A stretch of 64,000 bases of DNA, taken from a virus. The notes below the pieces were generated by a model. It was not told where the DNA came from, searched no databases, and saw only the letters and a program-made list of their open reading frames with translations. The stretch is taken from IMG/VR virus record IMGVR_UViG_3300025154_000006, positions 19,469 through 83,468 of that record, one strand, 5' to 3'. The translations under genes were made by a program, and so were the position numbers. This document shows positions 1 to 64,000 of the stretch, piece by piece. The stretch's first letter is position 1. Each line of letters begins with the position of its first letter.

Positions 1-31
1 ACGAAAGAGACGAAACAAGGGCGGTGCGAAA

Positions 32-162
32 ATGACTATAAATCTAGATTTTGATTTGCTGGCAGACGCTTTTCAGAATGCCAACATTTTGTGATCAATG
101 AAGTAAGCTGTTATCAAGAGGGCTGGATGAACGGACAAAAGCGAATTGTGAAGTTGGCATAA
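32..162 (+). pseudogene. small gene with apparent frameshift
   Basis: An ATG at 32 opens a 20-codon frame ending at TGA 92-94. A second frame carries on from about position 90 to a TAA at 160-162, reading FVINEVSCYQEGWMNGQK and on. One extra T in the TTTT run at 87-90 would join the two into one protein of about 43 residues. It may be a real frameshift, a slippage site or an assembly error. No family is recognised. Confidence 0.3.
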
Positions 163-178
163 CTAAAGGAGAGATAAC

Positions 179-343
179 ATGGAAGAACAACCGATTTGCG
201 AATGGCACGCTATTGATGTTGTTGGTGGAGAAGCCTGGGTATGGGCATCTACTCGGGAAGATGCTATTCAACAGGCTAGCGCAGTTCCCGGAATTATAGA
301 AATTGAGTATTGCGAACGGGTATATAATGAAAAATCCGCTTAG
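179..343 (+). CDS. small hypothetical protein (54 aa)
   Basis: The ATG at 179 follows an AAAGGAGAGATAAC ribosome-binding site. The protein starts MEEQPICEWHAIDVVGGEAW and has tryptophans and mixed charge, without a membrane segment. It overlaps the next gene by 17 bp in another frame, as is usual in dense phage operons. No family is recognised. Confidence 0.55.
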   Translation: MEEQPICEWHAIDVVGGEAWVWASTREDAIQQASAVPGIIEIEYCERVYNEKSA

Positions 344-716
344 ACATTATCACACATGGTCAGAAATAGTGATCGGCCATGGACTTGCTGCAAAGTTACG
401 CATTTGCAAATGTGGCTATCAAGAAACATTTCTTTTTGACCGAACCAAACACGCCTTTGTATGGACGCCGGGCAATTTCTTAGAAGATTATACAAGTCAC
501 ATATTTGTTGTTGCTGGAACATACGAAACTTGGCTAAAATCTGTACAGTTTCTAAATGATACTTTCAAAGATACAGAAGTTCGACGAATAGAAGGAGAAT
601 ATGATCTCAACGAAATGTTGAAATTGATCGTTCCAAGGATATATCTTACAGAGGACTGGTTCGAGAGTGATTTAATTTCAAATCCGAAACTTAGGGTCAT
701 ACTTATGTATCGTTAG
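327..716 (+). CDS. hypothetical protein (129 aa)
   Basis: The ATG at 327 lies inside the end of the upstream gene. The N-terminal third holds a Cys-x-Cys pair (RICKCGYQE), possibly half a zinc site. The rest is mixed alpha/beta in character with no motif I can name. It is followed after 12 bp by the next gene, so it is probably cotranscribed with it. Confidence 0.6.
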   Translation: MKNPLRHYHTWSEIVIGHGLAAKLRICKCGYQETFLFDRTKHAFVWTPGNFLEDYTSHIFVVAGTYETWLKSVQFLNDTFKDTEVRRIEGEYDLNEMLKLIVPRIYLTEDWFESDLISNPKLRVILMYR

Positions 717-728
717 GAGAGAAAACAA

Positions 729-1013
729 ATGAGAGGCATGCATTATTGCAAGAAACACAAAAGTAATTATTTCGATGGCGACGGTTGTCTAGATTGTTAT
801 TTTGAAAGGCTAGATAAAAAGGCCGCCACTATGTCGTTGCCAGACCGACTAGAAGACGAAGAACTCTATATCGATGCCGGTGACGAGGCCGCAGTTAAAC
901 TTAGACAACACTATGACTTTGTAGACACTATTCTTGGTCGTGTTTCTGCTGGCGATACGTTTATTCCGTTGTGGGTTTTTCAAAAAGCACAAACATTACA
1001 GAAAACGAGGTAA
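729..1013 (+). CDS. small Cys/His N-terminal protein (94 aa)
   Basis: AGGAGAGAAAACA precedes the ATG. The first 25 residues carry C-x2-H and C-x2-C elements (HYCKKHKSN...GCLDC) consistent with a small zinc finger. The remainder is acidic and helical. Function unknown; it belongs to a set of many small zinc-site proteins in this genome. Confidence 0.6.
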   Translation: MRGMHYCKKHKSNYFDGDGCLDCYFERLDKKAATMSLPDRLEDEELYIDAGDEAAVKLRQHYDFVDTILGRVSAGDTFIPLWVFQKAQTLQKTR

Positions 1014-1017
1014 GATA

Positions 1018-1314
1018 ATGGCAGAACAAGTTTACGGTGCCGAATGGTGGGATAAAAAGAAAAGGCGGTGGGGCAAATCTCTGCGCCTGCAATTTTCTGA
1101 TGATCTTTTTCGTGGCGATGACGAGTATTGGACATGTTTATGCGGCGGAATTGGCGACAAGTGGGGTGTTCAAACATTAAGAAGTTTGGCGCTACTTGGT
1201 GCGGCTGTAGTACTTGCGCATGAAGGCGAGATAGATTCTGGGATATTGCCACATTGTGTTCCAGCGCATATTCGCAACAAAATCAAAGAATTGTTGCCAG
1301 ACGAGAAAGAATGA
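1018..1314 (+). CDS. hypothetical protein (98 aa)
   Basis: I chose the ATG at 1018, just after GAGGTAAGATA, over an upstream start that would overlap the previous gene by 80 bp. The protein opens with a Trp/Lys-rich patch (EWWDKKKRRWGKS), has a Cys-x-Cys, then a hydrophobic helix of about 15 residues (SLALLGAAVVLAH) and a charged tail. Possibly a membrane-associated or compact helical protein; no family is recognised. Confidence 0.55.
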   Translation: MAEQVYGAEWWDKKKRRWGKSLRLQFSDDLFRGDDEYWTCLCGGIGDKWGVQTLRSLALLGAAVVLAHEGEIDSGILPHCVPAHIRNKIKELLPDEKE

Positions 1315-1562
1315 TCTGCCCAATCTGCAAAGTTAACAACATCACCAAATCCATTAATCAATTTGGTGGCAGGATACCCATTTGTGGGTCCTGCCACCAG
1401 GAGGGATTAGAGTGGGCTACGGAAGATCCGTTTCTGATGAGAGAACTTGAACACGGATTTTCGCTTGACGAAGCGCTAAAGACTTATCACTGGTCTTTGC
1501 CACCAGACAACGATGATGAGTTTGTGAATTTCGTGTGGCAAATACACTTTGCGATTGATTAG
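1311..1562 (+). CDS. small zinc-ribbon-like protein (83 aa)
   Basis: The ATGA at 1311 overlaps the previous stop, indicating translational coupling. C-x2-C near the N-terminus (MICPICKVN) and a second C-x2-H about 25 residues on (ICGSCHQEG) suggest one zinc ribbon. The tail is acidic. It converges with the minus-strand exonuclease, sharing 4 bp. No terminator is visible between them. Confidence 0.6.
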   Translation: MICPICKVNNITKSINQFGGRIPICGSCHQEGLEWATEDPFLMRELEHGFSLDEALKTYHWSLPPDNDDEFVNFVWQIHFAID

Positions 1563-2458
1563 GTTGCTCGTATCGAGACTTTCTTGATATTGCTTTCTTT
1601 GGTGGTTCCTCTGCCGGTGGCGCCACAAGAGGAACACCGAAAACCGCTCCACAAGCCTTGAGGTGTTTGATATTGCACGGACCAAGAAAGATTATCGCTT
1701 TCGCATTTCGGACACATATCTTTATCATGCTCTGTGAAAATGTTGAGATTGGGATGACCTGGTATCCACGGAAGAAATCTTAGATAGACATCCTCAAGCA
1801 ATGGCGCAACGTCCCGTTTGCAGTATTTGAGCATTTTCTCCAACCCGTCTTTACTTCCCTCGGCACAGACGTCCCAATCTTCAATGGTCATCTTTGTTTT
1901 TCCACCAATCCCAAGAACGGTCTTTCCTAATTCGTCTAAGCTATTTGAGGTAAATGCAAACTTCTCTCTCGCAACCTTGAGGGTATCTACGATAGAATAA
2001 AATGATGGGGGCGGATAGTTATATTTGAGAAACTTTGTGTTTAGGCGCTTAAAATCAAACTCGCGACCATTTTGTGTAATAATTATATCGGCTTGATCCA
2101 TTAGTTTCCATATTCCGCTAAGTATACTTCCCTCTTCTCTTGCAATTGCTTCTTTCGGAGTAACAATTTCTCCCATTATTTCTGGTTCAAACAACCACTT
2201 TGCCGCCCAACAGAGAATTGACCAGTCTTTGACTATACGGTTTGGTTGAATATATTCTGTTTTTAGGCTCCAAATACCGCGTACTTCCATATACAGGGTT
2301 TCTATATCAAGCAATAGTATCTTGGCAGTTCTTGGGTGGCGGGATTCCAGGCTTTGATATTTATGACATTTTGGACACTGATATTGTTCTTTATTGGTTA
2401 AATCTCTGGGGTTTCTTCGTTTCCACAACGTTATATGTTCGCAGTATTTACACTTCAT
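1559..2458 (-). CDS. RNase H-fold 3'-5' exonuclease-like protein with terminal zinc ribbons
   Basis: 299 aa. The central part has the DEDD exonuclease layout: LLLDIET (motif I, Asp/Glu) near residue 50, TQNGREFDFKRLN (motif II) near 130, and YCKRDV (motif III, Y-x3-D) near 215. This resembles the RNase_H_2/YprB-like exonuclease group. Two C-x2-C pairs at the N-terminus and two near the C-terminus form probable zinc ribbons on both ends. It starts after GAGAGGAAAGC. A terminator just upstream separates it from the late operon, so it may have its own promoter. Likely role is nucleic-acid processing; the substrate is not known. Confidence 0.75.
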   Translation of the reverse strand: MKCKYCEHITLWKRRNPRDLTNKEQYQCPKCHKYQSLESRHPRTAKILLLDIETLYMEVRGIWSLKTEYIQPNRIVKDWSILCWAAKWLFEPEIMGEIVTPKEAIAREEGSILSGIWKLMDQADIIITQNGREFDFKRLNTKFLKYNYPPPSFYSIVDTLKVAREKFAFTSNSLDELGKTVLGIGGKTKMTIEDWDVCAEGSKDGLEKMLKYCKRDVAPLLEDVYLRFLPWIPGHPNLNIFTEHDKDMCPKCESDNLSWSVQYQTPQGLWSGFRCSSCGATGRGTTKESNIKKVSIRAT

Positions 2459-2483
2459 GCTTTCCTCTCTTGTCTACAAAGAA

Positions 2484-2512
2484 ACAGGGATGGTAAAAAC
2501 TACCATCCCTGT
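2484..2512 (-). terminator. intrinsic terminator after the lysis genes
   Basis: A 12-bp perfect stem (ACAGGGATGGTA with its complement) and a 5-nt loop is followed on the minus strand by TTTCTTTG. It lies 40 bp past the stop of the holin-like gene and just before the exonuclease ribosome-binding site, so it probably ends the late transcript. Confidence 0.75.
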
Positions 2513-2552
2513 CAACGATATTGATTTGTGCATGATACGGTTCAAGAAACGA

Positions 2553-2924
2553 TTAATCAATGCCGTTTTCGGTAAGCGAATAGCCAAGTAACGGACTATT
2601 GGTTTCAATTCCAGCATTGTGCATTGCGGGACCTACAAACAATTCGGCGGCCTGGCCCAGAATAATTGTGGCAATGCGCAAAAGCGTTGTCAGCGTTTCG
2701 TCCATTATAGGAAAACTTGTAGACGGTGACAGAAAGAAGAAGATTGAAAAACCGACCATGCCAAGCAGGTTGATGGTACTAGCCCACCGTAAAGAAGTGC
2801 CATCTTTAACCAATCCGGGAATACGTTTGAGAAGATCAACAATTAGCGGGACCAGTACAGGAATTGACGCATTTCCCAGAAACCAGAGAAGAATTGAAAG
2901 TAGAAAATTGAGATCGAGTTCCAT
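2553..2924 (-). CDS. holin-like membrane protein (123 aa)
   Basis: Hydrophobic segments at about residues 8-30 (FLLSILLWFLG...VPLIVDLL), 48-66 (INLLGMVGFSIFFFL) and 82-100 suggest two or three membrane passes. The start follows TAGGAGTAATCAA. Size, topology and place as last gene of the lysin/membrane cassette fit a holin, which forms the membrane lesion releasing lysin. No specific holin family is recognised; a neighbouring membrane protein could fill this role instead. Confidence 0.55.
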   Translation of the reverse strand: MELDLNFLLSILLWFLGNASIPVLVPLIVDLLKRIPGLVKDGTSLRWASTINLLGMVGFSIFFFLSPSTSFPIMDETLTTLLRIATIILGQAAELFVGPAMHNAGIETNSPLLGYSLTENGID

Positions 2925-2968
2925 TTGATTACTCCTATATTCTGATTATACTACACTTTAGGGCAGAT

Positions 2969-3412
2969 TTACTTTGGTATAAAATTTAGATACAGGGTAA
3001 TTGACAAACCTATACAGTTGAAAATAAAGCCAACAATAAACACAATGATACCAACTGTAGTCGCAACTACCCATTGCTGGCGCGTTTGATCAGAAGAGCC
3101 GCGAAGAACGCCTCCGCTGGTTGCGCTTAGGATTTTGCTTATTTCGTGTATGGCATTATCGTCTCTTTCAATTTTATTTTCAATTTCTTGAATTTTGTTT
3201 GAATACATGTTTTGAGAAACGGTTTCGGCCACCAAATTGTTATGGTGTTTGTCATATTCCGCTTGGGCATTTTGGGCCTTATCCAACGCCCGCTCTTGTG
3301 CGGTAAATCTCTCTGTGTATCGTTTTTCTCTTTCCGTTTCGAGTTCGCGGAAAATCTCAAACTCGCGGAAAGTAAGATATTCCGTTTTTATATCGTTTTC
3401 GTCTTTATTCAT
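2969..3412 (-). CDS. coiled-coil protein with C-terminal membrane segment
   Basis: 147 aa. The first 100 residues are strongly charged and helical (EIFRELETEREKRYTERF and on), a likely coiled coil. The C-terminal 30 residues hold one or two hydrophobic helices (VVATTVGIIVFIVGFIFNCI). GGAGG precedes the ATG. Position among lysis genes suggests a role in membrane disruption or its control, but this is inference. Confidence 0.5.
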   Translation of the reverse strand: MNKDENDIKTEYLTFREFEIFRELETEREKRYTERFTAQERALDKAQNAQAEYDKHHNNLVAETVSQNMYSNKIQEIENKIERDDNAIHEISKILSATSGGVLRGSSDQTRQQWVVATTVGIIVFIVGFIFNCIGLSITLYLNFIPK

Positions 3413-3426
3413 GGTTTCTGCCTCCG

Positions 3427-3441
3427 GTTCGCAGTACGAAC
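3427..3441. repeat. 15-bp palindrome copy 1
   Basis: GTTCGCAGTACGAAC, one mismatch to GTTCGCANTGCGAAC. It lies between two minus-strand genes, 2 bp from the upstream gene's stop codon. Confidence 0.8.
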
Positions 3442-3442
3442 A

Positions 3443-3859
3443 TTATGGTCCTTTGACAAGAACCAGGTTCTTGCTTACCGCAATCCAGAATCCAACCAGG
3501 GCAAGGATTACCGTAGTTATTAATGACGGAAGAATTTTGTCAACGATATACTTTATAACCCCGGTAAACGGGTCCGACCTAATGTCCAGATCTTTCTTTG
3601 TGAGCATTTCTTCGCGAAGAGCATTAATGTTTGATACTGTTTGCCGTTGTTTCCATACAAGTCCGTTTTCCACATCTCCATTACCAATGACTATTTTTTT
3701 CAACATAAGAACTGCATTCTCCAGGTCATCAGACCTATTCTTTTCAATGTCACAAAACGGGAAGGACTGAATCCTCGAGAATGCTACTGAAATAGCGTCT
3801 TCGATCACTTTTGTTAGGCGGGTTTCTTCGTTGATTTGCTTTTGTGTTAATGCTGCCAT
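3443..3859 (-). CDS. membrane-anchored coiled-coil protein (138 aa)
   Basis: The N-terminal two-thirds is charged and helical; residues about 105-130 are a hydrophobic helix (LPSLITTVILALVGFWIAV) ending in a short tail. The layout parallels the next downstream gene (coiled coil then membrane segment), so both may act with the lysin and holin-like protein. The start follows GGAGTAAAAA. No named family. Confidence 0.5.
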   Translation of the reverse strand: MAALTQKQINEETRLTKVIEDAISVAFSRIQSFPFCDIEKNRSDDLENAVLMLKKIVIGNGDVENGLVWKQRQTVSNINALREEMLTKKDLDIRSDPFTGVIKYIVDKILPSLITTVILALVGFWIAVSKNLVLVKGP

Positions 3860-3862
3860 TTT

Positions 3863-4567
3863 TTACTCCGAGTAGGGAATTATTGCAGAAGTTCTTATTG
3901 TATTTATTTTACAGTGAAATCCATCAATTATCGCCGTTTTGCCACTATTGGAAAATAACGGAGTTCCGAAATTGTAGTCCCATGGACTGGTCGAGCCGTC
4001 TGGGTGAACATCCCAAGCGGTGTGCCATAACCACCGAGGTAACGCAACTGCGAGAGTTTTTGCTTGCGATATAGTTAACGTAGTAAGATAATCATAATCC
4101 AGACACCAAATTTTCAAGCTTTCTTTGCCGTTAACGTATACCGTTTTTGGATCTGCTATTCTGAAAATGTTTTCGCCAGGACAAGTAACGCCCTCCGAAC
4201 GCATCGGCTCGGCGGTTATGTTTGTCCCAAGGATGAACGATCGCTTCGTAAAGCTTCCAAACTTGTTGGTAAATGCCCCGTTGTCACGCATCTTTGACCG
4301 CCAATACGTCAGACTTTCCCCGCTTGCTACAAACGATGGGTGACGCCGCGCCCACGACCAATACCATAACCATTCAACGGGTTCAACCAGTGAGTACGCC
4401 TCGCCGTTACCGAGCTTTACGACCTCGGGAACATCATCGTTCGGATCGCGTGATTTATATCCATATTCAATACGTTCTCGATCATGCAAACCGATGTAAT
4501 AGATCTCGGGCGCAGACGGAATTTGATCGGTAGACACAGAAAGATACAGGTTTATATTGGTAATCAT
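3863..4567 (-). CDS. hypothetical protein next to lysin (234 aa)
   Basis: It starts in the ATGA of the lysin stop, so translation is coupled. It is rich in Trp, Tyr and Gly, with no signal peptide or membrane helix, and looks like a beta-rich globular or virion-surface protein. Position between lysin and membrane genes could suit a lysis accessory or a tail decoration protein. No family is recognised. Confidence 0.5.
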   Translation of the reverse strand: MITNINLYLSVSTDQIPSAPEIYYIGLHDRERIEYGYKSRDPNDDVPEVVKLGNGEAYSLVEPVEWLWYWSWARRHPSFVASGESLTYWRSKMRDNGAFTNKFGSFTKRSFILGTNITAEPMRSEGVTCPGENIFRIADPKTVYVNGKESLKIWCLDYDYLTTLTISQAKTLAVALPRWLWHTAWDVHPDGSTSPWDYNFGTPLFSNSGKTAIIDGFHCKINTIRTSAIIPYSE

Positions 4568-5661
4568 AGCGGAATCAGGTCAAGCGGCTTGGTCGCGTAA
4601 TTATCTGCGCCAATTGTAATGTGCAAAATTGGCAGAGATTGTTCCTCGGCGTTAATGTCCCATTCTTTACGTACATAAGATGTTCCGAGAGAACACCAGC
4701 ACACGGGACCCGGCAGCGCTAAATCTTTTCCGGCACGACGTGCTTTCGTAAATCTAATTGACGTTGAAGACTTTTCAACGCCGTAAATAATATCACCGTA
4801 TCGCAGAAAAGAAGGACCGATAACATTGGTGGTAGAAGTTAAATCACTTGTGTTACGAACATTCAGAACCGAACTTGCAACAGTGGCAATTGTAATCATA
4901 GTTTCTCCTTCGGGCGGGGGCGGAATAACGGGCGGGGGAAATTGAACACCAAAGATAGATTCAAATTCGCTTACGCGAATTAGATTTGTGTCGATTGCTT
5001 TTTTACCGCTTGTAACACCATATTGTGCCGGGTCTGCACTCCAACTGTTTTGCCAAATTGTCCACGTTTTTCCGCGACTTGTCCACGCAGACGGCACAAC
5101 GGGTTCATATGAACCCGGCCTAGATAGCCACAACGGGAATTGTGAAAAGAATTCTGTATTAAAGCCATTGTCGTTAATATAGTGGTAGTTACTGTATAAC
5201 AGAAATTTCTGATTAGGTACTAATTTCCAATATTCACGAATGACCGCTTCGTGGTCACTTCCTTGTGGGTTGGAATACCCTGGCGTTTCTTCTGCGTCTA
5301 GCGCAATGGTAACGCCAGGATAATGTTTCATTACCTCCCAGTATTTTGCCGTTTGCGATATTGCGGAAATATTTTTGATTGGATACGGCCACATATACGG
5401 AATTGCCGCAATTTTCGACGTCCTGGCGCGCGCAAATTCCTCTGCGGCAAAAGCCTGAATCAGGGATCCGTTTACAATCTTTAGAATGGCAAATCTGGAA
5501 CCGTTGGTGTATGCCAAATCGTAATTAATCGGTGTATAGTTACCGCCATATTCTTTCCAGTCGTAGTGAGCATGATCTGTACCAAACAAGGTTTCGTTGG
5601 CAGCATTTAATCGCAAAACATCCTGAACAGCAAATTTTACAATATCAAATATTTTCTTCAT
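4564..5661 (-). CDS. GH25-like endolysin with C-terminal binding domain
   Basis: 365 aa from the ATG at 5661, which follows TAGGAGAAAA. Residues about 25-240 resemble the glycoside hydrolase family 25 muramidase barrel: GTDHAHYDWKEY at the first strand, FAILKIVNGS, the acidic pair in IALDAEET (candidate catalytic Asp/Glu), YSNYHYIND, and WTIWQNSW followed by a late DTN. A Pro-rich linker (FPPPVIPPPPEGE) then leads to an SH3-like segment with VLNVRNTS, typical of cell-wall binding. Expected role: cleaving peptidoglycan at lysis. Clustered with membrane proteins. Confidence 0.8.
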   Translation of the reverse strand: MKKIFDIVKFAVQDVLRLNAANETLFGTDHAHYDWKEYGGNYTPINYDLAYTNGSRFAILKIVNGSLIQAFAAEEFARARTSKIAAIPYMWPYPIKNISAISQTAKYWEVMKHYPGVTIALDAEETPGYSNPQGSDHEAVIREYWKLVPNQKFLLYSNYHYINDNGFNTEFFSQFPLWLSRPGSYEPVVPSAWTSRGKTWTIWQNSWSADPAQYGVTSGKKAIDTNLIRVSEFESIFGVQFPPPVIPPPPEGETMITIATVASSVLNVRNTSDLTSTTNVIGPSFLRYGDIIYGVEKSSTSIRFTKARRAGKDLALPGPVCWCSLGTSYVRKEWDINAEEQSLPILHITIGADNYATKPLDLIPL

Positions 5662-5668
5662 TTTTCTC

Positions 5669-6766
5669 CTAGAACGGATAGCATCCGTAACCGTACACGC
5701 GGCTGGTTGCCGCCAGCGTCCAGACAGACACGTCTGCTTTTCGGAAGATCGCGTCGGTTGTTGTTTGTGTGCCTGTTCCGACTGGCAACGCGCTCGCGCC
5801 AGTATCGCGACAGTTAGCGGGGAATGGGATGTTGGCAAATAGACTAGCGACTGGCAACGGTATCAAGAAACTGTTGTGTGCCGTTCCGCCGAAACTTGCG
5901 CTCACGTCTACCGACCAGTGGCAGATTTCGTTTGCTGTCCACCACCTGGCAAAATTGATCGTGGACGATGCAATAGTCATGCTTCCGCCGCCCGCGGGAG
6001 TCGGCGTGTAATTGAAATAGGTCGGGAAACCCTCGGGGTTTTCAATGTACGATATAGCCGTGTCGGTCAACGCGCCTGCGGCCATTGCGTAATCGTTGTT
6101 GGTGATAAGTGTGATGGTAGTGTTCGGAGCGCTGTAGGATGATGCGCCGATGACGCCATACTCAAAACCGCCGCCCTGTTTGTATCTGATTTTTGTCCCC
6201 TTACGATAGGTGGCGGTCACGTCGCCCGAAGCCGTGAACGTGTGATCGCCTGTGCGCGTCCAGGTTGTGGATATTTCAAACCAACCATCGCTTATGCTAA
6301 TTTGTTTCCATACTGCATTTCCGCTGGATTTATCCAGCATGATGAATGCTTTGTCGTTTGTCTTATTTAGCCAAATATCTCCAACTAAGTACCCGCCAGT
6401 TTCGTCATCATTCACTGTCGGGTTGGTCGTTTTACCCCCCGTAATATTTGGAAAATACCCATGCAATGAGTTCGCAAGCCCGATAAGCGTGGCGTAGTAA
6501 TCACCGAGTCCAGGATAGTATAAAGCAAACCGCTCAGTGGTAATTTCTGACAAGTTGTTAGAGAACTCCATTAATTCTTCCAGACTGCTGCCTCCGGTTG
6601 TTTCAACCGTAACCTCTCCTGTGCCATCGTCGGCGCCGGTGCTGGAAATAAAAATACCGCCGCCAGCTATAATTTTCGTAACAAGCGCGTCTCCAGAATC
6701 GGAAATATTAATATTATCTTTAACAACAGTGCCGTTTTTGATTTGGTTTTTTCCACGAATAGCCAT
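5669..6766 (-). CDS. tail fibre or receptor-binding protein
   Basis: 365 aa. The N-terminus (MAIRGKNQIKNGTVVKDNI) and the following GIFISSTGADDGTGEVTV stretch are typical of phage fibre attachment regions. The rest is Gly/Thr/Ser-rich and beta-like. It lies between tail-tip genes and the lysin. The C-terminal part is likely the receptor-contacting portion; its receptor cannot be inferred. Confidence 0.6.
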   Translation of the reverse strand: MAIRGKNQIKNGTVVKDNINISDSGDALVTKIIAGGGIFISSTGADDGTGEVTVETTGGSSLEELMEFSNNLSEITTERFALYYPGLGDYYATLIGLANSLHGYFPNITGGKTTNPTVNDDETGGYLVGDIWLNKTNDKAFIMLDKSSGNAVWKQISISDGWFEISTTWTRTGDHTFTASGDVTATYRKGTKIRYKQGGGFEYGVIGASSYSAPNTTITLITNNDYAMAAGALTDTAISYIENPEGFPTYFNYTPTPAGGGSMTIASSTINFARWWTANEICHWSVDVSASFGGTAHNSFLIPLPVASLFANIPFPANCRDTGASALPVGTGTQTTTDAIFRKADVSVWTLAATSRVYGYGCYPF

Positions 6767-6777
6767 AATAATTTCTC

Positions 6778-8079
6778 CTAAAGGTTGTATTTTATTCCAA
6801 GATAATCATAAGTATCCTGTAAATCAACACCGCTCTTAATGGCGCCGTAAACTATTATTTCCGCAATATCGCCAAACAGATATTTTCCAGACGATGCGCC
6901 ATCAACTTCTGGACATCCAATTGTATGAACAGAATCTCCGGCAGAAAAACCGGCGGCATTTACTCCCTTTGATATTTGATCTAAGAAAAACTCATATCCG
7001 GCGCCAGACGATCTTAGCTCAAATAAATGAAGTCCACTAAGCGGCATGTCTGCTGGATAACTCTCAACCCTAGATGTTCTAAAACAACCAAGATAACCGG
7101 AGTTAGACGGAGAATAACGCCACCAACTGTCTATATCGGTAGAATGATTATAAAGATTATAATATGTATCGTCAACACTGGCAACTATAAATAGGTGTGC
7201 TGATGTAGAAAGTAATGATCCAATACCGATAATAGACATTTTGTCTTCACCATCAAAACGAACAACAGGATTCCCGTTAATAATATTCGTTTTCAGAACC
7301 GGACGATAAATTCCAGAGGCAGTAACCTCCAGGGAATTTGGTCCAGAATCAATCCAGGAAGATATGGGGTTTCCGTCGACAAGACCGCTTATTGCATTGG
7401 CATCCAGGTGCAAAACTAAATCTGCTTGTGGAATAAGCGGCTGTATGATTGGCAATGTATTTTTTAAATACAGAACGGTTATTTCGTCTCCAGACATAGG
7501 CGCAAACGCCGTTATAAAACTTGTTTTTGTCGCACTTAAAATATAATCACTTGGCGTAAGAGCAAGGCCGTTATAAAAGACGATAATTTTATATGCCGCA
7601 CTACCAATTTCAAATTCTGTATTTGATCCATCCACCTGGCTTGAAAGATCAACGTAAAATATCGATTTTCCATAAACGCCATATTCTTCAAAGTTAAGAT
7701 GATAATATTCCGGCGACCCGCCGTCCCCAAACAATGTGCCTCCTTGAATGCCGCTTAAATCATTGTGCTTTGTAGTATTTGTTCCCTGTTCAAGAGGAGG
7801 GGGGGCTTGAGACGCTTGTGCAGAAGAAGATGGCGAAGCAACGACAGTACTTATACTTAATTGACTTGTATTTGTATAAACTACCGGGAACCCGCTTTGG
7901 TAATTTACGTAAACAGCATCGCCAATTGACGGGCGTCCGCCAATGTATTTCAGGCCGTGTAGTTTTTCTCCACGGAAACTAAGTCTAACAGAAACATAGT
8001 TTCCAAGAACGTCTATTACAGACGCAGGAATTGTCTTTTGTTTTGTTATTGCGGTTATTGGCGCAAGAAGGCTACTCAT
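6778..8079 (-). CDS. tail-tip protein with lectin-like C-terminal domain
   Basis: 433 aa. The N-terminal 60 residues look like an OB/beta adaptor (VIDVLGNYVSVRLSFRGEK), followed by a Ser/Ala/Pro linker near residue 85. Residues about 220-433 resemble a LamG/concanavalin-like jelly roll (LVLHLDANAISG, VVRFDGEDKM, LFGDIAEIIVYG), a carbohydrate-binding fold common on phage baseplates and fibres. It overlaps the upstream tail gene by 8 bp. Likely function is host-surface recognition. Confidence 0.6.
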   Translation of the reverse strand: MSSLLAPITAITKQKTIPASVIDVLGNYVSVRLSFRGEKLHGLKYIGGRPSIGDAVYVNYQSGFPVVYTNTSQLSISTVVASPSSSAQASQAPPPLEQGTNTTKHNDLSGIQGGTLFGDGGSPEYYHLNFEEYGVYGKSIFYVDLSSQVDGSNTEFEIGSAAYKIIVFYNGLALTPSDYILSATKTSFITAFAPMSGDEITVLYLKNTLPIIQPLIPQADLVLHLDANAISGLVDGNPISSWIDSGPNSLEVTASGIYRPVLKTNIINGNPVVRFDGEDKMSIIGIGSLLSTSAHLFIVASVDDTYYNLYNHSTDIDSWWRYSPSNSGYLGCFRTSRVESYPADMPLSGLHLFELRSSGAGYEFFLDQISKGVNAAGFSAGDSVHTIGCPEVDGASSGKYLFGDIAEIIVYGAIKSGVDLQDTYDYLGIKYNL

Positions 8080-9055
8080 TGTTTCTTCCAGTTACAGACA
8101 TTCTATAAAGACCGTTTTCTAATTTGACCTGAACATCTTCAACTATTATACTTTCGATAATGTGCCTTTGTGTTCCGGTAGAAAAAAGATTGACGTTATA
8201 AATATCTCTTGTTTCAAGTCTTGGATCAAAACGCGCGTTCACCGTAAACATTTTTCTTCGCTGACGCGCCCTTTTCTGGTAAATTGCAGCGGCCTCTAGG
8301 GCGCCAGAATCTAATTCGCTAAGTCTATACATTCTGGTAACAATGCCGACGCTTTTTGCCGTTTCCTCGTCAATTGAAATTCCAACATCTGCCGAATAAA
8401 CAATTCCATCAGAACTTAGTTGAGAATTGTCTCCGGTACTTTCGGCAATAGATTTTACATAAACAGCGTCAACCGCATCGCGAGTAGCAGAATAGGTAAA
8501 CTCTAATTCTCTATTGCTAGAGTGCGTTATTTCTATAGGGCGTTGTTGAATTATCGACTGAATTGCGCTTTCTGTATTAGATTCGTAGTCTACAAAGATA
8601 GCTTCTCGTCTATCCTTTAGTTCTGTTCTCTTAATGTTTTCTACAACAAGCGTGTCTCCTCCGCTTCGGCCAAGAGATATGGTGACTGGACTTGGGTAAT
8701 TTATATCGGCAAAAACATACGAATAAACCCACATCCCGTTACAATATACTGAGATATAATAATCGTAAAGAAAAACCCGAATTTTATAAACAATAGTCGA
8801 GTCGTTTCCAATTAGGTATTTTTGATTATTAACAAAAGTAGAGCCAAGTTTTGTTCTTGTATAAATATATTGTTTTCCGCTTTGGTCGCCAACACCAACG
8901 TCTTTTGATATATAAATATAAATTTCCTCAAGAACATCGTTTGATTCCGAAAACGAACTTCGCGCGGTTATATTTGTTGATATAACCAATGCGGTAGCCG
9001 CCGATGGCGTAAGGTCAAAATAAATATCGAAACCTCCATTTGTTACATTTGTCAT
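8072..9055 (-). CDS. tail-tip structural protein (327 aa)
   Basis: A beta-rich N-terminus is followed by a C-terminal segment with RARQRRKMFTVNARFDPRLETRDIY, reminiscent of the later domains of baseplate hub proteins that enclose the tail lumen. It shares a TAATG junction with the large upstream gene. The family is not identified with confidence; call is mainly by position. Confidence 0.5.
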   Translation of the reverse strand: MTNVTNGGFDIYFDLTPSAATALVISTNITARSSFSESNDVLEEIYIYISKDVGVGDQSGKQYIYTRTKLGSTFVNNQKYLIGNDSTIVYKIRVFLYDYYISVYCNGMWVYSYVFADINYPSPVTISLGRSGGDTLVVENIKRTELKDRREAIFVDYESNTESAIQSIIQQRPIEITHSSNRELEFTYSATRDAVDAVYVKSIAESTGDNSQLSSDGIVYSADVGISIDEETAKSVGIVTRMYRLSELDSGALEAAAIYQKRARQRRKMFTVNARFDPRLETRDIYNVNLFSTGTQRHIIESIIVEDVQVKLENGLYRMSVTGRNNE

Positions 9056-12000
9056 TAAAGACTTATCTCGCTTTCAGATATATTTGCAACACTAATAATG
9101 TTGTCGCCAGGAAACACAGTTGACGTTCCCGCAATTTTGCACAGCATATCTAATAGTCCCGCTATGGAATAATCGTGATCGCCGCTGATTCCGGTAAAGC
9201 CAAAAACATTAACCTTATCGTTATTGTGAAGATATACAAACGTGCCCTCTGGATAGAGACCGCTTGCTTTGTTTCCCTTTTGGGGAGCAACTTCTGGTAT
9301 TGTGTTTGTAATCCAAACCTTATCCAATAAAGTGCCATTAAAATTTGAATCCAGTTGCCAAAGACCAGCGCCTGTTGGCCAGGTTGTCCTACAGCGTTCC
9401 CTAATCCAAATAAGTTCTCCGCTTGTTGTTATCCACACCTTCCATTGCATAAAGTTTGCGGGAATATACCAGCCAGAACTTAAGCAGCAGTGATATGTAT
9501 CGGTATCAACAAAATACATTTGGTTTTCCGTTGTTCCATCAAGCCACTTGAATAAATAAAACTCTATGCAGCCACCATTTATGTATTCTCTTCCGCCACC
9601 ACCCGGCGGATCAGAGCTATATGGTGGCTCGACAGCTCCTTTTAGGCGCAACTGAAATGGACCAAGCGGCGTCGTGGGCGGAACCGGTTCTCCATAAAGG
9701 TATCCGTCTGGAATGCCCACGTGAAATATGCTACCGTTGCCACCAACATCAACCCAGGCGCCATAATCAACTACAAAAAACTCCATATCCGTTTTTCCAG
9801 TAGCTGGATTTAGGTCTAATGGCAAAACTCCTATTTTGTCTTGTGTTACAACAAAGCCAGTAGTCCTAAATTTTGGGGGGTCTATAATTGACCAAATCCC
9901 AACATGGAATATGTCGTCGCTAGTTGCAATACTTCCATCGTTTTCTTTCCAGGAATAATAAAGTTGAGAACCATGGATTGGCCATGTGGCGGTTGATGTA
10001 AGTTTGTATTCGATACCAAACTCTCCATCGCGGTGCCAAAATCTAAGATCGTAGGTCTTGTTTGTAACCGGCCCGAAGCCGTATTCTTCTAAAATTGTTT
10101 TTATCCCATTTCTTACAACGGCCAAGCATATTTTTCCAACCTCCATATAGCCAACCAAATAGCTGTTTCCATCTACGCCCATACCAACAAGCCCAAGTTT
10201 TGAGTAGCTTCCAATTACATTTCCCCTTAAGTAGCAATCAAAATTCCACGCAGAGTATGGCCTTTGGGAGAAAAAGATTTGCGGAACTCCCTTTGTTGTA
10301 TTGGCAAGTTTTTTGGGAGATTCTCCCTCTACAACCGAGCTGCTATATGTTTCGGAAATTATACTGATCGATATTTTTCCGGTATTTTGGGTTGCGTTAT
10401 AATAATTTCTCCAAGAGAAACCAAATGGAAGGGAAGATAGTTCTTTTAGTTTCCCTTTTCTTGTAATGGTTGTAGACCAGGACTGTCCGCTTTGTATTTC
10501 CGTGGCATTTGCCTCATAACTTCCAAATGTAGAATATTCCTCAAAGTCGCTGTGGTCCGGTGGTATATCCCACGCATCTGTATCATTTAAGCAAACAGGA
10601 TAAACAACCACATTTAGCGGATCGCCTGCTACAGCGCCGTTTGTAATTTCCATATCTAATATTATCGTCACTTCCCTTTCTCCAAGCCCATCATCGACGG
10701 GAGTAATAATCCAAGCGCAACTCCCAAAAACGCCAATAGTTAGAAGGTTTGACGTTGTTAGATCATTAATCTCCAATTCATAACTTGTCATTGGGTTGGG
10801 GTCAACAGAAATCCCATTCCAGCAATATAATTTGAACGGAAGCAGATCTGTATTAAGGTTTTCCAATTGCATATTAACGTTTTCTTGAAGTGGAAGAAGC
10901 GACACAACAATACCGGGAACCTCTATGCGTTCGGTATAATAAGTTGTGTTTCCGCTTGGAGATATAACTCGTATTCCAACCTTAATTAATTTTTTTCCCT
11001 CTCCTGGATTTGCCATATTATATATAACCGGATAAGAACCCGGGCGAACATTTTCCTCGAACCAGGTTTGCTCTGGGTGTTTATATGTACTATCAAGTTC
11101 GCCAATTAAAGAAATATAGGTTGTTTGAATGCCAGAATTGTCCTCAACCAACATAAGAGCATAGAAGTCATCGTTGTTTGTATTGGTTGGCGTGTTATCT
11201 ACAGGATTTGGGCCGGGTGCGCCAGATGAAATACCCGCCCTGCTCCAGCCATAAAGCCTTATCTCAATAGTTTCCGAATTGTCAAATAACGGATAATCTA
11301 CACAAAATTCTTTTAGGTCTTTACACCAGTGATCGGTTGCGGCTTCTCCGGCATGTGTTTGATAAACAAGTCCGCCGGCATCTATGACTTCTTGGGTCCA
11401 AAAATCGCAGGACAAAGACCAGTTTATTCCGGTTTGGGTTTCGACCCTATAGAGATTATTCAACTCTTGAACCCGATCAAGAATTGCCTGTTTTCCTTGC
11501 AGTTCCATGTAAAACGGGTGTGTCATCATCGAAGTGTGCCACATTGCGTCTGGAACAAAATTTATATTGTATCCGCGACTTCCGTCTTCAAGCGTTGCCC
11601 TTATATCCGATATGACAACATCGTGGAACTTGACATATTCAGTTCCCTCTGTCGTATTAACTCCGGCTTCAATTTTAGAATATGCGCCAGTGATAAGTAG
11701 GGGATTATCTAAATATTCTTCCGACGATGCCTTTATTTTGACCGACCAACCGGAATTGGGCGAGCCGCTTATGCTATCGATAATAAGACTTACGAATTCC
11801 GCACTTTCTCCAATAAGTTGATATGGCTTGGTTGTGGAATAATATCTATTTGTTGATGAAAAAACGAGGTTATCTCCACAGGAAGCGGCCAGAAACCGAA
11901 GATTAATTGTAGAAACAAGGGTTTTTCTGTCGATACTAAACGTAATACCGTCTTGGCTCCAAAGTAGAAGCGTATATTTTGTTTCAGAAACAAATTCTTC

Positions 12001-12846
12001 TTTTCTGTAAAATCTTACGCACATAAAAACACGAGAGTTTTCAACGAACACATTGCCAATTTCGGCAACCGACAAATCTTCTGGAACCGAAACAAAGAAA
12101 TCTGACCAGGCGCCGTTTAGTCCATCCTCTGCAAATTCATAACTTGCGCCCTTAATTGATCCTTTGTGTGTTGTACTATAAACAAAAATCTTTTCGCCCA
12201 GAAGTGTCGCCCCGGTATACTGGAGTAGCTCTACGTCTTCCGTATTAAAGCCGCTATAAACGTGTGTAGGGTTAAAAAGTCGTCCTTGGTGTTTGTGTTC
12301 TGATCCGTCCGATGCAATGTAAACGGGCCTAATTCCGCCCTCGTCAATATAAAATATAATAGCAGTATTATCTGTTAATGGATGAATTGCTCCTGTTGGT
12401 ATTGTGGAAAAAACATTTTGGGAAACAATACAGTTTTCGGTTCCCAAAAGTACAAGATCGGGATTGTATGTGGCCTTATACCAGTTTCCGGAATAAAAGT
12501 ACCAAAGTAAGTTTTCAAAAATTCCTGGCCTGCAAATTGGGTCTGCCTCTATTGGCGTACCTGTAATCGCAACGCGAACCGGGGTCGCCTCGCCCTCTAT
12601 GTGCAACATAACATCGCCATTTGTCTTGATAGAAATTGTTACGAATTTTTCAAGATCACTGTTATAGCAAATAGCCTCTGGTAAAGGATAACCATTTATC
12701 TCTCCCTCCGCAAGAGCATATTCCGGCGCATTGTCTGTATAGGCGTCAAAGTATACGCGCGATTTATATGCAGTCAGTCTTCCGGTTGCCCTAAGGCTTT
12801 CAGGAATAGTTATTGCATCTTCGTATGACTGGGAACTTGTTCTCAT
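9055..12846 (-). CDS. large tail-tip/baseplate protein (1263 aa)
   Basis: I chose the ATG at 12846 because TAAGGAAAAAC lies directly before it and the upstream gene ends 8 bp earlier; an ATG at 12900 would overlap that gene. The protein is long, aromatic and beta-rich with repeated sandwich-like segments (for example EFGIEYKLTST and QMYFVDTDTYH), and has no enzyme motif I can see. Its position directly after the distal-tail-like gene suits a tail-associated structural protein or fibre hub. Confidence 0.6.
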   Translation of the reverse strand: MRTSSQSYEDAITIPESLRATGRLTAYKSRVYFDAYTDNAPEYALAEGEINGYPLPEAICYNSDLEKFVTISIKTNGDVMLHIEGEATPVRVAITGTPIEADPICRPGIFENLLWYFYSGNWYKATYNPDLVLLGTENCIVSQNVFSTIPTGAIHPLTDNTAIIFYIDEGGIRPVYIASDGSEHKHQGRLFNPTHVYSGFNTEDVELLQYTGATLLGEKIFVYSTTHKGSIKGASYEFAEDGLNGAWSDFFVSVPEDLSVAEIGNVFVENSRVFMCVRFYRKEEFVSETKYTLLLWSQDGITFSIDRKTLVSTINLRFLAASCGDNLVFSSTNRYYSTTKPYQLIGESAEFVSLIIDSISGSPNSGWSVKIKASSEEYLDNPLLITGAYSKIEAGVNTTEGTEYVKFHDVVISDIRATLEDGSRGYNINFVPDAMWHTSMMTHPFYMELQGKQAILDRVQELNNLYRVETQTGINWSLSCDFWTQEVIDAGGLVYQTHAGEAATDHWCKDLKEFCVDYPLFDNSETIEIRLYGWSRAGISSGAPGPNPVDNTPTNTNNDDFYALMLVEDNSGIQTTYISLIGELDSTYKHPEQTWFEENVRPGSYPVIYNMANPGEGKKLIKVGIRVISPSGNTTYYTERIEVPGIVVSLLPLQENVNMQLENLNTDLLPFKLYCWNGISVDPNPMTSYELEINDLTTSNLLTIGVFGSCAWIITPVDDGLGEREVTIILDMEITNGAVAGDPLNVVVYPVCLNDTDAWDIPPDHSDFEEYSTFGSYEANATEIQSGQSWSTTITRKGKLKELSSLPFGFSWRNYYNATQNTGKISISIISETYSSSVVEGESPKKLANTTKGVPQIFFSQRPYSAWNFDCYLRGNVIGSYSKLGLVGMGVDGNSYLVGYMEVGKICLAVVRNGIKTILEEYGFGPVTNKTYDLRFWHRDGEFGIEYKLTSTATWPIHGSQLYYSWKENDGSIATSDDIFHVGIWSIIDPPKFRTTGFVVTQDKIGVLPLDLNPATGKTDMEFFVVDYGAWVDVGGNGSIFHVGIPDGYLYGEPVPPTTPLGPFQLRLKGAVEPPYSSDPPGGGGREYINGGCIEFYLFKWLDGTTENQMYFVDTDTYHCCLSSGWYIPANFMQWKVWITTSGELIWIRERCRTTWPTGAGLWQLDSNFNGTLLDKVWITNTIPEVAPQKGNKASGLYPEGTFVYLHNNDKVNVFGFTGISGDHDYSIAGLLDMLCKIAGTSTVFPGDNIISVANISESEISL

Positions 12847-12854
12847 GTTTTTCC

Positions 12855-13292
12855 TTATGAAATATCCAGTGGCGTTGCGCTTAGGCATTGAAACACACAC
12901 TGTACCAAAGACCAGGCGCTTGGGCCCTCTACCATTACACCAAGAAGTTGCTCTGAAAACGAACCAAGCATTACCACATTATATACCTGTTCGCAGTGCG
13001 AAACCATGGTCAAAACATTTGACGGAGTTCCGTTTGGGTTGTTGAACGAAAAGAAGGTTCGTAAATCTTCAAGATTGCCAAAATTTTCTCTATTCTCTTC
13101 TTGCCTAACCCGAACAAGATATTCGTCTCTTTTATAAAGCCCACCGACTGCAATGTCAAGGCTTCCATCAAGGGTTTTGTCGATACTCTGAGACTTTTCG
13201 AGAATTGGTCTATATCCAGATAAAAGTACCTGAAAACGACGCGAAAAACTACCGTCGCTTGTTGTAAGAGTAAAATAATCATTGGTTGCCAT
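12855..13292 (-). CDS. distal tail-like protein (145 aa)
   Basis: It lies between the tape measure and the large tip protein, the usual place of the distal tail protein that joins tube and tip. Beta-rich start (MATNDYFTLTTSDGSFSRRF). A TAATG junction couples it to the tape measure. One 15-bp palindrome copy inside the gene encodes VSHCE. The call rests on synteny. Confidence 0.5.
   Translation of the reverse strand: MATNDYFTLTTSDGSFSRRFQVLLSGYRPILEKSQSIDKTLDGSLDIAVGGLYKRDEYLVRVRQEENRENFGNLEDLRTFFSFNNPNGTPSNVLTMVSHCEQVYNVVMLGSFSEQLLGVMVEGPSAWSLVQCVFQCLSATPLDIS
12989..13003. repeat. 15-bp palindrome copy 2
   Basis: GTTCGCAGTGCGAAA, one mismatch, within the distal tail-like gene. Confidence 0.8.
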
Positions 13293-16200
13293 TATGATCT
13301 TAGTTCCTGTGCTACTGCGTCAATAACAAATCTGGACAGGTGTTCGTTACCAAGATAAATGTTAATTGTTTGCTTTTTATCTTGCTTTACGGCATTGTTC
13401 AAGAGGTAGGTAGTGTCATTATACATTGTATCCTCGGTTTGATTTGACAAATAGGGATAGTTGACCGGAAGAGTATCTTTGGGTTGGCGCGGATCTTGCG
13501 GAGCAGGTTGAACAGGCGGCGGATTAGTTCCGGCCTCGTAAATTAAATTGATTTGATCTAATACTCCGGCAAGTCCGATCCGAAGCTTTTCCATTCCTTC
13601 ACCAGACAATGTGTTCAATTCGCCACCCATAGACATAATGGCAAGTTGCATCTGGAAAACAGCCTCTTCGTGTTCATGTGCGGCCCTGGCCTGTTCTTCT
13701 GCAAGAGCAAGCTGTTTTTGTTGTAGGGCGTATTGTTCCTTGGCATACCTTCGTTCTTCTGCAACTTGTTCTGCTTGTAACTTTTTCTGCTCTTCGTAAT
13801 ATTTCTTTTGAAGATCAAGTTGCTTTTGTTGCATTGCAAGAGATTCGAGCTGTTGTTTCTTTTGAAGATTAAAACGCTCGTCCTCAAGCTTCCAAAGTTC
13901 TTCTTGGCGCGCGCGTTGTTTCTCAATCTGGTCGCCTTCCATATTGTGCATGGTGGTCTCGCGACCCATTTTCCGTTCGGCCAATTTGCGTTGGCGCCCA
14001 GTCATAAAACGAGATTCTTCCGCAAAATCTTCTTGCTTCCATCCCCACTGCATATTGCGAAGTTGATCTTGATAGCCCCAATCTTCCTTGGCCCAGGTGC
14101 GCGTGAGGTTCATCTGGGTTTGTTGAATAGTATTGCCAATATTGATATTTGCCGCAGATTGGTTTATCTGTTCTTGTTGCAGACCAAACTGTTGTTGCTG
14201 ATACCAATTTGACAGGGCGATTTGCTTATCCTGAATCCCCCACATGGTCTGGGTATGAGCCCATCCCGATTGAAGTCCTTGTTGTTGCAACGCAAAGCCT
14301 TGTTGTTGGTATCCGTAACTTTGTTGCATCCAGCTATATTGTTCTCCCTGTATACCGCCAATAGACGTAATTTGGTTGGGTTGACCAGTAGCGGGATTGA
14401 TGCTTCCTAGCGTAATTGGCTGTGCAAGCTGAACGCCATTAACTGCGGCGTTAACAGAACGATTCTGTGTTGTCCCAAAAATATTCTGTCCCATTTGTTG
14501 CGAAGACAGACTGCCCATTTCTAAACCTGTTGTCCCATAAGGAAGTCCAGTTAGACGACCATTATTGGTGTCTGTCATTGCCAGATAGTTGGCATTGATA
14601 GTGTTGCCCTGCATGGTTCTGACACCGGGAAGTTGTCCCAGGTCCATACCGCCCAGGGCCAAGGTTGCCATGGCCATAGGGTCGCCACCAAGAGCACGAT
14701 TATAGAATTCTGCTTGCCCACCCGTCATTCCAGTCATTTGTGCATAGATTTTATTTCCGGTACTGGCATTGCCATAAAAGGTGCTTTTATCGTACTGGCT
14801 TTGTGCCATTCCGCGCACCTGCTCTGCGGCAAATGTAGACGCCGTAGCAGAAGCGGTAAGATTTGCGGCTTCTCGTGGCGACATTAAGGGCGATAATTTT
14901 GTTGGATCTACCGCAGTGGTCGATCTTCCAATTGCGGCATTTGCCATATATGCTTCTTGTTGTGCGCGAATAACATTTTCGGCAGGAGTACCAACAAATT
15001 TCGATAATGTGTCCTCGAATTTGATCAACAGATCGTTTATCTCTGTTTCTGTTCTTTGTCTTGCGCCTCCCGCCATTGTTGGACCCATTGGGTGCCCCTG
15101 CATATATTTAACGCCAGGCAACGATGTGGCAAATTCTGCGCCAGTTGTAATTGCAATTCTTTGTTCTTCTGGAATTTCTTTATCTGAAAGATAACGCGTA
15201 AGCGCGTCTGTTCTAAGGCTTCCTTTGCTGTCTCTTTGCCACGCAAACGTAGCGCCTCTTCCGGCGCCGGACAATATTGACTGGGCCAAATCCTGATCCC
15301 TGATCCCAAGATCCATTCCAGAAGCAAGTTTTTGTGTAAGGCTATTGTTAATTGTCCAATTTGGATTTCGCGCATACATAGCTTGGACGTTAGCAACTGC
15401 TTGTTGGGAGTAAATACTCATTCCCGGTTGTTCCATTAAAAGCCTGGTTCCGCCACTTATGGTTCCGGCCAGGCCGCCAGAACCACGTAGTTGTCTAAGT
15501 TGCTCAAATGTTGTACCGCCTTCAATTTGTTTACGGGCTTGTTCGTACCACGTTTCTCGTTCTTGATTTAGCGCACCGCGACTTCCGTCTTCAAATGTTC
15601 TTTCTCTGGCAAATGGCTTATATTTATAACCACCAGAAAACGTTTGCGCCAATACGTCATATGGTGCCAGGAAATATTGCTTTGCTTCGTCAAATTTCGA
15701 TAAGCGATAAGCAAGCGACTCTTGATCTTCCGTTTTCTGATATATCTGTGATCCGCCAGATACCACCGCGGTGGCAATTCCTACCGGAAGCGCCGCTTTA
15801 CCAAAGAATTTTGATGCAGTACTTCCTTTTCTAAAGGAATCGGCAATCCACTGAGTAGCGCCCCACGCACCTACGCCCGCCATTGCCGTTCCAAAGACAT
15901 CGCCAAGAACTGGATAATCTGCGGCCATGGTCTGCGCGGTTATAAGCGGATTGGCATTTGCGCCCATAAGTGCCTGTTTATTTAGCAATGCCATCTGTGG
16001 ACTGTAGACGGGTTGGCGAATACCAAAAGTTTGCGCGGCCTGAGCAGAAATGGCCTGATTTAGACCCATCGCCTGTTCTTGTCCCTGGCCCATTCCACCA
16101 GTAATGATGTTTCCAATAGAACGGAAATACATCAAACCAAAACCACTGAGCATTCGCCTGGCCGCACCGCCCATTGTATTCTCTTCGGCCATTGCCTCTT

Positions 16201-19200
16201 GCTCGAGCTTTTGCGTCATTCTTGCATTGTCTATTTTCTGCAAACGCCCTTGCAGAGTCCCAAGTTTTGTAACGTCTTCTTGCGTTAGTTGACCAGATGC
16301 AAGTTTGGTTTCGCCTTCCGACACTTGCTTTTTGAGATTTTCGTAGGCCATTTCTTGCCCAAGCCTGCGTTTTTGTTCTTGTACACCGCTTAGGGCTTTT
16401 TCTTCATCAACCAGTCCCTTAATGCGGTTTCCGTGTTTGTCGGATAATTTGCCAAGAAGATCGGCCTCTTCTTTTATTAAGCGGTTGTATTCTGCGCGTT
16501 GAGAACTGGTTCCGGTAACAAGTCCACCGCCGCTACCCTCTTTGAGCATATCGCCGGTTTTTAGTTTGTAAGCGTCTGTCAAATCTGCCAATTCGGTTTG
16601 CTGTTGGCCGATCAGATCTGGGCGTTCTTTCTTTATTTTTGCGGTAATGCCGAGATTTTCTCTTAGTATGGCTTTGTTTTGCGCAGCGGCTATGAACGGT
16701 TTCATTCTTTCAAGCCGCTCATCTATGGTTCCAGTTCTTTCGGGTCCAACAATGCCAGCTTTCGACATTCCAGTAAAGAGTTCCTGGAAAGTATTAGAAG
16801 TAACAAGTGCCTCTGACATTTCTGCTATGAAAGCGTTTTGCGCCATTCCGCTTGCGGTTCTACCGCGGCCAGCATCGCCAAGCTCCGTAATTGCTCTTTT
16901 GCCCTTATTGTCAGCATATGACGTGTTGAGATTTGCAATGGCGTCGCCCATATCAGGAAAACTTGTTTCTTTGTGTTCTTTTACACCAGAATACGCCAAT
17001 TGTTGCGCGTCTCTCAATAGACCGGCTTGTCGTAATGTTGGCCCGTGAATTCTAAGTAACCTATTGGCCTCTGCCGGATTCGTCAACCTTAATTGGTTTA
17101 TTCTTGCAGAAATATTCCTTGCCTCAAGTGCGCTTTCTCCCGCATTAAGTTCTGGGAACCCAAGATCGGTTAGAGACTTGTCCAGAGTACTAAAAGTTCC
17201 TCTAATCTGTTCAATACTATCCTGGTACATATTAGAGAAAGCGGCAAGCGCTTTACGGGCTTTGCTTGGTGAGGAAACAAAGCTTGGATATTTTCCACCA
17301 CCAGTCGCATCTTTACCGCCACTTCTTCCGCCAAAAGTACCCTCCGCAATAGCATCTACTGTGCGATCATACCCGATCCACCCCGTAGTGTTCCCTTCTT
17401 TGTCTTTAAGCGGAATATCGTGAGGCTTTTCGCCGCCAGCCAATATGGTTTGCTGTTCTTTTGTCTTCTTTGATGTAAGAACAGATTGTTCTTTGCCAAA
17501 CGGAATTTCTCTTGCCGACTCAAAATCAAAATTAGCGGCAAGGTTTGGATTGATTGCCGTACCAAGTCGTTGTAATTCTGGAATAAGCACATCTTTTTCT
17601 TTTTGCGTTAAGTTCGGATCATTGAGTTTCGCTTCAAGGCGATGCGATTTCTCTACGAGCGTCTCTTTGCCCTCGTTCGCACTGCGAACTGCGGAACTTA
17701 GTCTATCAAGCATTTGATTCTCACTAGACTTTGGATCGTAGCCAAGAATTTGCTGCATCTGTATACTTGTGGTTCCCGGCATTTGTGCGGAAGTTCGCGC
17801 TAATCTTCCGGCGCCAGCCGTATCTTCCGAAGTAACGTATTTGTTCTTTCTTGCAGAATAAACATCTTCTGTTCCAATTGCTTCCCATTGCGAATAAAGC
17901 GCATCTGCTTTTGCCTGATCACCACCAGTTATTTTCAGCGCGATTGTCTTCGCAAGTTCTTTTTCTTTATTTCCTTCTTTTGAGCCAACGGCACGACCAA
18001 AGAAACCAGCAAGAATTGGCATCTTTGTCATCAGTTCATTGCCCTTTTGCGTACCAAGAGAACGATATGTAGCAGAGATCCGCCTGACGAGGCGCATGCC
18101 CCATTGTCCCTTATCTGAAATCGCCTCAAGTTCAGATCGCAGCACGGCCTCGTCTTCTTCGCTTGTTCCAAACTTGTTTGCTATTGAAGCGGCGGAACGC
18201 GTGTAACTTCCATCGGAATATGGCGCAGTAGCATCCACGGCGGCCTGTTGCATAAAGTTTTGTAGGCCACCCGTGTCTATATTCTGTTCTTCTTTTCCGC
18301 CACCAGAGAACACGCGGTTTACTGGCGACCATTCTTTATCCCATCCTTGTGGTTTGGGGCGAGAATATCCAAAGAACTGTTCGCCCTTTTGATTTTCGCC
18401 AAATCTTATCGAGGAAAGTGCTTGCGAAAGATTGCTATCACCAAGTTCGGCGTAGTCTACACCAGTCATATACGAAGCTTCGTCGCTTACGTTTCCTTTC
18501 CTGCCAAGAAACTTATTTGCCGTAGCAAGAGTAAGCCCTACACTATATTCTTTACCAATGTGTTCAACTGGCATAGACTTACCAACTGCCTGTTTCCAAA
18601 CCTCGTTGTAGGGAAGAGTTGCCCGTTTTGCTATATTCTTTGCTGTTGGATCGACATTTCTAATCGCGTCTCTGGCGCTTTGAACGTAAGAGTTGAACCG
18701 ATTTGCTGTGTTTAAACTTGGAAACTTTGCCGCTTCTTTGCCACGAATAAATGCTACTTGGTCTTTTGGAAGAATATTATCGCCAAATGTCTTTAATATT
18801 TCTGGACCAAAAGTATCAAAGAAGAACTTTTGGTATTCTGTATCGTAATCTTTATCTCCCAACTGCCCTCTTCCTATGGCGCTACTTCCATAAATACCAT
18901 ATTGCGCTTCCATTTCTGGTCGTATTCTGTTCCAAACTTCTTTTCCGAGAAGAGTTCGCATTTCCCTAAACGGGATATTTATACCTGGCATAGGAGATTC
19001 GCCCGGGGCGGCAGGATCTCTTTGCGATGCCGTAACAATGCGTTTTTCTCTTAGAAATCTACTTACTTCTCTTTGCTGTACTTCTAAAGTACCTGCGGCG
19101 CGACGCGTCATGGGTTGCAGTAGTTTTTGCGTAGCATAACTTGTTCCTGGCGCTAGAAATGGCGCAGGATAGTCGCCACCGCGAATTGATAGCGGATCTT

Positions 19201-21937
19201 CTCTCTCCTGGGACTTTTTGATTAGCCCTTGATCTAGTCCGCGAATATGTTGCCACAATGCGTTTTGAGAACCAGACATGCGCCTTGTGTTTTGTGTATT
19301 TGTTCCAGGTTGCAACATTGATGTAGCAAGTTCCATAACAGCATTTGAGTAGCGACCGCCAATGCCACCAACGGGATTACCTTCAATGTCCAGATATTGT
19401 TCGTTTTCAACTGCGTTTGGATTTGGAACATAATCTTTTCCAAATCTTGGCATGGTGTTGACGTCTTCTGGGCCCAAACCAAGAATACTCCGCATTTTTC
19501 CGGGAAACTCTTCTGGCGGAATTTCCTGACCCTTAAGTGCAAAAAGCGCGGCGGCCTGGTCTTGCGTAACGTCAAGTGCGCTTGGATGCTGAACGGTTTC
19601 TTTGTCGTCGCGAATATCTTTTTGATATGCAACATAACTCAAAAGTCCTATGGCAGAAGCCTGACCGCGGGTAACTTTTCCTTTTTCGGATGGATCAAGT
19701 CCAACTCTTTTGGCAAGTGCGGGATCAAGTGCAGTCAAACCCTGTTGAAAGATAAGACTTGCGGTATGTTTTGCAGTTATATTGCTCATAATATGCGGAA
19801 TTGCAGCGCGGGAGAGTAGTCCGCCAGGAAAGTGTTCTGTAAGAATTGGCGTTAATCCGGCTTTCTTTTTGCCATACGTGTAGCGCTTATTGAAAACCTC
19901 TTCTATTTGCTCTTCCGACATACCGTCTTCAAGTCCAGCGCGTTTCCAGTCGTCTTTCAATAGCTTGAACTCGCCCGGGTGCATGGGCGTAACATCAAGA
20001 TCGCGCGGTCCCAAATAGCCCATACCACCAAGATCAAGATTTGCTTGATTAACTATTTCCTCGTCTTTATTTGCCAGGATTTGTTCGTCTACAAGTTTCG
20101 TGGCAAATCCAGAAGCGTCTAGATTGTATGCACCTGCACTTGCCAGTTTATCAAAATCAACCTGCACTGCCTTTCGATTTGCCCCAGAAGACATTTGCCT
20201 ATCGAATTCTGCAAGAGAAGCCGCGGCCATCTGTGCTTCTTTTGGATCTTGACGCGAGGCCGTCCACGCTTCGAGCAAATATCTTTGCTGTTGGTTTGTT
20301 TTGGCTTCCAGCAGACTAAGATTTAACCTGGGTGCTTTTGCTTCACTTGTATATAAATCGATATTTACATCTTGTCCACCAAGCCTGGCCCGATTGATCA
20401 TTCCTGTAGGCGCTTCAAGTCCTTTCCATCCGTGTCCGCGTCCACGATCAGACGCTATAGAGGTTGCTTCAAGCGAAACCATTGGCATTTCCACAGAGCC
20501 GATGGAATAAAGCATGTCTCTATTTGTATTTCTAAGTTGTTGGGCAAGTGCCGCCGTAGATTCGGCGCCCTCATCGCCGGGTTGCGCCCACTGTTTGGTA
20601 TTCGGATTCCACGCTTCTGGAATTGTCATACGCAACTTATTTCCAGCAGTAAAGAGTGGATTTTGTCCTTTCTGCGCCCTAAGGTCTATTGCCTCTTCTC
20701 CGAATTGCATTGTTCCCAAAGAGACTTCGCCAGCACCAAACTCAAACTCGGTTTGCTTTGTTCTGTTAAATCTTAGAGAATCACCGAGCAGCGCCTCTGG
20801 CGTAATTCTGTTTGACAGTTTGGTTTTTAGAAATTTGTCTGTTTCGCCACGTGCATCAACACGACTTCTGGAAGGATTGTAGAATCTGTAGGACGCGCCT
20901 GGTATTCCAGGCGCATCGCCAAATAGAACAGTTTCCATTTCCATTGGCTGTGTCTGTCCGCCATAACCAACTACGTTTGGAATACCATATTGTGGAAATG
21001 GATTATCTTCTGTGACGAATTCAGGTTTCCACTTTTCGTATCTAATACCATTTTCGTTTTGTACTCTACGAAGTGGTTGCGCCAGCGGACTTGCGCCACG
21101 CACAAGAGACGGTTTATAGATTGCACCTTTCATTCCCTCAATAAGAGAAACATCGTATCCGGTTGTAAATTGACCCTTTTTATTTATGCCCAGATGTCCA
21201 GCAACCGGCGCCAGGCTTCTATCTTTTGTTGGAAAATAAAGTCCGGTAAGAAGAGTGCCGAAGAACTTTTGTTGTGTTTCCGATTGTACTGGCAACTCGC
21301 CAAGAATTGTTCTGCGTATTGCATCAAATGTCTTTTCTTGACTAAATTTATCTGCTTTGGTTACAACGTCTACGGTTCGGATAAGAGATTCTCGGAACGC
21401 TAACGGCGAGTTCTTTGTAGGTCTTACGCCACTGGCAACGTGCGCCTGGCTAATGTCGCTTGCAAGTGTACGAAAAGTACTTGCCCACTCTTTGTTTTCC
21501 GAGGCGGCAATGTCCGCAGACGATCTAAGTCCTTCTCCTAGTCTTTGTGTCGAGGACAGACCAGCGACAATGAATTTTTCTCTTTGTGCTTTTTGGAAAT
21601 TTCTTTGTGCATCGTAACCAGCATCGCGCTCTGGAATATGCGATGCAAAAACGCCATGTCTGAATATAATACCATTAGTTCTTGCGTCTGGAACTTTACC
21701 CTGGATACCGCCAACTTCCCAAACAGAACCAAGGTCGGAAACGTTATGATGGATATTTACGTCCAAAAGGAGTCTGTTGTCTTTTGGCGCGCGTTCATAA
21801 TTGGCAGTTACACTTAGTTTTCTTCCCTCGTATCCATTGACCCAATCCGCGTTGAAGTCTTGTCCTAGAGACTCTCGTAAAGACCCTAGAACATCCGAGT
21901 TATATTGTTTGTTCCATTGGCTTCCAGAAGTAGCCAT
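13292..21937 (-). CDS. tape measure protein (2881 aa)
   Basis: By far the longest gene of the tail block, just downstream of the chaperone-like genes. The N-terminal half is globular. The middle has long helical, Ala/Gln/Glu-rich stretches and a hydrophobic part near MLSGFGLMYFRSIGNIITGG. The last 500 residues hold an extreme Gln/Trp/Met coiled coil (QQQGFALQQQ, then EEQKKLQAEQVAEERR). It would set tail length; by the usual rule of about 0.15 nm per residue the tail would be roughly 430 nm. The large globular N-terminal part is unusual and could carry an activity I cannot identify. It contains palindrome copy 3. Confidence 0.8.
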   Translation of the reverse strand: MATSGSQWNKQYNSDVLGSLRESLGQDFNADWVNGYEGRKLSVTANYERAPKDNRLLLDVNIHHNVSDLGSVWEVGGIQGKVPDARTNGIIFRHGVFASHIPERDAGYDAQRNFQKAQREKFIVAGLSSTQRLGEGLRSSADIAASENKEWASTFRTLASDISQAHVASGVRPTKNSPLAFRESLIRTVDVVTKADKFSQEKTFDAIRRTILGELPVQSETQQKFFGTLLTGLYFPTKDRSLAPVAGHLGINKKGQFTTGYDVSLIEGMKGAIYKPSLVRGASPLAQPLRRVQNENGIRYEKWKPEFVTEDNPFPQYGIPNVVGYGGQTQPMEMETVLFGDAPGIPGASYRFYNPSRSRVDARGETDKFLKTKLSNRITPEALLGDSLRFNRTKQTEFEFGAGEVSLGTMQFGEEAIDLRAQKGQNPLFTAGNKLRMTIPEAWNPNTKQWAQPGDEGAESTAALAQQLRNTNRDMLYSIGSVEMPMVSLEATSIASDRGRGHGWKGLEAPTGMINRARLGGQDVNIDLYTSEAKAPRLNLSLLEAKTNQQQRYLLEAWTASRQDPKEAQMAAASLAEFDRQMSSGANRKAVQVDFDKLASAGAYNLDASGFATKLVDEQILANKDEEIVNQANLDLGGMGYLGPRDLDVTPMHPGEFKLLKDDWKRAGLEDGMSEEQIEEVFNKRYTYGKKKAGLTPILTEHFPGGLLSRAAIPHIMSNITAKHTASLIFQQGLTALDPALAKRVGLDPSEKGKVTRGQASAIGLLSYVAYQKDIRDDKETVQHPSALDVTQDQAAALFALKGQEIPPEEFPGKMRSILGLGPEDVNTMPRFGKDYVPNPNAVENEQYLDIEGNPVGGIGGRYSNAVMELATSMLQPGTNTQNTRRMSGSQNALWQHIRGLDQGLIKKSQEREDPLSIRGGDYPAPFLAPGTSYATQKLLQPMTRRAAGTLEVQQREVSRFLREKRIVTASQRDPAAPGESPMPGINIPFREMRTLLGKEVWNRIRPEMEAQYGIYGSSAIGRGQLGDKDYDTEYQKFFFDTFGPEILKTFGDNILPKDQVAFIRGKEAAKFPSLNTANRFNSYVQSARDAIRNVDPTAKNIAKRATLPYNEVWKQAVGKSMPVEHIGKEYSVGLTLATANKFLGRKGNVSDEASYMTGVDYAELGDSNLSQALSSIRFGENQKGEQFFGYSRPKPQGWDKEWSPVNRVFSGGGKEEQNIDTGGLQNFMQQAAVDATAPYSDGSYTRSAASIANKFGTSEEDEAVLRSELEAISDKGQWGMRLVRRISATYRSLGTQKGNELMTKMPILAGFFGRAVGSKEGNKEKELAKTIALKITGGDQAKADALYSQWEAIGTEDVYSARKNKYVTSEDTAGAGRLARTSAQMPGTTSIQMQQILGYDPKSSENQMLDRLSSAVRSANEGKETLVEKSHRLEAKLNDPNLTQKEKDVLIPELQRLGTAINPNLAANFDFESAREIPFGKEQSVLTSKKTKEQQTILAGGEKPHDIPLKDKEGNTTGWIGYDRTVDAIAEGTFGGRSGGKDATGGGKYPSFVSSPSKARKALAAFSNMYQDSIEQIRGTFSTLDKSLTDLGFPELNAGESALEARNISARINQLRLTNPAEANRLLRIHGPTLRQAGLLRDAQQLAYSGVKEHKETSFPDMGDAIANLNTSYADNKGKRAITELGDAGRGRTASGMAQNAFIAEMSEALVTSNTFQELFTGMSKAGIVGPERTGTIDERLERMKPFIAAAQNKAILRENLGITAKIKKERPDLIGQQQTELADLTDAYKLKTGDMLKEGSGGGLVTGTSSQRAEYNRLIKEEADLLGKLSDKHGNRIKGLVDEEKALSGVQEQKRRLGQEMAYENLKKQVSEGETKLASGQLTQEDVTKLGTLQGRLQKIDNARMTQKLEQEAMAEENTMGGAARRMLSGFGLMYFRSIGNIITGGMGQGQEQAMGLNQAISAQAAQTFGIRQPVYSPQMALLNKQALMGANANPLITAQTMAADYPVLGDVFGTAMAGVGAWGATQWIADSFRKGSTASKFFGKAALPVGIATAVVSGGSQIYQKTEDQESLAYRLSKFDEAKQYFLAPYDVLAQTFSGGYKYKPFARERTFEDGSRGALNQERETWYEQARKQIEGGTTFEQLRQLRGSGGLAGTISGGTRLLMEQPGMSIYSQQAVANVQAMYARNPNWTINNSLTQKLASGMDLGIRDQDLAQSILSGAGRGATFAWQRDSKGSLRTDALTRYLSDKEIPEEQRIAITTGAEFATSLPGVKYMQGHPMGPTMAGGARQRTETEINDLLIKFEDTLSKFVGTPAENVIRAQQEAYMANAAIGRSTTAVDPTKLSPLMSPREAANLTASATASTFAAEQVRGMAQSQYDKSTFYGNASTGNKIYAQMTGMTGGQAEFYNRALGGDPMAMATLALGGMDLGQLPGVRTMQGNTINANYLAMTDTNNGRLTGLPYGTTGLEMGSLSSQQMGQNIFGTTQNRSVNAAVNGVQLAQPITLGSINPATGQPNQITSIGGIQGEQYSWMQQSYGYQQQGFALQQQGLQSGWAHTQTMWGIQDKQIALSNWYQQQQFGLQQEQINQSAANINIGNTIQQTQMNLTRTWAKEDWGYQDQLRNMQWGWKQEDFAEESRFMTGRQRKLAERKMGRETTMHNMEGDQIEKQRARQEELWKLEDERFNLQKKQQLESLAMQQKQLDLQKKYYEEQKKLQAEQVAEERRYAKEQYALQQKQLALAEEQARAAHEHEEAVFQMQLAIMSMGGELNTLSGEGMEKLRIGLAGVLDQINLIYEAGTNPPPVQPAPQDPRQPKDTLPVNYPYLSNQTEDTMYNDTTYLLNNAVKQDKKQTINIYLGNEHLSRFVIDAVAQELRS
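17675..17689. repeat. 15-bp palindrome copy 3
   Basis: Perfect GTTCGCACTGCGAAC inside the tape measure gene, where it encodes VRSANE on the minus strand. Confidence 0.85.
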
Positions 21938-21947
21938 TTATCTTCCT

Positions 21948-22370
21948 TTATCCAAGTCTGATCCATTGTGGATTTGCTTGCAAAACACATTCGATTATCT
22001 CGTCCGCAATAGGCAATGGCAACATTCCAAAAGCAAGATTAAATTCGCGTTCTGTCATTGAAATGCGGTTATTGTCAAAGACAAAAATTGGCTTATCGTT
22101 TTGATCTGCCAGGTTGCAATCTGCAAGTACTAGAAATACCTCTTTCCTGCGAATGTCATCTATAGAAATTGGCGAAGTAAACTTCACAACATCATCGTCA
22201 TAGTTTTGTTCTTTGACAACAAGAGAAAACATGTGGTTTCTTGTGTCAGCCTCGCCCTTTAGCGCAACACGGACAGATGCCCTAGACGGTTCGCCTTCAT
22301 TTTCAAATATTTCATCTGATTTTGAAAGAACGAACTCTTCTACTTGCGCCGGTCCAATTTTAATAGGCAT
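21948..22370 (-). CDS. tail assembly protein, paralogue of the 22646-23062 gene
   Basis: 140 aa. It shares with the gene at 22646 the block DDIRRKEVFL-x-LA-x-CN-x2-D and a similar length and layout, pointing to duplication. Two such genes between tail tube and tape measure fit tail assembly chaperones, which coat the tape measure during tail polymerisation. AAGGAAATCAACA precedes the start. Confidence 0.6.
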   Translation of the reverse strand: MPIKIGPAQVEEFVLSKSDEIFENEGEPSRASVRVALKGEADTRNHMFSLVVKEQNYDDDVVKFTSPISIDDIRRKEVFLVLADCNLADQNDKPIFVFDNNRISMTEREFNLAFGMLPLPIADEIIECVLQANPQWIRLG

Positions 22371-22385
22371 TGTTGATTTCCTTGT

Positions 22386-22682
22386 TTATCTTGATCGATT
22401 GGCATTGTCTAGCGCTTCATAAAGCGCTACTTCCTGGCTTATTGCCTCAAAGATGGCTATCCAGATGTACGGCTGATCCATTAGGCCACCAGCAAGCAAC
22501 GACAGACCAGAGCTTTTTACTGCTTCATACACTCTTAGTCTGTTTGGCTTGTATGGCATACTGGACCGTATACCTGCTTTTATTTCATTCATTGCGCCAA
22601 AATACTCGCGCAATTCAGTCCTGGTTTCCTCTAGTATTTCCCCAATTAGGCTTCCCCCACTTTTTGCCAGACCACATTGCAT
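22386..22682 (-). CDS. tail assembly chaperone-like ORF, possible frameshift extension
   Basis: 98 aa, in the -1 frame relative to the upstream gene (22646-23062), overlapping its last 37 bp. The ATG at 22682 has only a weak GAGAAG upstream. In many siphophages the second chaperone is made as a -1 frameshift fusion to the first; the overlap here has runs (CAAAAAG, GGGGGAA) where slippage could occur. Independent initiation is equally possible. Confidence 0.5.
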   Translation of the reverse strand: MQCGLAKSGGSLIGEILEETRTELREYFGAMNEIKAGIRSSMPYKPNRLRVYEAVKSSGLSLLAGGLMDQPYIWIAIFEAISQEVALYEALDNANRSR

Positions 22683-23062
22683 TCTAGAATCTTCTCGTGG
22701 ATTTCATTGGCAATAAATGGGTAAAGTTGATCCCAGGCCTTCTTGAAAGATACCTCGTCAACAAGGTGGTCGTTCTGGAAGGTAAACAGCAGTTTTCCGT
22801 TTTCATCTTCAATATTGCAGGACGCCAGGGTCAAGAATACCTCTTTCCTGCGAATGTCATCAAACGATAGGCGCTGATGGATAATTGTCTTTGCGCCCTC
22901 GACTTCTCGAATGTACTCTGACCAAAGTTCATTGCGGGCTTCAACTGCGCCCTGGGTGGCGAGATGAACTTCGATCATCGTAGGTGTCTCTGACTTGAAC
23001 TCTTCATCGCTTTTATCAAGTCGGTATGATGTCTTTGTGGCTGGTTGTAATTTCAATGGCAT
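22646..23062 (-). CDS. tail assembly chaperone-like protein (138 aa)
   Basis: It lies directly after the tail tube gene. It shares the DDIRRKEVFLTLASCN block with the 21948 gene. A role in tail assembly is inferred from position and from the -1-frame overlapping neighbour, the hallmark of lambda G/GT-type genes. AGGAGAAAAACGAAA precedes the start. Confidence 0.6.
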   Translation of the reverse strand: MPLKLQPATKTSYRLDKSDEEFKSETPTMIEVHLATQGAVEARNELWSEYIREVEGAKTIIHQRLSFDDIRRKEVFLTLASCNIEDENGKLLFTFQNDHLVDEVSFKKAWDQLYPFIANEIHEKILECNVVWQKVGEA

Positions 23063-23083
23063 TTTCGTTTTTCTCCTAGATTA

Positions 23084-23098
23084 GTTCGCATTGCGAAC
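23084..23098. repeat. 15-bp palindrome copy 4
   Basis: Perfect arms (GTTCGCATTGCGAAC), intergenic, between the tail tube stop and the chaperone-like start. Confidence 0.85.
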
Positions 23099-23107
23099 CG
23101 TAGATGT

Positions 23108-23137
23108 CCGAGGGGAGTTTTTGTTTCCTCCCCTCGG
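23108..23137 (-). terminator. strong hairpin after tail tube gene
   Basis: A 10-bp perfect stem (CCGAGGGGAG with complement) around a 10-nt loop follows the tail tube stop. No T-run follows on the minus strand, so it may act as a 3' stabiliser or partial terminator that raises tail tube yield over downstream genes. Confidence 0.55.
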
Positions 23138-23153
23138 TTGAAACAACTAAGAA

Positions 23154-24218
23154 CTAGACGGGCCAGACGTAACTTGCAACCTTGTTGCGAAGCTTCATGG
23201 TCGCATAAGTTCCGGTACCCTCGATGATCGTTCCCTGGAACCTCATCATCACGGCTTGTCCAGCGGCCAAGCGGATACCACCAACCTGAGTCATCATGGC
23301 GTCTGCGGCTTCAACTTGCAGGGAATAGGGTTCAGCCAAAGACGGCATATTCTTTGCAGAAACCATTTTCGCATCGAATGAACCAACCATTGGCTCGCCA
23401 CTCCAGACAGTACCAGACGAAGAACCAGTTAGAACTTCGCGATAAAGATCAGGATCGTTGTACTTCACGATAATGTCGAAGGCCAACTGCCGCGAAAGAA
23501 TGGTCACATCGTCCAGGGCAGGAGAACCATAAACGCGCTCGGCACGAGGATCGAGAGGCTGATTAGTCCAGGCAAACGAAGCGCCAGCGATAGGCAGGGT
23601 AACTCCGCCAATCTTGAGGTGGCCACCAGTCATACAGGCCACAGGAATAGACTGCCAATCCTCGAATGTGTTAGCATAGCTAAACAAAGTAGGATCGGTA
23701 TCAAGCTCGAAAGTACGGCCAATCACGTCCACGCGAGCGGTTAGGGGCGCATCGGTGGGCATTTGGAAACCAAGACCAAGAACTTTACAGTCTGTATAGG
23801 TTTCGCCAAGATCGGTAGTGGCAACGCCATCTTTGCGAGGAATAACTTTGCGGAACGTCATCCACGGAACATACGATGCGTCAGTACTCAACATCTCGAA
23901 AGTATGTTCGTAAATGCCAGAATCGGACGGATCATCATCTGCGACGCTAGTACACTTTCCCATAGCGCCATACAGAAGCCATCCGAAAGTATCTTGCAGG
24001 CGAGGCTGTAAAACAGCGCCTCCGCCTATGATGTAACCAGCCTTATAGGGAAAGGTTGGCACAGGGACGCCGCCAACTTCGAGTTGACCCAACCGAACAT
24101 CGTCATTGATGCTCAGGTCAATGTCAACCGCGCGATGGCGATAGAACGTAGTAGCGGTAACTCCCTTAGCGGTTTGAGGACCGAATGAGAGGATCCCGGC
24201 GGCACTCGTGAGGGCCAT
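23154..24218 (-). CDS. major tail tube protein (354 aa)
   Basis: Begins MALTSAAGILSFGPQTAKG, a start typical of tail tube proteins, with alternating beta segments throughout. Strong ribosome site (AGAAGGAGTTCTTA). GC-richer, more uniform codon use than surrounding genes, as for the capsid gene, fits high expression. The order capsid, connectors, tube, chaperones, tape measure supports the call. Confidence 0.8.
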   Translation of the reverse strand: MALTSAAGILSFGPQTAKGVTATTFYRHRAVDIDLSINDDVRLGQLEVGGVPVPTFPYKAGYIIGGGAVLQPRLQDTFGWLLYGAMGKCTSVADDDPSDSGIYEHTFEMLSTDASYVPWMTFRKVIPRKDGVATTDLGETYTDCKVLGLGFQMPTDAPLTARVDVIGRTFELDTDPTLFSYANTFEDWQSIPVACMTGGHLKIGGVTLPIAGASFAWTNQPLDPRAERVYGSPALDDVTILSRQLAFDIIVKYNDPDLYREVLTGSSSGTVWSGEPMVGSFDAKMVSAKNMPSLAEPYSLQVEAADAMMTQVGGIRLAAGQAVMMRFQGTIIEGTGTYATMKLRNKVASYVWPV

Positions 24219-24270
24219 TAAGAACTCCTTCTGTCATAAGACAGAGAATAAAGAACGAATAATTGCAGAG

Positions 24271-24285
24271 GTTCGTAGTGCGAAC
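24271..24285. repeat. 15-bp palindrome copy 5
   Basis: GTTCGTAGTGCGAAC, one mismatch, adjoining the stop codon of the tail completion gene in the gap before the tail tube gene. Confidence 0.8.
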
Positions 24286-24831
24286 TCATGGTCGCTCCGT
24301 GAAGACTACCCAGAACACCTTCCCGCGGAAGATGTAACTGTTTGGAGGTCCGCCCGTCTCAAAGTAGGTATTTGCATAGCAGTGTGGATTTCCAACAGCC
24401 AACTCGCCATAGTCATCCGAACCCATATTCTCAAGTGGAGTAGATTCGATATTTGACATTACACGGCCAAGCAGGTCATAACCATACTGGTGAGCAGTCA
24501 CCTCATTGATTTGCTTATGAAGAAAGAACGCATCTACTTTTACTACGCCACGCCTCATCCACGTTTGGCCGCCGCCTATTTCTCGGGCAGGAAAGACCAT
24601 AGAAAGGTTTGGCAGTTTTTCGAGAGTAACAATACCGTCTTGCTGGTCGGGTAATTCGTGGTCGCCGCCCTGAACACCGATTTGGATGTTCTGACGGGTT
24701 TTGTTTTCCACAAGCAAACCCATCTTTACCAGACTGGCGCGAACTGGATCATCTGTAGCGACGTTAGTGATCAACGTTTCGGTAAGATGAGTAACCAGTG
24801 CGTCTATAACCATGTAGACGATTTGCGACAT
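24286..24831 (-). CDS. tail terminator/completion-like protein (181 aa)
   Basis: It lies between the head-tail connector-like gene and the tail tube gene, where siphophages encode the tail terminator. Coupled by a TAATG junction to the upstream gene. Mixed alpha/beta with no visible catalytic motif. Function is from synteny. Confidence 0.5.
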   Translation of the reverse strand: MSQIVYMVIDALVTHLTETLITNVATDDPVRASLVKMGLLVENKTRQNIQIGVQGGDHELPDQQDGIVTLEKLPNLSMVFPAREIGGGQTWMRRGVVKVDAFFLHKQINEVTAHQYGYDLLGRVMSNIESTPLENMGSDDYGELAVGNPHCYANTYFETGGPPNSYIFRGKVFWVVFTERP

Positions 24832-25499
24832 TAATTCCTCGTTTGCATAGGCAGAGAATTAAGTTCATTCTCAAAACGGGCAAGAAAGAAGTTTGAGAGA
24901 TCCTTTGCAGGAAGATCAACGGGTTGCCCGGAGTCGACTTTCGTTTTGTACTGTGCAATATCACCTTGCTCCACTGCTGATTTCAGCAGACAATAGGAGG
25001 CGGCAAACAATGTCACAGCCGTAATAGTCATTTCCGGGCACTCCAAGGTTTCATCGTCGTCTTCTGGAAGTTCCCAGTGCGCAAGATAGTAGACTTTTGC
25101 TCCATCTGCCGCTAGTTCGTTCACAAAAGTAATTCCATTCGGGTAATTGATCCAGGCGTTTGCGTTGGTCATAGACGTGGATAACACCTGACCTGTCTGG
25201 AAACCGATACGAGGGATGAACATTGACGTTTCGTTCTCAAAAACTCCTTCGACATCCAAGAGATCAGAGGGTAGAGAAAAGTTCGTACCTGCCTCCTCGA
25301 TCTCGTAGATAGTCGTTTTCCAAATGCGACTTGAAATTCGCTTCAATGCGGCATGAACGGCATCTTTCAAGATGTCGGCATCGTAGATACCGCCACCCAC
25401 GGGAGATGGATTGGATGGGTCATCATCTTCCACTACGGCAACAATGTCGCCAAGTAGACGAAGAACCTTCAACTTTACATCATAGAAAGAAGCCGTCAT
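24831..25499 (-). CDS. head-tail connector-like protein (222 aa)
   Basis: The gene following the major capsid protein. A helical N-terminus with KDAVHAALKRISSRIWKTTIYE, then SLPSDLLDVEGV, resembles adaptor proteins that dock under the portal. No domain is identified with certainty. Confidence 0.5.
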   Translation of the reverse strand: MTASFYDVKLKVLRLLGDIVAVVEDDDPSNPSPVGGGIYDADILKDAVHAALKRISSRIWKTTIYEIEEAGTNFSLPSDLLDVEGVFENETSMFIPRIGFQTGQVLSTSMTNANAWINYPNGITFVNELAADGAKVYYLAHWELPEDDDETLECPEMTITAVTLFAASYCLLKSAVEQGDIAQYKTKVDSGQPVDLPAKDLSNFFLARFENELNSLPMQTRN

Positions 25500-25515
25500 G
25501 CTACACCTTTACGAA

Positions 25516-27679
25516 TTAGGGCGCGGGCGGTTCGATCACGCCACCGGGTTTAGCCAGAGAGACGCCAACAAAGTGCAACTCGAAACTATTGGGTTCCCAA
25601 ACCGAGATACCGCCAACGAAATCCCAAGTAAAGCGATACACCGAGTTGAAGTCATCCACAGGAACCGGTTCGTAGAACTCAAGAGGCTTATTGACGTTGC
25701 CCTTCAAGCCACCACCGGAACCAAGTGCCAGACAGAAACCTACATGCGTACCCTTGGTGACATAAGCATACACGCCACTAGTAAGTTCAGTGGTGTAGTT
25801 GCTCATAATCGGACGATCAAACGATAAGCGATAGTAACCGCTTGAAGGATCTTCATCGCGATCAATGGCAACAATGCGCCGAACGATAGTCTTGCCAGAA
25901 CGGAAATTCACACCATTCGTAACACCGTAATCAGAAGTACGCAGGGTATGAATAGTAACCTGATCGTTGACGGCAAAGTCGCTTGCGCCAAACGCAGAAC
26001 AGGAGATATAGTGCGTAGCATCTTTCTGACCAACGTACCAGGTACCGTCAACGGCAGTAGTTTCGGGATCAGGAGAACCAGCGCCAGCCGCGATAGGAGA
26101 AGTAACCGTGACCTGTTTGGCAATCTTGCCGCAGTTATAGAGAACCGCAGGATTTTGACCATAGTTGTCATTCGGCGCTTCAACAAAGCGGACGTTCTTG
26201 TAAGTCGTTTTTGTTACTTTCTGTTATAATAAGGTCGGTATTTATTTGACAACCACATTCTCAAGGAGTAAAACATGTTTGAAAATATAAGTCCTATTTG
26301 GAAAGCAGAATTTCGAGGATTTTTTCTTGCAGACGGATGTGCAATTCTTTTGATGGATCATCATTCAAGATACAAAAGCATTCCTCTTATTCGACCATTG
26401 TTAGTAATTGGACTTAGATACGACGATAAGAGCGTTATTGATGATTTCAAATCTACACTGGGCATTGGTTCCATTTCTTTTGTTGAATACTCAAAATATT
26501 CAAATACAAATAGTAGAGACCAATTTCGTTGGTATACAAAAAGCGCTAAACACGTTTTGGCTATTATTGACGAAATCCTATCACCGTCATTATTGCCAGC
26601 AAAGAAACAGGTTGATATTTCTTTGGTTAGAGATTTCTGTATACTTAGACTTAGTATGCCATATCGTTATGGCGAAATTCATCGTCGTAGTTTACTAGAT
26701 TTTTATGAGAATGTTTTTAAGGTTCGAGTTGCCAAAAGAAAACCGGTGGCTTCTTATAAAGAAGATCAAGTCATTTCTGCTTGACTCTGCAACTTCTTAT
26801 TAGTTGCAGACCAGACTATCGTTTCACTTTTCAGTGTCTCTTCGCTTAGTCGTTGCTGCTGCACAGGATTTTTCCTTGCTTGCATCGGGTTGCCATCACA
26901 GGTTTTCCCGTTATTCAGAAGAGATTTTTAGTCGGCAGTTAGTTTAGGTACTGTTTACCGACTTCGTAGCGCAAGGGAGCGCCACCATAGGTCTTGGCGT
27001 CTCGCCACAACGCAGCCTCGTTCTGAGAAGCTGCCGCCAGCGATTGCTGGAAGTCGTAGATACAACCAGGCGGGATAATGACGATTTTTTCGGTCATCAA
27101 GCCACCAGGAACCACCGGAGTACCAGTCTGACCCAGACGCAAGTTCCATTCGTTCACGATGTCAAGAGAGAACTTGCTAGTACTACCCAAACCAAGGAAA
27201 TTGGTAGCGCTACCGCCATAGGTCCAGAATGTCGAGGGGGTCTGGAAGAACGCATTGCGAGAAACACCTTCAATTTTGCGACGCACGTTGTTCGACAGGA
27301 CAGCCTTCATAATGGGGCGCCAGTCACGGCCACCACTCATCTGCCACTGTTGAAAATACGAACTGACTTTATGAACCTGGATTTTGTCGCCGTAGCGCGC
27401 CATCGAGGTCGTCCGGAAACGCGAGTCAACGGTCAGCGGTTCCGGGATATACATCGCATCATACGCGATGGTGTCGGTATTCACGTCAGCATCTAACATG
27501 TCTGTAAAGATGGTGGCGTCTGCTCCGGTCTGGCGACTGCGATCCATCCACTCTACAAGCGGCGTATAGATCACGGGCGCGGTCTGGAAGTTCATAACAA
27601 CTTGCGCTACGCGATCATCCCAAGTATTTTGGTCAATCACGGCTACCGGGTTGTTATTGTAATAATCTTCAAGGGCCAT
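25516..27679 (-). CDS. major capsid protein, split by a group I intron (470 aa after splicing)
   Basis: Exon 1 is 27679-26957 (241 codons) and exon 2 is 26205-25516 (229 codons plus stop). Unspliced, the frame ends after VGKQYLN. Spliced at the sites given for the intron, it reads across RYEVG/TYKNVRFVEAPND without a frame change. Position directly after scaffold and portal, GC-rich codon use and size all fit the major capsid protein; exon 2 has the beta-rich tail and exon 1 a helical start (DYYNNNPVAVIDQNTW). Strong ribosome site upstream. I do not recognise the exact capsid family by motif. Confidence 0.8.
26206..26956 (-). mobile_element. group I intron in the capsid gene (751 nt)
   Basis: On the minus strand exon 1 ends AGUCGGU; the internal guide GCCGACU (26936-26930) pairs with it over 7 bp, ending in the diagnostic U-G wobble at the splice site. 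The intron ends in G (26206), as group I introns require. P7 strands GACUA (26851-26847) and UAGUC (26818-26814) and a P9-like hairpin (26810-26786, 9-bp stem) are present. The catalytic core lies in the first 170 nt; the rest is occupied by an antisense endonuclease gene. Subgroup not assigned. Confidence 0.8.
26275..26784 (+). CDS. LAGLIDADG-type homing endonuclease, antisense within the intron
   Basis: 169 aa with its own ribosome site (CAAGGAGTAAAAC). FRGFFLADGCA at residues 13-23 matches the LAGLIDADG helix, with the acidic residue in ADG. Later segments (RDFCILRLS) fit single-motif enzymes that act as dimers. It would cut intronless capsid alleles and spread the intron. It runs opposite to the host gene, so it cannot be translated from capsid mRNA and needs its own transcription; a TATAAT at 26225-26230 could serve. 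Confidence 0.75.
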   Translation: MFENISPIWKAEFRGFFLADGCAILLMDHHSRYKSIPLIRPLLVIGLRYDDKSVIDDFKSTLGIGSISFVEYSKYSNTNSRDQFRWYTKSAKHVLAIIDEILSPSLLPAKKQVDISLVRDFCILRLSMPYRYGEIHRRSLLDFYENVFKVRVAKRKPVASYKEDQVISA

Positions 27680-27741
27680 TTCAAACTCCTATGAAAAACT
27701 GAATAATTGCAGGATTTGGAGGCCCACTAAACAACTTTGGT

Positions 27742-28377
27742 TTAATTCTTTGCTTTTAGATATGCTTCAAATTTCTCGTTGTAGCCCTTTTGGTCGCCTT
27801 TCAACATGGCGGCATTGGCTTCTTTGAGAAGACTTGTGGCAGTTACCTCGGCAGTAGCGTTTGCCGAACTGTCCAAAGCGCTTGCGCCAGCAACGGCTGT
27901 CTGTCTAATTTGAGCATTCGTTGTTGCCAGTTTCTCGCTGATGGCTTTCAGGGCAACTTCCAACTTATCTTCTGGGAGATCGGGCAGTAAGCCGTCTGCT
28001 TCCCATTGGGCAAGATTTGGATATTTACCCATAACCAACTGATTGCGCGCTAACTTGCGAGTCGCGGCTTGCAGTTGTTCGTCAAGCGATGTCTTTGCCT
28101 CAAGAATTGCCTTTGATCCAGTTTCCAAAGCAGCAAACTGATCGGTCAAAGACTTAATCTGAGTCTGGGCGGTAAGAAGTTCACCTTTGGTTGCTTTGTG
28201 AGCAAGGGTTTCTTTCTCGTGTGTCTGTTGAAGCCCAGTGTAAACAGCTTTTGTGAAAAACTCACCGGAGTTTATTTTTCCCATTAGTTCTGTGTACAAT
28301 GATTGGTAATCTGGACTGTTACCGGTTCCGCCCGTTGGGGTGGTTACGGCAACATTAAGATCATCGGTAGGCGGCAT
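27742..28377 (-). CDS. capsid scaffold protein (211 aa)
   Basis: Highly charged helical protein, with coiled coil from about residue 50 to 145 (LLTAQTQIKSLTDQFAALE) and an Ala-rich tail, placed between portal and capsid genes. These are standard traits of a scaffold that nucleates the procapsid and leaves before DNA packaging. No protease motif seen. CAGGAGAAAAATAAA precedes the start. Confidence 0.75.
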   Translation of the reverse strand: MPPTDDLNVAVTTPTGGTGNSPDYQSLYTELMGKINSGEFFTKAVYTGLQQTHEKETLAHKATKGELLTAQTQIKSLTDQFAALETGSKAILEAKTSLDEQLQAATRKLARNQLVMGKYPNLAQWEADGLLPDLPEDKLEVALKAISEKLATTNAQIRQTAVAGASALDSSANATAEVTATSLLKEANAAMLKGDQKGYNEKFEAYLKAKN

Positions 28378-28378
28378 T

Positions 28379-29977
28379 TTATTTTTCTCCTGTCTTATCG
28401 CGGTTCTGCGCTTGAGGTTCTTCTACATCAGTCGCAGATTGGTCGGAGGTGGCCTTTGTCTTGGCGGCCATTAGGTCTTTCTCTCGTTCTGCCTCCGCGT
28501 CGGCTTCGGCGTTGATCTCTTTTAGCTCTTCTTCTACATTGTCAACGTCCTGGAACATATCTAGCAAGTGGCGCCGCGAACCTAAATGGTTCTTTGATCG
28601 GATAGCCACCTCGTTCACAAGCGCCTCTCTGTCAACCGGAAGCATTGGCGCCCATTTCACAATCAACTTTTCTTTCAGGTCTTCTTCGGTAATTCCATTG
28701 ATGCCCTTTACCTGGCAAATCTTTAGGATGATTTCTGCTAATGCGATCATTCCCACGGTCCAGTTGATACGCTCCAACTTAATGTGTGTAACCAACGGGA
28801 ACATGCGAGTAGTAAGCGTCAGGGAGGACCTCTGTGACCCTTCGTCTTCACCATCTGCTACGGCGGGATGCCTTGCCTCTCGCCTGTAGATTGCTTCAAG
28901 TCGTTCTGTTATGGTCAACATGGGCGCAGACGTACTGTCGGTTCGCACTGCGAACAAATCCGGTTGCGTGTCGTTTGGCGATAGGCCAGCGGAAGCGCCA
29001 ATGTCAATAGCAATGCGCCCATTTGGAAGTTCTACTTTCTTGATACCAGTTCGCACACCACGGACTGCCAACGTTCCGTGACTATCGTCTGAAACGGCAT
29101 CGCCCAGATCGGCATATCGCAAATTCATCTCAAGGATAACGCCCTTGATGGTCTCTGTGATCATTGAATGACCCCAGAAACCAGAAGTACGAATATGTGG
29201 AATATAAACAAACGGGACAATACCAAATGGATTAGCGCCCTCTAGCGGAACGCCATCCATGGTCAGCGTCTTTTCGTTCACAGAAATCTTGTAAGTGTCT
29301 TTTGTCCAATGCTCGATGTAGTAATACTTTATGTTGGTATCTTGAGGATCTTCAACATAATAACCATAACTTTGAGCGTCTGATGCGTTTATCTCACGAA
29401 CAAACCAGCACTCCCGTAAGCGCCACAGATTAGTACCATCTGGAATTCCATAAAATTCTGTTGGTTCTGGTGCAATCGCTTGTATTTTCTGTATTGGATC
29501 ATTTGGCTTGAAAGTGACTCCCCACACACAACCACCGAGATATTGAGAGAGAACGGCATTGCTTGAGAAAAGTGCGCCACCGCCACCGCTAATCAGTGCG
29601 TCCGTAATGGCATCTACGATAATACTACTTCTTTTGCTATCGGTTTTTCGCAGTGCGAACTTTATAGGAACGCCACTATCCCTAATGCTTTCGATGGTAT
29701 TTCCAAGTAAAACAGTTGCGTGACGCTCGCAGGAGTTCGGAATCGGATTGATCTTTAGCGGATACTTATCAATGGTGGTCCCAGATGTCTTGTCTTGGAT
29801 TGTTTCTTGTAGCGGAACACTACCGTACCAGTCGCTTAACTCTAAGTAAGCCTCCTGCATAGTATTCCATTGGGTATATGGAAACCTAGGAATGCTCTGT
29901 AAAGTAAAAGGAGAGGTGGCGATTAATGATCCAAATAAGGTTTTTAGCATATTTTTAGACAAAAAAATAGCAGGCAC
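28379..29977 (-). CDS. portal protein (up to 532 aa)
   Basis: Portal of the SPP1-like type judging from length, position after terminase, the DWYGSVPLQETI segment and acidic C-terminus (EELKEINAEADAEAERE). Forms the dodecameric ring at the packaging vertex. The start is uncertain: GTG 29977 and ATG 29950 both lack a good ribosome site. Palindrome copies 6 and 7 lie inside the gene. Confidence 0.75.
   Translation of the reverse strand: MPAIFLSKNMLKTLFGSLIATSPFTLQSIPRFPYTQWNTMQEAYLELSDWYGSVPLQETIQDKTSGTTIDKYPLKINPIPNSCERHATVLLGNTIESIRDSGVPIKFALRKTDSKRSSIIVDAITDALISGGGGALFSSNAVLSQYLGGCVWGVTFKPNDPIQKIQAIAPEPTEFYGIPDGTNLWRLRECWFVREINASDAQSYGYYVEDPQDTNIKYYYIEHWTKDTYKISVNEKTLTMDGVPLEGANPFGIVPFVYIPHIRTSGFWGHSMITETIKGVILEMNLRYADLGDAVSDDSHGTLAVRGVRTGIKKVELPNGRIAIDIGASAGLSPNDTQPDLFAVRTDSTSAPMLTITERLEAIYRREARHPAVADGEDEGSQRSSLTLTTRMFPLVTHIKLERINWTVGMIALAEIILKICQVKGINGITEEDLKEKLIVKWAPMLPVDREALVNEVAIRSKNHLGSRRHLLDMFQDVDNVEEELKEINAEADAEAEREKDLMAAKTKATSDQSATDVEEPQAQNRDKTGEK
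28941..28955. repeat. 15-bp palindrome copy 6
   Basis: Perfect GTTCGCACTGCGAAC inside the portal gene (encodes AVRTD on the minus strand). Confidence 0.85.
29646..29660. repeat. 15-bp palindrome copy 7
   Basis: TTTCGCAGTGCGAAC, one mismatch, inside the portal gene (encodes FALRK). Confidence 0.8.
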
Positions 29978-30043
29978 AATGGCATATGTCTGCGTATCGT
30001 ACGGGTATATTTCGTATATGTCTATGCGTACTTAAAAAGCATA

Positions 30044-30268
30044 CTACTCTTTTTGAATCTCGTCAAGTATCTTAGATGCAATAAGTGTCAATTTGTCTGC
30101 ATTTGAAGCGTCTTCGTAACTAATTCCGGTATATTCCTCAAGATCAACGATGTGTCCGCATTGTTCGCATTCCCATTCGGTGATCTGGCACGTAGGGGCA
30201 TAATACACATCGTCATCGTGAAAACCGCATTCCGGACAGGTTATTTCAAGAAAAAAACGCTCTCCCAT
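30044..30268 (-). CDS. zinc-ribbon protein (74 aa)
   Basis: Two C-x2-C pairs (TCPECGFHDD, WECEQCGHI) about 20 residues apart form a classic zinc ribbon; the C-terminal half is a helix. CGGGAGATAAT precedes the ATG. Between terminase and portal. Possible nucleic-acid-binding or packaging accessory; function not established. Confidence 0.65.
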   Translation of the reverse strand: MGERFFLEITCPECGFHDDDVYYAPTCQITEWECEQCGHIVDLEEYTGISYEDASNADKLTLIASKILDEIQKE

Positions 30269-30306
30269 ATTATCTCCCGTATCTTTTATCTCTTGTTGTA
30301 GAGCGA

Positions 30307-31920
30307 CTAGCGTGTGTTCTTGGCGCGGTTGGTGGAACGAGCAACGGATCCACGAGACGAGTAAGGTAAACGCTGAACGCTTCCTGTACTTTTTGCGGCA
30401 TCCTCTTCTTCGAGCGATGGATATAACGCGCGAGAAACATAACAGCCCATAGCCAAAGTCGCAACAAGGTCTTGTGGAATTTTTGCAGATTTAGAGTTAT
30501 CCAAGATTGGGTCATAAGATTTGAACTGGGAGCCTATTCCAGTGGCAGTTATGGGCCAGAACCATAAATTTGCAGAGATGGCAAGCCTGGCGCTTACTAG
30601 ATAACTATACTTCCCAGAACCAGAGAAGTCAAGTCCATTGATGCGTTCTACGGAATAGTTATTTCCAGTGACATATTGAACATTGAATAGTTCCGCAGAA
30701 TACTTCTGGGTAGACGTTGAGTCTACGCCCACAAAGACAGGTTGATATATCTTCATAAACTCAAGTAGGTGGTTTACCCATGGCATAATTGAGCCGCCGC
30801 CATTGCCCCACCATAAAGCAGAAACAACATTAACTTTTGGCGCATTGGTAACGTCATGTACCATGATTACTGGCGCGTTCCTGCTTGGCGCCGCGCCTGT
30901 TCCGGGATCGGTGGTAATAATATAGGTGTGCATAGGGTCCCTGGGAAAACGATAATGCCAGTAGCCCATAGCAGGATGACTTTCTCCATGAAAACCCGGA
31001 ACGCCCGCGGCAATTCCCTCTCGAAGTTGCGCTGCAAGACTTTCGCTTTCACAGGCTTCAACTACCGTTCTTGAGAAGTAACTACCACGTCCTTCTGGTC
31101 GCTTTCCGGTAAGATAAAAACCACGTTCTTCTTCTGGGATATTGCGTAGCTGTGTAGCAATTTGCTCGGGAGTGTTGTTTAGGTTCTGTTCCGAGTCTAT
31201 TAGGAATACTGCCCAGTGTTCTGGGTCCGCCTTGGCGTTGTCAAATAAAGCCCAAAGCTGTGGATTGTCCAATGGATTCGAGATAATACTAAGCCTACCC
31301 ATAAATGGGCGGCCAGATGCTGTAGCGCCAGTTCCGCGAGTGGTTAGGCGCATAATCAGCGTGGATAGGTCGTCAAAACGCCACGCCTCTTCAATATTGA
31401 ACCAATCGCCACGCTGAGAGAATAGATTGCTTGCATCAGACAGCTCGCCCGCGGAATAGAAGTGCATTACAGAAGAAAACAGGATGTTTCCAACATAGAA
31501 ATTGAAATTGATTTTAGGATGTGGACTAGACGGACTTCCCGATATAAGTTTCTCTAAACGGGTATTCTTGGCATATTTCAGGATTAGATCATACATAATC
31601 CTGGCTTGATCTAGGTCCTTGCCAATATTGTAGAACTCAAATTCCTGGGTAATGGTTGCGTGAAAGCAAGCACCAAGGCCCACGGCCAAGGTTTTGCCCG
31701 CGCTGATTCCGCAGATTGCCAGCACGCCCTCTTGCTTTGCCATAATAGCGTCAACTTGCCACTTTCCTTCTTCTGTGAAATTGTAATCAAACTGGAACGG
31801 CCTATCTTGTCCCTCTTTTTGTAACCAATATCTAGCCCACAGATTCGGATCACTCTCGCTGGCTTTCATAAGTTCTACTTCTGCCAATGAGAGTTTATAT
31901 AGTTTCTCCAACTTTGCCAT
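30307..31920 (-). CDS. terminase large subunit (537 aa)
   Basis: The N-terminal ATPase has the Walker A-like GISAGKTLAVG near residue 71 and a Walker B/acidic strand in WFNIEEAW near 175, followed by an ISNP coupling motif. The C-terminal nuclease has TTDPGTG near 340 and FVGVDST near 395, plus late acidic residues. It packages DNA into the procapsid through the portal. A TAATG junction couples it to the upstream gene. The tail (SSRGSVARSTNRAKNTR) is basic. Confidence 0.85.
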   Translation of the reverse strand: MAKLEKLYKLSLAEVELMKASESDPNLWARYWLQKEGQDRPFQFDYNFTEEGKWQVDAIMAKQEGVLAICGISAGKTLAVGLGACFHATITQEFEFYNIGKDLDQARIMYDLILKYAKNTRLEKLISGSPSSPHPKINFNFYVGNILFSSVMHFYSAGELSDASNLFSQRGDWFNIEEAWRFDDLSTLIMRLTTRGTGATASGRPFMGRLSIISNPLDNPQLWALFDNAKADPEHWAVFLIDSEQNLNNTPEQIATQLRNIPEEERGFYLTGKRPEGRGSYFSRTVVEACESESLAAQLREGIAAGVPGFHGESHPAMGYWHYRFPRDPMHTYIITTDPGTGAAPSRNAPVIMVHDVTNAPKVNVVSALWWGNGGGSIMPWVNHLLEFMKIYQPVFVGVDSTSTQKYSAELFNVQYVTGNNYSVERINGLDFSGSGKYSYLVSARLAISANLWFWPITATGIGSQFKSYDPILDNSKSAKIPQDLVATLAMGCYVSRALYPSLEEEDAAKSTGSVQRLPYSSRGSVARSTNRAKNTR

Positions 31921-32390
31921 TATTTATTTAACTCCGCGGAAGTCCATACCATTTCGCGGATAGTATTTTCCAGAATTTCAATAAGTTGATCTGATATTTG
32001 AAAACGCTCTTTATTGATCCTCAAAGACTCAAAAATGTCTCCGTTTGCATGGCGTAAACTTGCGGCTTTCCAGTCTGCAAGCATTTCAATCAGGTCAAGC
32101 AAACTCATTCCGCTAATTCCATTAAACCAATGTTCGGGATGGTGAGAATTATTGTCGTAGTGATGTTGTAGTGCCGTTCCCATTTGTATTAAGAAACCAC
32201 GATATTCATCACTTCCGTATGTTGACGCTTTTAACTTAGGAGTATATTCGTCATGCATACTCTTTTCTGGTTCTATTAATTTGCTCGCATCATGCGCCAT
32301 TTGACGCAACATTAGATTTCCTCTAACTTCTTCGATTAATCCGCGAACGGTTTTTATGTGTGCCTTTATAGCATCTGTACTATCGTACAT
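31920..32390 (-). CDS. DUF5662-like protein (156 aa)
   Basis: The motif order H-x2-V...HD-x-SK...HHYDNNSHHPEHW...LLDLIEMLADWKAA...RF matches my memory of the DUF5662 family, common in phages, whose His/Asp pattern hints at a metal-dependent, HD-like fold. Enzymatic role unknown. It sits just upstream of the terminase with overlapping start and stop. Confidence 0.65.
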   Translation of the reverse strand: MYDSTDAIKAHIKTVRGLIEEVRGNLMLRQMAHDASKLIEPEKSMHDEYTPKLKASTYGSDEYRGFLIQMGTALQHHYDNNSHHPEHWFNGISGMSLLDLIEMLADWKAASLRHANGDIFESLRINKERFQISDQLIEILENTIREMVWTSAELNK

Positions 32391-32402
32391 TTTTGACCTA
32401 TT

Positions 32403-32756
32403 TTATGACCGCGGACGGTTCATAGACCGCATCATAGCAAGTTCTTGGTTCCAGTTGCGCTTGGCCCGTATTTCCATGATGTAATAGTCCATAAATGACT
32501 TTGGCAGAAAACTTGCCGGAGTATCTTCTGGAAGAGAACCAACAAGAGCAAGCGAAATGAGTTGATATTTCGGCAACGCCTCATCTTCATAGAACAACAT
32601 TTTGAGTTTTGTTCCATTGGTAATACAACTAAGCGGCTGTATACCCTGGGCCTGGATACCAATTACGATTTCCAGATCATCAAGATCAATGACTTTTCGG
32701 CCCTCTTCCAGTTCTCGATATTTGGTTTGTACATGAAAATTATTGTCAAAGGTCAT
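32403..32756 (-). CDS. hypothetical protein (117 aa)
   Basis: Begins MTFDNNFHVQTKYRELEEGR, with a helix-rich C-terminus ending in MMRSMNRPRS. It follows the membrane protein gene with a 4-bp ATGA-type overlap. CGGAGAAAAAGA precedes the start. Location before the terminase would suit a packaging accessory, but no small-terminase helix-turn-helix is evident. Confidence 0.5.
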   Translation of the reverse strand: MTFDNNFHVQTKYRELEEGRKVIDLDDLEIVIGIQAQGIQPLSCITNGTKLKMLFYEDEALPKYQLISLALVGSLPEDTPASFLPKSFMDYYIMEIRAKRNWNQELAMMRSMNRPRS

Positions 32757-33445
32757 TCTTTTTCTCCGTGTTCGTTGATTTTTCCCAAGATGTGCGCCTT
32801 AGTCTCGGAGTATTTCTTCACCGGTTGCGGACGCAGACGAAAATTAGACGATGGTTTGTATTCTTCTTCATCATCTTCGTCTATGATACTTTTAGAAACT
32901 GGTTTATAGGAAGAGGTTGGCGAAACTCGTTTTTCTGCCTCAATAATCGACCTGTACTCTTTCGCAGATAGAGACAGACCATCAAGTACCCAACCGAGAA
33001 CTTCTTCAACAAATACAAGCAGGGCCATGCCAAGCCAGCCAATAAGGCGATAGATCGGAACGTTGGAAGACAAGTCTGCAACAACGTTCTTTTCAAACCA
33101 CAAAATGTTAGTGGCGCCATCGACAATCGCGCAGATAACAAACATAGAAATGGAAATATTGTTAGTAGTAAGCCACTTAGGAAAACCGTCTTGTAAGATA
33201 CGGTTTGATCCAAAGCGCTTACGAAGATACAGCGCGGCGTTCTGCCCATATTGGAACAATAAACCAAGCAGAATTGGCAAATAAATACCAATCCACAAAG
33301 TTGGATCGGCCCAGGCCGCAAACGCCTGGATGGTTTGCGTTAATGATGCATAACTAAGTCCAAGCAGCGCCACGAGTACGACCATAAGCGCCAGGACATT
33401 GATTAGTGCAAGATATTTATGTTTTGAGATAACGTTTGATTCCAC
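32753..33445 (-). CDS. multi-pass membrane protein (230 aa)
   Basis: Starts at GTG 33445 after TAGGAGAATAGAAAA. Four hydrophobic segments at about residues 12-32, 50-70, 95-115 and 130-150, then a soluble, acidic and basic 80-residue tail (DEDDEEEYKPSS). Likely resides in the host inner membrane with a cytoplasmic tail. No family is recognised; position before the packaging genes gives no clear role. Confidence 0.6.
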   Translation of the reverse strand: MESNVISKHKYLALINVLALMVVLVALLGLSYASLTQTIQAFAAWADPTLWIGIYLPILLGLLFQYGQNAALYLRKRFGSNRILQDGFPKWLTTNNISISMFVICAIVDGATNILWFEKNVVADLSSNVPIYRLIGWLGMALLVFVEEVLGWVLDGLSLSAKEYRSIIEAEKRVSPTSSYKPVSKSIIDEDDEEEYKPSSNFRLRPQPVKKYSETKAHILGKINEHGEKE

Positions 33446-33449
33446 TTTT

Positions 33450-34361
33450 CTATTCTCCTATTTTTTTCTTGAAATTTTGTATGCCACTGTTTTGTGAAAA
33501 ACACACCCAACCACCATCTTTAATCTTGGCCCACGAAAAACCGTCGATTTCTGGAATAATTTCTTCAAATTCGTATTGCGAACCATCAACGTGGGTATTG
33601 GCAATCATTCCAGAAGCCATGGACGGACCTTCTCTAACCGCTACCGAGCGTGTTGCGATATAAATATTCGCAATGGCATTCTCGGGTTGGGCTTTCTTTA
33701 GCGTTACCTCTTTGAGTACGGGCAGGTTCAGGTCGCGCAAGGAGAAGAATGACCAGAAAATGGTTTCCGGAACATATTCTTTATATTCGCCAAGCAAGTA
33801 TGGCAGGTTGATCTTACTTTCGGTAGTAAGTGATACGATTAGTGGTTTTGGGTTTTTCAATTCGGTCTTGAATAACGAGAATATTTCTTCCAGTGGCGTT
33901 TTTTCGTCATTGATAATTGGAACCGGGAACAAATTGGGGGCAATTGCCAACAGTTCTTTGCATTTTTCTAGCCAGCAATAGTGCGAAGCCAATATGCCAA
34001 CCCGAAGTTTCGGGTTCTTTTCCAGAAAAGCACCAATTAATCGCTTTTCTGTCTCAAGACTATCCGGGAAGTTGGTATCGGGTTCAATGTAGATTTCATC
34101 AAAACTTCCAAGAGACAAAACATTATCAACCAGTTTTGTGATCACTTTCTGGTCATTCTTTATAATTGCTCTTGGAAGAAATGGAGATATGGTGGATAGA
34201 CCAAAGTTCGCACCGTCCTCAATAAGTATTTCCATCTTTTCCGTTCCGCGTCCATGGAACGGAAAATACAGAAGACCATGCGAAATTCCGGTTTCGGTAA
34301 TTAGTTTGTGATTTCCGTCCCCTGTTGAAAATATGTCTCTTAGAAGAATTGCTAGTTTCAT
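33450..34361 (-). CDS. barrel-like protein with C-terminal SH3-type domain (303 aa)
   Basis: Residues 1-220 look like a TIM-barrel-type alternation of strands and helices with acidic residues at strand ends (EIYIEPDTNF, LRVGILASHYCW). Residues about 230-295 (TRSVAVREGPSMASG, WAKIKDGGWVCFSQ) are a bacterial SH3 repeat typical of cell-wall binding. It may be a second wall-degrading or wall-binding protein, perhaps virion-borne. The catalytic residues cannot be fixed. Confidence 0.5.
   Translation of the reverse strand: MKLAILLRDIFSTGDGNHKLITETGISHGLLYFPFHGRGTEKMEILIEDGANFGLSTISPFLPRAIIKNDQKVITKLVDNVLSLGSFDEIYIEPDTNFPDSLETEKRLIGAFLEKNPKLRVGILASHYCWLEKCKELLAIAPNLFPVPIINDEKTPLEEIFSLFKTELKNPKPLIVSLTTESKINLPYLLGEYKEYVPETIFWSFFSLRDLNLPVLKEVTLKKAQPENAIANIYIATRSVAVREGPSMASGMIANTHVDGSQYEFEEIIPEIDGFSWAKIKDGGWVCFSQNSGIQNFKKKIGE
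33569..33583. repeat. 15-bp palindrome copy 8 (degenerate)
   Basis: ATTCGTATTGCGAAC, two mismatches, inside the SH3-type protein gene. Confidence 0.55.
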
Positions 34362-34385
34362 TTTTGTATACCTCTTATTTGCAGT

Positions 34386-35336
34386 TTACACCATATTTGC
34401 ATTTACGTCTATGTATTGTTTTACAATCTTGATAAAGTTGGTAGGAGAAAATGGGTCTCCAATCATTCGTTCTCGCCAGGAGGAAACGTCTTCTCTTGGC
34501 TTGCAGGCAGATTGCATTGTGTCCCAAAGATTGCCAACCGCAGAATCAAGTGGATATTCCATAATGTCCCTATACTTATCCCACGACTTTACGTAATCGA
34601 AATTATCTTGTGAGTTTCCAATCCTTGGCGGGACATTCTCTGCCATCATTAGGGTTGGTTTTCCGCGGGCAATCGCAAGATAGGCATAAGTTTCTGTGCC
34701 AATTACCAAGTCCGCTGTATCTATTTCTTTAAAGGACTGATCTGGTAAACCAAGTACATACTTGACATTGGAAATCCTGTGTAGTCCACAACTGTCCAGT
34801 GAGCGAAGGTATCTAACCGTAATGTCAAAAGAGTGTGCTTTTTGTGCCTCCAAAAGACGATCCATTATTTTGTGATTAATCTCCTGGTTGACCGGAGCGT
34901 TCCAACCATTTGTATTTGCATGAATTGGAGCAAATGTTACTTTTCGTATTATTTTGGATACTGGCGCAAATTCTCTCTGGTCGCAGAACGACCAGCCAAC
35001 AATGTGTACTGGTTTTGTAACTCCAATGCGATCTAGTACTTGTTTATGTCCTATAGACGGAACGAAAATAGCAGTCGTTTTGGGATGTGGATGACATTCT
35101 CTAAAATCATACCAAAGCGGCGGCCTTGCCGTGTGCCCAAACAGAAAAATTAGACAACTCTCGGGCATTTTATTAATTCTGTCTATTCGCCATTTTGTTA
35201 CGTCGCTATCAAAAAGGGCAACCGTTGGATTTTGGGTATAGTCGGCTGGTTTCCAGCCAGCATTTCGCATGGCCTGTTCGTATGCCTGGCCCTTCTCTTG
35301 ATGATCGCGAATAAAGAAAGTTGTCTTATCTGTCAT
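34386..35336 (-). CDS. GT-B-like glycosyltransferase A (316 aa)
   Basis: Two Rossmann-like halves. The second contains TFAPIHANTNGWN, then DLVIGTETYAYLAIARGKPTLMM near residue 225, typical of the donor site of GT-B transferases related to CDP-glycerol or UDP-sugar enzymes. It is a paralogue of the gene at 38258 (same F-AP-H, then AHLAVARGKPT layout). It overlaps the methyltransferase gene by 11 bp. Likely adds a sugar to a phage or host surface structure; donor and acceptor unknown. Confidence 0.6.
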   Translation of the reverse strand: MTDKTTFFIRDHQEKGQAYEQAMRNAGWKPADYTQNPTVALFDSDVTKWRIDRINKMPESCLIFLFGHTARPPLWYDFRECHPHPKTTAIFVPSIGHKQVLDRIGVTKPVHIVGWSFCDQREFAPVSKIIRKVTFAPIHANTNGWNAPVNQEINHKIMDRLLEAQKAHSFDITVRYLRSLDSCGLHRISNVKYVLGLPDQSFKEIDTADLVIGTETYAYLAIARGKPTLMMAENVPPRIGNSQDNFDYVKSWDKYRDIMEYPLDSAVGNLWDTMQSACKPREDVSSWRERMIGDPFSPTNFIKIVKQYIDVNANMV

Positions 35337-35967
35337 TGCGCTTCCGTAGCGTCCAGATGAATTCCCACTCCTGCTTCGGGCCGGTAATACTTTCTATGAT
35401 TTCAAGCCCGGCGTTCTGGAATATCTTTTCCCAAGTAGGGCGAAATAGATGCCATTCATATTGGCGATTTCGCGAAGCAAGTTGCCGAAACCCCTCTTCG
35501 TGAATACTGTTTCTGTAACTTATGCAGTTGGGGGCCTCTATGTAAAGAATGCCATTTGGCGACATAAACCTGCCAATTGCGGCTAGACTTGCTTTATGAT
35601 CTATGTCTTCCGGGTCCAGATGTTCGATTACACCCAATAGAACAACTACATCAAAGGTATGTCCAAAGTCGGTATCTTCGATCAGACCACAACGAATATC
35701 TGCTTCCGGTACTTTCTTTTTGGCAAGTTCGCAGGCAACGGGAGAAAAGTCAAGTCCGGCATACCGCGCGGTTTTACCCCACCTATCTGCAAAGTAACGC
35801 AGTAAATGTCCGTTTCCGCACCCAAGATCCAGGATGTTCTCGATATTTTGGTGTGATCGCACGGCACTGAAACAAAATTCGTCTCGTTCGTCACCAGACC
35901 ATTTTTCGGGGTCGGCAATATAATACTCGTTATATTTCTTGATCAGAGCGCTATTTGAAATATCCAT
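35326..35967 (-). CDS. class I SAM-dependent methyltransferase (213 aa)
   Basis: Motif I ILDLGCGNGHLL near residue 45, acidic YAGLDFSP at the end of strand 2, and VVVLLGVIEHLDPED (post-I/motif IV) are clear. Similar to small-molecule or glycan methyltransferases such as UbiG/Methyltransf_23. Neighbouring glycosyltransferases suggest it methylates a sugar or glycan precursor. Confidence 0.8.
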   Translation of the reverse strand: MDISNSALIKKYNEYYIADPEKWSGDERDEFCFSAVRSHQNIENILDLGCGNGHLLRYFADRWGKTARYAGLDFSPVACELAKKKVPEADIRCGLIEDTDFGHTFDVVVLLGVIEHLDPEDIDHKASLAAIGRFMSPNGILYIEAPNCISYRNSIHEEGFRQLASRNRQYEWHLFRPTWEKIFQNAGLEIIESITGPKQEWEFIWTLRKRNDR

Positions 35968-35986
35968 GCAGTTTTATCCTTTGTTT

Positions 35987-36205
35987 TTAAAAGTCGGACA
36001 GTTTGCCAGTCATAATAATTTTTTCAACCGCGGCAATGGCGGCGGCTTCGTCTATCGCATTAACGGTATGCCCAAAGTTGTCAATAACAACCATGTTCCC
36101 ATCTCCAAACATCCCTCCTTCCATAATCTGCGCAATCATGTTGCCATTCCTTGTGACAATCATATAATTCTCTGCCCCTTTTTTGTACCGGATCATATCT
36201 TCCAT
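35987..36205 (-). CDS. small hypothetical protein (72 aa)
   Basis: Begins MEDMIRYKKGAENYMIVTRN; beta-rich first half, helical Ala-rich second half (AIDEAAAIAAVEKIIM). Good ribosome site (AAGGAGAAAAT). No family is recognised. Confidence 0.55.
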   Translation of the reverse strand: MEDMIRYKKGAENYMIVTRNGNMIAQIMEGGMFGDGNMVVIDNFGHTVNAIDEAAAIAAVEKIIMTGKLSDF

Positions 36206-36228
36206 ATTTTCTCCTTTTATTGTCTATT

Positions 36229-36243
36229 TTTCGCGGTGCGAAC
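36229..36243. repeat. 15-bp palindrome copy 9 (degenerate)
   Basis: TTTCGCGGTGCGAAC, two mismatches, in the gap between the small protein start and the lipoprotein stop. Confidence 0.6.
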
Positions 36244-36876
36244 TTATTCTACGTTTGTTATAGTACCACTTATAACAGTTGGGTCAAAGGGGTGGACATC
36301 GCCACCGCGAATTATTGCGGCCTTACTCGCCTCTCTTGCGTATACGCCCGTAGTAGATACCTGGGCAAGCGCCGCAATTAGCAAGGGATTGGCCTCTATT
36401 GGCGCATCTAGTTTGAAAGTTTGCCCGGTTGTAAGCATGGTAATAAAATGGTTTCCGCTAATTGTTTTCATAGTAAACGCCGGGAATGTTCGGGTATTCT
36501 CGTCCATGTGAATAAGGCAAGCCTCTAGTTGCGCCCTGGCCACTCGCGCTTGTCCAAGTCCAATTACTGTCTCTTTCGTAACCCATCCGCCGCCAAGCGC
36601 AATAACACATAAGGCGATCCCGATAGAATAAACCACGAAATTAGCAACTTTCTTAATGGCAATGACCATGTGGTCGAATAAATCATTCCAACGGGCATCT
36701 TCGATTGCTTTCTGCTCTGCGGCTTTTTCATTCGCAGCGCGAACCTGTTCATCAAAAAGCGCCCGCTGATCGGTTTCTACAACTATTTGATAAGCTTTGG
36801 CCTCGTCCACGACTGCTTTGTTCCCACAGCCAACTAGAAAAAGCGCAAATAAAACAAAAGAATATATTTTTTTCAT
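36244..36876 (-). CDS. phage-encoded lipoprotein (210 aa)
   Basis: From the ATG at 36876 the protein has a short basic N-terminus (MKKIYS), a hydrophobic core and a lipobox FLVGC, so it should be exported and lipidated. Residues about 75-105 include a further hydrophobic segment (FVVYSIGIALCVIALGGGW). A lipoprotein made in infection often serves exclusion of competing phages or envelope modification; the nearby glycan genes fit the latter. Function is inferred only. Confidence 0.65.
   Translation of the reverse strand: MKKIYSFVLFALFLVGCGNKAVVDEAKAYQIVVETDQRALFDEQVRAANEKAAEQKAIEDARWNDLFDHMVIAIKKVANFVVYSIGIALCVIALGGGWVTKETVIGLGQARVARAQLEACLIHMDENTRTFPAFTMKTISGNHFITMLTTGQTFKLDAPIEANPLLIAALAQVSTTGVYAREASKAAIIRGGDVHPFDPTVISGTITNVE
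36730..36744. repeat. 15-bp palindrome copy 10 (degenerate)
   Basis: ATTCGCAGCGCGAAC, two mismatches, inside the lipoprotein gene, encoding VRAANE. Confidence 0.6.
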
Positions 36877-36912
36877 TTTAGTTTCTTCTCTGCAATATAC
36901 CATGTTTTGGGG

Positions 36913-37548
36913 TTATTTGACGATTTTGGCATACGTCATGCAGACTGAAACACTTGGAACAATTGTTTTCACTATGGCCAACAGTTCGTCTATATTGCCA
37001 CCACCAAAAGCCTCGTGGAACTCGCCACGGAATATCTCTATTCCCTTAAGTGGCTCTAGGTCTTTGAGGATCTCAAATTCTGCGCCTTCGCAATCCATAA
37101 TCATTACTTTGGGCGGCTTGTCGAATTTACACATCTTTAGAGCATCTTTTAGTGTCTTTGATTTCACAATTGGACCAGCCTTGCTACCATAAATCCTATG
37201 CGCGCCCGAGTTCTTTGTCATGTGCATTCTAATGTCTCTGCCATCTCCAGTAATGGCAAAGTTAAAAACCTTGATTAGATCGCCAAGTCTATTCGTTTTG
37301 ATATTTGCCATTAGTCTACTGTAGTTGAGCGGTGACGGTTCAAAGACGAATACCCTGGCGCCGTACTTCTTTGCCAGAGTCATACTTACTTCGCCAGTAT
37401 GTCCGCCGATTTCTATTACGGTATCGCCTGGTTGCAGATTCCACGTATCGGGCCGGTACTCGGTCTGGATTTCGTCCATGATAAAATTTTCCTCCCACGA
37501 AGAATCGCAGAAAACTAGTCCGAGCGGATTATTCATAACATTTTGCAT
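36913..37548 (-). CDS. FkbM-type methyltransferase (211 aa)
   Basis: VIEIGGHTGEVSMTLAKKYG near residue 45 is the SAM-binding motif I. VFVFEPSPLNYSRLMANI follows, then VMIMDCEGAEFEILKDL, the FkbM-family signature D-x-E-G-x-E. FkbM enzymes methylate sugar or polyketide hydroxyls. Sits between glycosyltransferase and lipoprotein genes, supporting glycan O-methylation. Confidence 0.8.
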   Translation of the reverse strand: MQNVMNNPLGLVFCDSSWEENFIMDEIQTEYRPDTWNLQPGDTVIEIGGHTGEVSMTLAKKYGARVFVFEPSPLNYSRLMANIKTNRLGDLIKVFNFAITGDGRDIRMHMTKNSGAHRIYGSKAGPIVKSKTLKDALKMCKFDKPPKVMIMDCEGAEFEILKDLEPLKGIEIFRGEFHEAFGGGNIDELLAIVKTIVPSVSVCMTYAKIVK

Positions 37549-38261
37549 TATTGTCCTCGTGCTTTCTTTTTACCCATTCGATGAAGTATTATAGTGCTAC
37601 TACTTTCGTATTTTTGGTTCCAAATTGGGTCAAGTAGTTTTACTTTTACGTCTGGACAATGGCACATAGTTCGGTGCCACGCCATTTGCTCGTCCCAGTC
37701 GCCAAATACTTGCCATTCTTGATACCATGTCTCAAAGAACATCTGCGTATTTTCATTAGTGCGAAAGAAGATTACGCCGGTATTTATAAACGGCATTCTC
37801 TTGTCGCCAATCATTGCCTGCGTTATCTCTCGCTCCATGATACTATTTTTGCTAATGGGAGGCGACAAAAGCGGATCTGCGAATATCTCGTCAACATACC
37901 ACGGATCGCCGTTTTGCCTAACGTGATACGAAACACAAATATCGTGATCTTTCAGATAGTCAAATCCAGTTGTCAAGTCTTTCTTGACGGCTGTATCCGC
38001 ATCAAGATACAGAGTTTTCTGAAATGGACTAAGATGGTAAAGAAACGGCTTTACTTTTCCGGCAAGAAACCCAAGTTCGCCGTCTTTGCGCCGCGGATTA
38101 AGTCCGTTCCATTCTATAAATGCGGTTCCGTTAACCTGTATATCGCCAACGGTGGCAATTGGAATGTTTATATTTAGTTTCTTTATAGAGGCGACGCTTT
38201 TGCCTGCCACCTCTTTTGCCTTTTCTCCAAAGGCCATATACAGAAAGCCCTTATCGTTCAT
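37548..38261 (-). CDS. GT-A-like glycosyltransferase (237 aa)
   Basis: KTLYLDADTAVKKDL near residue 82 gives a D-x-D metal site typical of GT-A folds such as family 8. The downstream PFINTGVIFFRTNENTQ is the acceptor-side strand seen in that family, and a late His (ILHRMGKKK) matches the metal-ligand position. Starts 1 bp into the overlap with the FkbM gene. Likely transfers a hexose in the same pathway. Confidence 0.7.
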   Translation of the reverse strand: MNDKGFLYMAFGEKAKEVAGKSVASIKKLNINIPIATVGDIQVNGTAFIEWNGLNPRRKDGELGFLAGKVKPFLYHLSPFQKTLYLDADTAVKKDLTTGFDYLKDHDICVSYHVRQNGDPWYVDEIFADPLLSPPISKNSIMEREITQAMIGDKRMPFINTGVIFFRTNENTQMFFETWYQEWQVFGDWDEQMAWHRTMCHCPDVKVKLLDPIWNQKYESSSTIILHRMGKKKARGQ

Positions 38262-39178
38262 TTTACATACTCCCGAACTATAGACAAGAACCTGTTTGCG
38301 TTAAACGTACTGCCAATATTTACTTTTTTCCACCGTTCTACGTTTGGGTCTTGTCGCACCGCAAACTGCATGATCATGTTGTCTGACATCCCATCAAGTT
38401 GGACAGGATAGTCTATCCATTTGTAGAGACTGTAGTGCTTAACGGTCATTCCGTCTTCTCGTGGCGGCTGTCCTTGTGATCCATAGAATATCGTTGGTTT
38501 TCCTCTGGCAACCGCTAAATGGGCTAGTGTTCCAGCAGATATTACTATATTATGCCTACCAATACTCGCAAGCGCATCTTTTGTTTTCAGATTGGCTTGC
38601 TCAAACGTCACATTTGGTATTTGTGGATCATACATGCCGCTTGCAGAAAACGTTTTGCCATATCTAATAGTTACTTTTTTGAATAGTGGCGCCAACTCAA
38701 ATACTCGCTCAAGCGCTTTTCTGTTTAGTTCAAAACTTGCTGGAGAACGAAGAAAATCCTGTCCAGCAGGTCCCATTGTGTGCATTGGCGCAAATAGCAA
38801 CGTCTTTTCCCGCATTGGTTTCCAATTGATTACTTCTCCACAAGAAAAGCCACACGGTTCTATTCTTGACCTATATCCATAAGAGATCATGGCGTTCTTG
38901 ATCTCCCTGGTAAATACAAAGTTGCAACTTACTGGAAACTCTTTGTGAAAACCGTCCCAGAAGTACCAGGAATTTGCAGAATGTGGATAGACAAAAATCG
39001 GTCTATTTGTTTTCGCAAATTCATTTAGAATCGGCCTATAGTGATCTTGTTCCAAGTCATATAACAAAAAACTCGCCTCGTCTGGATCGACGGTTTTTCT
39101 ATAGTTCGCATCAAGTAGTGCTTTTCTGAACGGACGCGACATATCCCTGCGTTCCAACACATAATATTTTCTTGTCAT
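38258..39178 (-). CDS. GT-B-like glycosyltransferase B (306 aa)
   Basis: Paralogue of the 34386 gene. LLFAPMHTMGPAG near residue 135 and the donor-site block NIVISAGTLAHLAVARGKPT near 225 are shared. Mixed alpha/beta, no signal peptide, so cytoplasmic. GGAGTCGCTATAA precedes the start. Two paralogues plus a GT-A enzyme suggest a short oligosaccharide is assembled. Confidence 0.6.
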   Translation of the reverse strand: MTRKYYVLERRDMSRPFRKALLDANYRKTVDPDEASFLLYDLEQDHYRPILNEFAKTNRPIFVYPHSANSWYFWDGFHKEFPVSCNFVFTREIKNAMISYGYRSRIEPCGFSCGEVINWKPMREKTLLFAPMHTMGPAGQDFLRSPASFELNRKALERVFELAPLFKKVTIRYGKTFSASGMYDPQIPNVTFEQANLKTKDALASIGRHNIVISAGTLAHLAVARGKPTIFYGSQGQPPREDGMTVKHYSLYKWIDYPVQLDGMSDNMIMQFAVRQDPNVERWKKVNIGSTFNANRFLSIVREYVK

Positions 39179-39490
39179 TTATAGCGACTCCGCCAATGCT
39201 TTTAGGTTTTTTAACAATCTGTTGTTTTTGCTTTCCAGCGGTTCGTCTTTTATGTCAACAAGGCGCCTTATCGAGCCAAGTCTGCTTTTTACATTCTCTA
39301 AATCGTCTGGATGAAAAATTACGCATTTTGGATTGCTGTTTGTTTCCTTAAGAAGATATATTGTGCCACGATCTGTATATTTATTTAATGCGTAATGTAG
39401 TGTCGGAAAAAGCAGATCGATTGCCTTTTGAAAACTATCGAGAGTCAGTTCTGTAGCCTCGTTTGAACATGCGGTGCAATATTGTGTCAT
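39179..39490 (-). CDS. hypothetical protein with N-terminal Cys pair (103 aa)
   Basis: MTQYCTACSNEATEL gives a single C-x2-C; the rest is helical and basic. A lone pair could bind zinc in a dimer. Start after CCGGAGATACATCGCAAA. Stop is adjacent to the glycosyltransferase start. No family. Confidence 0.5.
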   Translation of the reverse strand: MTQYCTACSNEATELTLDSFQKAIDLLFPTLHYALNKYTDRGTIYLLKETNSNPKCVIFHPDDLENVKSRLGSIRRLVDIKDEPLESKNNRLLKNLKALAESL

Positions 39491-39515
39491 TTTGCGATGT
39501 ATCTCCGGCGATATG

Positions 39516-39827
39516 TCAGTATGTGCGATAATTGCACTTGGTATTCTCGCACCAAATGTCTTTTCCGTTGGTTGTCAACTTGTTCACAAGGCCGATCTTC
39601 TGACATTTAGGACATATTTTGTCAAGATACCAACAGGTTTTTGCTGAGTTCGCACTGCGAAGCGGATTAAATATCTTTTCTCTGCATTCCTCGCAAAGCG
39701 GAACAAAAATGCCTAAATTGCTTTGCTCCATTATGGCGTCTTTTTTGAAGATCGCTTTCTTGCAAACGGTGCAAATAACCGGAGAATGATCAATTAGAAA
39801 TTGTACAAATTTATTAATCGGGTTCAT
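39516..39827 (-). CDS. double zinc-ribbon protein (103 aa)
   Basis: From the ATG at 39827, overlapping the end of the GIY-YIG gene by 14 bp. Four Cys pairs: VICTVCKKA, LCEECREK, ICPKCQKIG and CENTKC. The last two form a zinc ribbon like those of transcription-factor or transposase accessory domains. It carries palindrome copy 11. Role unknown. Confidence 0.6.
   Translation of the reverse strand: MNPINKFVQFLIDHSPVICTVCKKAIFKKDAIMEQSNLGIFVPLCEECREKIFNPLRSANSAKTCWYLDKICPKCQKIGLVNKLTTNGKDIWCENTKCNYRTY
39648..39662. repeat. 15-bp palindrome copy 11
   Basis: GTTCGCACTGCGAAG, one mismatch, inside the double zinc-ribbon gene (encodes LRSAN). Confidence 0.8.
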
Positions 39828-40575
39828 TTTCGACAACCTCCACCAACATATTTTCTGCCATCGGAACCAACGCGAGTCTTTTGGCGGCATATTTTTTCTT
39901 AAGAGTTAGAGATATTTTATCACGGGTTTCTTGAGAAACAATTTTTCCTTTTTGTGCCCTAGATATCTTCAGGCGCGCCTCGAGTGATACGGTTTTGCCT
40001 TTTTGCGCCAATGACATCTTGGCGCGCGCTTCTTCGGAAGCGCGTTTTTCATTATGGTTTTTATTCCCAGTTAAAGCAAGAGACATTTTCATACAGGTTT
40101 CTTCCGAGTGATGTTTTCCAAGCATACCTCTTTTATGTCCTTTTAGCGCCCGCGATATTTTCTCGCGGGTTTCGACGGATACGTTTTTCCTTGCGAGAGA
40201 CATTTTCTCGCGGGTTTCAAAAGACAAATGTTTTCCAATATTCGCAAGAGACATCTTTAAGCGAGATTCTTCTGTGTGTCTTGTTCCTAGTTTGCTATAT
40301 GCTTTTTTGCAAATATTGTATTCTGGACAAACACTGTCTATATAATACTGTTCTCGTTCGACCAGTTGCTCTTTCTCGCATTCTTCGAGAATAGAAAACT
40401 CAAAATTTTCTTCACCATACTTATTCCAGGCAGATTGAAGATGACGACTATGGTGTTTTGTTCTTTTTAAGAGAGAAACATGCTCATTCCACCGTCTATC
40501 AATATTAATGGCAGATCCGATATATATTTTTTCGTTAATCACATTCCTTATTTGATAGATGCCTATAAGAATCAT
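39814..40575 (-). CDS. GIY-YIG homing endonuclease with NUMOD3 repeats (253 aa)
   Basis: GIYQIRNVINEKIYIGSAI is the GIY-YIG catalytic motif, followed by the Arg (DRRWNEH) and the Glu near YYIDSVCPEYN. From residue 90, about seven copies of the NUMOD3-type repeat S-x-E-x-R-x-KMS-L-A-x-KG form the DNA-reading region. A free-standing homing endonuclease (Seg-like). It overlaps genes at both ends by a few bases, suggesting insertion at a gene junction. Confidence 0.85.
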   Translation of the reverse strand: MILIGIYQIRNVINEKIYIGSAINIDRRWNEHVSLLKRTKHHSRHLQSAWNKYGEENFEFSILEECEKEQLVEREQYYIDSVCPEYNICKKAYSKLGTRHTEESRLKMSLANIGKHLSFETREKMSLARKNVSVETREKISRALKGHKRGMLGKHHSEETCMKMSLALTGNKNHNEKRASEEARAKMSLAQKGKTVSLEARLKISRAQKGKIVSQETRDKISLTLKKKYAAKRLALVPMAENMLVEVVENEPD

Positions 40576-40880
40576 TTTTTGGTCTTATTCCGAGACAGCT
40601 CTTTGAGCAGAAGAGAAGTATCCATTCCCATATCTTTAAGCACATTGTAAATTGCCACTTCAAGAACGGACAGTTCTTCGTGGGTAATGTTGATTTGGCA
40701 ATGATACTTTATCGCCTCTAGTATCTCGTGGATCACGGTAGATTCTTGTGATTGTACGTGCTGTTCTGGCGAAATAAGAATAATCTGGCTCATTGGATTC
40801 ATTTGCCCAGAATTGTCGGTCCCGCCAAGTTTTTTGGCGGGAGAATAGATCAGTTCGTAGTCATAAGCCAATATCTTCAT
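40572..40880 (-). CDS. hypothetical protein with HEILE motif (102 aa)
   Basis: First gene of the minus-strand block. STVIHEILEAIKYHCQINITHEELSVLE resembles a common small phage family with a conserved His-Glu helix; it is not a complete HExxH protease motif. The C-terminal helix is basic. Good ribosome site (AAGGAGATAAAAC). Function unknown. Confidence 0.55.
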   Translation of the reverse strand: MKILAYDYELIYSPAKKLGGTDNSGQMNPMSQIILISPEQHVQSQESTVIHEILEAIKYHCQINITHEELSVLEVAIYNVLKDMGMDTSLLLKELSRNKTKK

Positions 40881-41220
40881 GTTTTATCTCCTTTGATTGT
40901 TGACACACAACATAGTCAATATATCACAAAATCCAGCCTTTTTGTACCAGAATACCCATTATCTCCATGGAGAATAATGCCCAAAACCTATACGCGACAA
41001 CCTTCTCGTGTATAGATTTCCAAGAAAACCGATTTTCCGAAAAAGGGAGAGTTTTTATAAGGAGACTATTAAGAAGGGTATAGAGATGGTGCATGAACAG
41101 GGGGGGGGTCGCTTATATAGGACTCTTCTTTGTTCATCCCCCGTTCCCCCTTCCCCCCTCGGCTCGTGGCTTTTCGTGACGCCCCTGCCCCCCTCTCCCC
41201 CTACCCCAAGGAGGTAGCAA
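40881..41220. promoter_or_regulatory. divergent control region
   Basis: 340 bp without a gene between the leftward late block and the rightward block. A TTGACA at 40900-40905 has no good -10 at the right spacing; TATATA occurs near 41115. It also holds a G9 run (41100-41108) and two C-rich tracts (41138-41159, 41182-41207). Both blocks probably start here, but promoters cannot be fixed by eye. Confidence 0.5.
41182..41207 (-). other. possible G-quadruplex tract upstream of the 41 kb operon
   Basis: The minus strand reads four G-runs (4, 5, 6 and 4 G) separated by 2-3 nt, matching the G3+N1-7 rule. It ends a few bases before the ribosome site of the 41221 gene. A similar three-run tract lies at 41138-41159. 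Confidence 0.45.
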
Positions 41221-41471
41221 TGTCTAAACGAAACGCTTGTATCTTGTTGGCCGTACTAATGCTCGCCCTCTCCTCCATTGCTTGCGACGATGGCGGGATT
41301 GTTGATAACGATTGCGCTACGTGTGGCGGTCCCGAAACTGGCGGCCAGGTTATGAATCCCGACAACGTTGTTCAGCAGGGATATAGCGCACTGGAAGTGG
41401 TATGGTGTAACGACCCGGGGTACAAGGACTACAACTCGTGGCACTGCAACGATGTTCGGAGCGGAAAATGA
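41221..41471 (+). CDS. small secreted or lipoprotein-like Cys-rich protein (83 aa)
   Basis: Strong ribosome site (CAAGGAGGTAGCA). N-terminus MSKRNACILLAVLMLALSSIAC is a signal peptide with a weak lipobox ending in Cys; Cys-rich mature region (DCATCGGPE, VWCNDPG, WHCNDV). Likely exported or lipid-anchored. First gene of the GC-rich rightward block. No family. Confidence 0.6.
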
Positions 41472-41566
41472 CCATCCTTCCCGTTGATGTTGGCGCCGTT
41501 ATCTTTGGCGTGATCATGTCCATCGTCATTCCCGCGGGCGTGATTGTAGACTCGGTCGTGTTCTAG
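41468..41566 (+). CDS. membrane miniprotein (32 aa)
   Basis: ATGA overlap with the preceding stop. The product MTILPVDVGAVIFGVIMSIV and on is almost wholly hydrophobic, one membrane helix. Coupled translation and conserved GC-rich coding style favour a real gene. Confidence 0.45.
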   Translation: MTILPVDVGAVIFGVIMSIVIPAGVIVDSVVF

Positions 41567-41583
41567 CAAGTCCCAACTTCCAA

Positions 41584-41610
41584 GTAGTCCTCTCTCTACA
41601 AGAGGACTAC
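41584..41610 (+). other. intergenic hairpin 1
   Basis: 10-bp perfect stem (GTAGTCCTCT with complement) and 7-nt loop, 18 bp after a stop codon. No T-run, so not a simple terminator. Confidence 0.6.
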
Positions 41611-41633
41611 TACAGTTGTGCGCTTGTACAACA

Positions 41634-41687
41634 AGGTACTGCCTAACCTATCTCAATAGGCACACACTAAGGAGGTTGCGATGCCTG
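41634..41687 (+). repeat. 54-bp direct repeat, copy 1
   Basis: Identical to 42336-42389. It includes a small TGCCTA/TAGGCA hairpin, a GGAGG ribosome site and a start codon, but here the ORF is only ATG CCT GCT TAG. It looks like a duplicated leader of the 42383 gene. Confidence 0.8.
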
Positions 41688-41695
41688 CTTAGGCA
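41682..41695 (+). other. CCTGCTTAGG-loop hairpin A
   Basis: TGCCTGCTTAGGCA folds into a 5-bp stem with GCTT loop. Related hairpins with the same CCTGCTTAGG core occur at 42004 and 43000. Confidence 0.55.
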
Positions 41696-41733
41696 TAAGC
41701 CGCAAGTCTCTTACTTGCATAAAGGAGGTTACG

Positions 41734-41967
41734 ATGTTCGCGCTTGGTTTGCTTGTTGGCCTAAGTATTGGTTTGGTTATCGGTGCCATTGGTTTGGTTG
41801 CAATGGTGCTGAAAGACGAACGCAATATGGACGAATCCATGAAGTCGCCCGTGGTACTTGATTGTATGGGCGAATATTGGTGTCAGTTGCATGAATGCTC
41901 TGCTTATGAGTGCGCGTGTGACTGGTCGCATCAAGACTACCTCGCAATGGTTCATTGCGAGGACTAG
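41734..41967 (+). CDS. membrane-anchored Cys-rich protein (77 aa)
   Basis: N-terminal Gly-rich membrane helix (FALGLLVGLSIGLVIGAIGL), then a soluble tail with five Cys (LDCMGEYWCQLHECSAYECAC). Ribosome site AAAGGAGG. The Cys and His spacing could hold a metal or disulfides. The stop lies in a TAGGCA/TGCCTA hairpin (41965-41985). Confidence 0.6.
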   Translation: MFALGLLVGLSIGLVIGAIGLVAMVLKDERNMDESMKSPVVLDCMGEYWCQLHECSAYECACDWSHQDYLAMVHCED

Positions 41968-42003
41968 GCATGTGTGTTCTGCCTATAGGGGGAAAGGCAG
42001 AGC

Positions 42004-42019
42004 AGACCTGCTTAGGTCT
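42004..42019 (+). other. CCTGCTTAGG-loop hairpin B
   Basis: AGACCTGCTTAGGTCT, a 6-bp stem with GCTT loop, 53 bp before the next start codon. Confidence 0.55.
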
Positions 42020-42072
42020 AGTGCCGATAAGTCCTTACTCGCAAGAGAAGGCACAGGCAAAGGAGATGTACG

Positions 42073-42258
42073 ATGGATACCAATACCAGTTTCATGCAGA
42101 TCGTGCGCGAGGACGGCGTCCGTGACTTGGCCATGACTATTCGCGTCAAGTTCGGCCACGCCTTGGAGATGGAACGCCTGGGCAATGACGCCCAGGCCAG
42201 CATCTTCCTTGCTGAGGCCATTGAGGCCGAAGTCAAGGTCAAGGCCGAAACCAAGTAA
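42073..42258 (+). CDS. small helical protein (61 aa)
   Basis: CAAAGGAGATGTACG precedes the ATG. The product is helical and Ala/Glu-rich (LGNDAQASIFLAEAIEAEVK), with no membrane helix. GC-rich codon use as in neighbours. Function unknown. Confidence 0.55.
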   Translation: MDTNTSFMQIVREDGVRDLAMTIRVKFGHALEMERLGNDAQASIFLAEAIEAEVKVKAETK

Positions 42259-42274
42259 TAACAACACGGTCGCC

Positions 42275-42334
42275 ATGCTGTCTACAAGGGTGGTAGTAGA
42301 CAGCATTGGACTGTGCTTGTTGGTGTTAAGCACA
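42275..42334 (+). other. two intergenic hairpins
   Basis: ATGCTGTCTAC pairs with its complement at 42296-42306 (11-bp stem), then CTGTGCTT with AAGCACA(G) at 42328-42334. They follow a stop codon and precede the second 54-bp repeat. No T-run. Confidence 0.6.
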
Positions 42335-42335
42335 C

Positions 42336-42389
42336 AGGTACTGCCTAACCTATCTCAATAGGCACACACTAAGGAGGTTGCGATGCCTG
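42336..42389 (+). repeat. 54-bp direct repeat, copy 2
   Basis: Identical to 41634-41687. This copy carries the functional ribosome site and start codon of the 42383 gene. Confidence 0.85.
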
Positions 42390-42616
42390 TAGCACAGGTG
42401 TTCACATCCGTAAGTGCTGCTCTTCAAGCCGTCGAGAAGATGGCTGTCGGTCAGCGTATCGTAGTCATGGGCAGAAACGCCCATGTTGTCAACGGCATTG
42501 GTTGCAAGACTGTCCAGTATGATAAACAGTCTTTGTCCGCAACCGCGCGCCCTGTCGATGGGCGCGCGTTCAACCGCGTTAACAACGGACTTGTGTCCAT
42601 GAAGGAGGCAGAATGA
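42383..42616 (+). CDS. small hypothetical protein (77 aa)
   Basis: The start codon is in the 54-bp repeat, after AAGGAGGTTGCG. Beta-rich (GQRIVVMGRNAHVVNG) with a basic C-terminus. Ends with an ATGA overlap into the next gene. No family. Confidence 0.6.
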   Translation: MPVAQVFTSVSAALQAVEKMAVGQRIVVMGRNAHVVNGIGCKTVQYDKQSLSATARPVDGRAFNRVNNGLVSMKEAE

Positions 42617-42801
42617 CCGTTATGCAAGCCTGGCAATGGATTACCTCTAGGTGGTGTGCGACTACCTGGACACCCATTGACCCAGATGTCCGTACGATCC
42701 TGCGCCTACCCGCGCTTCTGGGCATGGCGCACGGCATGTTGGTTACAAGGGCTGGCGCGAATGGCTCACAAGAGTTCATTAAGCGCATAAACACGAGGTG
42801 A
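42613..42801 (+). CDS. small hypothetical protein (62 aa)
   Basis: Translationally coupled by ATGA to the upstream gene; GAAGGAGG precedes it. Trp-rich N-terminus (MQAWQWITSRWCATTW), then a hydrophobic stretch (LRLPALLGMAHGML). May be membrane-associated. No family. Confidence 0.5.
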   Translation: MTVMQAWQWITSRWCATTWTPIDPDVRTILRLPALLGMAHGMLVTRAGANGSQEFIKRINTR

Positions 42802-42804
42802 AGA

Positions 42805-42954
42805 ATGTTTGCGATCTACGAACCGATCATGCGTTTACTTGTCTCGCTTATTGTGTTGGCTGGAAATGCCCGATGTCCCGGACATGGCAATCTGGACTAC
42901 ATGGTAAGGCGGGTACTGGCAGACGCCAAAAACCGTCTACAACAGCAAGCCTAA
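42805..42954 (+). CDS. small membrane-associated protein (49 aa)
   Basis: ATG 42805 after GAGGTGAAGA. One hydrophobic helix (MRLLVSLIVLAGNA), then a Cys and a basic tail (VRRVLADAKNRLQQQA). A longer frame here in another phase has no ribosome site and looks like a shadow. Confidence 0.5.
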   Translation: MFAIYEPIMRLLVSLIVLAGNARCPGHGNLDYMVRRVLADAKNRLQQQA

Positions 42955-42963
42955 GTCGTTGCG

Positions 42964-42997
42964 TCTGTGCTTATCCGAACAGAGAGATAAGCACAGA
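42964..42997 (+). other. intergenic hairpin, 12-bp stem
   Basis: TCTGTGCTTATC pairs perfectly with GATAAGCACAGA around a 10-nt loop, 10 bp after a stop codon. No T-run follows. Confidence 0.65.
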
Positions 42998-42999
42998 AC

Positions 43000-43015
43000 C
43001 GACCTGCTTAGGTCG
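43000..43015 (+). other. CCTGCTTAGG-loop hairpin C
   Basis: CGACCTGCTTAGGTCG, 6-bp stem with GCTT loop, directly after the 12-bp hairpin and 15 bp before palindrome copy 12. Confidence 0.55.
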
Positions 43016-43030
43016 CTACTCTGGTGCGGA

Positions 43031-43045
43031 GTTCGCACTGCGAAA
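43031..43045. repeat. 15-bp palindrome copy 12
   Basis: GTTCGCACTGCGAAA, one mismatch, intergenic, abutting the ribosome site of the 43057 gene. Confidence 0.8.
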
Positions 43046-43056
43046 AAAGGAGAGAA

Positions 43057-43332
43057 ATGGCTACCCTTCGTATTCCCAAGTCCACAAATGGCGAGAAGTC
43101 GTTACTTCCTCGTCGCTCGACTCAATGGTTGCTAGACGCCATGGGCGAGATGTTCAATGACAACTGTACCGACGCCGAGATACTTGGCGTTACTCGTGTT
43201 CAGGTCATGCGCGGCCTGGCCACGGCAGGCGTTCCTAACGACGAGATCAGGGAAATCTGGCAGGGGCAGTTCGCGTTGAAGAGCGCCCAGGAGAGGTATG
43301 ACCTACTCTCCTACTTCGTGTATGGCGAATAG
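43057..43332 (+). CDS. small hypothetical protein, possible DNA-binding (91 aa)
   Basis: AAAAAAGGAGAGAA precedes ATG 43057. The segment CTDAEILGVTRVQVMRGLATAG resembles a helix-turn-helix arrangement. The rest is helical and charged. A transcription-related role is possible but not shown. Confidence 0.5.
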   Translation: MATLRIPKSTNGEKSLLPRRSTQWLLDAMGEMFNDNCTDAEILGVTRVQVMRGLATAGVPNDEIREIWQGQFALKSAQERYDLLSYFVYGE

Positions 43333-43369
43333 GACTACCGGAGCCCTACGCACCGCCAACGATTTCACT

Positions 43370-43405
43370 ATATAAGTCCTATATAGGGAAATGTAGGACT
43401 TATAT
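43370..43405 (+). other. intergenic hairpin, 12-bp stem
   Basis: ATATAAGTCCTA pairs with TAGGACTTATAT around a 12-nt loop, between the 43057 and 43434 genes. Confidence 0.65.
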
Positions 43406-43433
43406 CGTCCATCCAAAGAAAGGAGATAACCCT

Positions 43434-43514
43434 ATGGCCCTTGATCGTGTAGTGTTCTGGTCGTTTGCCGCATTTGCGCTATTTGGCGCCATCGCTATCC
43501 TGTTGTTCGCCTAG
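43434..43514 (+). CDS. membrane miniprotein (26 aa)
   Basis: Excellent ribosome site (AAGGAGATAACCCT). The product MALDRVVFWSFAAFALFGAI and on is a single membrane helix. Comparable to the 41468 miniprotein. Possibly a holin regulator or membrane-stress peptide; not known. Confidence 0.5.
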   Translation: MALDRVVFWSFAAFALFGAIAILLFA

Positions 43515-43530
43515 ACACAAGGAGTTCAAA

Positions 43531-44028
43531 ATGTCTCAGAACCAAAAAACCGTAATCACGCTTGCCAATCTTGGAAGCGCCGTCGAGGTTCGCCTGGACC
43601 CCGAAATCGTCTTCGCCATTGCTACCGAGTTCAGTGATAACCCGCTTGTCCAGAAGTCTGACGAACTGGCGGCCCTGGAAGCGGAACTTGCCGTTGCGCA
43701 GGCTGGCGTTGACGGTTTTCGCACTGCGAACCAGAGGATAGGCGATCTTGCTATCCGGAAAGTTCACCTGGAACATGCCGCTCGCGCCATTCTGCTGGAA
43801 AAGAAAGGCGTCAAGAACATGGCGGAGTTGCCATTGGCAATCCGCGGCGTGGTTGAGAAATATCGCCAACAAATCCTCGCACTGGATACCACGTACCAGG
43901 ATACTTGCAAAGAACTGGCAGAAATGCGCCAGAAACTTGAAATGTCCGAGTTCAATGCCCATTTGACCGCAAAGGTCAATATCGAAGCGGCGATCTCCGC
44001 CATCATCAAGGAGGCCAACGGTGGCTAA
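43531..44028 (+). CDS. coiled-coil protein (165 aa)
   Basis: ATG 43531 after CAAGGAGTTCAAA. Helical: heptad-like stretches at residues 45-75 (ELAALEAELAVAQAG) and 115-145 (DTCKELAEMRQKLEMSE). Palindrome copy 13 lies at residues 63-67 (FRTAN). Overlaps the GTG alternative start of the next gene. Confidence 0.6.
   Translation: MSQNQKTVITLANLGSAVEVRLDPEIVFAIATEFSDNPLVQKSDELAALEAELAVAQAGVDGFRTANQRIGDLAIRKVHLEHAARAILLEKKGVKNMAELPLAIRGVVEKYRQQILALDTTYQDTCKELAEMRQKLEMSEFNAHLTAKVNIEAAISAIIKEANGG
43717..43731. repeat. 15-bp palindrome copy 13
   Basis: TTTCGCACTGCGAAC, one mismatch, in the coiled-coil gene. Confidence 0.8.
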
Positions 44029-44089
44029 GAAGTCCGTATTACCCGTTTCAAACGGTGTCAATTCAATCATCAACAACGAGGAGACCAAA

Positions 44090-45052
44090 ATGTCCAAGAA
44101 GAATTCCGCCAAATCCATCAATGCCATATCTGATCAGCCACTTGCCGCGCCGTTTACTTTTCAGCCCGCCAATGGTCGCAACGACCTGGCTCTGCTGCGC
44201 GTAGACGGCGACGAAGACAAGGCTCCGTTCTACATCGACGCGCCCGACCGTGTTCACGGTATTTGCAATGCCGCGACCCATGTCTGGGTTGGCACATATC
44301 CAGTGTTTGAACCCGGAAAGTTCTACTTCCGCATGTCCCGGGACGACGTCAAGAAAGAATTTGGTGTCGAAAGCATGGGCTATATCCGCGGTAGTGCAGA
44401 GTTGCAACAGGCTGTTACAGAGGGTAAGTATGCCCACACCAAGCCGATTGTTGAGGATGCCTGGTATCGCGTGTCCTGGAACGGTCATCGCTTCACCCTC
44501 AAGGTTGTTGAATGGCGCAATTACGAGAAGGAAGAACCCGAATGGATCACCTATGATCGGGATGCCCTACGCCTGCTGGACGGCCTGGACGATGTGTACA
44601 AAGCGGTTGCTGCCAAACGCGCCCTGCGTCTGTTCTTTGCCGAGTCCATTGAGTGGGCGCTGAAAGAGAAAGCCGCACAGGAACCGTTTGTTCGCAATAA
44701 CGACCTGGTTGGCCTGAAAGAGCGCCTGAATACCCGCGTTCTCAAGACAAAGGCGTTCAAGGATTATGGCAACGTCAAGGCCATGATCAAGAAGGCGGAC
44801 GAGGCCAAAGAGAAGGGCGAAGCTATCCCAAATTCCTTCAAGCGCATGGAAGTGGCACTGGCCCGGAAAGCTGGTATGGTTCGCACTGCGAACGGCGACG
44901 AAATCCCGGAAGATGCGCTGATCGGGAAAAACATCGTTCTGGTGCTTGGAACCACCGCCATTCCTGGTAAGCGCGCCGTGACCACGGAAAACTTTATGAT
45001 CATCACCCGCGTGATTGCCCGCCAGGGCTACTCGGTTTCGATTGTAGAGTAA
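44090..45052 (+). CDS. abundant-type hypothetical protein (320 aa)
   Basis: ATG 44090 follows AACGAGGAGACCAAA; a GTG at 44021 with AAGGAGG upstream would add 23 residues, so the start is uncertain. Mixed alpha/beta N-terminal half (IDAPDRVHGICNAATHVW), then a helical Lys/Glu-rich half (KAMIKKADEAKEKG). GC-rich codon use like capsid and tail tube suggests high expression. Last gene before a strong terminator. Palindrome copy 14 encodes VRTANGDE. No family is recognised. Confidence 0.6.
   Translation: MSKKNSAKSINAISDQPLAAPFTFQPANGRNDLALLRVDGDEDKAPFYIDAPDRVHGICNAATHVWVGTYPVFEPGKFYFRMSRDDVKKEFGVESMGYIRGSAELQQAVTEGKYAHTKPIVEDAWYRVSWNGHRFTLKVVEWRNYEKEEPEWITYDRDALRLLDGLDDVYKAVAAKRALRLFFAESIEWALKEKAAQEPFVRNNDLVGLKERLNTRVLKTKAFKDYGNVKAMIKKADEAKEKGEAIPNSFKRMEVALARKAGMVRTANGDEIPEDALIGKNIVLVLGTTAIPGKRAVTTENFMIITRVIARQGYSVSIVE
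44879..44893. repeat. 15-bp palindrome copy 14
   Basis: Perfect GTTCGCACTGCGAAC inside the 44090 gene. Confidence 0.85.
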
Positions 45053-45064
45053 CCATCAACAATA

Positions 45065-45104
45065 GCCCAGAGAGGAATATTGCCCATCCTCTCTGGGCGT
45101 TTTT
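45065..45104 (+). terminator. intrinsic terminator of the 41-45 kb operon
   Basis: GCCCAGAGAGGA and TCCTCTCTGGGC form a 12-bp stem around a 10-nt loop, followed by GTTTTTG. It lies 12 bp after the stop codon. Confidence 0.9.
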
Positions 45105-45133
45105 GTAGTATGATACGAAAAAGGAGATTAAAT

Positions 45134-45433
45134 ATGACTAAAAGAGAATTACGCAAACTTGCCGAGAGTAAAGATATTGGCTTTATGGCGGCCAATGGAA
45201 TATTTTTCTTCGTATTTCCGGGAGATTTTAAGGCACATGCGGCAACCAAAGAGATGATTGAACGGGTACGGGCGTTGCCAGACTTTGAGAAGCCTAAGGT
45301 GTCTCGGGCGCCAGAGAATGCAGTCTCTCTTGAAGGATTGTCCCAAGAAGAACGGGATGCCAAAGCACTTGATCTTATGGGCGCCGTTACCATTCCTGGG
45401 CTTGATAATTATCCCGTTGTAGAGGAACAATGA
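45134..45433 (+). CDS. hypothetical protein (99 aa)
   Basis: AAAGGAGATTAAAT precedes ATG 45134. A basic helical start (MTKRELRKLAESKDIG), a hydrophobic core (GIFFFVFPGDF) and an acidic C-terminus. First gene after the terminator; codon use is now AT-richer. Ends with an ATGA overlap. Confidence 0.6.
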   Translation: MTKRELRKLAESKDIGFMAANGIFFFVFPGDFKAHAATKEMIERVRALPDFEKPKVSRAPENAVSLEGLSQEERDAKALDLMGAVTIPGLDNYPVVEEQ

Positions 45434-45639
45434 AACAGACATATCAACAGCGTTTTGGACATGATCGGGTTCGTAAAGCGAATAAGAATTCCAAGAAGTT
45501 TGCTCGACAACAAGGCGCTTTGGCAAGAATGCGAACAATGCTTGATGGCAATATTCGTTTATATGGCAATCTGGATAACTATTGGCAAAAGTATACCAAG
45601 TCTCAGATTGCTGTCCTTGAAGCAAAAGGAGTAAACTAA
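45430..45639 (+). CDS. small basic protein (69 aa)
   Basis: Coupled by ATGA. Very basic N-terminal half (RFGHDRVRKANKNSKKFARQ), suited to nucleic-acid binding, then an aromatic segment (LYGNLDNYWQKY). No family. Confidence 0.55.
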   Translation: MKQTYQQRFGHDRVRKANKNSKKFARQQGALARMRTMLDGNIRLYGNLDNYWQKYTKSQIAVLEAKGVN

Positions 45640-46037
45640 TGACTTTGCAAACCTGGATGAATGAGTTTTATCCGGTTCCCGCTAGTGAGGTGTTGGAAAA
45701 AGACGCGCCGGCACACTCTTTACGGAAATGGAAGGGATTACTAAAAGAGAATTTAGAAAAACACGATTGCATCACCAATTTTAATGGCGACGTTTTAGGC
45801 CACGGTGGAAAAATTGAAATATCAGAAGCGACGTGTGCGCTGTGTCTGCTTTATCGGTTTGTCGGAAACCTTTGTTCTGCTTGTCCGCTTGCTGTTTCGC
45901 GTGGGCGCTCATGTTTTTTGCCCACATCCGATGAGGATTATTTTAGCCCATGGAGAGCATGGTTGTATGAGCGCAATCCGCTTCCAATGATTAATGTGCT
46001 TGAGAAGGCCATTAAGAACAAGGAGACAATATTATGA
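45639..46037 (+). CDS. Cys-rich hypothetical protein (132 aa)
   Basis: TAATG junction with the previous gene. Residues 62-85 hold a Cys cluster (ATCALCLLYRFVGNLCSACP) resembling a small metal site known from phage proteins that follow a C-x2-C...C-x2-C pattern. Tail helical. Function unknown. Confidence 0.6.
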   Translation: MTLQTWMNEFYPVPASEVLEKDAPAHSLRKWKGLLKENLEKHDCITNFNGDVLGHGGKIEISEATCALCLLYRFVGNLCSACPLAVSRGRSCFLPTSDEDYFSPWRAWLYERNPLPMINVLEKAIKNKETIL

Positions 46038-46195
46038 GCATTTGGCTTATTTATTTTGCGTGGGCTTGCGGTCTTTTTGCTGGTCTCTTTATGGGATTAT
46101 CTACAGAACCAGATAAAATAACCGCGTGGGCGTTAGCGGCCTTAATATCTCTGTTTTTTATTGTTTTTCTAAATAAGAAAAGAATATCTCGGTGA
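46034..46195 (+). CDS. small membrane protein (53 aa)
   Basis: Overlaps the upstream gene by 4 bp; AAGGAGACAATATT is upstream. Two hydrophobic segments (WLIYFAWACGLFAGLFMG and AWALAALISLFFIVFL) with a basic end. Unknown role. Confidence 0.55.
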   Translation: MSIWLIYFAWACGLFAGLFMGLSTEPDKITAWALAALISLFFIVFLNKKRISR

Positions 46196-46275
46196 ACGCT
46201 GTTTTTTTCTTAATCCTCTTTGTGCTTGTTTTAGCATGGATAGTTTTTGGCCCATGGCCAGGAACTCTTCTTTAG
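46192..46275 (+). CDS. possible membrane miniprotein (27 aa)
   Basis: A GTG in the GTGA overlap with the previous stop gives VNAVFFLILFVLVLAWIVFG and on, one membrane helix. No other ribosome site; coupling is needed. Confidence 0.3.
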   Translation: MNAVFFLILFVLVLAWIVFGPWPGTLL

Positions 46276-46326
46276 CCCACAAATATCTTTATTAGTTGTC
46301 TGACTTCTGTAATATTGGAGAGCTAT

Positions 46327-46428
46327 ATGAACATTAATGATCGAAGAAGGATCGCCTGGTTGTTTGTAAAGCTTTATGCGATAATTTCGCTTTTGTTTAT
46401 AATTGCCCTTGTGCTAAAGAGTTCGTAG
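46327..46428 (+). CDS. membrane miniprotein (33 aa)
   Basis: ATG 46327 follows TGGAGAGCTAT. Basic start (MNINDRRRIAWLF), then one membrane helix (YAIISLLFIIALVL). Its stop codon TAG falls inside palindrome copy 15. Confidence 0.45.
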   Translation: MNINDRRRIAWLFVKLYAIISLLFIIALVLKSS

Positions 46429-46435
46429 TGCGAAT
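46421..46435. repeat. 15-bp palindrome copy 15 (degenerate)
   Basis: GTTCGTAGTGCGAAT, two mismatches; spans the stop codon of one gene and ends just before the ATG of the next. Confidence 0.65.
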
Positions 46436-46436
46436 T

Positions 46437-46631
46437 ATGGCAACAGTATCTAAAATTCGCTGTTACTCTAAGAAAAGGGGCCATATTCGCAAAACAAGGA
46501 ATGTGGCCCATACTTTGCGCTTCTGGAAGCGGTGGGCGCATAGAACCTATAGGCGTACTGCCAAAATAGCAATTCGTACCGGACAAGAGATTAACGAGAA
46601 GCCCAGGCTTACAGACTGGCAACTAGACTAA
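46437..46631 (+). CDS. small very basic protein (64 aa)
   Basis: ATG 46437 (a GTG at 46428 within the palindrome is an alternative). Rich in Arg/Lys (SKKRGHIRKTRN, RFWKRWAHRTYRRTAK), typical of RNA- or DNA-binding peptides. No clear ribosome site, so it may be coupled to the upstream miniprotein. Confidence 0.5.
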   Translation: MATVSKIRCYSKKRGHIRKTRNVAHTLRFWKRWAHRTYRRTAKIAIRTGQEINEKPRLTDWQLD

Positions 46632-46641
46632 AGGAGACAAA

Positions 46642-46944
46642 ATGAACATAAGACTCGGTAATTACACGCTTTTGATTACTTTGTCAGACAATACACTATC
46701 CTGGGAACAGCAGGTAATCCAAGAAGTTGAAAAAATGGGCAGGTTGTACCCAGAACATTACGGTACTTTTGGCGGAAGAAACATAAAAATCGCCCGTATA
46801 AAAGCGGTTTGTCAGCTTGCATCTATGTTCCCAGAAGATATTAGAGAGCATAGCGGTGTCCATAACCCCTTGTCTTTGATATTTTGTAAAGATTGGGTAG
46901 AAGACCATTGGCAAAACAATGGTTACGGCGATCCTGTCAAGTAA
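46642..46944 (+). CDS. hypothetical protein (100 aa)
   Basis: AAAGGAGACAAA precedes the ATG. Begins MNIRLGNYTLLITLSDN; helical middle, Trp/His-rich tail (CKDWVEDHWQNN). No family. Confidence 0.55.
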   Translation: MNIRLGNYTLLITLSDNTLSWEQQVIQEVEKMGRLYPEHYGTFGGRNIKIARIKAVCQLASMFPEDIREHSGVHNPLSLIFCKDWVEDHWQNNGYGDPVK

Positions 46945-47054
46945 TCTATATATCCCTTTTCTCTTGTTGATAATGAAAATCGGCCTCAACAAGAGAGAAG
47001 AAGGTAATATTCACGTATAAATCCAATATTACACATGGATGTCGTTGTGAAACT

Positions 47055-47210
47055 ATGATAAGCAGAAATGTGAGTATGCCAGAAGAGACTTATAAGGTAT
47101 ATGAAGAACACTATGCTTTTTATCGCTCTGTTGGTTATCAAATCTGGTTTGCTGATATTGTTTCACTGGATAGCACAAAAACGCATCCGGAAAGTAATAT
47201 TTATATCTAA
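47055..47210 (+). CDS. small hypothetical protein (51 aa)
   Basis: ATG 47055, weak ribosome site. Tyr-rich product (EETYKVYEEHYAFYRSVGYQ), ends 12 bp before the KH-protein start. The rest of the 46945-47222 gap shows no other feature. Confidence 0.45.
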   Translation: MISRNVSMPEETYKVYEEHYAFYRSVGYQIWFADIVSLDSTKTHPESNIYI

Positions 47211-47222
47211 AGGAAAATAACT

Positions 47223-47537
47223 ATGTTCAACACAATCAAGAAGTTACTTGGGTTTGAATATGAAATTGACAGTAAGATATTCTGTAAGGCTTTAGTGCAA
47301 TATCCATATAATTCAGATAGTTCTGGTGCTTACTTATCGCACATTACAGCAGTATGGGCTACTTGGAAAGGAAATAGGATTACGGTCCACATCAAAACAC
47401 ATTGTCCGGGTATTTTGATTGGGAAAGCAGGGAGGCAAATTAGTGAGATCAAAGAGCTTATGGAATACATGAGCAAAAACAAAGATCTAAGTATCGATAT
47501 TCAAGAAGAAACTATGTTTAATGGGCTTTATTATTAG
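47223..47537 (+). CDS. KH-domain-like RNA-binding protein (104 aa)
   Basis: Residues 58-90 carry CPGILIGKAGRQISEIKELM, the I-G-x2-G-x2-I pattern of KH domains (GxxG loop contacting single-stranded nucleic acid), then a strand. AAAGGAAAATAACT precedes the start. Might bind phage or host mRNA; target unknown. Confidence 0.7.
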   Translation: MFNTIKKLLGFEYEIDSKIFCKALVQYPYNSDSSGAYLSHITAVWATWKGNRITVHIKTHCPGILIGKAGRQISEIKELMEYMSKNKDLSIDIQEETMFNGLYY

Positions 47538-47563
47538 TCCATTGTCATTCAGGAGATTAAACA

Positions 47564-47842
47564 ATGTTACAAGTACCTCAAACAACTCTGTTGCCCGGTC
47601 CATATCCACAGGAATCTGGTTGGTATTGGTTTTATGGTGATCCGTTCTATCCAGAAAGTCATCCAGAACGAAAGGTTGACAATTTGCACATGGTTAGAGT
47701 TCGCAAAATTGCCAATGGTTTTGCTTATATCGCAGACGGTAACCTTTTTGCAAACAAAGCGCCCGGACTTTGGTGTTCCGCTTTTGTTCCTACTGTTTCA
47801 GGCGATATTCGCAGTACAAACGTTGATGGTCATGATATCTAA
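47564..47842 (+). CDS. hypothetical protein (92 aa)
   Basis: AGGAGATTAAACA precedes ATG. Aromatic beta-like protein (ESGWYWFYGDPFYPES, GFAYIADGNLF). Near its 3' end ATTCGCAGTACAAAC (47804-47818) may be an eroded copy of the 15-bp palindrome. Confidence 0.55.
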   Translation: MLQVPQTTLLPGPYPQESGWYWFYGDPFYPESHPERKVDNLHMVRVRKIANGFAYIADGNLFANKAPGLWCSAFVPTVSGDIRSTNVDGHDI

Positions 47843-47889
47843 AAACTACTCATAAATGTGCAATAAATCAAACAATAAGAGATAAAACA

Positions 47890-48177
47890 ATAAACAAAAG
47901 ACTTGAAAACAAAATTGCCAAATTGTTTTTTGACGATCAGCAATTATATCTTAAGGTAATGTCAAGATATTTTTTGCTTGTTGAGAATCAACGAAAAGAA
48001 CTTGTTATAAAATGCAATAAATTGGCTTATGGTTGGGCTTGGGATATTGACAATAAAAAGTATAAGCCAGACCTGGAACACAGCGCTGATTACCTAAGAG
48101 CGCTTGCCGAAGAGTTGTACGGTACAGAATTTGGTGATCGGCTATTTGCCATTCTTGAGAAGAATAAAAGTGAATAG
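47890..48177 (+). CDS. hypothetical protein, apparent ATA start
   Basis: The open frame is preceded by AAGAGATAAAACA, the usual ribosome site of this phage, but the codon at the start position is ATA. A TTG at 47923 is the first conventional alternative. The product is helical (KVMSRYFLLVENQRKELV). The stop codon touches palindrome copy 16. No family. Confidence 0.5.
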   Translation: MNKRLENKIAKLFFDDQQLYLKVMSRYFLLVENQRKELVIKCNKLAYGWAWDIDNKKYKPDLEHSADYLRALAEELYGTEFGDRLFAILEKNKSE

Positions 48178-48191
48178 TTCGCAATGCGAAC
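48177..48191. repeat. 15-bp palindrome copy 16
   Basis: Perfect GTTCGCAATGCGAAC, 10 bp upstream of the -35 box at 48202. Confidence 0.9.
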
Positions 48192-48201
48192 AAATTGCCT
48201 A

Positions 48202-48230
48202 TTGACTTCTCTTGTGAAAAAATATATACT
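48202..48230 (+). promoter_or_regulatory. sigma70-type promoter
   Basis: TTGACT, 17-bp spacer, TATACT; it drives the 48252 gene and downstream genes. Palindrome copy 16 lies immediately upstream. Confidence 0.8.
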
Positions 48231-48251
48231 AAGGATATAGGAGAATAAAAC

Positions 48252-48641
48252 ATGATTGAAGAGTTTATAACCTTGGCTAATCCGTTTTCGTCTGAAAATA
48301 TTTCCAGCCCACAAAAATGTTGGGTTTACATTGCAAGTCCCTATTCTATTGGTAATAAGCTAGAGAATGTTCTGGATCAGTTTCGGGCTTCTGATGAACT
48401 TTTACATTTGGGTTTTCATCCAGTTCCTCCGCTTTGGACCCACTTCTGGGACGAGGTAAGTCCCAAACGTTATGAAGCGTGGATGGAATATGATGAGCAA
48501 ACTATCAAAAGATGTGATTGTCTACTTCGTTTACCAGGAGAAAGCGCTGGAGCAGATCAGGAAGTAGAATTTGCATTGAAGATTGGTGTTCCAGTCTTTT
48601 ATTCTATTCAAGAGGTTGTAAACTATAGCTATCATGGTTAA
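48252..48641 (+). CDS. nucleoside 2-deoxyribosyltransferase-like protein (129 aa)
   Basis: YIASPYSIGNKLENV at residue 26, GFHPVPPLWTHFWDE, YEAWMEYDEQTIKRCDCLLRL and GESAGADQEVEFA match the DUF4406/nucleoside deoxyribosyltransferase-like family, including the S-x-GAD-x-E motif with the candidate catalytic Glu. Such enzymes act in nucleotide salvage or in making modified nucleotides. First gene after the 48202 promoter; TAGGAGAATAAAAC upstream. Confidence 0.75.
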   Translation: MIEEFITLANPFSSENISSPQKCWVYIASPYSIGNKLENVLDQFRASDELLHLGFHPVPPLWTHFWDEVSPKRYEAWMEYDEQTIKRCDCLLRLPGESAGADQEVEFALKIGVPVFYSIQEVVNYSYHG

Positions 48642-48939
48642 AAGAGCAAAATGGTATGTTGATTTTATTCGTAAAGAACCTAATGAGCAAACAATGCTAA
48701 AGGTAGCGCGTTTACTTATAGACGAATGTAGCGAACTTATGAAAGCGCGCACCAAGAAAACCAATGTCGCTGCAATTGCCATTTTGGATGCACAAGATCA
48801 GAAATGGCGCCTTATATGCCAACGATTGCCAGAATTCAAATTGCGCACTAATGGTTTTAGAATAATGGTACTTGCTACATTTTCTAACTTGATACCATAT
48901 TTGGCACACTGGAAAGAAGCACAGACAAAAGGAGAATAA
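48634..48939 (+). CDS. hypothetical helical protein (101 aa)
   Basis: Overlaps the upstream gene by 8 bp. Basic, helical (MVKRAKWYVDFIRKEPNEQT). Ends 1 bp before the zinc-knuckle gene. No family. Confidence 0.5.
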   Translation: MVKRAKWYVDFIRKEPNEQTMLKVARLLIDECSELMKARTKKTNVAAIAILDAQDQKWRLICQRLPEFKLRTNGFRIMVLATFSNLIPYLAHWKEAQTKGE

Positions 48940-48940
48940 A

Positions 48941-49159
48941 ATGAGATGTGCTTATTGTGGAAGTAATAAACATACCATTAAGAATTGTCCAAAAACGTGG
49001 TCTGGATCAGTTAATCATTTCCACATGCGCTGTGCTTATTGTGGAGCGAAAGACCACGAAATTGAAGCTTGTTATAAAACATGGTCTGGTAATGCAGCGC
49101 GTGCACGGAACCCCAAAAGCGTTGCAGACCATTTCGTTCTTGATAAAGAAAAGAAATAG
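48941..49159 (+). CDS. double zinc-knuckle protein (72 aa)
   Basis: Two copies of CAYCG-x(3-4)-H-x-I-x2-C-x-KTWSG, each with C-x2-C-x4-H-x4-C spacing, the CCHC zinc knuckle typical of single-stranded nucleic-acid binding. The copies are near-identical, a tandem internal duplication. AAAGGAGAATAAA upstream. Confidence 0.8.
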   Translation: MRCAYCGSNKHTIKNCPKTWSGSVNHFHMRCAYCGAKDHEIEACYKTWSGNAARARNPKSVADHFVLDKEKK

Positions 49160-49170
49160 GAGAGATCATA

Positions 49171-49524
49171 ATGGATACCATTGTCATACTCACAAAACAA
49201 GCAGTTGATACCATGGATCTGAAAGTACTGGATCTAAAAAACATTAAAGATCATGCTGATGCTATTGAAAAATGTAATGCAATTCTGCCACAACTTGAGG
49301 GCAAAGTGGCAATCTGGCTCGATCCCGAACCGCTCTATATTGGCATTGCTCTAATGATTACAACTTGGTTATTACACCAGGTTCGTAGTGCGAACTGGTT
49401 TGTAACACAAAAAGAAGTAGGATGGCCAATGAAAGACTTCTTTGATGCTGGAAATGATTATTTGAAAGGAGAGAATACTCAAGAAGTTTTAAGTCCGCTA
49501 GGCGCAATTAATATTAGTTGCTAG
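49171..49524 (+). CDS. hypothetical protein (117 aa)
   Basis: GGAGAGATCATA precedes ATG. Central hydrophobic stretch (PLYIGIALMITTWLLHQV) followed by palindrome copy 17 encoding VRSANW. No family. Confidence 0.55.
   Translation: MDTIVILTKQAVDTMDLKVLDLKNIKDHADAIEKCNAILPQLEGKVAIWLDPEPLYIGIALMITTWLLHQVRSANWFVTQKEVGWPMKDFFDAGNDYLKGENTQEVLSPLGAINISC
49381..49395. repeat. 15-bp palindrome copy 17
   Basis: GTTCGTAGTGCGAAC, one mismatch, inside the 49171 gene. Confidence 0.8.
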
Positions 49525-49570
49525 TTATGTCCTAATCACAAACTCTAATTATCTCTAAAGGAGATTTCAA

Positions 49571-50035
49571 ATGGCTACTCACAAGCAAAATACGTCCCAG
49601 TACAAAGCATATTCAACCAAGCACAATCTGTCTCTGATCAAAGTTTGTACTGAACCTGCTTCAAGATTCTTAAATAATGGAACTCAAGTTGCGTCTTTCT
49701 CTACCGTGATGATCGATGCTTATCAGGTTGAGGGTCAACTACAGATGGTTAATGAGACCTGGGTCCGCATTTCCGCTTTTGGTAAACAGGCCGAATCCAT
49801 TGCTCGTCTTCAAAAGGGCGAGTTTGTTCTTCTGGAACTCAGGGGTCATCCTATTATGGACACCTGGACTAAAGAAGATGGTACAACTGGCGTTTCTTTG
49901 ACACAAAAGTTCAACGGTTTCCCACAACGCGTTACTTTGGTAAAGTCAGATACTGCCTCTGTAGTTGAACAGGAACATCAAATTACGGAAGATCTTGCTT
50001 CCGCCATGCCTGCCGAATCGGATATTCCGTTTTAG
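49571..50035 (+). CDS. ssb: single-stranded DNA-binding protein (154 aa)
   Basis: OB-fold pattern: VASFSTVMIDAY, then TWVRISAFGKQAESIARLQKGEFVLLEL, the bacterial SSB layout, and an acidic tail ending SDIPF, like the DDDIPF tip that recruits replication proteins. About half to two-thirds the length of bacterial SSBs plus linker is short. Likely coats replicating phage DNA. AAAGGAGATTTCAA upstream. Confidence 0.85.
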   Translation: MATHKQNTSQYKAYSTKHNLSLIKVCTEPASRFLNNGTQVASFSTVMIDAYQVEGQLQMVNETWVRISAFGKQAESIARLQKGEFVLLELRGHPIMDTWTKEDGTTGVSLTQKFNGFPQRVTLVKSDTASVVEQEHQITEDLASAMPAESDIPF

Positions 50036-50055
50036 TGTTATTTCATGATACAATT

Positions 50056-50086
50056 CTTGGGAAGTAGAGAGATTCTACTTCCCAAG
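50056..50086 (+). other. hairpin after ssb
   Basis: 13-bp perfect stem (CTTGGGAAGTAGA with complement) with 5-nt loop, 20 bp after the ssb stop. No T-run, so it may be a terminator of weak type or mRNA stabiliser. Confidence 0.6.
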
Positions 50087-50108
50087 ATAATACCATACAG
50101 GAGATACC

Positions 50109-50144
50109 ATGGATTTTATGCGGTTTCAGGGTTTGTTCGATTAG
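50109..50144 (+). pseudogene. 11-codon remnant of a phage gene
   Basis: A full ribosome site (CAGGAGATACC) and ATG are followed by only MDFMRFQGLFD and a stop. It looks like the 5' end of a gene lost or displaced near the cassette array edge. Confidence 0.4.
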
Positions 50145-50166
50145 TTTTGGTGTGATCTCTGCCATA

Positions 50167-50194
50167 TTGACATATTATCATAAAGCAGTAAAAT
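50167..50194 (+). promoter_or_regulatory. promoter facing the cassette array
   Basis: TTGACA, 16-bp spacer, TAAAAT; transcription would start near 50201, about 30 bp before the first cassette core site. It is placed as a cassette promoter (Pc) would be, although no intI gene flanks it. Confidence 0.7.
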
Positions 50195-50271
50195 CGAGGT
50201 TAGGCTAATAGCCGTTAGTATATCAATATGTTAGCCCGCTCTGGCTGTTCAAATGGCAAAAGGAAAATATC

Positions 50272-50454
50272 ATGTCTCAAACCGCAAGTGAAGTTTTCGA
50301 GCAAGCAATGGATGCCGAATTTACCGATGGTAATTTGGCGGAAGCAATCACCCTGTATGAAGCCGCCGCGCAGTTGTACATCGAGCAGGGTTCACCCGCA
50401 GACGCGGAAGTCTGTCAGCACATGGCAGAAATCGTAAACGAGAAAGCTGGCTAA
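50272..50454 (+). CDS. cassette 1: TPR-like small protein (60 aa)
   Basis: AAAAGGAAAATATC precedes ATG. Helical with an Ala-rich repeat (LAEAITLYEAAAQLYIEQG) like a single tetratricopeptide hairpin. The stop codon overlaps the inverse core of attC 1, standard for cassette genes. Function unknown. Confidence 0.65.
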   Translation: MSQTASEVFEQAMDAEFTDGNLAEAITLYEAAAQLYIEQGSPADAEVCQHMAEIVNEKAG

Positions 50455-50560
50455 CGGCTTGCGTGAGCGGCTTTACGCCAGCACAGAACCTTGTAAATTT
50501 ATGACGACGGCGGGCAAAATGCCTATGCCTTCAAATAGTCCGCTCCACGCTTTGTTGGGC
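50449..50560 (+). other. attC site 1
   Basis: GGCTAAC to GTTGGGC; inner arms GCGTGAGCGG and CCGCTCCACGC pair with one extrahelical base. Confidence 0.75.
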
Positions 50561-50590
50561 GTATACTTGGCAAAAAAGGAGCGTGAAAAA

Positions 50591-50797
50591 ATGAAATGTG
50601 CGATATGCGGTGACGAAGTTGATACAGAAAATCCGTTTATGACAGGCGGGGTTTATGGGAAAAACCCAATCACCTGGCGCATGGCATGGATGCACGGATA
50701 TTGTCTGGAAAACGCAATTGACGATACAAAAACTCAACCCGCGAAATCTATCCAGTTTGAAAATCGCCACGATGAATATGTTTTCGCCGTCCAGTAA
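50591..50797 (+). CDS. cassette 2: small Cys-pair protein (68 aa)
   Basis: AAAGGAGCGTGAAAAA precedes ATG. MKCAICGDEVD gives a C-x2-C and HGYC a later H/C, a small zinc site. Begins 31 bp after a core site, ends 4 bp before the next inverse core. Confidence 0.65.
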   Translation: MKCAICGDEVDTENPFMTGGVYGKNPITWRMAWMHGYCLENAIDDTKTQPAKSIQFENRHDEYVFAVQ

Positions 50798-50800
50798 AAC

Positions 50801-50897
50801 GCCCAACAATGCGTGCACTGGACAATTGGCGGGCGCGGGCAAAGCGGACGGTGAATCTACACCCTCCGCCAATTGCCAGTAACGCTTGCCGTTAGGC
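50801..50897 (+). other. attC site 2
   Basis: GCCCAAC to GTTAGGC, both perfect consensus. Arms GCGTGCACTGG and CCAGTAACGC and the inner ACAATTGGCGG/CCGCCAATTG pair across a short loop. Confidence 0.85.
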
Positions 50898-50906
50898 TTC
50901 TTACTT

Positions 50907-52076
50907 ATGTCAGCAAAAATACTCGAAGGCAATGTCCTTGAAACCCTGAAAGACCTGCCTGCCTGCTCGGTTCAGTGCGTGGTAACTAGCCCGCCTTACT
51001 ACGGCTTGCGCGATTATGGCGTTGAAGGGCAAATAGGTTTAGAGCCTTCCCCCGAAGCCTATGTTGAACAACTTGTAAAAGTTTTCCGTGAAGTGTGGCG
51101 AGTACTAAAAGATGATGGTACTTTGTGGCTCAATCTTGGTGATAGTTATTGGGGCGGCAAAGGTCAATCATCACAGGCTTGATCTACCGAACACCAAGAC
51201 CGCAACACCTTACAAAAGGCACAGCATCAAATAACTGGCAAAGGTGAAACACGTCCCACAGATGGCAAGCATCCAGTTATCAAAGCCAAAGACCTTATCG
51301 GCATCCCCTGGATGGTCGCCTTTGCTTTACGGGCTGATGGTTGGTATCTGCGCTCCGAGATAATTTGGGCAAAGCCTAATCCTATGCCTGAGAGCATGAA
51401 GGATAGACCAACAAAAAGCCATGAGCAAATATTTCTTTTCTCAAAGTCGCCTGATTATTTCTATAACTACGAAGCGATTTTAGAGCCTGCAAATTATGAC
51501 GGGCGAAAAGATACCGTAATGAAAGGCAGTAAGAAATATAAAGATGGTTCTTATCTTGCGAACGGAAACGCAAACAGCCTATCGGTCAAAGGGTGTGAGC
51601 GTTGGCGTTTCAAGAATTTACAGGAAGATGGTCAGCAACCCAACACAATCCACGAAAGACGCGCCGCAGGCTTGAAAGATGAAGTCTATGCCGTCAGAAA
51701 TAAAAGGGATGTTTGGACAGTCAGCACAAAATCTTATAGTGGCGCACATTTCGCCACATTCCCAACAGAATTGATTGAGCCTTGCATTTTAGCAGGCACA
51801 AAGGAAGGTGATACCGTGCTTGATCCGTTCAATGGTTCAGGCACAACAGGCGAAGTATCCATCAAACATCATAGGCTTTATGTCGGTTGTGAGTTGAATC
51901 CGAAGTATGTAAAACTCACACACCGCAGGCTGTCCCAAGTCCAACCCGTCTTAATGCAAGAACGAAGCCTAACACCGCTTGCACTGAACGGGGCTAAGGC
52001 TCCCGATTTCCAGCATTCATTCCCTGCTGATGTACTGGTAGGCGAAGGCGCATTGCCTAAGCCGCCCCGCCAGTAA
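50907..52076 (+). pseudogene. cassette 3: beta-class DNA methyltransferase with internal TGA
   Basis: One frame of 389 codons interrupted only by TGA at codon 92 (51180-51182). TSPPYYGLRDYG near residue 30 is motif IV; TSPPY is typical of N4-cytosine enzymes, though N6-adenine is possible. FNGSGTTGEV near residue 310 is motif I. IV-before-I order marks the beta class. The TGA (perhaps from TGG or CGA) would yield a 91-residue fragment. Without it the enzyme looks intact. Its 3' end lies inside attC 3. No restriction endonuclease is next to it. Confidence 0.8.
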
Positions 52077-52091
52077 AGCGAACCGTTAGCC
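51967..52091 (+). other. attC site 3
   Basis: GCCTAAC to GTTAGCC; arms CGCTTGCACTG and CAGTAAAGCG plus CGGGGC/GCCCCG pair. The methyltransferase stop codon is inside it. Confidence 0.75.
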
Positions 52092-52119
52092 AGCCCTTTT
52101 GCTGGCGGAAAGGTCTCTT

Positions 52120-52350
52120 ATGTCACAAAGCGATTTTTATTCGGGTTTTGTGCCGCCCGAAGATTGGCTTCCTGGTAGCCCAAAACGGGATGTTCCTGTT
52201 CCGCAAGGCTCGCCCGCGTGGCCGTTCGGATGGAATCAAGAGCGAGTAGACAGAGCAAATGCTTGGGAAAACATAAAACTATTTCTGATTCTCGGTTTTG
52301 TTTTCGTTCTTGTAATTGCCTGTCCATCATTGCTGTGGATGGCTGGCTAA
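52120..52350 (+). CDS. cassette 4: small membrane protein (76 aa)
   Basis: Polar Pro-rich first half (FVPPEDWLPGSPKRDVPV) and a C-terminal membrane helix (IKLFLILGFVFVLVIACPSLL). The only ribosome site is weak (GGAAAGGTCTCTT). The stop overlaps the inverse core of attC 4. Confidence 0.6.
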   Translation: MSQSDFYSGFVPPEDWLPGSPKRDVPVPQGSPAWPFGWNQERVDRANAWENIKLFLILGFVFVLVIACPSLLWMAG

Positions 52351-52441
52351 CCTTGCGTGGTGTCGGCCAGGTGGTGGGTTTCGCGGCGCGGACAGTTTTT
52401 CCAACCCCGCCACCACCTGCTGCACACGCTAGACATTAGAC
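52345..52441 (+). other. attC site 4
   Basis: GGCTAAC to ATTAGAC (core one base off consensus); arms GCGTGGTGTC / CACACGC and CAGGTGGTGG / CCACCACCTG pair. Confidence 0.7.
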
Positions 52442-52461
52442 TCCTTCGTGAGGAAAATAAA

Positions 52462-52623
52462 ATGAACGAAAATGAATGGATTAAGCAAGCAGAAGAATAT
52501 GAACGCATGGCACAAAAAGCATACGATGAAGGTGATGAAGTCGCTGGTGAATTGTGGGAACGTAAAGCACAATCATGTCGCTATGCCGCTTGTAATGCTC
52601 CCGTTGAAAGTGGCGGGGTCTAA
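52462..52623 (+). CDS. cassette 5: small helical protein (53 aa)
   Basis: GAGGAAAATAAA precedes ATG. Helical, acidic (EWIKQAEEYERMAQKAYDEG), with two Cys near the end. Stop overlaps GTCTAAC. Confidence 0.6.
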   Translation: MNENEWIKQAEEYERMAQKAYDEGDEVAGELWERKAQSCRYAACNAPVESGGV

Positions 52624-52638
52624 CAATATGTTCGGCGG
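52618..52638 (+). other. decayed attC between cassettes 5 and 6
   Basis: GTCTAAC is followed almost at once by GTTCGGC; the palindromic body is missing, so these two cassettes are probably fused. Confidence 0.4.
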
Positions 52639-52659
52639 CACGTCCGCAAAGGGAGTTTT

Positions 52660-52896
52660 ATGAATGCTCTAAAACTAGCAATCCTGTTTCACGAAACGTA
52701 TGAGCGTCTCGCTTCATCGTTTGGTTACGAGACAAGAGACGATACTAAAAAGTTTGACGAGACTTCTAAAAATGGTAGGCTCATGGTGGCTGTGTGTGGC
52801 GAAATTTTGGCGCACCTAACACGGCGTTCGCCTGACCAGAAGCGGGCTGGCCGAAAATCCAAGCGTTTATCTGCTCCCGCCGCTTCTGGCAGGTAA
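52660..52896 (+). CDS. cassette 6: hypothetical protein (78 aa)
   Basis: AAAGGGAGTTTT precedes ATG. Helical N-terminus (LKLAILFHETYERLASSFGY); the last 25 residues are encoded by the attC itself and basic. No family. Confidence 0.6.
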   Translation: MNALKLAILFHETYERLASSFGYETRDDTKKFDETSKNGRLMVAVCGEILAHLTRRSPDQKRAGRKSKRLSAPAASGR

Positions 52897-52911
52897 CGCA
52901 AACCGTTAGCC
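52814..52911 (+). other. attC site 6
   Basis: ACCTAAC to GTTAGCC; long arms GCGTTCGCCTG / CAGGTAACGC and CCAGAAGCGG / CCGCTTCTGG pair almost perfectly. Confidence 0.85.
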
Positions 52912-52935
52912 CCCTATTTTATAAAGGAGTAAGCC

Positions 52936-53187
52936 ATGCCTGAATATCCTAAAAAACAAAAATACGAATCCCACAAATTGCATGCTTCACAAACGATAGA
53001 TGTATCCTTTATTTGTTTGCGTGCTGGTGAATTTGTCCATATTGACGCAAACGGTAAAGCGGTTGAAATCAAAATGGACAACGAAGGAAACGTTGGAGTC
53101 TGTGTATCAGAAGGCGTGGTAGTTGCTACGTTTGCTGAAATATACGGGGGCCAACATTATATTGGGCTTCTGAGCAGAGGTGAATGA
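52936..53187 (+). CDS. cassette 7a: beta-rich hypothetical protein (83 aa)
   Basis: ATAAAGGAGTAAGCC precedes ATG. Beta-rich (GEFVHIDANGKAVEIKM). The stop overlaps the start of the next gene, so both share a cassette. Confidence 0.65.
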   Translation: MPEYPKKQKYESHKLHASQTIDVSFICLRAGEFVHIDANGKAVEIKMDNEGNVGVCVSEGVVVATFAEIYGGQHYIGLLSRGE

Positions 53188-53396
53188 TGGCAGAAAAACA
53201 AATCGTTTGTGATAGTTGCGATGAACAATGGGAGAGGTCATTCTTCTGTGAAATCTGTTCGCATGGTGGTCATCACGAAATGCGAGAAGTCCCAAATATT
53301 ATGTGGGATGGATTGCCCGGTGAAGAGTATTACTGGGAAGAAGAATGGATTGATAACGGTGATATTTGCATGAATTGTTGCAATGGCCATCCATGA
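53184..53396 (+). CDS. cassette 7b: zinc-ribbon-like protein (70 aa)
   Basis: Coupled to the previous gene by overlap. C-x2-C twice near the N-terminus (CDSCDEQW, FCEICSHGG) and once at the C-terminus (ICMNCCNGH). Acidic, Trp/Glu-rich centre. No family. Confidence 0.6.
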   Translation: MMAEKQIVCDSCDEQWERSFFCEICSHGGHHEMREVPNIMWDGLPGEEYYWEEEWIDNGDICMNCCNGHP

Positions 53397-53397
53397 A

Positions 53398-53524
53398 GCC
53401 CAACAAAACATGTACCTGACGTGGTGGAGTCTACGGCTTCGGTCGGCATTTTCCCGCCTCAGAAGTATCAGCATCAGAAGCGGATTCTACTCCTGCCATC
53501 ATGCGGGTAATGTAAGCCGTTCTA
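53398..53524 (+). other. attC site 7, array end
   Basis: GCCCAAC to GTTCTAT, with arms ACATGTACC / GGGTAATGT and a GGAGT/ACTCC segment. The core is off consensus, as expected where the cassette meets non-cassette DNA. Confidence 0.6.
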
Positions 53525-53537
53525 TTGTAATAAATTG

Positions 53538-54086
53538 TTAGCTATCTATTGTTTTTCCCTCAATGATTTCTGTTTGATCTTCTTGTTCTATAGTAACTAT
53601 GCGTTTCGTTTCTACCATTGTGAGTTTTGCCCCTTTAACGGTTGCTAGAATTTCCATTGCTTTTGCGTCATTGGTTTTGTCCGATGGCTTTTCGTCCACC
53701 GGTTCTTTAATAACAGGATAGATAAAGTCCATGGTCTTTCCTAAATGCGCATCTATTTTGAGAAGGCTTGCAATATACTTATCTCGATCAAGTATACCAG
53801 CAGAAAGAGACGTTCGTATTTCTTCCGCTTCGTTTAAAAGTGTTTCAACATTCTTGCGTCTACTTTCTGTAATTCCGTCAATCAAAGACGAAAAAGAAGT
53901 ACGGATTGCAGATTGAATAGTACGAATTAACTCAGGAGATTGCGCAACATATCTATCGAAAGTCCAGAGATCAATGCCTACCTCTGCGCAAGCATCCTTC
54001 TTATTCTTACCCGAGAATAGGAGATCCATAACTTTCAAGATTTTTTCTTCCCGGACAACTTCTGTAATTGCATTTGTTTTTGTCAT
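53538..54086 (-). CDS. small terminase-like or helix-turn-helix protein (182 aa)
   Basis: ATG 54086. Residues 15-45 (EKILKVMDLLFSGKNKKDACAEVGI) look like an HTH of small-terminase or homeodomain-like type; the rest is helical and acidic. The only leftward gene in the 45-64 kb region. Its 3' end abuts the cassette array. Could be a DNA-packaging initiator or a regulator; not decided. Confidence 0.5.
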   Translation of the reverse strand: MTKTNAITEVVREEKILKVMDLLFSGKNKKDACAEVGIDLWTFDRYVAQSPELIRTIQSAIRTSFSSLIDGITESRRKNVETLLNEAEEIRTSLSAGILDRDKYIASLLKIDAHLGKTMDFIYPVIKEPVDEKPSDKTNDAKAMEILATVKGAKLTMVETKRIVTIEQEDQTEIIEGKTIDS

Positions 54087-54094
54087 TTTGGTAT

Positions 54095-54100
54095 TATAAT
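54095..54100 (+). promoter_or_regulatory. -10 element of the radical SAM operon
   Basis: TATAAT with no clear -35; palindrome copy 18 begins 8 bp downstream, across the expected transcription start, an operator-like position. Confidence 0.45.
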
Positions 54101-54108
54101 CTAAAAAT

Positions 54109-54123
54109 GTTCGCAATGCGAAC
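54109..54123. repeat. 15-bp palindrome copy 18
   Basis: Perfect GTTCGCAATGCGAAC in the divergent gap between the leftward HTH gene and the radical SAM operon. Confidence 0.9.
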
Positions 54124-54135
54124 CTAGGAGACAAA

Positions 54136-54375
54136 ATGAAAGAATATATTCTTAGAACCACTGGCGGCGAGGCTGCATGTTTTTTGTCAAAAGAACACGC
54201 AGATAGACTAAAACAAATTGTTAATGGTAAATACATTGAAAAAACATTTTTCCAAACCGGAAAACAAACAGTTTTCGTTTTTAAAGTTAACATGGTTTGG
54301 AAATTAGTAATCGGCATCGAAATTCCTATCTATAAAGAATACTATATCCAAGAGGTCCAAGAGAGCGATCTATGA
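54136..54375 (+). CDS. hypothetical protein, first in radical SAM operon (79 aa)
   Basis: CTAGGAGACAAA precedes ATG. Begins MKEYILRTTGGEAACFLSKE; beta strands then an amphipathic end. Coupled by ATGA to the radical SAM gene, so probably works with it. No family. Confidence 0.6.
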   Translation: MKEYILRTTGGEAACFLSKEHADRLKQIVNGKYIEKTFFQTGKQTVFVFKVNMVWKLVIGIEIPIYKEYYIQEVQESDL

Positions 54376-55442
54376 AACTACACTATTTTGATAAAATCTA
54401 TAACTTTGTAGAGATTTTCGATACTGAAACCGGATTTCATTACACTTCTGGTATTTTGACCGAAAGCGGTAAAGATAGTGGCGTTGATCCATTAATGCGT
54501 TCTTGGCCTGCACTTATGGACATAGGAATTATGGGTGGTTGTTCATCTTCTAAAGTTTGTCAAGTTGGTTGTTATCAACAAGGAAAGAATACGCCAAAGG
54601 GTCATATGTCAGTTGATCTTTTCCGCAAAATCATTGACGAAGCTGCGGGAAAGACTTTTTCTGTAGCCCTGGGTGGTTTTGGCAATCCAAATGAACATCC
54701 AAACTTTCTTGAGATTATTCGCTATGCCAGAATGAAGAATATTGCTCCGTCTTATACTACTGCCGGGACCAATCTAACAGACGCACAAGTACAGGTTACT
54801 AAACATTATTGTGGTGCTGTGGCAGTTTCGTGGCACGATCAACCATATACCTATGGCGCAATTGAGCGTTTTGTGAATGCCGGTTGTATTACTAATATTC
54901 ATTTTGTGGTAGGGAATAACACAATTGATGAAGCTATTAGACGTCTAGAAGAAAACGATTTTCCCAAGGGTATCTACGCTGTTATCTTCTTACTGTATAA
55001 GCCTGTTGGCAAGGGAATGCCAGAAAACCGTCTTAGGGTCACAGATCCGCGTATTCGTAGATTTTATGAACTGATTGAAGCGGAGCATCCCTTTAAGTGC
55101 GGTTTAGATAGTTGCCATATTCCTGGAGTTATGAACTTTACCAAGAACGTCGCTATAGAAAGCATTGTGCCGTGTGACGCCGCAAGATTTTCAATGTATA
55201 TAACACCAGATGGTTTTGCGTTACCGTGTTCATTTGATACCAACAATCGCCAGTATGCTGTTGACATTAAGGAAATCGGTATTCAGGGCGCCTGGGAAAG
55301 CGAGGCTTTTGAGAAATTTAGAAATCATTATAAAACTAGTTGTTCGCACTGCGAAATAAGTAAACGTCTTAACTGCCTTGGCGGATGTGGCCTAATGGCA
55401 GAACAAATCAATCTTTGTAAAGATTATTCTAAAGGAGAATAA
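54372..55442 (+). CDS. radical SAM protein with SPASM-like C-terminus (356 aa)
   Basis: The N-terminal half reads like a radical SAM barrel: a Cys cluster (GGCSSSKVCQVGCYQ, residues 56-70), then SVALGGFGNPNEHPNFLEI and SYTTAGTNLTD. The Cys spacing is C-x5-C-x3-C rather than C-x3-C-x2-C. The C-terminus has C-x12-G-x4-C and C-x2-C-x7-C-x3-C-x10-C, resembling the SPASM domain that binds extra iron-sulfur clusters in peptide-modifying enzymes. It ends 1 bp before three NSSSSSF genes. Palindrome copy 19 encodes the C-S-H-C-E of this domain. Substrate unknown; the adjacent small proteins are candidates. Confidence 0.75.
   Translation: MKLHYFDKIYNFVEIFDTETGFHYTSGILTESGKDSGVDPLMRSWPALMDIGIMGGCSSSKVCQVGCYQQGKNTPKGHMSVDLFRKIIDEAAGKTFSVALGGFGNPNEHPNFLEIIRYARMKNIAPSYTTAGTNLTDAQVQVTKHYCGAVAVSWHDQPYTYGAIERFVNAGCITNIHFVVGNNTIDEAIRRLEENDFPKGIYAVIFLLYKPVGKGMPENRLRVTDPRIRRFYELIEAEHPFKCGLDSCHIPGVMNFTKNVAIESIVPCDAARFSMYITPDGFALPCSFDTNNRQYAVDIKEIGIQGAWESEAFEKFRNHYKTSCSHCEISKRLNCLGGCGLMAEQINLCKDYSKGE
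55342..55356. repeat. 15-bp palindrome copy 19
   Basis: GTTCGCACTGCGAAA, one mismatch, coding for part of the SPASM-like cysteine motif. Confidence 0.8.
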
Positions 55443-55443
55443 A

Positions 55444-55755
55444 ATGAAAATTCATATGTCTTTTGTAACAAATAGCAGCTCATCTTCATTTATCATTATT
55501 GGTACAAATAAACACAACGAGAAGTTTGTAGAAGACAGAGACATCAAAAGTGAACTTTTCTCTGAATTTGAACTTGTTTTCACGCATGAAGGTGATGATA
55601 ACGGCACGGTTTCTATTAGTAATGTCACAAAGCTTCTCTCTGAAATGACAATCCCGCAAGCCAAGCAATACTTTGTTAAAAAAGCCAGAGAGCATGGAAT
55701 TGATATTGATGTAAAAGATGTAACATTTGACTATGGAGGTTACTATAATGGCTAA
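55444..55755 (+). CDS. NSSSSSF-motif protein 1 (103 aa)
   Basis: AAAGGAGAATAAA precedes ATG. N-terminus MKIHMSFVTNSSSSSFIIIG is shared with the next two genes, the rest is unrelated to them: acidic, alpha/beta. Starts 1 bp after the radical SAM stop. The motif recurs in unstudied bacterial and phage proteins as far as I recall; function unknown. Candidate substrate or partner of the radical SAM enzyme. Confidence 0.7.
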   Translation: MKIHMSFVTNSSSSSFIIIGTNKHNEKFVEDRDIKSELFSEFELVFTHEGDDNGTVSISNVTKLLSEMTIPQAKQYFVKKAREHGIDIDVKDVTFDYGGYYNG

Positions 55756-56095
55756 GATCCGTTTATCTTTTGTAACGAACAGTTCTTCTTCGAGTTTTAT
55801 TCTTGCTATTAAAAACGATATTACTCGTGAAGAACTTGAAGAAATTGTAGCCAAGAGGATAAAAGATACCCAATTTTCTTCTGAATTTGATTACTATGAT
55901 GTTGAAACAGAAGAAGAGGCTATTGACAAAATTGTATCTTCGCTATTAGAGGATCTCAAATGTGCCATGGCGCTTGATAACTGGAAGGTACTTGGCGGAG
56001 ATTGCTCAAATGAAAGCGAAGATATTTTCAATGGCTTTATATATCAATGTGGTTTTGAAAACACAGAGAAAATCAAAAATAAGTTTTTTGACTAG
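55748..56095 (+). CDS. NSSSSSF-motif protein 2 (115 aa)
   Basis: Overlaps protein 1 by 8 bp; TGGAGGTTACTATA precedes ATG 55748. N-terminus MAKIRLSFVTNSSSSSFILA, then an acidic body (TREELEEIVAKRI, YYDVETEEEAIDK). Serine codons differ from the other copies, so the motif is kept at protein level. Confidence 0.7.
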   Translation: MAKIRLSFVTNSSSSSFILAIKNDITREELEEIVAKRIKDTQFSSEFDYYDVETEEEAIDKIVSSLLEDLKCAMALDNWKVLGGDCSNESEDIFNGFIYQCGFENTEKIKNKFFD

Positions 56096-56104
56096 GAGAT
56101 AAAA

Positions 56105-56539
56105 ATGTGCAAAATTCATTCATCGTTCATTACGAATAGTAGTAGTTCTAGTTTTGTTATTATTGGAAGAAAGAAATTACAAGATATTGCCTTTCAAGAA
56201 AGTATTCTTGTTGCAGGAAGCGAACTTGGAAAAATCGAATTTGGATGGGGACCAGAAACAATTCGAGATTGGGGAAGTCGTGTTAATTTTGCCTATCTGC
56301 AAACCCTATATCTTGGAGAAAATGGAAAGCAAAAACTTGAAATGCTCGAAAAGATTCTCCGAGAATGTCTTAAAGTAAAAGAAATCACCTGGAAACTCAC
56401 TATGGATGAAGGATATATTGATCATCAGTCGTCTGCGATTGAAGGAGAAAATCTTGAAATTTTTGAAAGTGAAGAACTCTTAAGGCAATTTCTGTTCGCG
56501 GAAGATTCTAAAATTGTTTTAAATAACGATAACTACTAA
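56105..56539 (+). CDS. NSSSSSF-motif protein 3 (144 aa)
   Basis: TAGGAGATAAAA precedes ATG. N-terminus MCKIHSSFITNSSSSSFVII; the body has a helical acidic segment (LEMLEKILRECLKVKEI) and a different ending. Third tandem member of the set. Confidence 0.7.
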   Translation: MCKIHSSFITNSSSSSFVIIGRKKLQDIAFQESILVAGSELGKIEFGWGPETIRDWGSRVNFAYLQTLYLGENGKQKLEMLEKILRECLKVKEITWKLTMDEGYIDHQSSAIEGENLEIFESEELLRQFLFAEDSKIVLNNDNY

Positions 56540-56558
56540 GCCATAAGGAGAAAATATC

Positions 56559-57089
56559 ATGGCCAACTATAACAAAGCAATTGAACAACTGGTTCGTACT
56601 TCTTGGGAAACTCACGCTTTGCAAGGATTTTGGAAGAAAGCTAATTTTGAAAAGACCGATCATGGTTGTTCGTTTATGCTTTATGAACGCGTAGAACTTG
56701 AAAAACCTTATTATTTTATTGCCCACGAATGGTTAAAAAAGCATGTTGATCCTGCTGGTATCTATACCAAGAAGCGCTCAGAGAAACTTTTTGCGCCACT
56801 TGCGGCAATGTTACAACAATCTCCATGGAGTGAAAACGATCTCAGGATTGGACAAAAAGTCTGGTTACTGCCTATTCGAGAAATATCAACAAAGTATCGC
56901 CGCGGAGAGATTGGCGAGATTGATATGCTCGAGAGTGACAGCATTGTTGATTTGATAAATTGTGCCGAAGAATATGGATATAGCGATTCGTACGGTTCTT
57001 GCTATTCTTTGGAAATTGTCATTGTGAAAGATGCTGACGGAAATTGGCACCCATTTGAGGCAAAAAAGGAAGCAACAAAAGATGAATAA
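56559..57089 (+). CDS. hypothetical protein (176 aa)
   Basis: TAAGGAGAAAATATC upstream. Mixed alpha/beta; segments HEWLKKHVDPAGIYTKKR and RIGQKVWLLPIREIS. It overlaps the next gene by 8 bp. No family. Confidence 0.6.
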   Translation: MANYNKAIEQLVRTSWETHALQGFWKKANFEKTDHGCSFMLYERVELEKPYYFIAHEWLKKHVDPAGIYTKKRSEKLFAPLAAMLQQSPWSENDLRIGQKVWLLPIREISTKYRRGEIGEIDMLESDSIVDLINCAEEYGYSDSYGSCYSLEIVIVKDADGNWHPFEAKKEATKDE

Positions 57090-57438
57090 GCAACCCTGGT
57101 ATGTTCGTTTGACTATTACCGAATTTGAAAGTTCTACTGCGAATACTTCTCAGTCTCTTGCTTTTATGAAGGAAGCCAAAAAATGGCTAAAAGACTTTTG
57201 TGTAAATCGTAGATATACAAATTTCAAGTTCGGCATTGGTCACTTTTACTTCTCTGCTTTCTTCAAGGTTAGAGAACAGTGGTGGTATGTATCCAGCGGA
57301 GATTTACGTTGGTCATTTGGGACTATGCTGGTTCGTACTGCGAACTCGGACAAAGACTATACCGGCGGACGCAATCAGTCCGTGTATTATAACGAGAACT
57401 TTGAAGCCAATCTCTATAAAATTGTAAAAGGAGACTAG
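57082..57438 (+). CDS. hypothetical protein (118 aa)
   Basis: ATG 57082 inside the previous gene. Strand-rich core (WYVRLTITEFESS, FYFSAFFKVREQWWYVSSG). Palindrome copy 20 encodes VRTANSD. No family. Confidence 0.6.
   Translation: MNKQPWYVRLTITEFESSTANTSQSLAFMKEAKKWLKDFCVNRRYTNFKFGIGHFYFSAFFKVREQWWYVSSGDLRWSFGTMLVRTANSDKDYTGGRNQSVYYNENFEANLYKIVKGD
57331..57345. repeat. 15-bp palindrome copy 20
   Basis: GTTCGTACTGCGAAC, one mismatch, inside the 57082 gene. A further eroded form may lie at 57132. Confidence 0.8.
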
Positions 57439-57439
57439 A

Positions 57440-57763
57440 ATGGCGGCTAGTATTCTTACTATCTTTCAAGATATGATCTATCGTCCGGATGAAGCAAATT
57501 TCAAACATGCTCTTTCCTTCGCGCCAGGATGTGATAATTTAGAGGACCAAGATTGGCAAATGCTTGAAAGACTTGAGGGAGATCGTCTTTTTCAGAAGAT
57601 TGCTGATCTGTATCCAAAGTATTATCGTTTTTGGCGCTTGTATAAGAAACCTGGAACCGCTGAGGAATGGCAAGAAGTAAAGTGGAAAAACTATATGTAC
57701 GATATGAATGTAATGGCTGAAATTTTTGGCGAAGCACAAAAAGAAATATTAAAAGGAGACTAA
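57440..57763 (+). CDS. hypothetical helical protein (107 aa)
   Basis: AAGGAGACTAGA upstream. Helical, Trp/Tyr-rich (LYPKYYRFWRLYKKPGT). No family; spacing of a few bases to both neighbours. Confidence 0.55.
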   Translation: MAASILTIFQDMIYRPDEANFKHALSFAPGCDNLEDQDWQMLERLEGDRLFQKIADLYPKYYRFWRLYKKPGTAEEWQEVKWKNYMYDMNVMAEIFGEAQKEILKGD

Positions 57764-57766
57764 GCC

Positions 57767-58111
57767 ATGAATGTACTAAAAGAAATCCAAAAGTTACTGA
57801 ACTATCTATATAATGACGAGAAGAAAAGTTGGGAAGAAGAGAATTGTCCAAAAGATCATACTTTCTTAACTGTGCAGAAAGTTTGGGCTTTTGTAAATAA
57901 ACCGTATCAAGTTATCGCTTTTCATAAGCGCGGAGTGTTCGAGCAGGCATTTAGCGATGATCTAAATATGCTTATGTTGGACATGGATAACATTGAAGAT
58001 AATCTTTGTCCTAAGTGTCGTGACCCGCTTGTTGATTATAAATGCAAGTTCTGTCAAATTGATTGGTCCAACTGGTCATATCAACAAATTGTAAACAAAT
58101 TAAACTCGTAA
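57767..58111 (+). CDS. C-terminal zinc-ribbon protein (114 aa)
   Basis: AAAGGAGACTAAGCC upstream. N-terminal helical part; residues 85-105 LCPKCRDPLVDYKCKFCQ give two C-x2-C pairs, one zinc ribbon. Unknown role. Confidence 0.6.
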   Translation: MNVLKEIQKLLNYLYNDEKKSWEEENCPKDHTFLTVQKVWAFVNKPYQVIAFHKRGVFEQAFSDDLNMLMLDMDNIEDNLCPKCRDPLVDYKCKFCQIDWSNWSYQQIVNKLNS

Positions 58112-58129
58112 TTTTCACCAAAATAGCAC

Positions 58130-58149
58130 TTTTCACCATTTGGTGAAAA
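58130..58149. other. 20-bp perfect palindrome
   Basis: TTTTCACCATTTGGTGAAAA, with an extra TTTTCACCA half at 58112-58120, in the short gap before 58163. It could be a hairpin or an operator; unlike the 15-bp family in sequence. Confidence 0.6.
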
Positions 58150-58162
58150 TAGGAGAAACAGA

Positions 58163-58528
58163 ATGATACAAGAACCTAAACTCATTATGCTTGACCTAAT
58201 AGCACTATCTGTTTGCGAAACAGTTGCAGAATTTATTCAACACTGGTATAGCGAGGAGCAAAAAGCACAACATTTTGAGGATTTATTCCGCGCCGAACTT
58301 GGTGGCTGGCTCGGGATTGCTACTTTCCATATTGAAATATGCGTTTATCTGGAACAGACAGTATTTAATGCTGGTGGCTGGAAAGAAATAACTACGGTTT
58401 TTGACGAGTTAATTGGTTCTGTGATTACCTTTATCTTTAATGCTATGTCGTCTAGCGCCAATACAGATACTCTAAAAAGACGAACAGAAGATTATATTCA
58501 ACAACTAATCAAAAAGGAGATAGAATGA
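58163..58528 (+). CDS. hypothetical protein (121 aa)
   Basis: TAGGAGAAACAGA upstream. Helical throughout (ETVAEFIQHWYSEEQKAQHF, DTLKRRTEDYIQQLIKK). Overlaps the next start by 4 bp. No family. Confidence 0.55.
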   Translation: MIQEPKLIMLDLIALSVCETVAEFIQHWYSEEQKAQHFEDLFRAELGGWLGIATFHIEICVYLEQTVFNAGGWKEITTVFDELIGSVITFIFNAMSSSANTDTLKRRTEDYIQQLIKKEIE

Positions 58529-58794
58529 GTGGCATTCCAGAAGAACAAGATCATTTACCACACGATAAAGACTGTAAAGATCGAGAGAATTGTAATTGCG
58601 ATCATGTTATTTGTGGAGATTGTTGTTGGGAATGCAATCCTCCTAAAATTGGTAAATGTGTTGAATGTGGCCTAGAGCGCGAACTTGACAAGATTGACTA
58701 TTGCGCTGATTGTACTAGATTGATAGAAAGAGAGCGCGAAACGGGACGCTGTGGACATTGTGGGCGATTACTTTTAGAATGTAATTGTGACTAA
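58525..58794 (+). CDS. Cys-rich multi-zinc protein (89 aa)
   Basis: ATGA coupling. About sixteen Cys in 89 residues in C-x2-C pairs (ICGDCCWEC, KCVECGLE, YCADCTR, RCGHCGRLL, ECNCD), suggesting two or three zinc sites. Possible RNA polymerase- or nucleic-acid-binding role; unproven. Confidence 0.65.
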   Translation: MSGIPEEQDHLPHDKDCKDRENCNCDHVICGDCCWECNPPKIGKCVECGLERELDKIDYCADCTRLIERERETGRCGHCGRLLLECNCD

Positions 58795-58796
58795 AA

Positions 58797-58811
58797 GTTT
58801 GCACTGCGAAA
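58797..58811. repeat. 15-bp palindrome copy 21 (degenerate)
   Basis: GTTTGCACTGCGAAA, two mismatches, 9 bp upstream of the -35 box at 58821. Confidence 0.7.
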
Positions 58812-58820
58812 AACTGCTTA

Positions 58821-58848
58821 TTGACAATTTCCCATAAAGAGATAAAAT
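58821..58848 (+). promoter_or_regulatory. sigma70-type promoter
   Basis: TTGACA, 16-bp spacer, TAAAAT, ahead of the 58950 gene, with about 95 nt of leader. Confidence 0.8.
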
Positions 58849-58905
58849 TGTCTTGAGATTGCAATGTTCCAAAACACTAAAACAATTCATATTTTTGCCT
58901 ATTCT

Positions 58906-58922
58906 CTCTTGTAAAACAAGAG
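58906..58922 (+). other. leader hairpin
   Basis: CTCTTGT/ACAAGAG, 7-bp stem and 3-nt loop, followed by GAGTTTTG in the leader of the 58950 gene. May be an attenuator. Confidence 0.4.
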
Positions 58923-58949
58923 GAGTTTTGTCGTAGAGGAGAGTAATAC

Positions 58950-60023
58950 GTGACGCTACCTAAGTGGATTTTAAATCCTGACGATCCAAAGGCCGTTGAT
59001 TGGGCGGTAGCAGATCTAACGGCTTATTTCCATACCAAGATTATGGATGAGATCAATGAGATTGCCAAGAAAGAAGGACGTCCGGTAAAAGAGATCAAAG
59101 ATCTAACTAAACCCGAGAAGATGCGAATGCTCGCTCAGGCTATGCTTAGGGCAACTACGCAAGCGGGAAAGAACTCAGAACTGATTGAGCGAGCCTTCAA
59201 GCGAATTGCTTATAAAGCTATGCGATTACAGGCACACTACGAAGATAACGAAAGCACGTTCGAGGAATTTCTCGTAAACCGCTTGGGAGAAGTTCGCACT
59301 AAGGGCAGTTTATCGGAAGTTAGATTTATGTTGGAATTATTGGCCACGTTTGAAGATGCTGGAAACGTAGAATTCGTAGATAATCTCTTCAAAAGTGGAA
59401 AAAACTTTGCCAAATTTACTAAGGCAATTCCATACTTGCGAGAAAAACATAATGCCGTTGTTGTGATACAAGAACGTTCCAAAATCTTTCTTTCTGATCT
59501 AACAAAAGAGTTGTCTGTTCTTTCCCACGAAAAGAATAAAGCTAGTAAAGAAGAAGTTCCCGAAATTGAGAAGAAAATTGAGAAAAAGACTAAGGAACTT
59601 GAGAAAGATAAAAAAGAACACGAGAAAGCGCTAGGTGGTTTACAGAAAGAACTCGCGGATAGTCTATTTACCGCCGTAAGTCTTACCCACAATCCGCGCA
59701 TTGACGCTACTGGACCCCAGGGAATATCTAGGTTACTTCACCAGGGAATAAAAGTAAACGAAAAAGGAGAACTTGAGAAGGTTCCAGAAGAATTATTGCC
59801 ACTTACGCTAGTGGGCAAGCTTACTATTGAGAAAGTGTATGTCAATAACCATGTGGCTTTTGTCATTTCGGCACCTATGGACTTAGAGCGCGAAGTAGAA
59901 AGAGCAGTACGGAAATTTTCTGATATTCAGGTTACAGACGTAAAAGTTGTAATAAATTCTTTGATACGTGAGAGCAAAACGGAGAAATACTATAATGTGC
60001 AAAACTCAAGTTCGTCTGAATGA
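58950..60023 (+). CDS. hypothetical coiled-coil protein (357 aa)
   Basis: GTG start after GAGGAGAGTAATAC, behind its own promoter. Helical N-terminal region (residues 1-150), a coiled coil at about 185-230 (EEVPEIEKKIEKKTKELEKD), then a beta-containing C-terminal region (LTLVGKLTIEKVYVNNHV). Size and own promoter suggest an important early or replication gene, but no motif identifies it. An eroded palindrome half is at 59290. Confidence 0.6.
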   Translation: MTLPKWILNPDDPKAVDWAVADLTAYFHTKIMDEINEIAKKEGRPVKEIKDLTKPEKMRMLAQAMLRATTQAGKNSELIERAFKRIAYKAMRLQAHYEDNESTFEEFLVNRLGEVRTKGSLSEVRFMLELLATFEDAGNVEFVDNLFKSGKNFAKFTKAIPYLREKHNAVVVIQERSKIFLSDLTKELSVLSHEKNKASKEEVPEIEKKIEKKTKELEKDKKEHEKALGGLQKELADSLFTAVSLTHNPRIDATGPQGISRLLHQGIKVNEKGELEKVPEELLPLTLVGKLTIEKVYVNNHVAFVISAPMDLEREVERAVRKFSDIQVTDVKVVINSLIRESKTEKYYNVQNSSSSE

Positions 60024-60348
60024 TATTACCCTTGTTACCGAAATCAATGGAGTTATTTTAGAGATTGCTTTTTTCGTGAACTATCCGTGGAAAAATGGTG
60101 TAGTTTATGTCAAAGATGCAGAAGAAAAGACCTTCCGTAGCGATCTAGCGCTTGTTTTAGAGGAGAAAAATGTTAGAGAGTATGTACTAGGCACTCATTT
60201 TGGTATTTCAACAAGTAATTACCACGATCTTACTAATAGAGAATTTGATTGGATCAAAGAAATGGTTGCTTTCTATGAAAGGAAACCAAATATTATTTTT
60301 AATATAGACATGCTTTTTCCAAGCCAGGAGACAAAATGTCACAAATAA
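59995..60348 (+). CDS. hypothetical protein (117 aa)
   Basis: ATG 59995 overlaps the upstream gene by 29 bp. Beta-rich (DITLVTEINGVILEIAFFV). Overlaps the next gene by 13 bp. No family. Confidence 0.5.
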   Translation: MCKTQVRLNDITLVTEINGVILEIAFFVNYPWKNGVVYVKDAEEKTFRSDLALVLEEKNVREYVLGTHFGISTSNYHDLTNREFDWIKEMVAFYERKPNIIFNIDMLFPSQETKCHK

Positions 60349-60605
60349 TTGATCCTTTTATTTATATTGCAAAGTTAGTCGGTGCAGAATGGGAAATAAA
60401 TGCTGGTTGTTTTTATGAAGAGAAATGTTATTATCTGATTGCCCAGGGCCACGGGCAAAGACTATTTGGTAAAGGTAATGATCTAATCCATGCTTTTATT
60501 GATATGAAAGAGAAGATCGAGGCTTGGAAACACGAACAAGAAGAACTTGATTATAAAGACGAACAAGATACTCGGGAATCGTTGCTTGTTGGAATGCATC
60601 CATAG
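60336..60605 (+). CDS. hypothetical protein (89 aa)
   Basis: CCAGGAGACAAA upstream. Mixed alpha/beta first part, acidic helical tail (EKIEAWKHEQEELDYKDEQD). No family. Confidence 0.55.
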   Translation: MSQIIDPFIYIAKLVGAEWEINAGCFYEEKCYYLIAQGHGQRLFGKGNDLIHAFIDMKEKIEAWKHEQEELDYKDEQDTRESLLVGMHP

Positions 60606-60613
60606 GAGGAAAA

Positions 60614-60826
60614 ATGAATGATGTTTTTAGCAACCTTATAGAAATGGCAAGAACTGGCGATACTTATAAAGCAGCGCAGTCTTATTCTGTTCTTATGAAC
60701 TTGCCCATACAGGAATGTCTAGAAACGATGAACAATATTCGTAAAACATTCCAAAAAGTTCGTATTGCAAATAAAGACGAGCAATTAGACAATTCAGATC
60801 AACAGGAGATAAACGATGGAAATTAA
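60614..60826 (+). CDS. small helical protein (70 aa)
   Basis: TAGGAGGAAAA upstream. Helical (MNDVFSNLIEMARTGD). A short ATG frame at 60815-60841 (MEIKELQKE) overlaps its end and is probably a remnant. GTTCGTATTGCAAAT at 60758 may be an eroded palindrome. Confidence 0.55.
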   Translation: MNDVFSNLIEMARTGDTYKAAQSYSVLMNLPIQECLETMNNIRKTFQKVRIANKDEQLDNSDQQEINDGN

Positions 60827-60854
60827 AGAATTACAAAAAGAATAGGAGGCTAGA

Positions 60855-61457
60855 ATGAACGAAGCATCTGTACGATTGGCTTTACACCACGCCTTGCAAT
60901 GGAGAGGATACTGGCCTAAACACGATAGCGATGGACGCAAATACCCTGTACCATGCGTAAAGTGTCATCGCGTGAATTGGCTTATGGTAACGCCAGAGAT
61001 CAAAGGTTTGCCAGACACCAATGGTCGTCATCCGCGGTTTCCTTCTCCACTGATTGAAGTCAAGGCGGTAAAAGCCACCGAACGATCCTTTGCTTTCAAT
61101 TCTATTACTCCCGAACAAAGAGAGTATTTGTCTGCCTGGGCAAAAGAAGGTGGCGGTAGTTATCTTTGTCTAGGTAAGATTGTGCCTATGGGAAGCAAAG
61201 AAAAGATACGCCAAATTTTAGTTATCCCTTGGTTGGAATGGCTAAAAATTGAGGATAATTATGACAAAAGTATTCCCTGGGATTATGCTCTTTACGAAAA
61301 GCAACCATCTCTACCACGGCAAAGCGATTTTATGAGTTTGGTATTCTCATGGTGGCATTTAGTTCGCACTGCGAACGAATGGCATTTTCCTGACGATCAT
61401 CCGCTTTCGGTTATACCTGAAATCGAAACGCCGTTTTTCAAGAAAGGCAAATTATGA
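60855..61457 (+). CDS. RecU/VRR-type nuclease-like protein (200 aa)
   Basis: IEVKAVKATERSFAFNSITPEQREYLSAW near residue 56 matches the catalytic strand and following helix (E-x-K with downstream S-F-x-F and Q) of Holliday-junction resolvases of RecU type and related VRR-Nuc proteins. A C-x2-C near residue 35 (PCVKCHR) is an added zinc half-site. Likely resolves recombination or replication junctions. TAGGAGGCTAGA upstream; palindrome copy 22 encodes VRTANEW. Confidence 0.65.
   Translation: MNEASVRLALHHALQWRGYWPKHDSDGRKYPVPCVKCHRVNWLMVTPEIKGLPDTNGRHPRFPSPLIEVKAVKATERSFAFNSITPEQREYLSAWAKEGGGSYLCLGKIVPMGSKEKIRQILVIPWLEWLKIEDNYDKSIPWDYALYEKQPSLPRQSDFMSLVFSWWHLVRTANEWHFPDDHPLSVIPEIETPFFKKGKL
61362..61376. 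repeat. 15-bp palindrome copy 22
   Basis: Perfect GTTCGCACTGCGAAC inside the nuclease gene. Confidence 0.85.
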
Positions 61458-62134
61458 CTAGTGGAATTTATCAAATAAAGAATAAGGTAAACAATAAGAT
61501 ATATATTGGCCAAGCCATCAACTTAAGTAAAAGAAAAGCCGAACATTGGAGTTGCCTGCGAGGTAAATACCATTACAATTCTCATCTACAGCGTGCCTGG
61601 GATAAATACGGCGAAGAAAATTTTAGATTTATAATATTGCTTTGTTGCGAATCGGCAGAATTGTCTTATTATGAACAAGTGTTGGTAAATTTATTAAATC
61701 CGAAATATAATATTCAAAAAGAGTGTACAACTAGTCCGTTAGGAACAAAACTTTCCAAAGAACACAAGGCAAAAATCTCAAAAAGCCTTAAGGGAATTAA
61801 GCGCTCTCAACAAACTAGAGAAAAAATTTCAAGATGTCGTAAAGGAATAATATTTTCAGATGAACATAAGAGGCACTTACGTGAAAATCATGTCGGTAAT
61901 TTAGGTAAGCATTGTTCTGAAGAAACAATACAAAAAATGGCCCTTGCTCAGAAAGGCGACAAGAATCACATGTTTGGTAAACATATTTCCGAGGAGCATA
62001 AACAAAAAATATCAATGTCTAACAAAGGTAACAAAAGGTTACTGGGATATAAACAATCGGATGAACACAGAAGACATATATCAGAATCTATGTTAGCGAG
62101 ACAAAATGAAACCAGAACCCAAGAAGATACATAG
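61454..62134 (+). CDS. GIY-YIG homing endonuclease with NUMOD3 repeats (226 aa)
   Basis: GIYQIKNKVNNKIYIGQAI is the catalytic motif, then R (LSKRKAEHW) and E (YYEQVLVNLLNPKYN). Repeats of the type S-x-E-H-x-x-K-I-S from residue 95 match NUMOD3. Paralogue of the minus-strand enzyme at 39814. Begins in an ATGA overlap, overlaps the next gene by 29 bp. Confidence 0.85.
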   Translation: MTSGIYQIKNKVNNKIYIGQAINLSKRKAEHWSCLRGKYHYNSHLQRAWDKYGEENFRFIILLCCESAELSYYEQVLVNLLNPKYNIQKECTTSPLGTKLSKEHKAKISKSLKGIKRSQQTREKISRCRKGIIFSDEHKRHLRENHVGNLGKHCSEETIQKMALAQKGDKNHMFGKHISEEHKQKISMSNKGNKRLLGYKQSDEHRRHISESMLARQNETRTQEDT

Positions 62135-62312
62135 AGCAAGGCGATCCGTAGAAGACCGATTGGAAAATATTGTTTATTCAGAAGCGCTTGTTGAATTTAT
62201 GACGGTTGGACACGATGTGGTTCTGCCTAAACAATTGCTTTTTCAACTTCTAAAACGCGCCTATGATATGGGCAAACGAGATACATTAAACAAACAAGGA
62301 GACATAAAATGA
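62106..62312 (+). CDS. small basic protein (68 aa)
   Basis: Starts inside the end of the endonuclease gene. Basic and helical (KPEPKKIHRARRSVEDRLEN). ATGA overlap with the next gene. No family. Confidence 0.5.
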   Translation: MKPEPKKIHRARRSVEDRLENIVYSEALVEFMTVGHDVVLPKQLLFQLLKRAYDMGKRDTLNKQGDIK

Positions 62313-62860
62313 CTAAGGTATATAATGTTGGCGATATGGTTTGGGTTGCGAATTTTAGAAGCGAAGAGATAAAAGTTCCGTGTCCGGTTTGCTATGGAAA
62401 TAAACACGTTGTTGTTGTTTTAGGAAATGGCGAAAAGGTTGAAGTAGAATGCGACTATTGCGGACATGGATTTGAAGGACTGCGTGGTTATGTTGTCGAG
62501 TATCAATATCTTCCAAGCGTTGAATACATTTCGATTACAGGCAAAGAAGTAAAAAAAACGCAAAAAGGTATTGAGATTGAATATAATCATCTTCTTTCTG
62601 GTGAATATGGTCATAGTTATAGCAGTATGCGCTTAAAGGATATTTTTGATACAGAAGAAGAAGCGCATCAATTTGCCATAGAAAAAGCAGAGAAATACCA
62701 ATCGGAACAAGACAACAAAATCAAATATAAAAACGAGAAAAGTTATACCTGGAATGCTGGTTATCATATGCGAGAAGCAAAATCAAAACAGCACGATGCC
62801 GAATATCATCTTAAAAAAGCACAACTTTGTAAACAGAAATCTAAGTCTGATCAACCTTAA
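62309..62860 (+). CDS. zinc-finger hypothetical protein (183 aa)
   Basis: VPCPVCYGNKHVV near residue 23 and VECDYCGHGFEG near 48 give two C-x2-C pairs, a DnaJ-like zinc finger pattern. The C-terminal third is helical and Lys-rich (KKAQLCKQKSKSDQ). AAGGAGACATAAA upstream. Confidence 0.6.
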   Translation: MTKVYNVGDMVWVANFRSEEIKVPCPVCYGNKHVVVVLGNGEKVEVECDYCGHGFEGLRGYVVEYQYLPSVEYISITGKEVKKTQKGIEIEYNHLLSGEYGHSYSSMRLKDIFDTEEEAHQFAIEKAEKYQSEQDNKIKYKNEKSYTWNAGYHMREAKSKQHDAEYHLKKAQLCKQKSKSDQP

Positions 62861-62897
62861 TCCATAAACCAAACCATATATCATAAGGAGATATACA

Positions 62898-63887
62898 ATG
62901 AGTGACAATATTTACGGCCAAAATATTTATAGTCATAAGGAAGAAATGTGGCACAAGAAGGGGACTGTTGGACAAGACGACGAACGCGCGGAAGAAGTTT
63001 ATGGTCGCATGACTCCAGTTATCTTTGAACAACGTCCGTTTTCAATTACCCTGGGTGGACAAAGTGTTGAAAGTGGCGATCTTGGTATTGTTCGTACTTC
63101 TGATACCGAAGTCCTGGTTGGTATCACTAAGGGTCGTTACAATCTTACTCAACCATTAACCTATTGCCAGATGTTTGATGCTAACGTTCAACAACCCGTA
63201 GAAACACTTGGGTTTTTGGGGACTAAAGCAGACAAGATGTTTTTGACTTGGAAATTGCCAAAGATTGATGTTCATGGTGATAAAGTTGAAAACTTTGGCT
63301 TCATCGCCACAGGTTTTGATGGGCGATTTGGTGAACATCTGTTTGTTACCCATGTTCGGGTAGTTTGTAATAATACCTGGAATGCGGCAATTGGTGACGG
63401 CAAGTCTGCTTTGTATAACGGAAAGCATAGCGATACCAACCATGAGCGCAACTTGGCTTTATGGATGGAGTTTGTTCAACGTGATGCCGAAGAACACGTA
63501 ATGATTTATCAGAAGTTGTTCCGCAAACTTGAAGAAGTTTCTGTTTCAAAAGATAACGCTCGCACTATCTTCGAGAATGTTTATCCCTATACTGGCGATG
63601 GAATGACTTATGGCCCACAGGTGCTTATTGACGAGGGCGCCAAGCGCGACCAAGAATTCAATATGAAGCAGGGAGAAAGTCGCAACTTGGCCATGGAATT
63701 ATTCTGTGGTAAAGGAACTGAGATTAACACTACTGCTTGGGGTGTTTTCAATGCCGTTACCGAAGCAGAAAATCACTGCAAGAAATCTAAGAAAGATACG
63801 ACTGCCAGCATTTTACTAGGCAGCAGGGCAGCAATCATGGATCGGGCAATGGCGGTAGTCTTAGACTTCGCAGATCATCGAGACTAA
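62898..63887 (+). CDS. DUF932 protein (329 aa)
   Basis: Strong match in layout to DUF932 phage/plasmid-like proteins: early MWHKKGTVG, VGITKGRYNLTQPLTYCQMF, GRFGEHLFVTHVRVVCNNTWNAA and the late MDRAMAVVLDF. Members are common in phages and conjugative elements; the function is unknown, thought linked to DNA metabolism. AAGGAGATATACA upstream. Confidence 0.8.
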   Translation: MSDNIYGQNIYSHKEEMWHKKGTVGQDDERAEEVYGRMTPVIFEQRPFSITLGGQSVESGDLGIVRTSDTEVLVGITKGRYNLTQPLTYCQMFDANVQQPVETLGFLGTKADKMFLTWKLPKIDVHGDKVENFGFIATGFDGRFGEHLFVTHVRVVCNNTWNAAIGDGKSALYNGKHSDTNHERNLALWMEFVQRDAEEHVMIYQKLFRKLEEVSVSKDNARTIFENVYPYTGDGMTYGPQVLIDEGAKRDQEFNMKQGESRNLAMELFCGKGTEINTTAWGVFNAVTEAENHCKKSKKDTTASILLGSRAAIMDRAMAVVLDFADHRD

Positions 63888-63888
63888 A

Positions 63889-64000
63889 ATGAAAAGTTAT
63901 TCTAAGAAATGGTTATCTTTACTTTATGAACTTGGTAAAGAAATTCGTAAACGTGGAGTAGAAAGACATAAAAACCATGGTTCATATTGGCGCCTAGTTC
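63889..64000 (+). CDS. partial CDS at window edge
   Basis: ATG 63889 starts MKSYSKKWLSLLYELGKEI; the frame stays open to the edge. Basic and helical so far. Confidence 0.5.
   Translation, partial: MKSYSKKWLSLLYELGKEIRKRGVERHKNHGSYWRLV

Follow-up and report, generated by a model that had tools for sequence, protein, structure and literature searches.

A radical SAM maturase known so far is typically devoted to a single peptide or a single family of enzymes. The enzyme anSME acts on sulfatases at the motif C/SxPxR. Short N-termini that stay constant while the rest of a small phage protein varies are familiar from the internal proteins of phage T4, where they represent the capsid-targeting sequence; these proteins are not known to have a radical SAM enzyme, their constant sequence differs from the one described here, and they are not a feature of cellular genomes. 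anSME is a SPASM radical SAM enzyme, which converts Ser or Cys into formylglycine (PMC8326336). The triceptide maturases XncB, OscB and MscB are SPASM enzymes as well, which join an aromatic ring at position i to the C-beta at i+2; MscB makes a Phe-Ser bond, and HaaB can use Ala as the acceptor (PMC11002830). According to Kaur et al. (2020; PMC7159879), vWA-MoxR conflict systems include a radical SAM enzyme whose presumed target is a peptide effector; FxSxx peptides occur there with an rSAM/SPASM enzyme and FtsH-associated peptides with another rSAM, which is said to be related to Memo-Ammecr1 rSAMs. The serine tag described here is absent from the text of that paper, and the passages considered describe neither phages nor multi-substrate tags.

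Here, we analysed a window of 64,000 nucleotides, taken from a virus record in IMG/VR (IMGVR_UViG_3300025154_000006) that is 83,468 bases long and has a phage portal gene. An earlier note on this DNA had described a radical SAM/SPASM-like gene directly followed by three genes whose products share the N-terminus only, and we found exactly this arrangement (Table 1). The three proteins are alike in their first 16-17 residues, the tag, which has the form (M)(x)K-I-x-x-S-F-[VI]-T-N-S-S-S-S-S-F, and their bodies belong to different families. The gene of tagged protein 2 overlaps the end of the preceding gene by 8 bp, its start being the ATG at 55748 and not the mechanical TTG start of the open reading frame at 55727. 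The DNA pattern of the motif occurs three times in the window compared to 0.00 copies expected from shuffles, and these three tags are the sole copies in the whole record. Scans for promoters and terminators remained at chance level. The small gene at 54136, which the note had considered as a possible partner, was abandoned in this role, since it has no relative at any related locus.

Table 1. Coordinates of the radical SAM/SPASM gene, the tagged genes and their tags in the window.
Feature	Position	Strand	Basis
Radical SAM/SPASM enzyme (window enzyme)	54372-55442	+	356 aa; SPASM match, family alignments, AlphaFold, PDB fold matches
Tagged protein 1, tag MKIHMSFVTNSSSSSFI	55444-55755	+	Open reading frame and motif; body relatives adjoin clade A enzymes
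Tagged protein 2, tag MAKIRLSFVTNSSSSSFI	55748-56095	+	Open reading frame and motif; phrog_7397 (5e-4); body relatives
Tagged protein 3, tag MCKIHSSFITNSSSSSFV	56105-56539	+	Open reading frame and motif
Tag 1 core MSFVTNSSSSSF	55456-55491	+	Motif
Tag 2, residues 1-17	55748-55798	+	Motif
Tag 3, residues 1-17	56105-56155	+	Motif

The window enzyme matches the SPASM domain PF13186 (E 7e-9) and phrog_7293 (1e-20), and it gave no match to the Pfam Radical_SAM model. According to family alignments, the radical SAM cluster cysteines C57, C63 and C67 are invariant or nearly so, with the spacing CX5CX3C in the window enzyme and CX3CX2C in many family members, and the auxiliary-cluster cysteines C248, C268, C286 and C327 are invariant across the family; the radical SAM cluster thus accounts for three of the seven family-invariant cysteines, and one auxiliary cluster for the other four. 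The window enzyme keeps extra C-terminal cysteines. Many enzymes of the clades A2 and B (e.g. L038, L049, L018) do without them, hence a second auxiliary cluster seems dispensable. The AlphaFold model of the window enzyme is confident (pLDDT 92, pTM 0.91) and finds fold matches in the PDB with SuiB, PqqE, CteB, BtrN, anSME (4k38) and SkfB, with Foldseek values of E 5e-11 and probability 1.00 for SuiB, and a profile search of the PDB returned SkfB, BtrN, PqqE and anSME. By profile and fold, SkfB, SuiB, PqqE and CteB are the closest solved relatives, all of them peptide-modifying SPASM enzymes, and the nearest folds in general are mostly those of enzymes with peptide or protein substrates. Cysteines, SPASM domain and modelled fold together place the predicted enzyme in the SPASM/twitch subgroup of the radical SAM superfamily. 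No NCBIfam model came near its cut-off for the whole enzyme, neither with the window enzyme nor with a bacterial member; for the latter, the sulfatase_rSAM model reached 11.8 bits against a cut-off of 349, and the Xye, Grr and Fxs maturase models did not appear among the enzyme matches listed. A single-sequence locus search with the window enzyme retrieved no related loci, and a profile was needed.

The motif was searched in IMG/VR as a DNA pattern for F[VI]xNSSSSSF[VI], in which three serines were fixed as TCN. This motif-only scan yielded 101 stretches, nearly all of which encode M-K-[IVT]-[RK]-x-[GDS]-F-[VI]-[ST]-N-S-S-S-S-S-F at the start of small, differing proteins, with as many as seven tagged proteins in one locus at the first count. 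Across the family, the tag reads M-K-[IV]-[RK]-x-[GDS]-[FY]-[VI]-[ST]-N-S-S-S-S-S-[FY]-[IV]. Asn10, Ser11 and Ser12 are each present in 370 of 370 tags, 364 of 370 have Phe or Tyr at position 16, and 371 of 373 have an aromatic residue at position 7; when counted as F, Y, H or W, position 7 is occupied accordingly in 566 of 568 tags, with Ser or Thr at position 9. The serines 13-15 are at times replaced by Thr, Ala, Asn or Cys, natural variants including NSSSAN, NSSSTS and NSSSSD. The earlier note had observed that the serine codons differ among the copies and had concluded that selection acts on the peptide. This holds beyond the window, in which AGY and TCN codons are mixed: across the family all six serine codons occur at every tag serine position, which argues for selection on the peptide. 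AlphaFold predicts residues 1-13 of tagged protein 3 to be disordered in front of a confidently folded body, as would be expected of an accessible substrate peptide. A tblastn search with a 23-residue tag gave no match, probably due to the low-complexity filter.

The bodies behind the tag are diverse. All loci together encode 612 distinct tagged proteins of 56-1073 aa (median 138), which fall into 193 body clusters including 139 singletons, and in an alignment of 100 representatives the tag alone is conserved (4% mean column identity). Up to nine fold-unrelated tagged proteins adjoin a single enzyme gene. PHROG 7397, whose function is unassigned, matches 28 of the 100 representatives, via the N-terminal part in the case shown. 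In bacteria, the tag precedes, among others, BspA-type leucine-rich repeats, BRCT domains and a beta-propeller. At five loci (L263, L264, L291, L307, L318), BspA-type or DUF285 LRR proteins carry the tag where a signal peptide would be expected in exported relatives. The fold of the tagged protein 3 body has no match in the PDB. An apparently tagged baseplate protein (L062) turned out to be a false match of the relaxed pattern.

The pairing of enzyme and tag is widespread, extending over hundreds of phages and gut bacteria. An enzyme homologue is present in 66 of the 101 motif-selected IMG/VR loci; with the window included, enzyme and tagged gene lie on the same strand in 66 of 67 loci, the tagged gene is downstream in 62 of these, and the median gap amounts to 18 bp. 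A search of the whole records of 29 further motif-bearing stretches revealed the enzyme elsewhere in 17. Some tag-bearing records are without the enzyme (e.g. G011, 261 kb), but such records may be incomplete. From the enzyme side, we used profiles of two enzyme clades, with no recourse to the motif. The strict tag was found within 5-6 kb of the enzyme in 52 of 78 clade A phage loci, 61 of 80 clade B phage loci and 50 of 80 bacterial loci, and the relaxed tag, in which natural variants were allowed, in 65 of 78, 64 of 80 and 67 of 80, respectively, compared to 1 of 339 in the reversed-sequence control. Per set, 13-16 loci lack a nearby tag; many of them are fragments or have the tag elsewhere in the record. 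All 12 records of at least 110 kb without an adjacent tag contain one elsewhere, RB43-like phages included, and the five records without any tag are all 67 kb or shorter. The Pseudotevenvirus enzymes, which have no tag in their vicinity, had seemed to be counter-examples, which was overturned by whole-genome search: each RB43-like record tested has two tagged genes approximately 20 kb away from the enzyme. Among 50,697 records of a cultured-phage collection, 172 contain the enzyme and 174 and 175 the two tagged proteins of phage Lw1, in the same host group; since this is one lineage, it counts as one observation. In Lw1, the radical SAM enzyme is gp161, and gp111 and gp116 are tagged. A set of 200 Lachnospiraceae genomes contained the enzyme (E below 1e-40) in six cases and the tag in four, and all four are among these six (hypergeometric estimate ~2e-7, or ~8e-6 without the genome used as search centre); in the two remaining genomes the matches are partial. 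Bacterial contigs of 1.0-1.8 Mb likewise carry the pair (L316, L328). The earlier note had made its proposal depend on co-occurrence across genomes, and the pairing holds whether one starts from the motif, from the enzyme or from whole bacterial genomes.

On the tree, the two enzyme clades are fully separated, the window enzyme belonging to clade A, and the type of tag follows the clade. At clade A loci, all 299 tags have Thr before Asn (one further match represents a false frame), and at clade B loci all 242 have Ser, in counts that allowed Ser, Thr or Gly at this position. When the position was left open, nine Ala and one Asn appeared, and Thr and Ser never crossed the clades. All four tags of one locus (L250) have Ala before Asn (FVANSSSSSF) on four different bodies, which reads as a concerted tag change within one genome. 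Ten body families are common to both clades and carry Thr with clade A (123) and Ser with clade B (97) without exception; the Fisher value of 5e-65 overstates the independence of these cases, since the Thr/Ser switch represents a single change on the enzyme tree. Hence, the match of clade and tag is partly due to shared descent. The repeated agreement across body families is the stronger point and the source of independence in these sequence comparisons. Tagged protein 3 of the window, for instance, carries FITN, and its nine body relatives from other phages (28-49% identity) all carry FVSN.

Sequence thus establishes that enzyme and tag are paired and in which order they lie in the operon, that N-S-S and the aromatic residues are invariant, and that each enzyme clade has its own type of tag. 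We consider it highly probable that the 54372 gene encodes a dedicated peptide-modifying enzyme and that the tag on the unrelated proteins is its substrate. There is strong support from sequence for the enzyme recognising the tag, as the tag changes with the enzyme clade in the way expected of a recognised substrate; the interpretation of the earlier note, in which the Asn/Ser motif could be the recognition or modification site, is supported. Modification of the tag by the enzyme is likely. The enzyme would bind the tag on the newly made, still flexible N-terminus and would abstract a hydrogen within tag residues 7-12, and the tag would represent a portable site of modification, attached to a large number of protein bodies. 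It is with moderate confidence that we extend this to a general protein-marking system, in which one enzyme per genome would give up to nine or more unrelated proteins the same rare modification. If this is true, the marked proteins may have a destination in common, for instance assembly, anchoring or activity in infection or conflict.

Regarding the chemistry, the order of residues in F7-V8-[ST]9 corresponds to the triceptide substrates, i.e. an aromatic residue at i and an acceptor at i+2, and the clade-dependent residue 9 fits a carbon-carbon crosslink between Phe7 and C-beta of residue 9. The resulting three-residue cyclophane (-2 Da) is one of two leading candidates for the product, which we put forward tentatively. 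The other, somewhat less probable, is a serine oxidation as in sulfatase maturation (-2 Da); the invariant Asn-Ser-Ser would agree either with this reaction or with recognition. Other radical chemistry takes the remaining probability. An EpeE-like epimerisation is less likely, because the seven invariant cysteines are all engaged in the two clusters and none is left as hydrogen donor. Thioether formation requires Cys, and since the tag is without a conserved cysteine, most members can have no thioether inside the tag.

Comparison with the known systems shows a general precedent in RiPP-type maturases for the layout of a constant peptide beside a maturase, as had been noted before, and the maturase gene indeed lies beside the substrate gene. 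The unusual feature is that the constant peptide forms the N-terminus of many whole, unrelated proteins, several per genome. Assignment to the typical RiPPs, with their short precursors and removal of a leader, was rejected, the putative substrates being whole proteins and no shared protease or transporter family lying nearby. Likewise, SkfB, SuiB, PqqE and CteB are each devoted to a single small precursor peptide and the triceptide maturases act on small RiPP precursors, whereas the tag enzyme is paired with whole proteins. anSME resembles the window enzyme in its SPASM fold and in the modification of a short motif inside a whole protein, but here the motif lies at the N-terminus of unrelated proteins, and of the auxiliary-cluster cysteines just four are conserved throughout the enzyme family. 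In the open-licence PubMed Central literature searched, no paper describes the tag-enzyme system, nor does any NCBIfam model.

RiPP maturases often bind a leader while the residues that they modify lie in another segment, so the tag could serve for docking while the enzyme modifies the protein body, and the tolerance of S13-S15 to change would agree with such a role. However, the bodies share nothing beyond the tag, as is evident from the many singletons and the 100 representatives, hence a common body site is absent, and nothing else is as constant as the flexible N-S-S core; we consider docking without modification of the tag improbable. In a different explanation, the tag is a virion targeting signal comparable to the capsid-targeting sequence of T4 and the enzyme adjoins it for another reason, for which one may cite the several small tagged proteins per phage genome and the two tagged proteins of the T4-like RB43-group phages. 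This is quite improbable, given that the pair resides on megabase-sized bacterial contigs and that tagged proteins reach 1073 aa and include LRR or BRCT domains; moreover, packaging would not explain why, on bodies common to both clades, the type of tag goes with that of the enzyme. Identity with a T4-type sequence was rejected for the same reason, its restriction to the phage virion being incompatible with bacterial chromosomal copies on LRR and BRCT bodies, so that a phage-only packaging signal is insufficient. Targeting could, nevertheless, be a downstream use of the modified tag.

It is also conceivable that the tagged proteins regulate or inhibit the enzyme, which would then act on another cellular molecule, as a constant peptide could occupy the active site without turnover. 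So many fold-unrelated tagged proteins beside one enzyme gene are hardly compatible with this assumption, nor are the nearest folds, which mostly act on peptides or proteins, and we assign it a very low probability. Finally, the motif is short and repetitive, and serine runs might arise by chance or low complexity, but the expectation of 0.00 copies per window, the single relaxed tag in the reversed sequences and the mixed serine codons make this explanation negligible. Modification of the tag itself thus remains our preferred reading, and it would be of interest for several reasons. Hundreds of proteins that are alike only in their short front end are linked to one enzyme family, and the pair is hosted by large and T4-like phages and by mostly anaerobic bacteria. 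If true, this reading represents a novel means by which unrelated proteins acquire one rare modification in common, provides a possible role for many 'hypothetical' phage genes that are recognisable at sight by the tag, and offers a portable tag that could serve site-specific protein chemistry. The E. coli phages RB43, RB16 and Lw1 make the system testable.

The surroundings of the pair vary. At the loci examined, no third conserved partner such as a protease, transporter or docking protein was found, and beyond enzyme and tag no gene family is common to the loci of both enzyme clades. The other recurrent families are opposite-strand open frames, phage structural genes of a single clade (tail sheath/tube) and clade-limited families. 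At clade A2 phage loci (e.g. L081, L009), the pair is situated in the tail module beside opposite-strand tail sheath/tube-like genes. In RB43-like phages, a protein that has a vWA domain according to the Miro annotation is encoded between the two tagged genes (L342 2902-5121, Lw1 gp114; L343 2991-5207, its equivalent in Miro). Directly upstream of one bacterial enzyme lies a gene for a protein of 1756 aa (L289 22-5289) that combines two AAA domains with an M41 (FtsH-type) peptidase, and other bacterial copies are near a DrmD-like helicase (L288 11-1369), a NERD/SLFN helicase (L337 3462-5336) or a MoxR-like AAA ATPase (L316 9307-10812). The latter three neighbours possibly indicate a conflict-system context. 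With the vWA-MoxR systems described by Kaur et al. (2020), the pair has in common that a radical SAM gene adjoins a predicted peptide substrate in bacteria and that an F-x-S motif is present, to which the double AAA/M41 gene upstream of the enzyme at L289 may be added. Among 77 flanking proteins of bacterial loci, no AAA or vWA family was dominant, so we treat the link to conflict systems as no more than a lead. Membership in the vWA-MoxR FtsH ternary system, which would require MoxR, vWA and double FtsH genes at the locus, was rejected on the basis of these flanking proteins, as neighbours of this kind occur at single loci only. The same applies to defence systems in general, for which the window enzyme gave only a marginal viperin-like match and no dominant neighbour family emerged.

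Two further observations concern the remaining window. A DNA methyltransferase at 50886-52076 is split over two open frames (50886-51182 and 51312-52076), the downstream one of which matches DNA methyltransferase families, hence the gene looks broken or interrupted. Furthermore, the N-terminus encoded by the open reading frame at 61454-62134 resembles a GIY-YIG homing endonuclease (GIYQIKNKVNNKIYIGQA).
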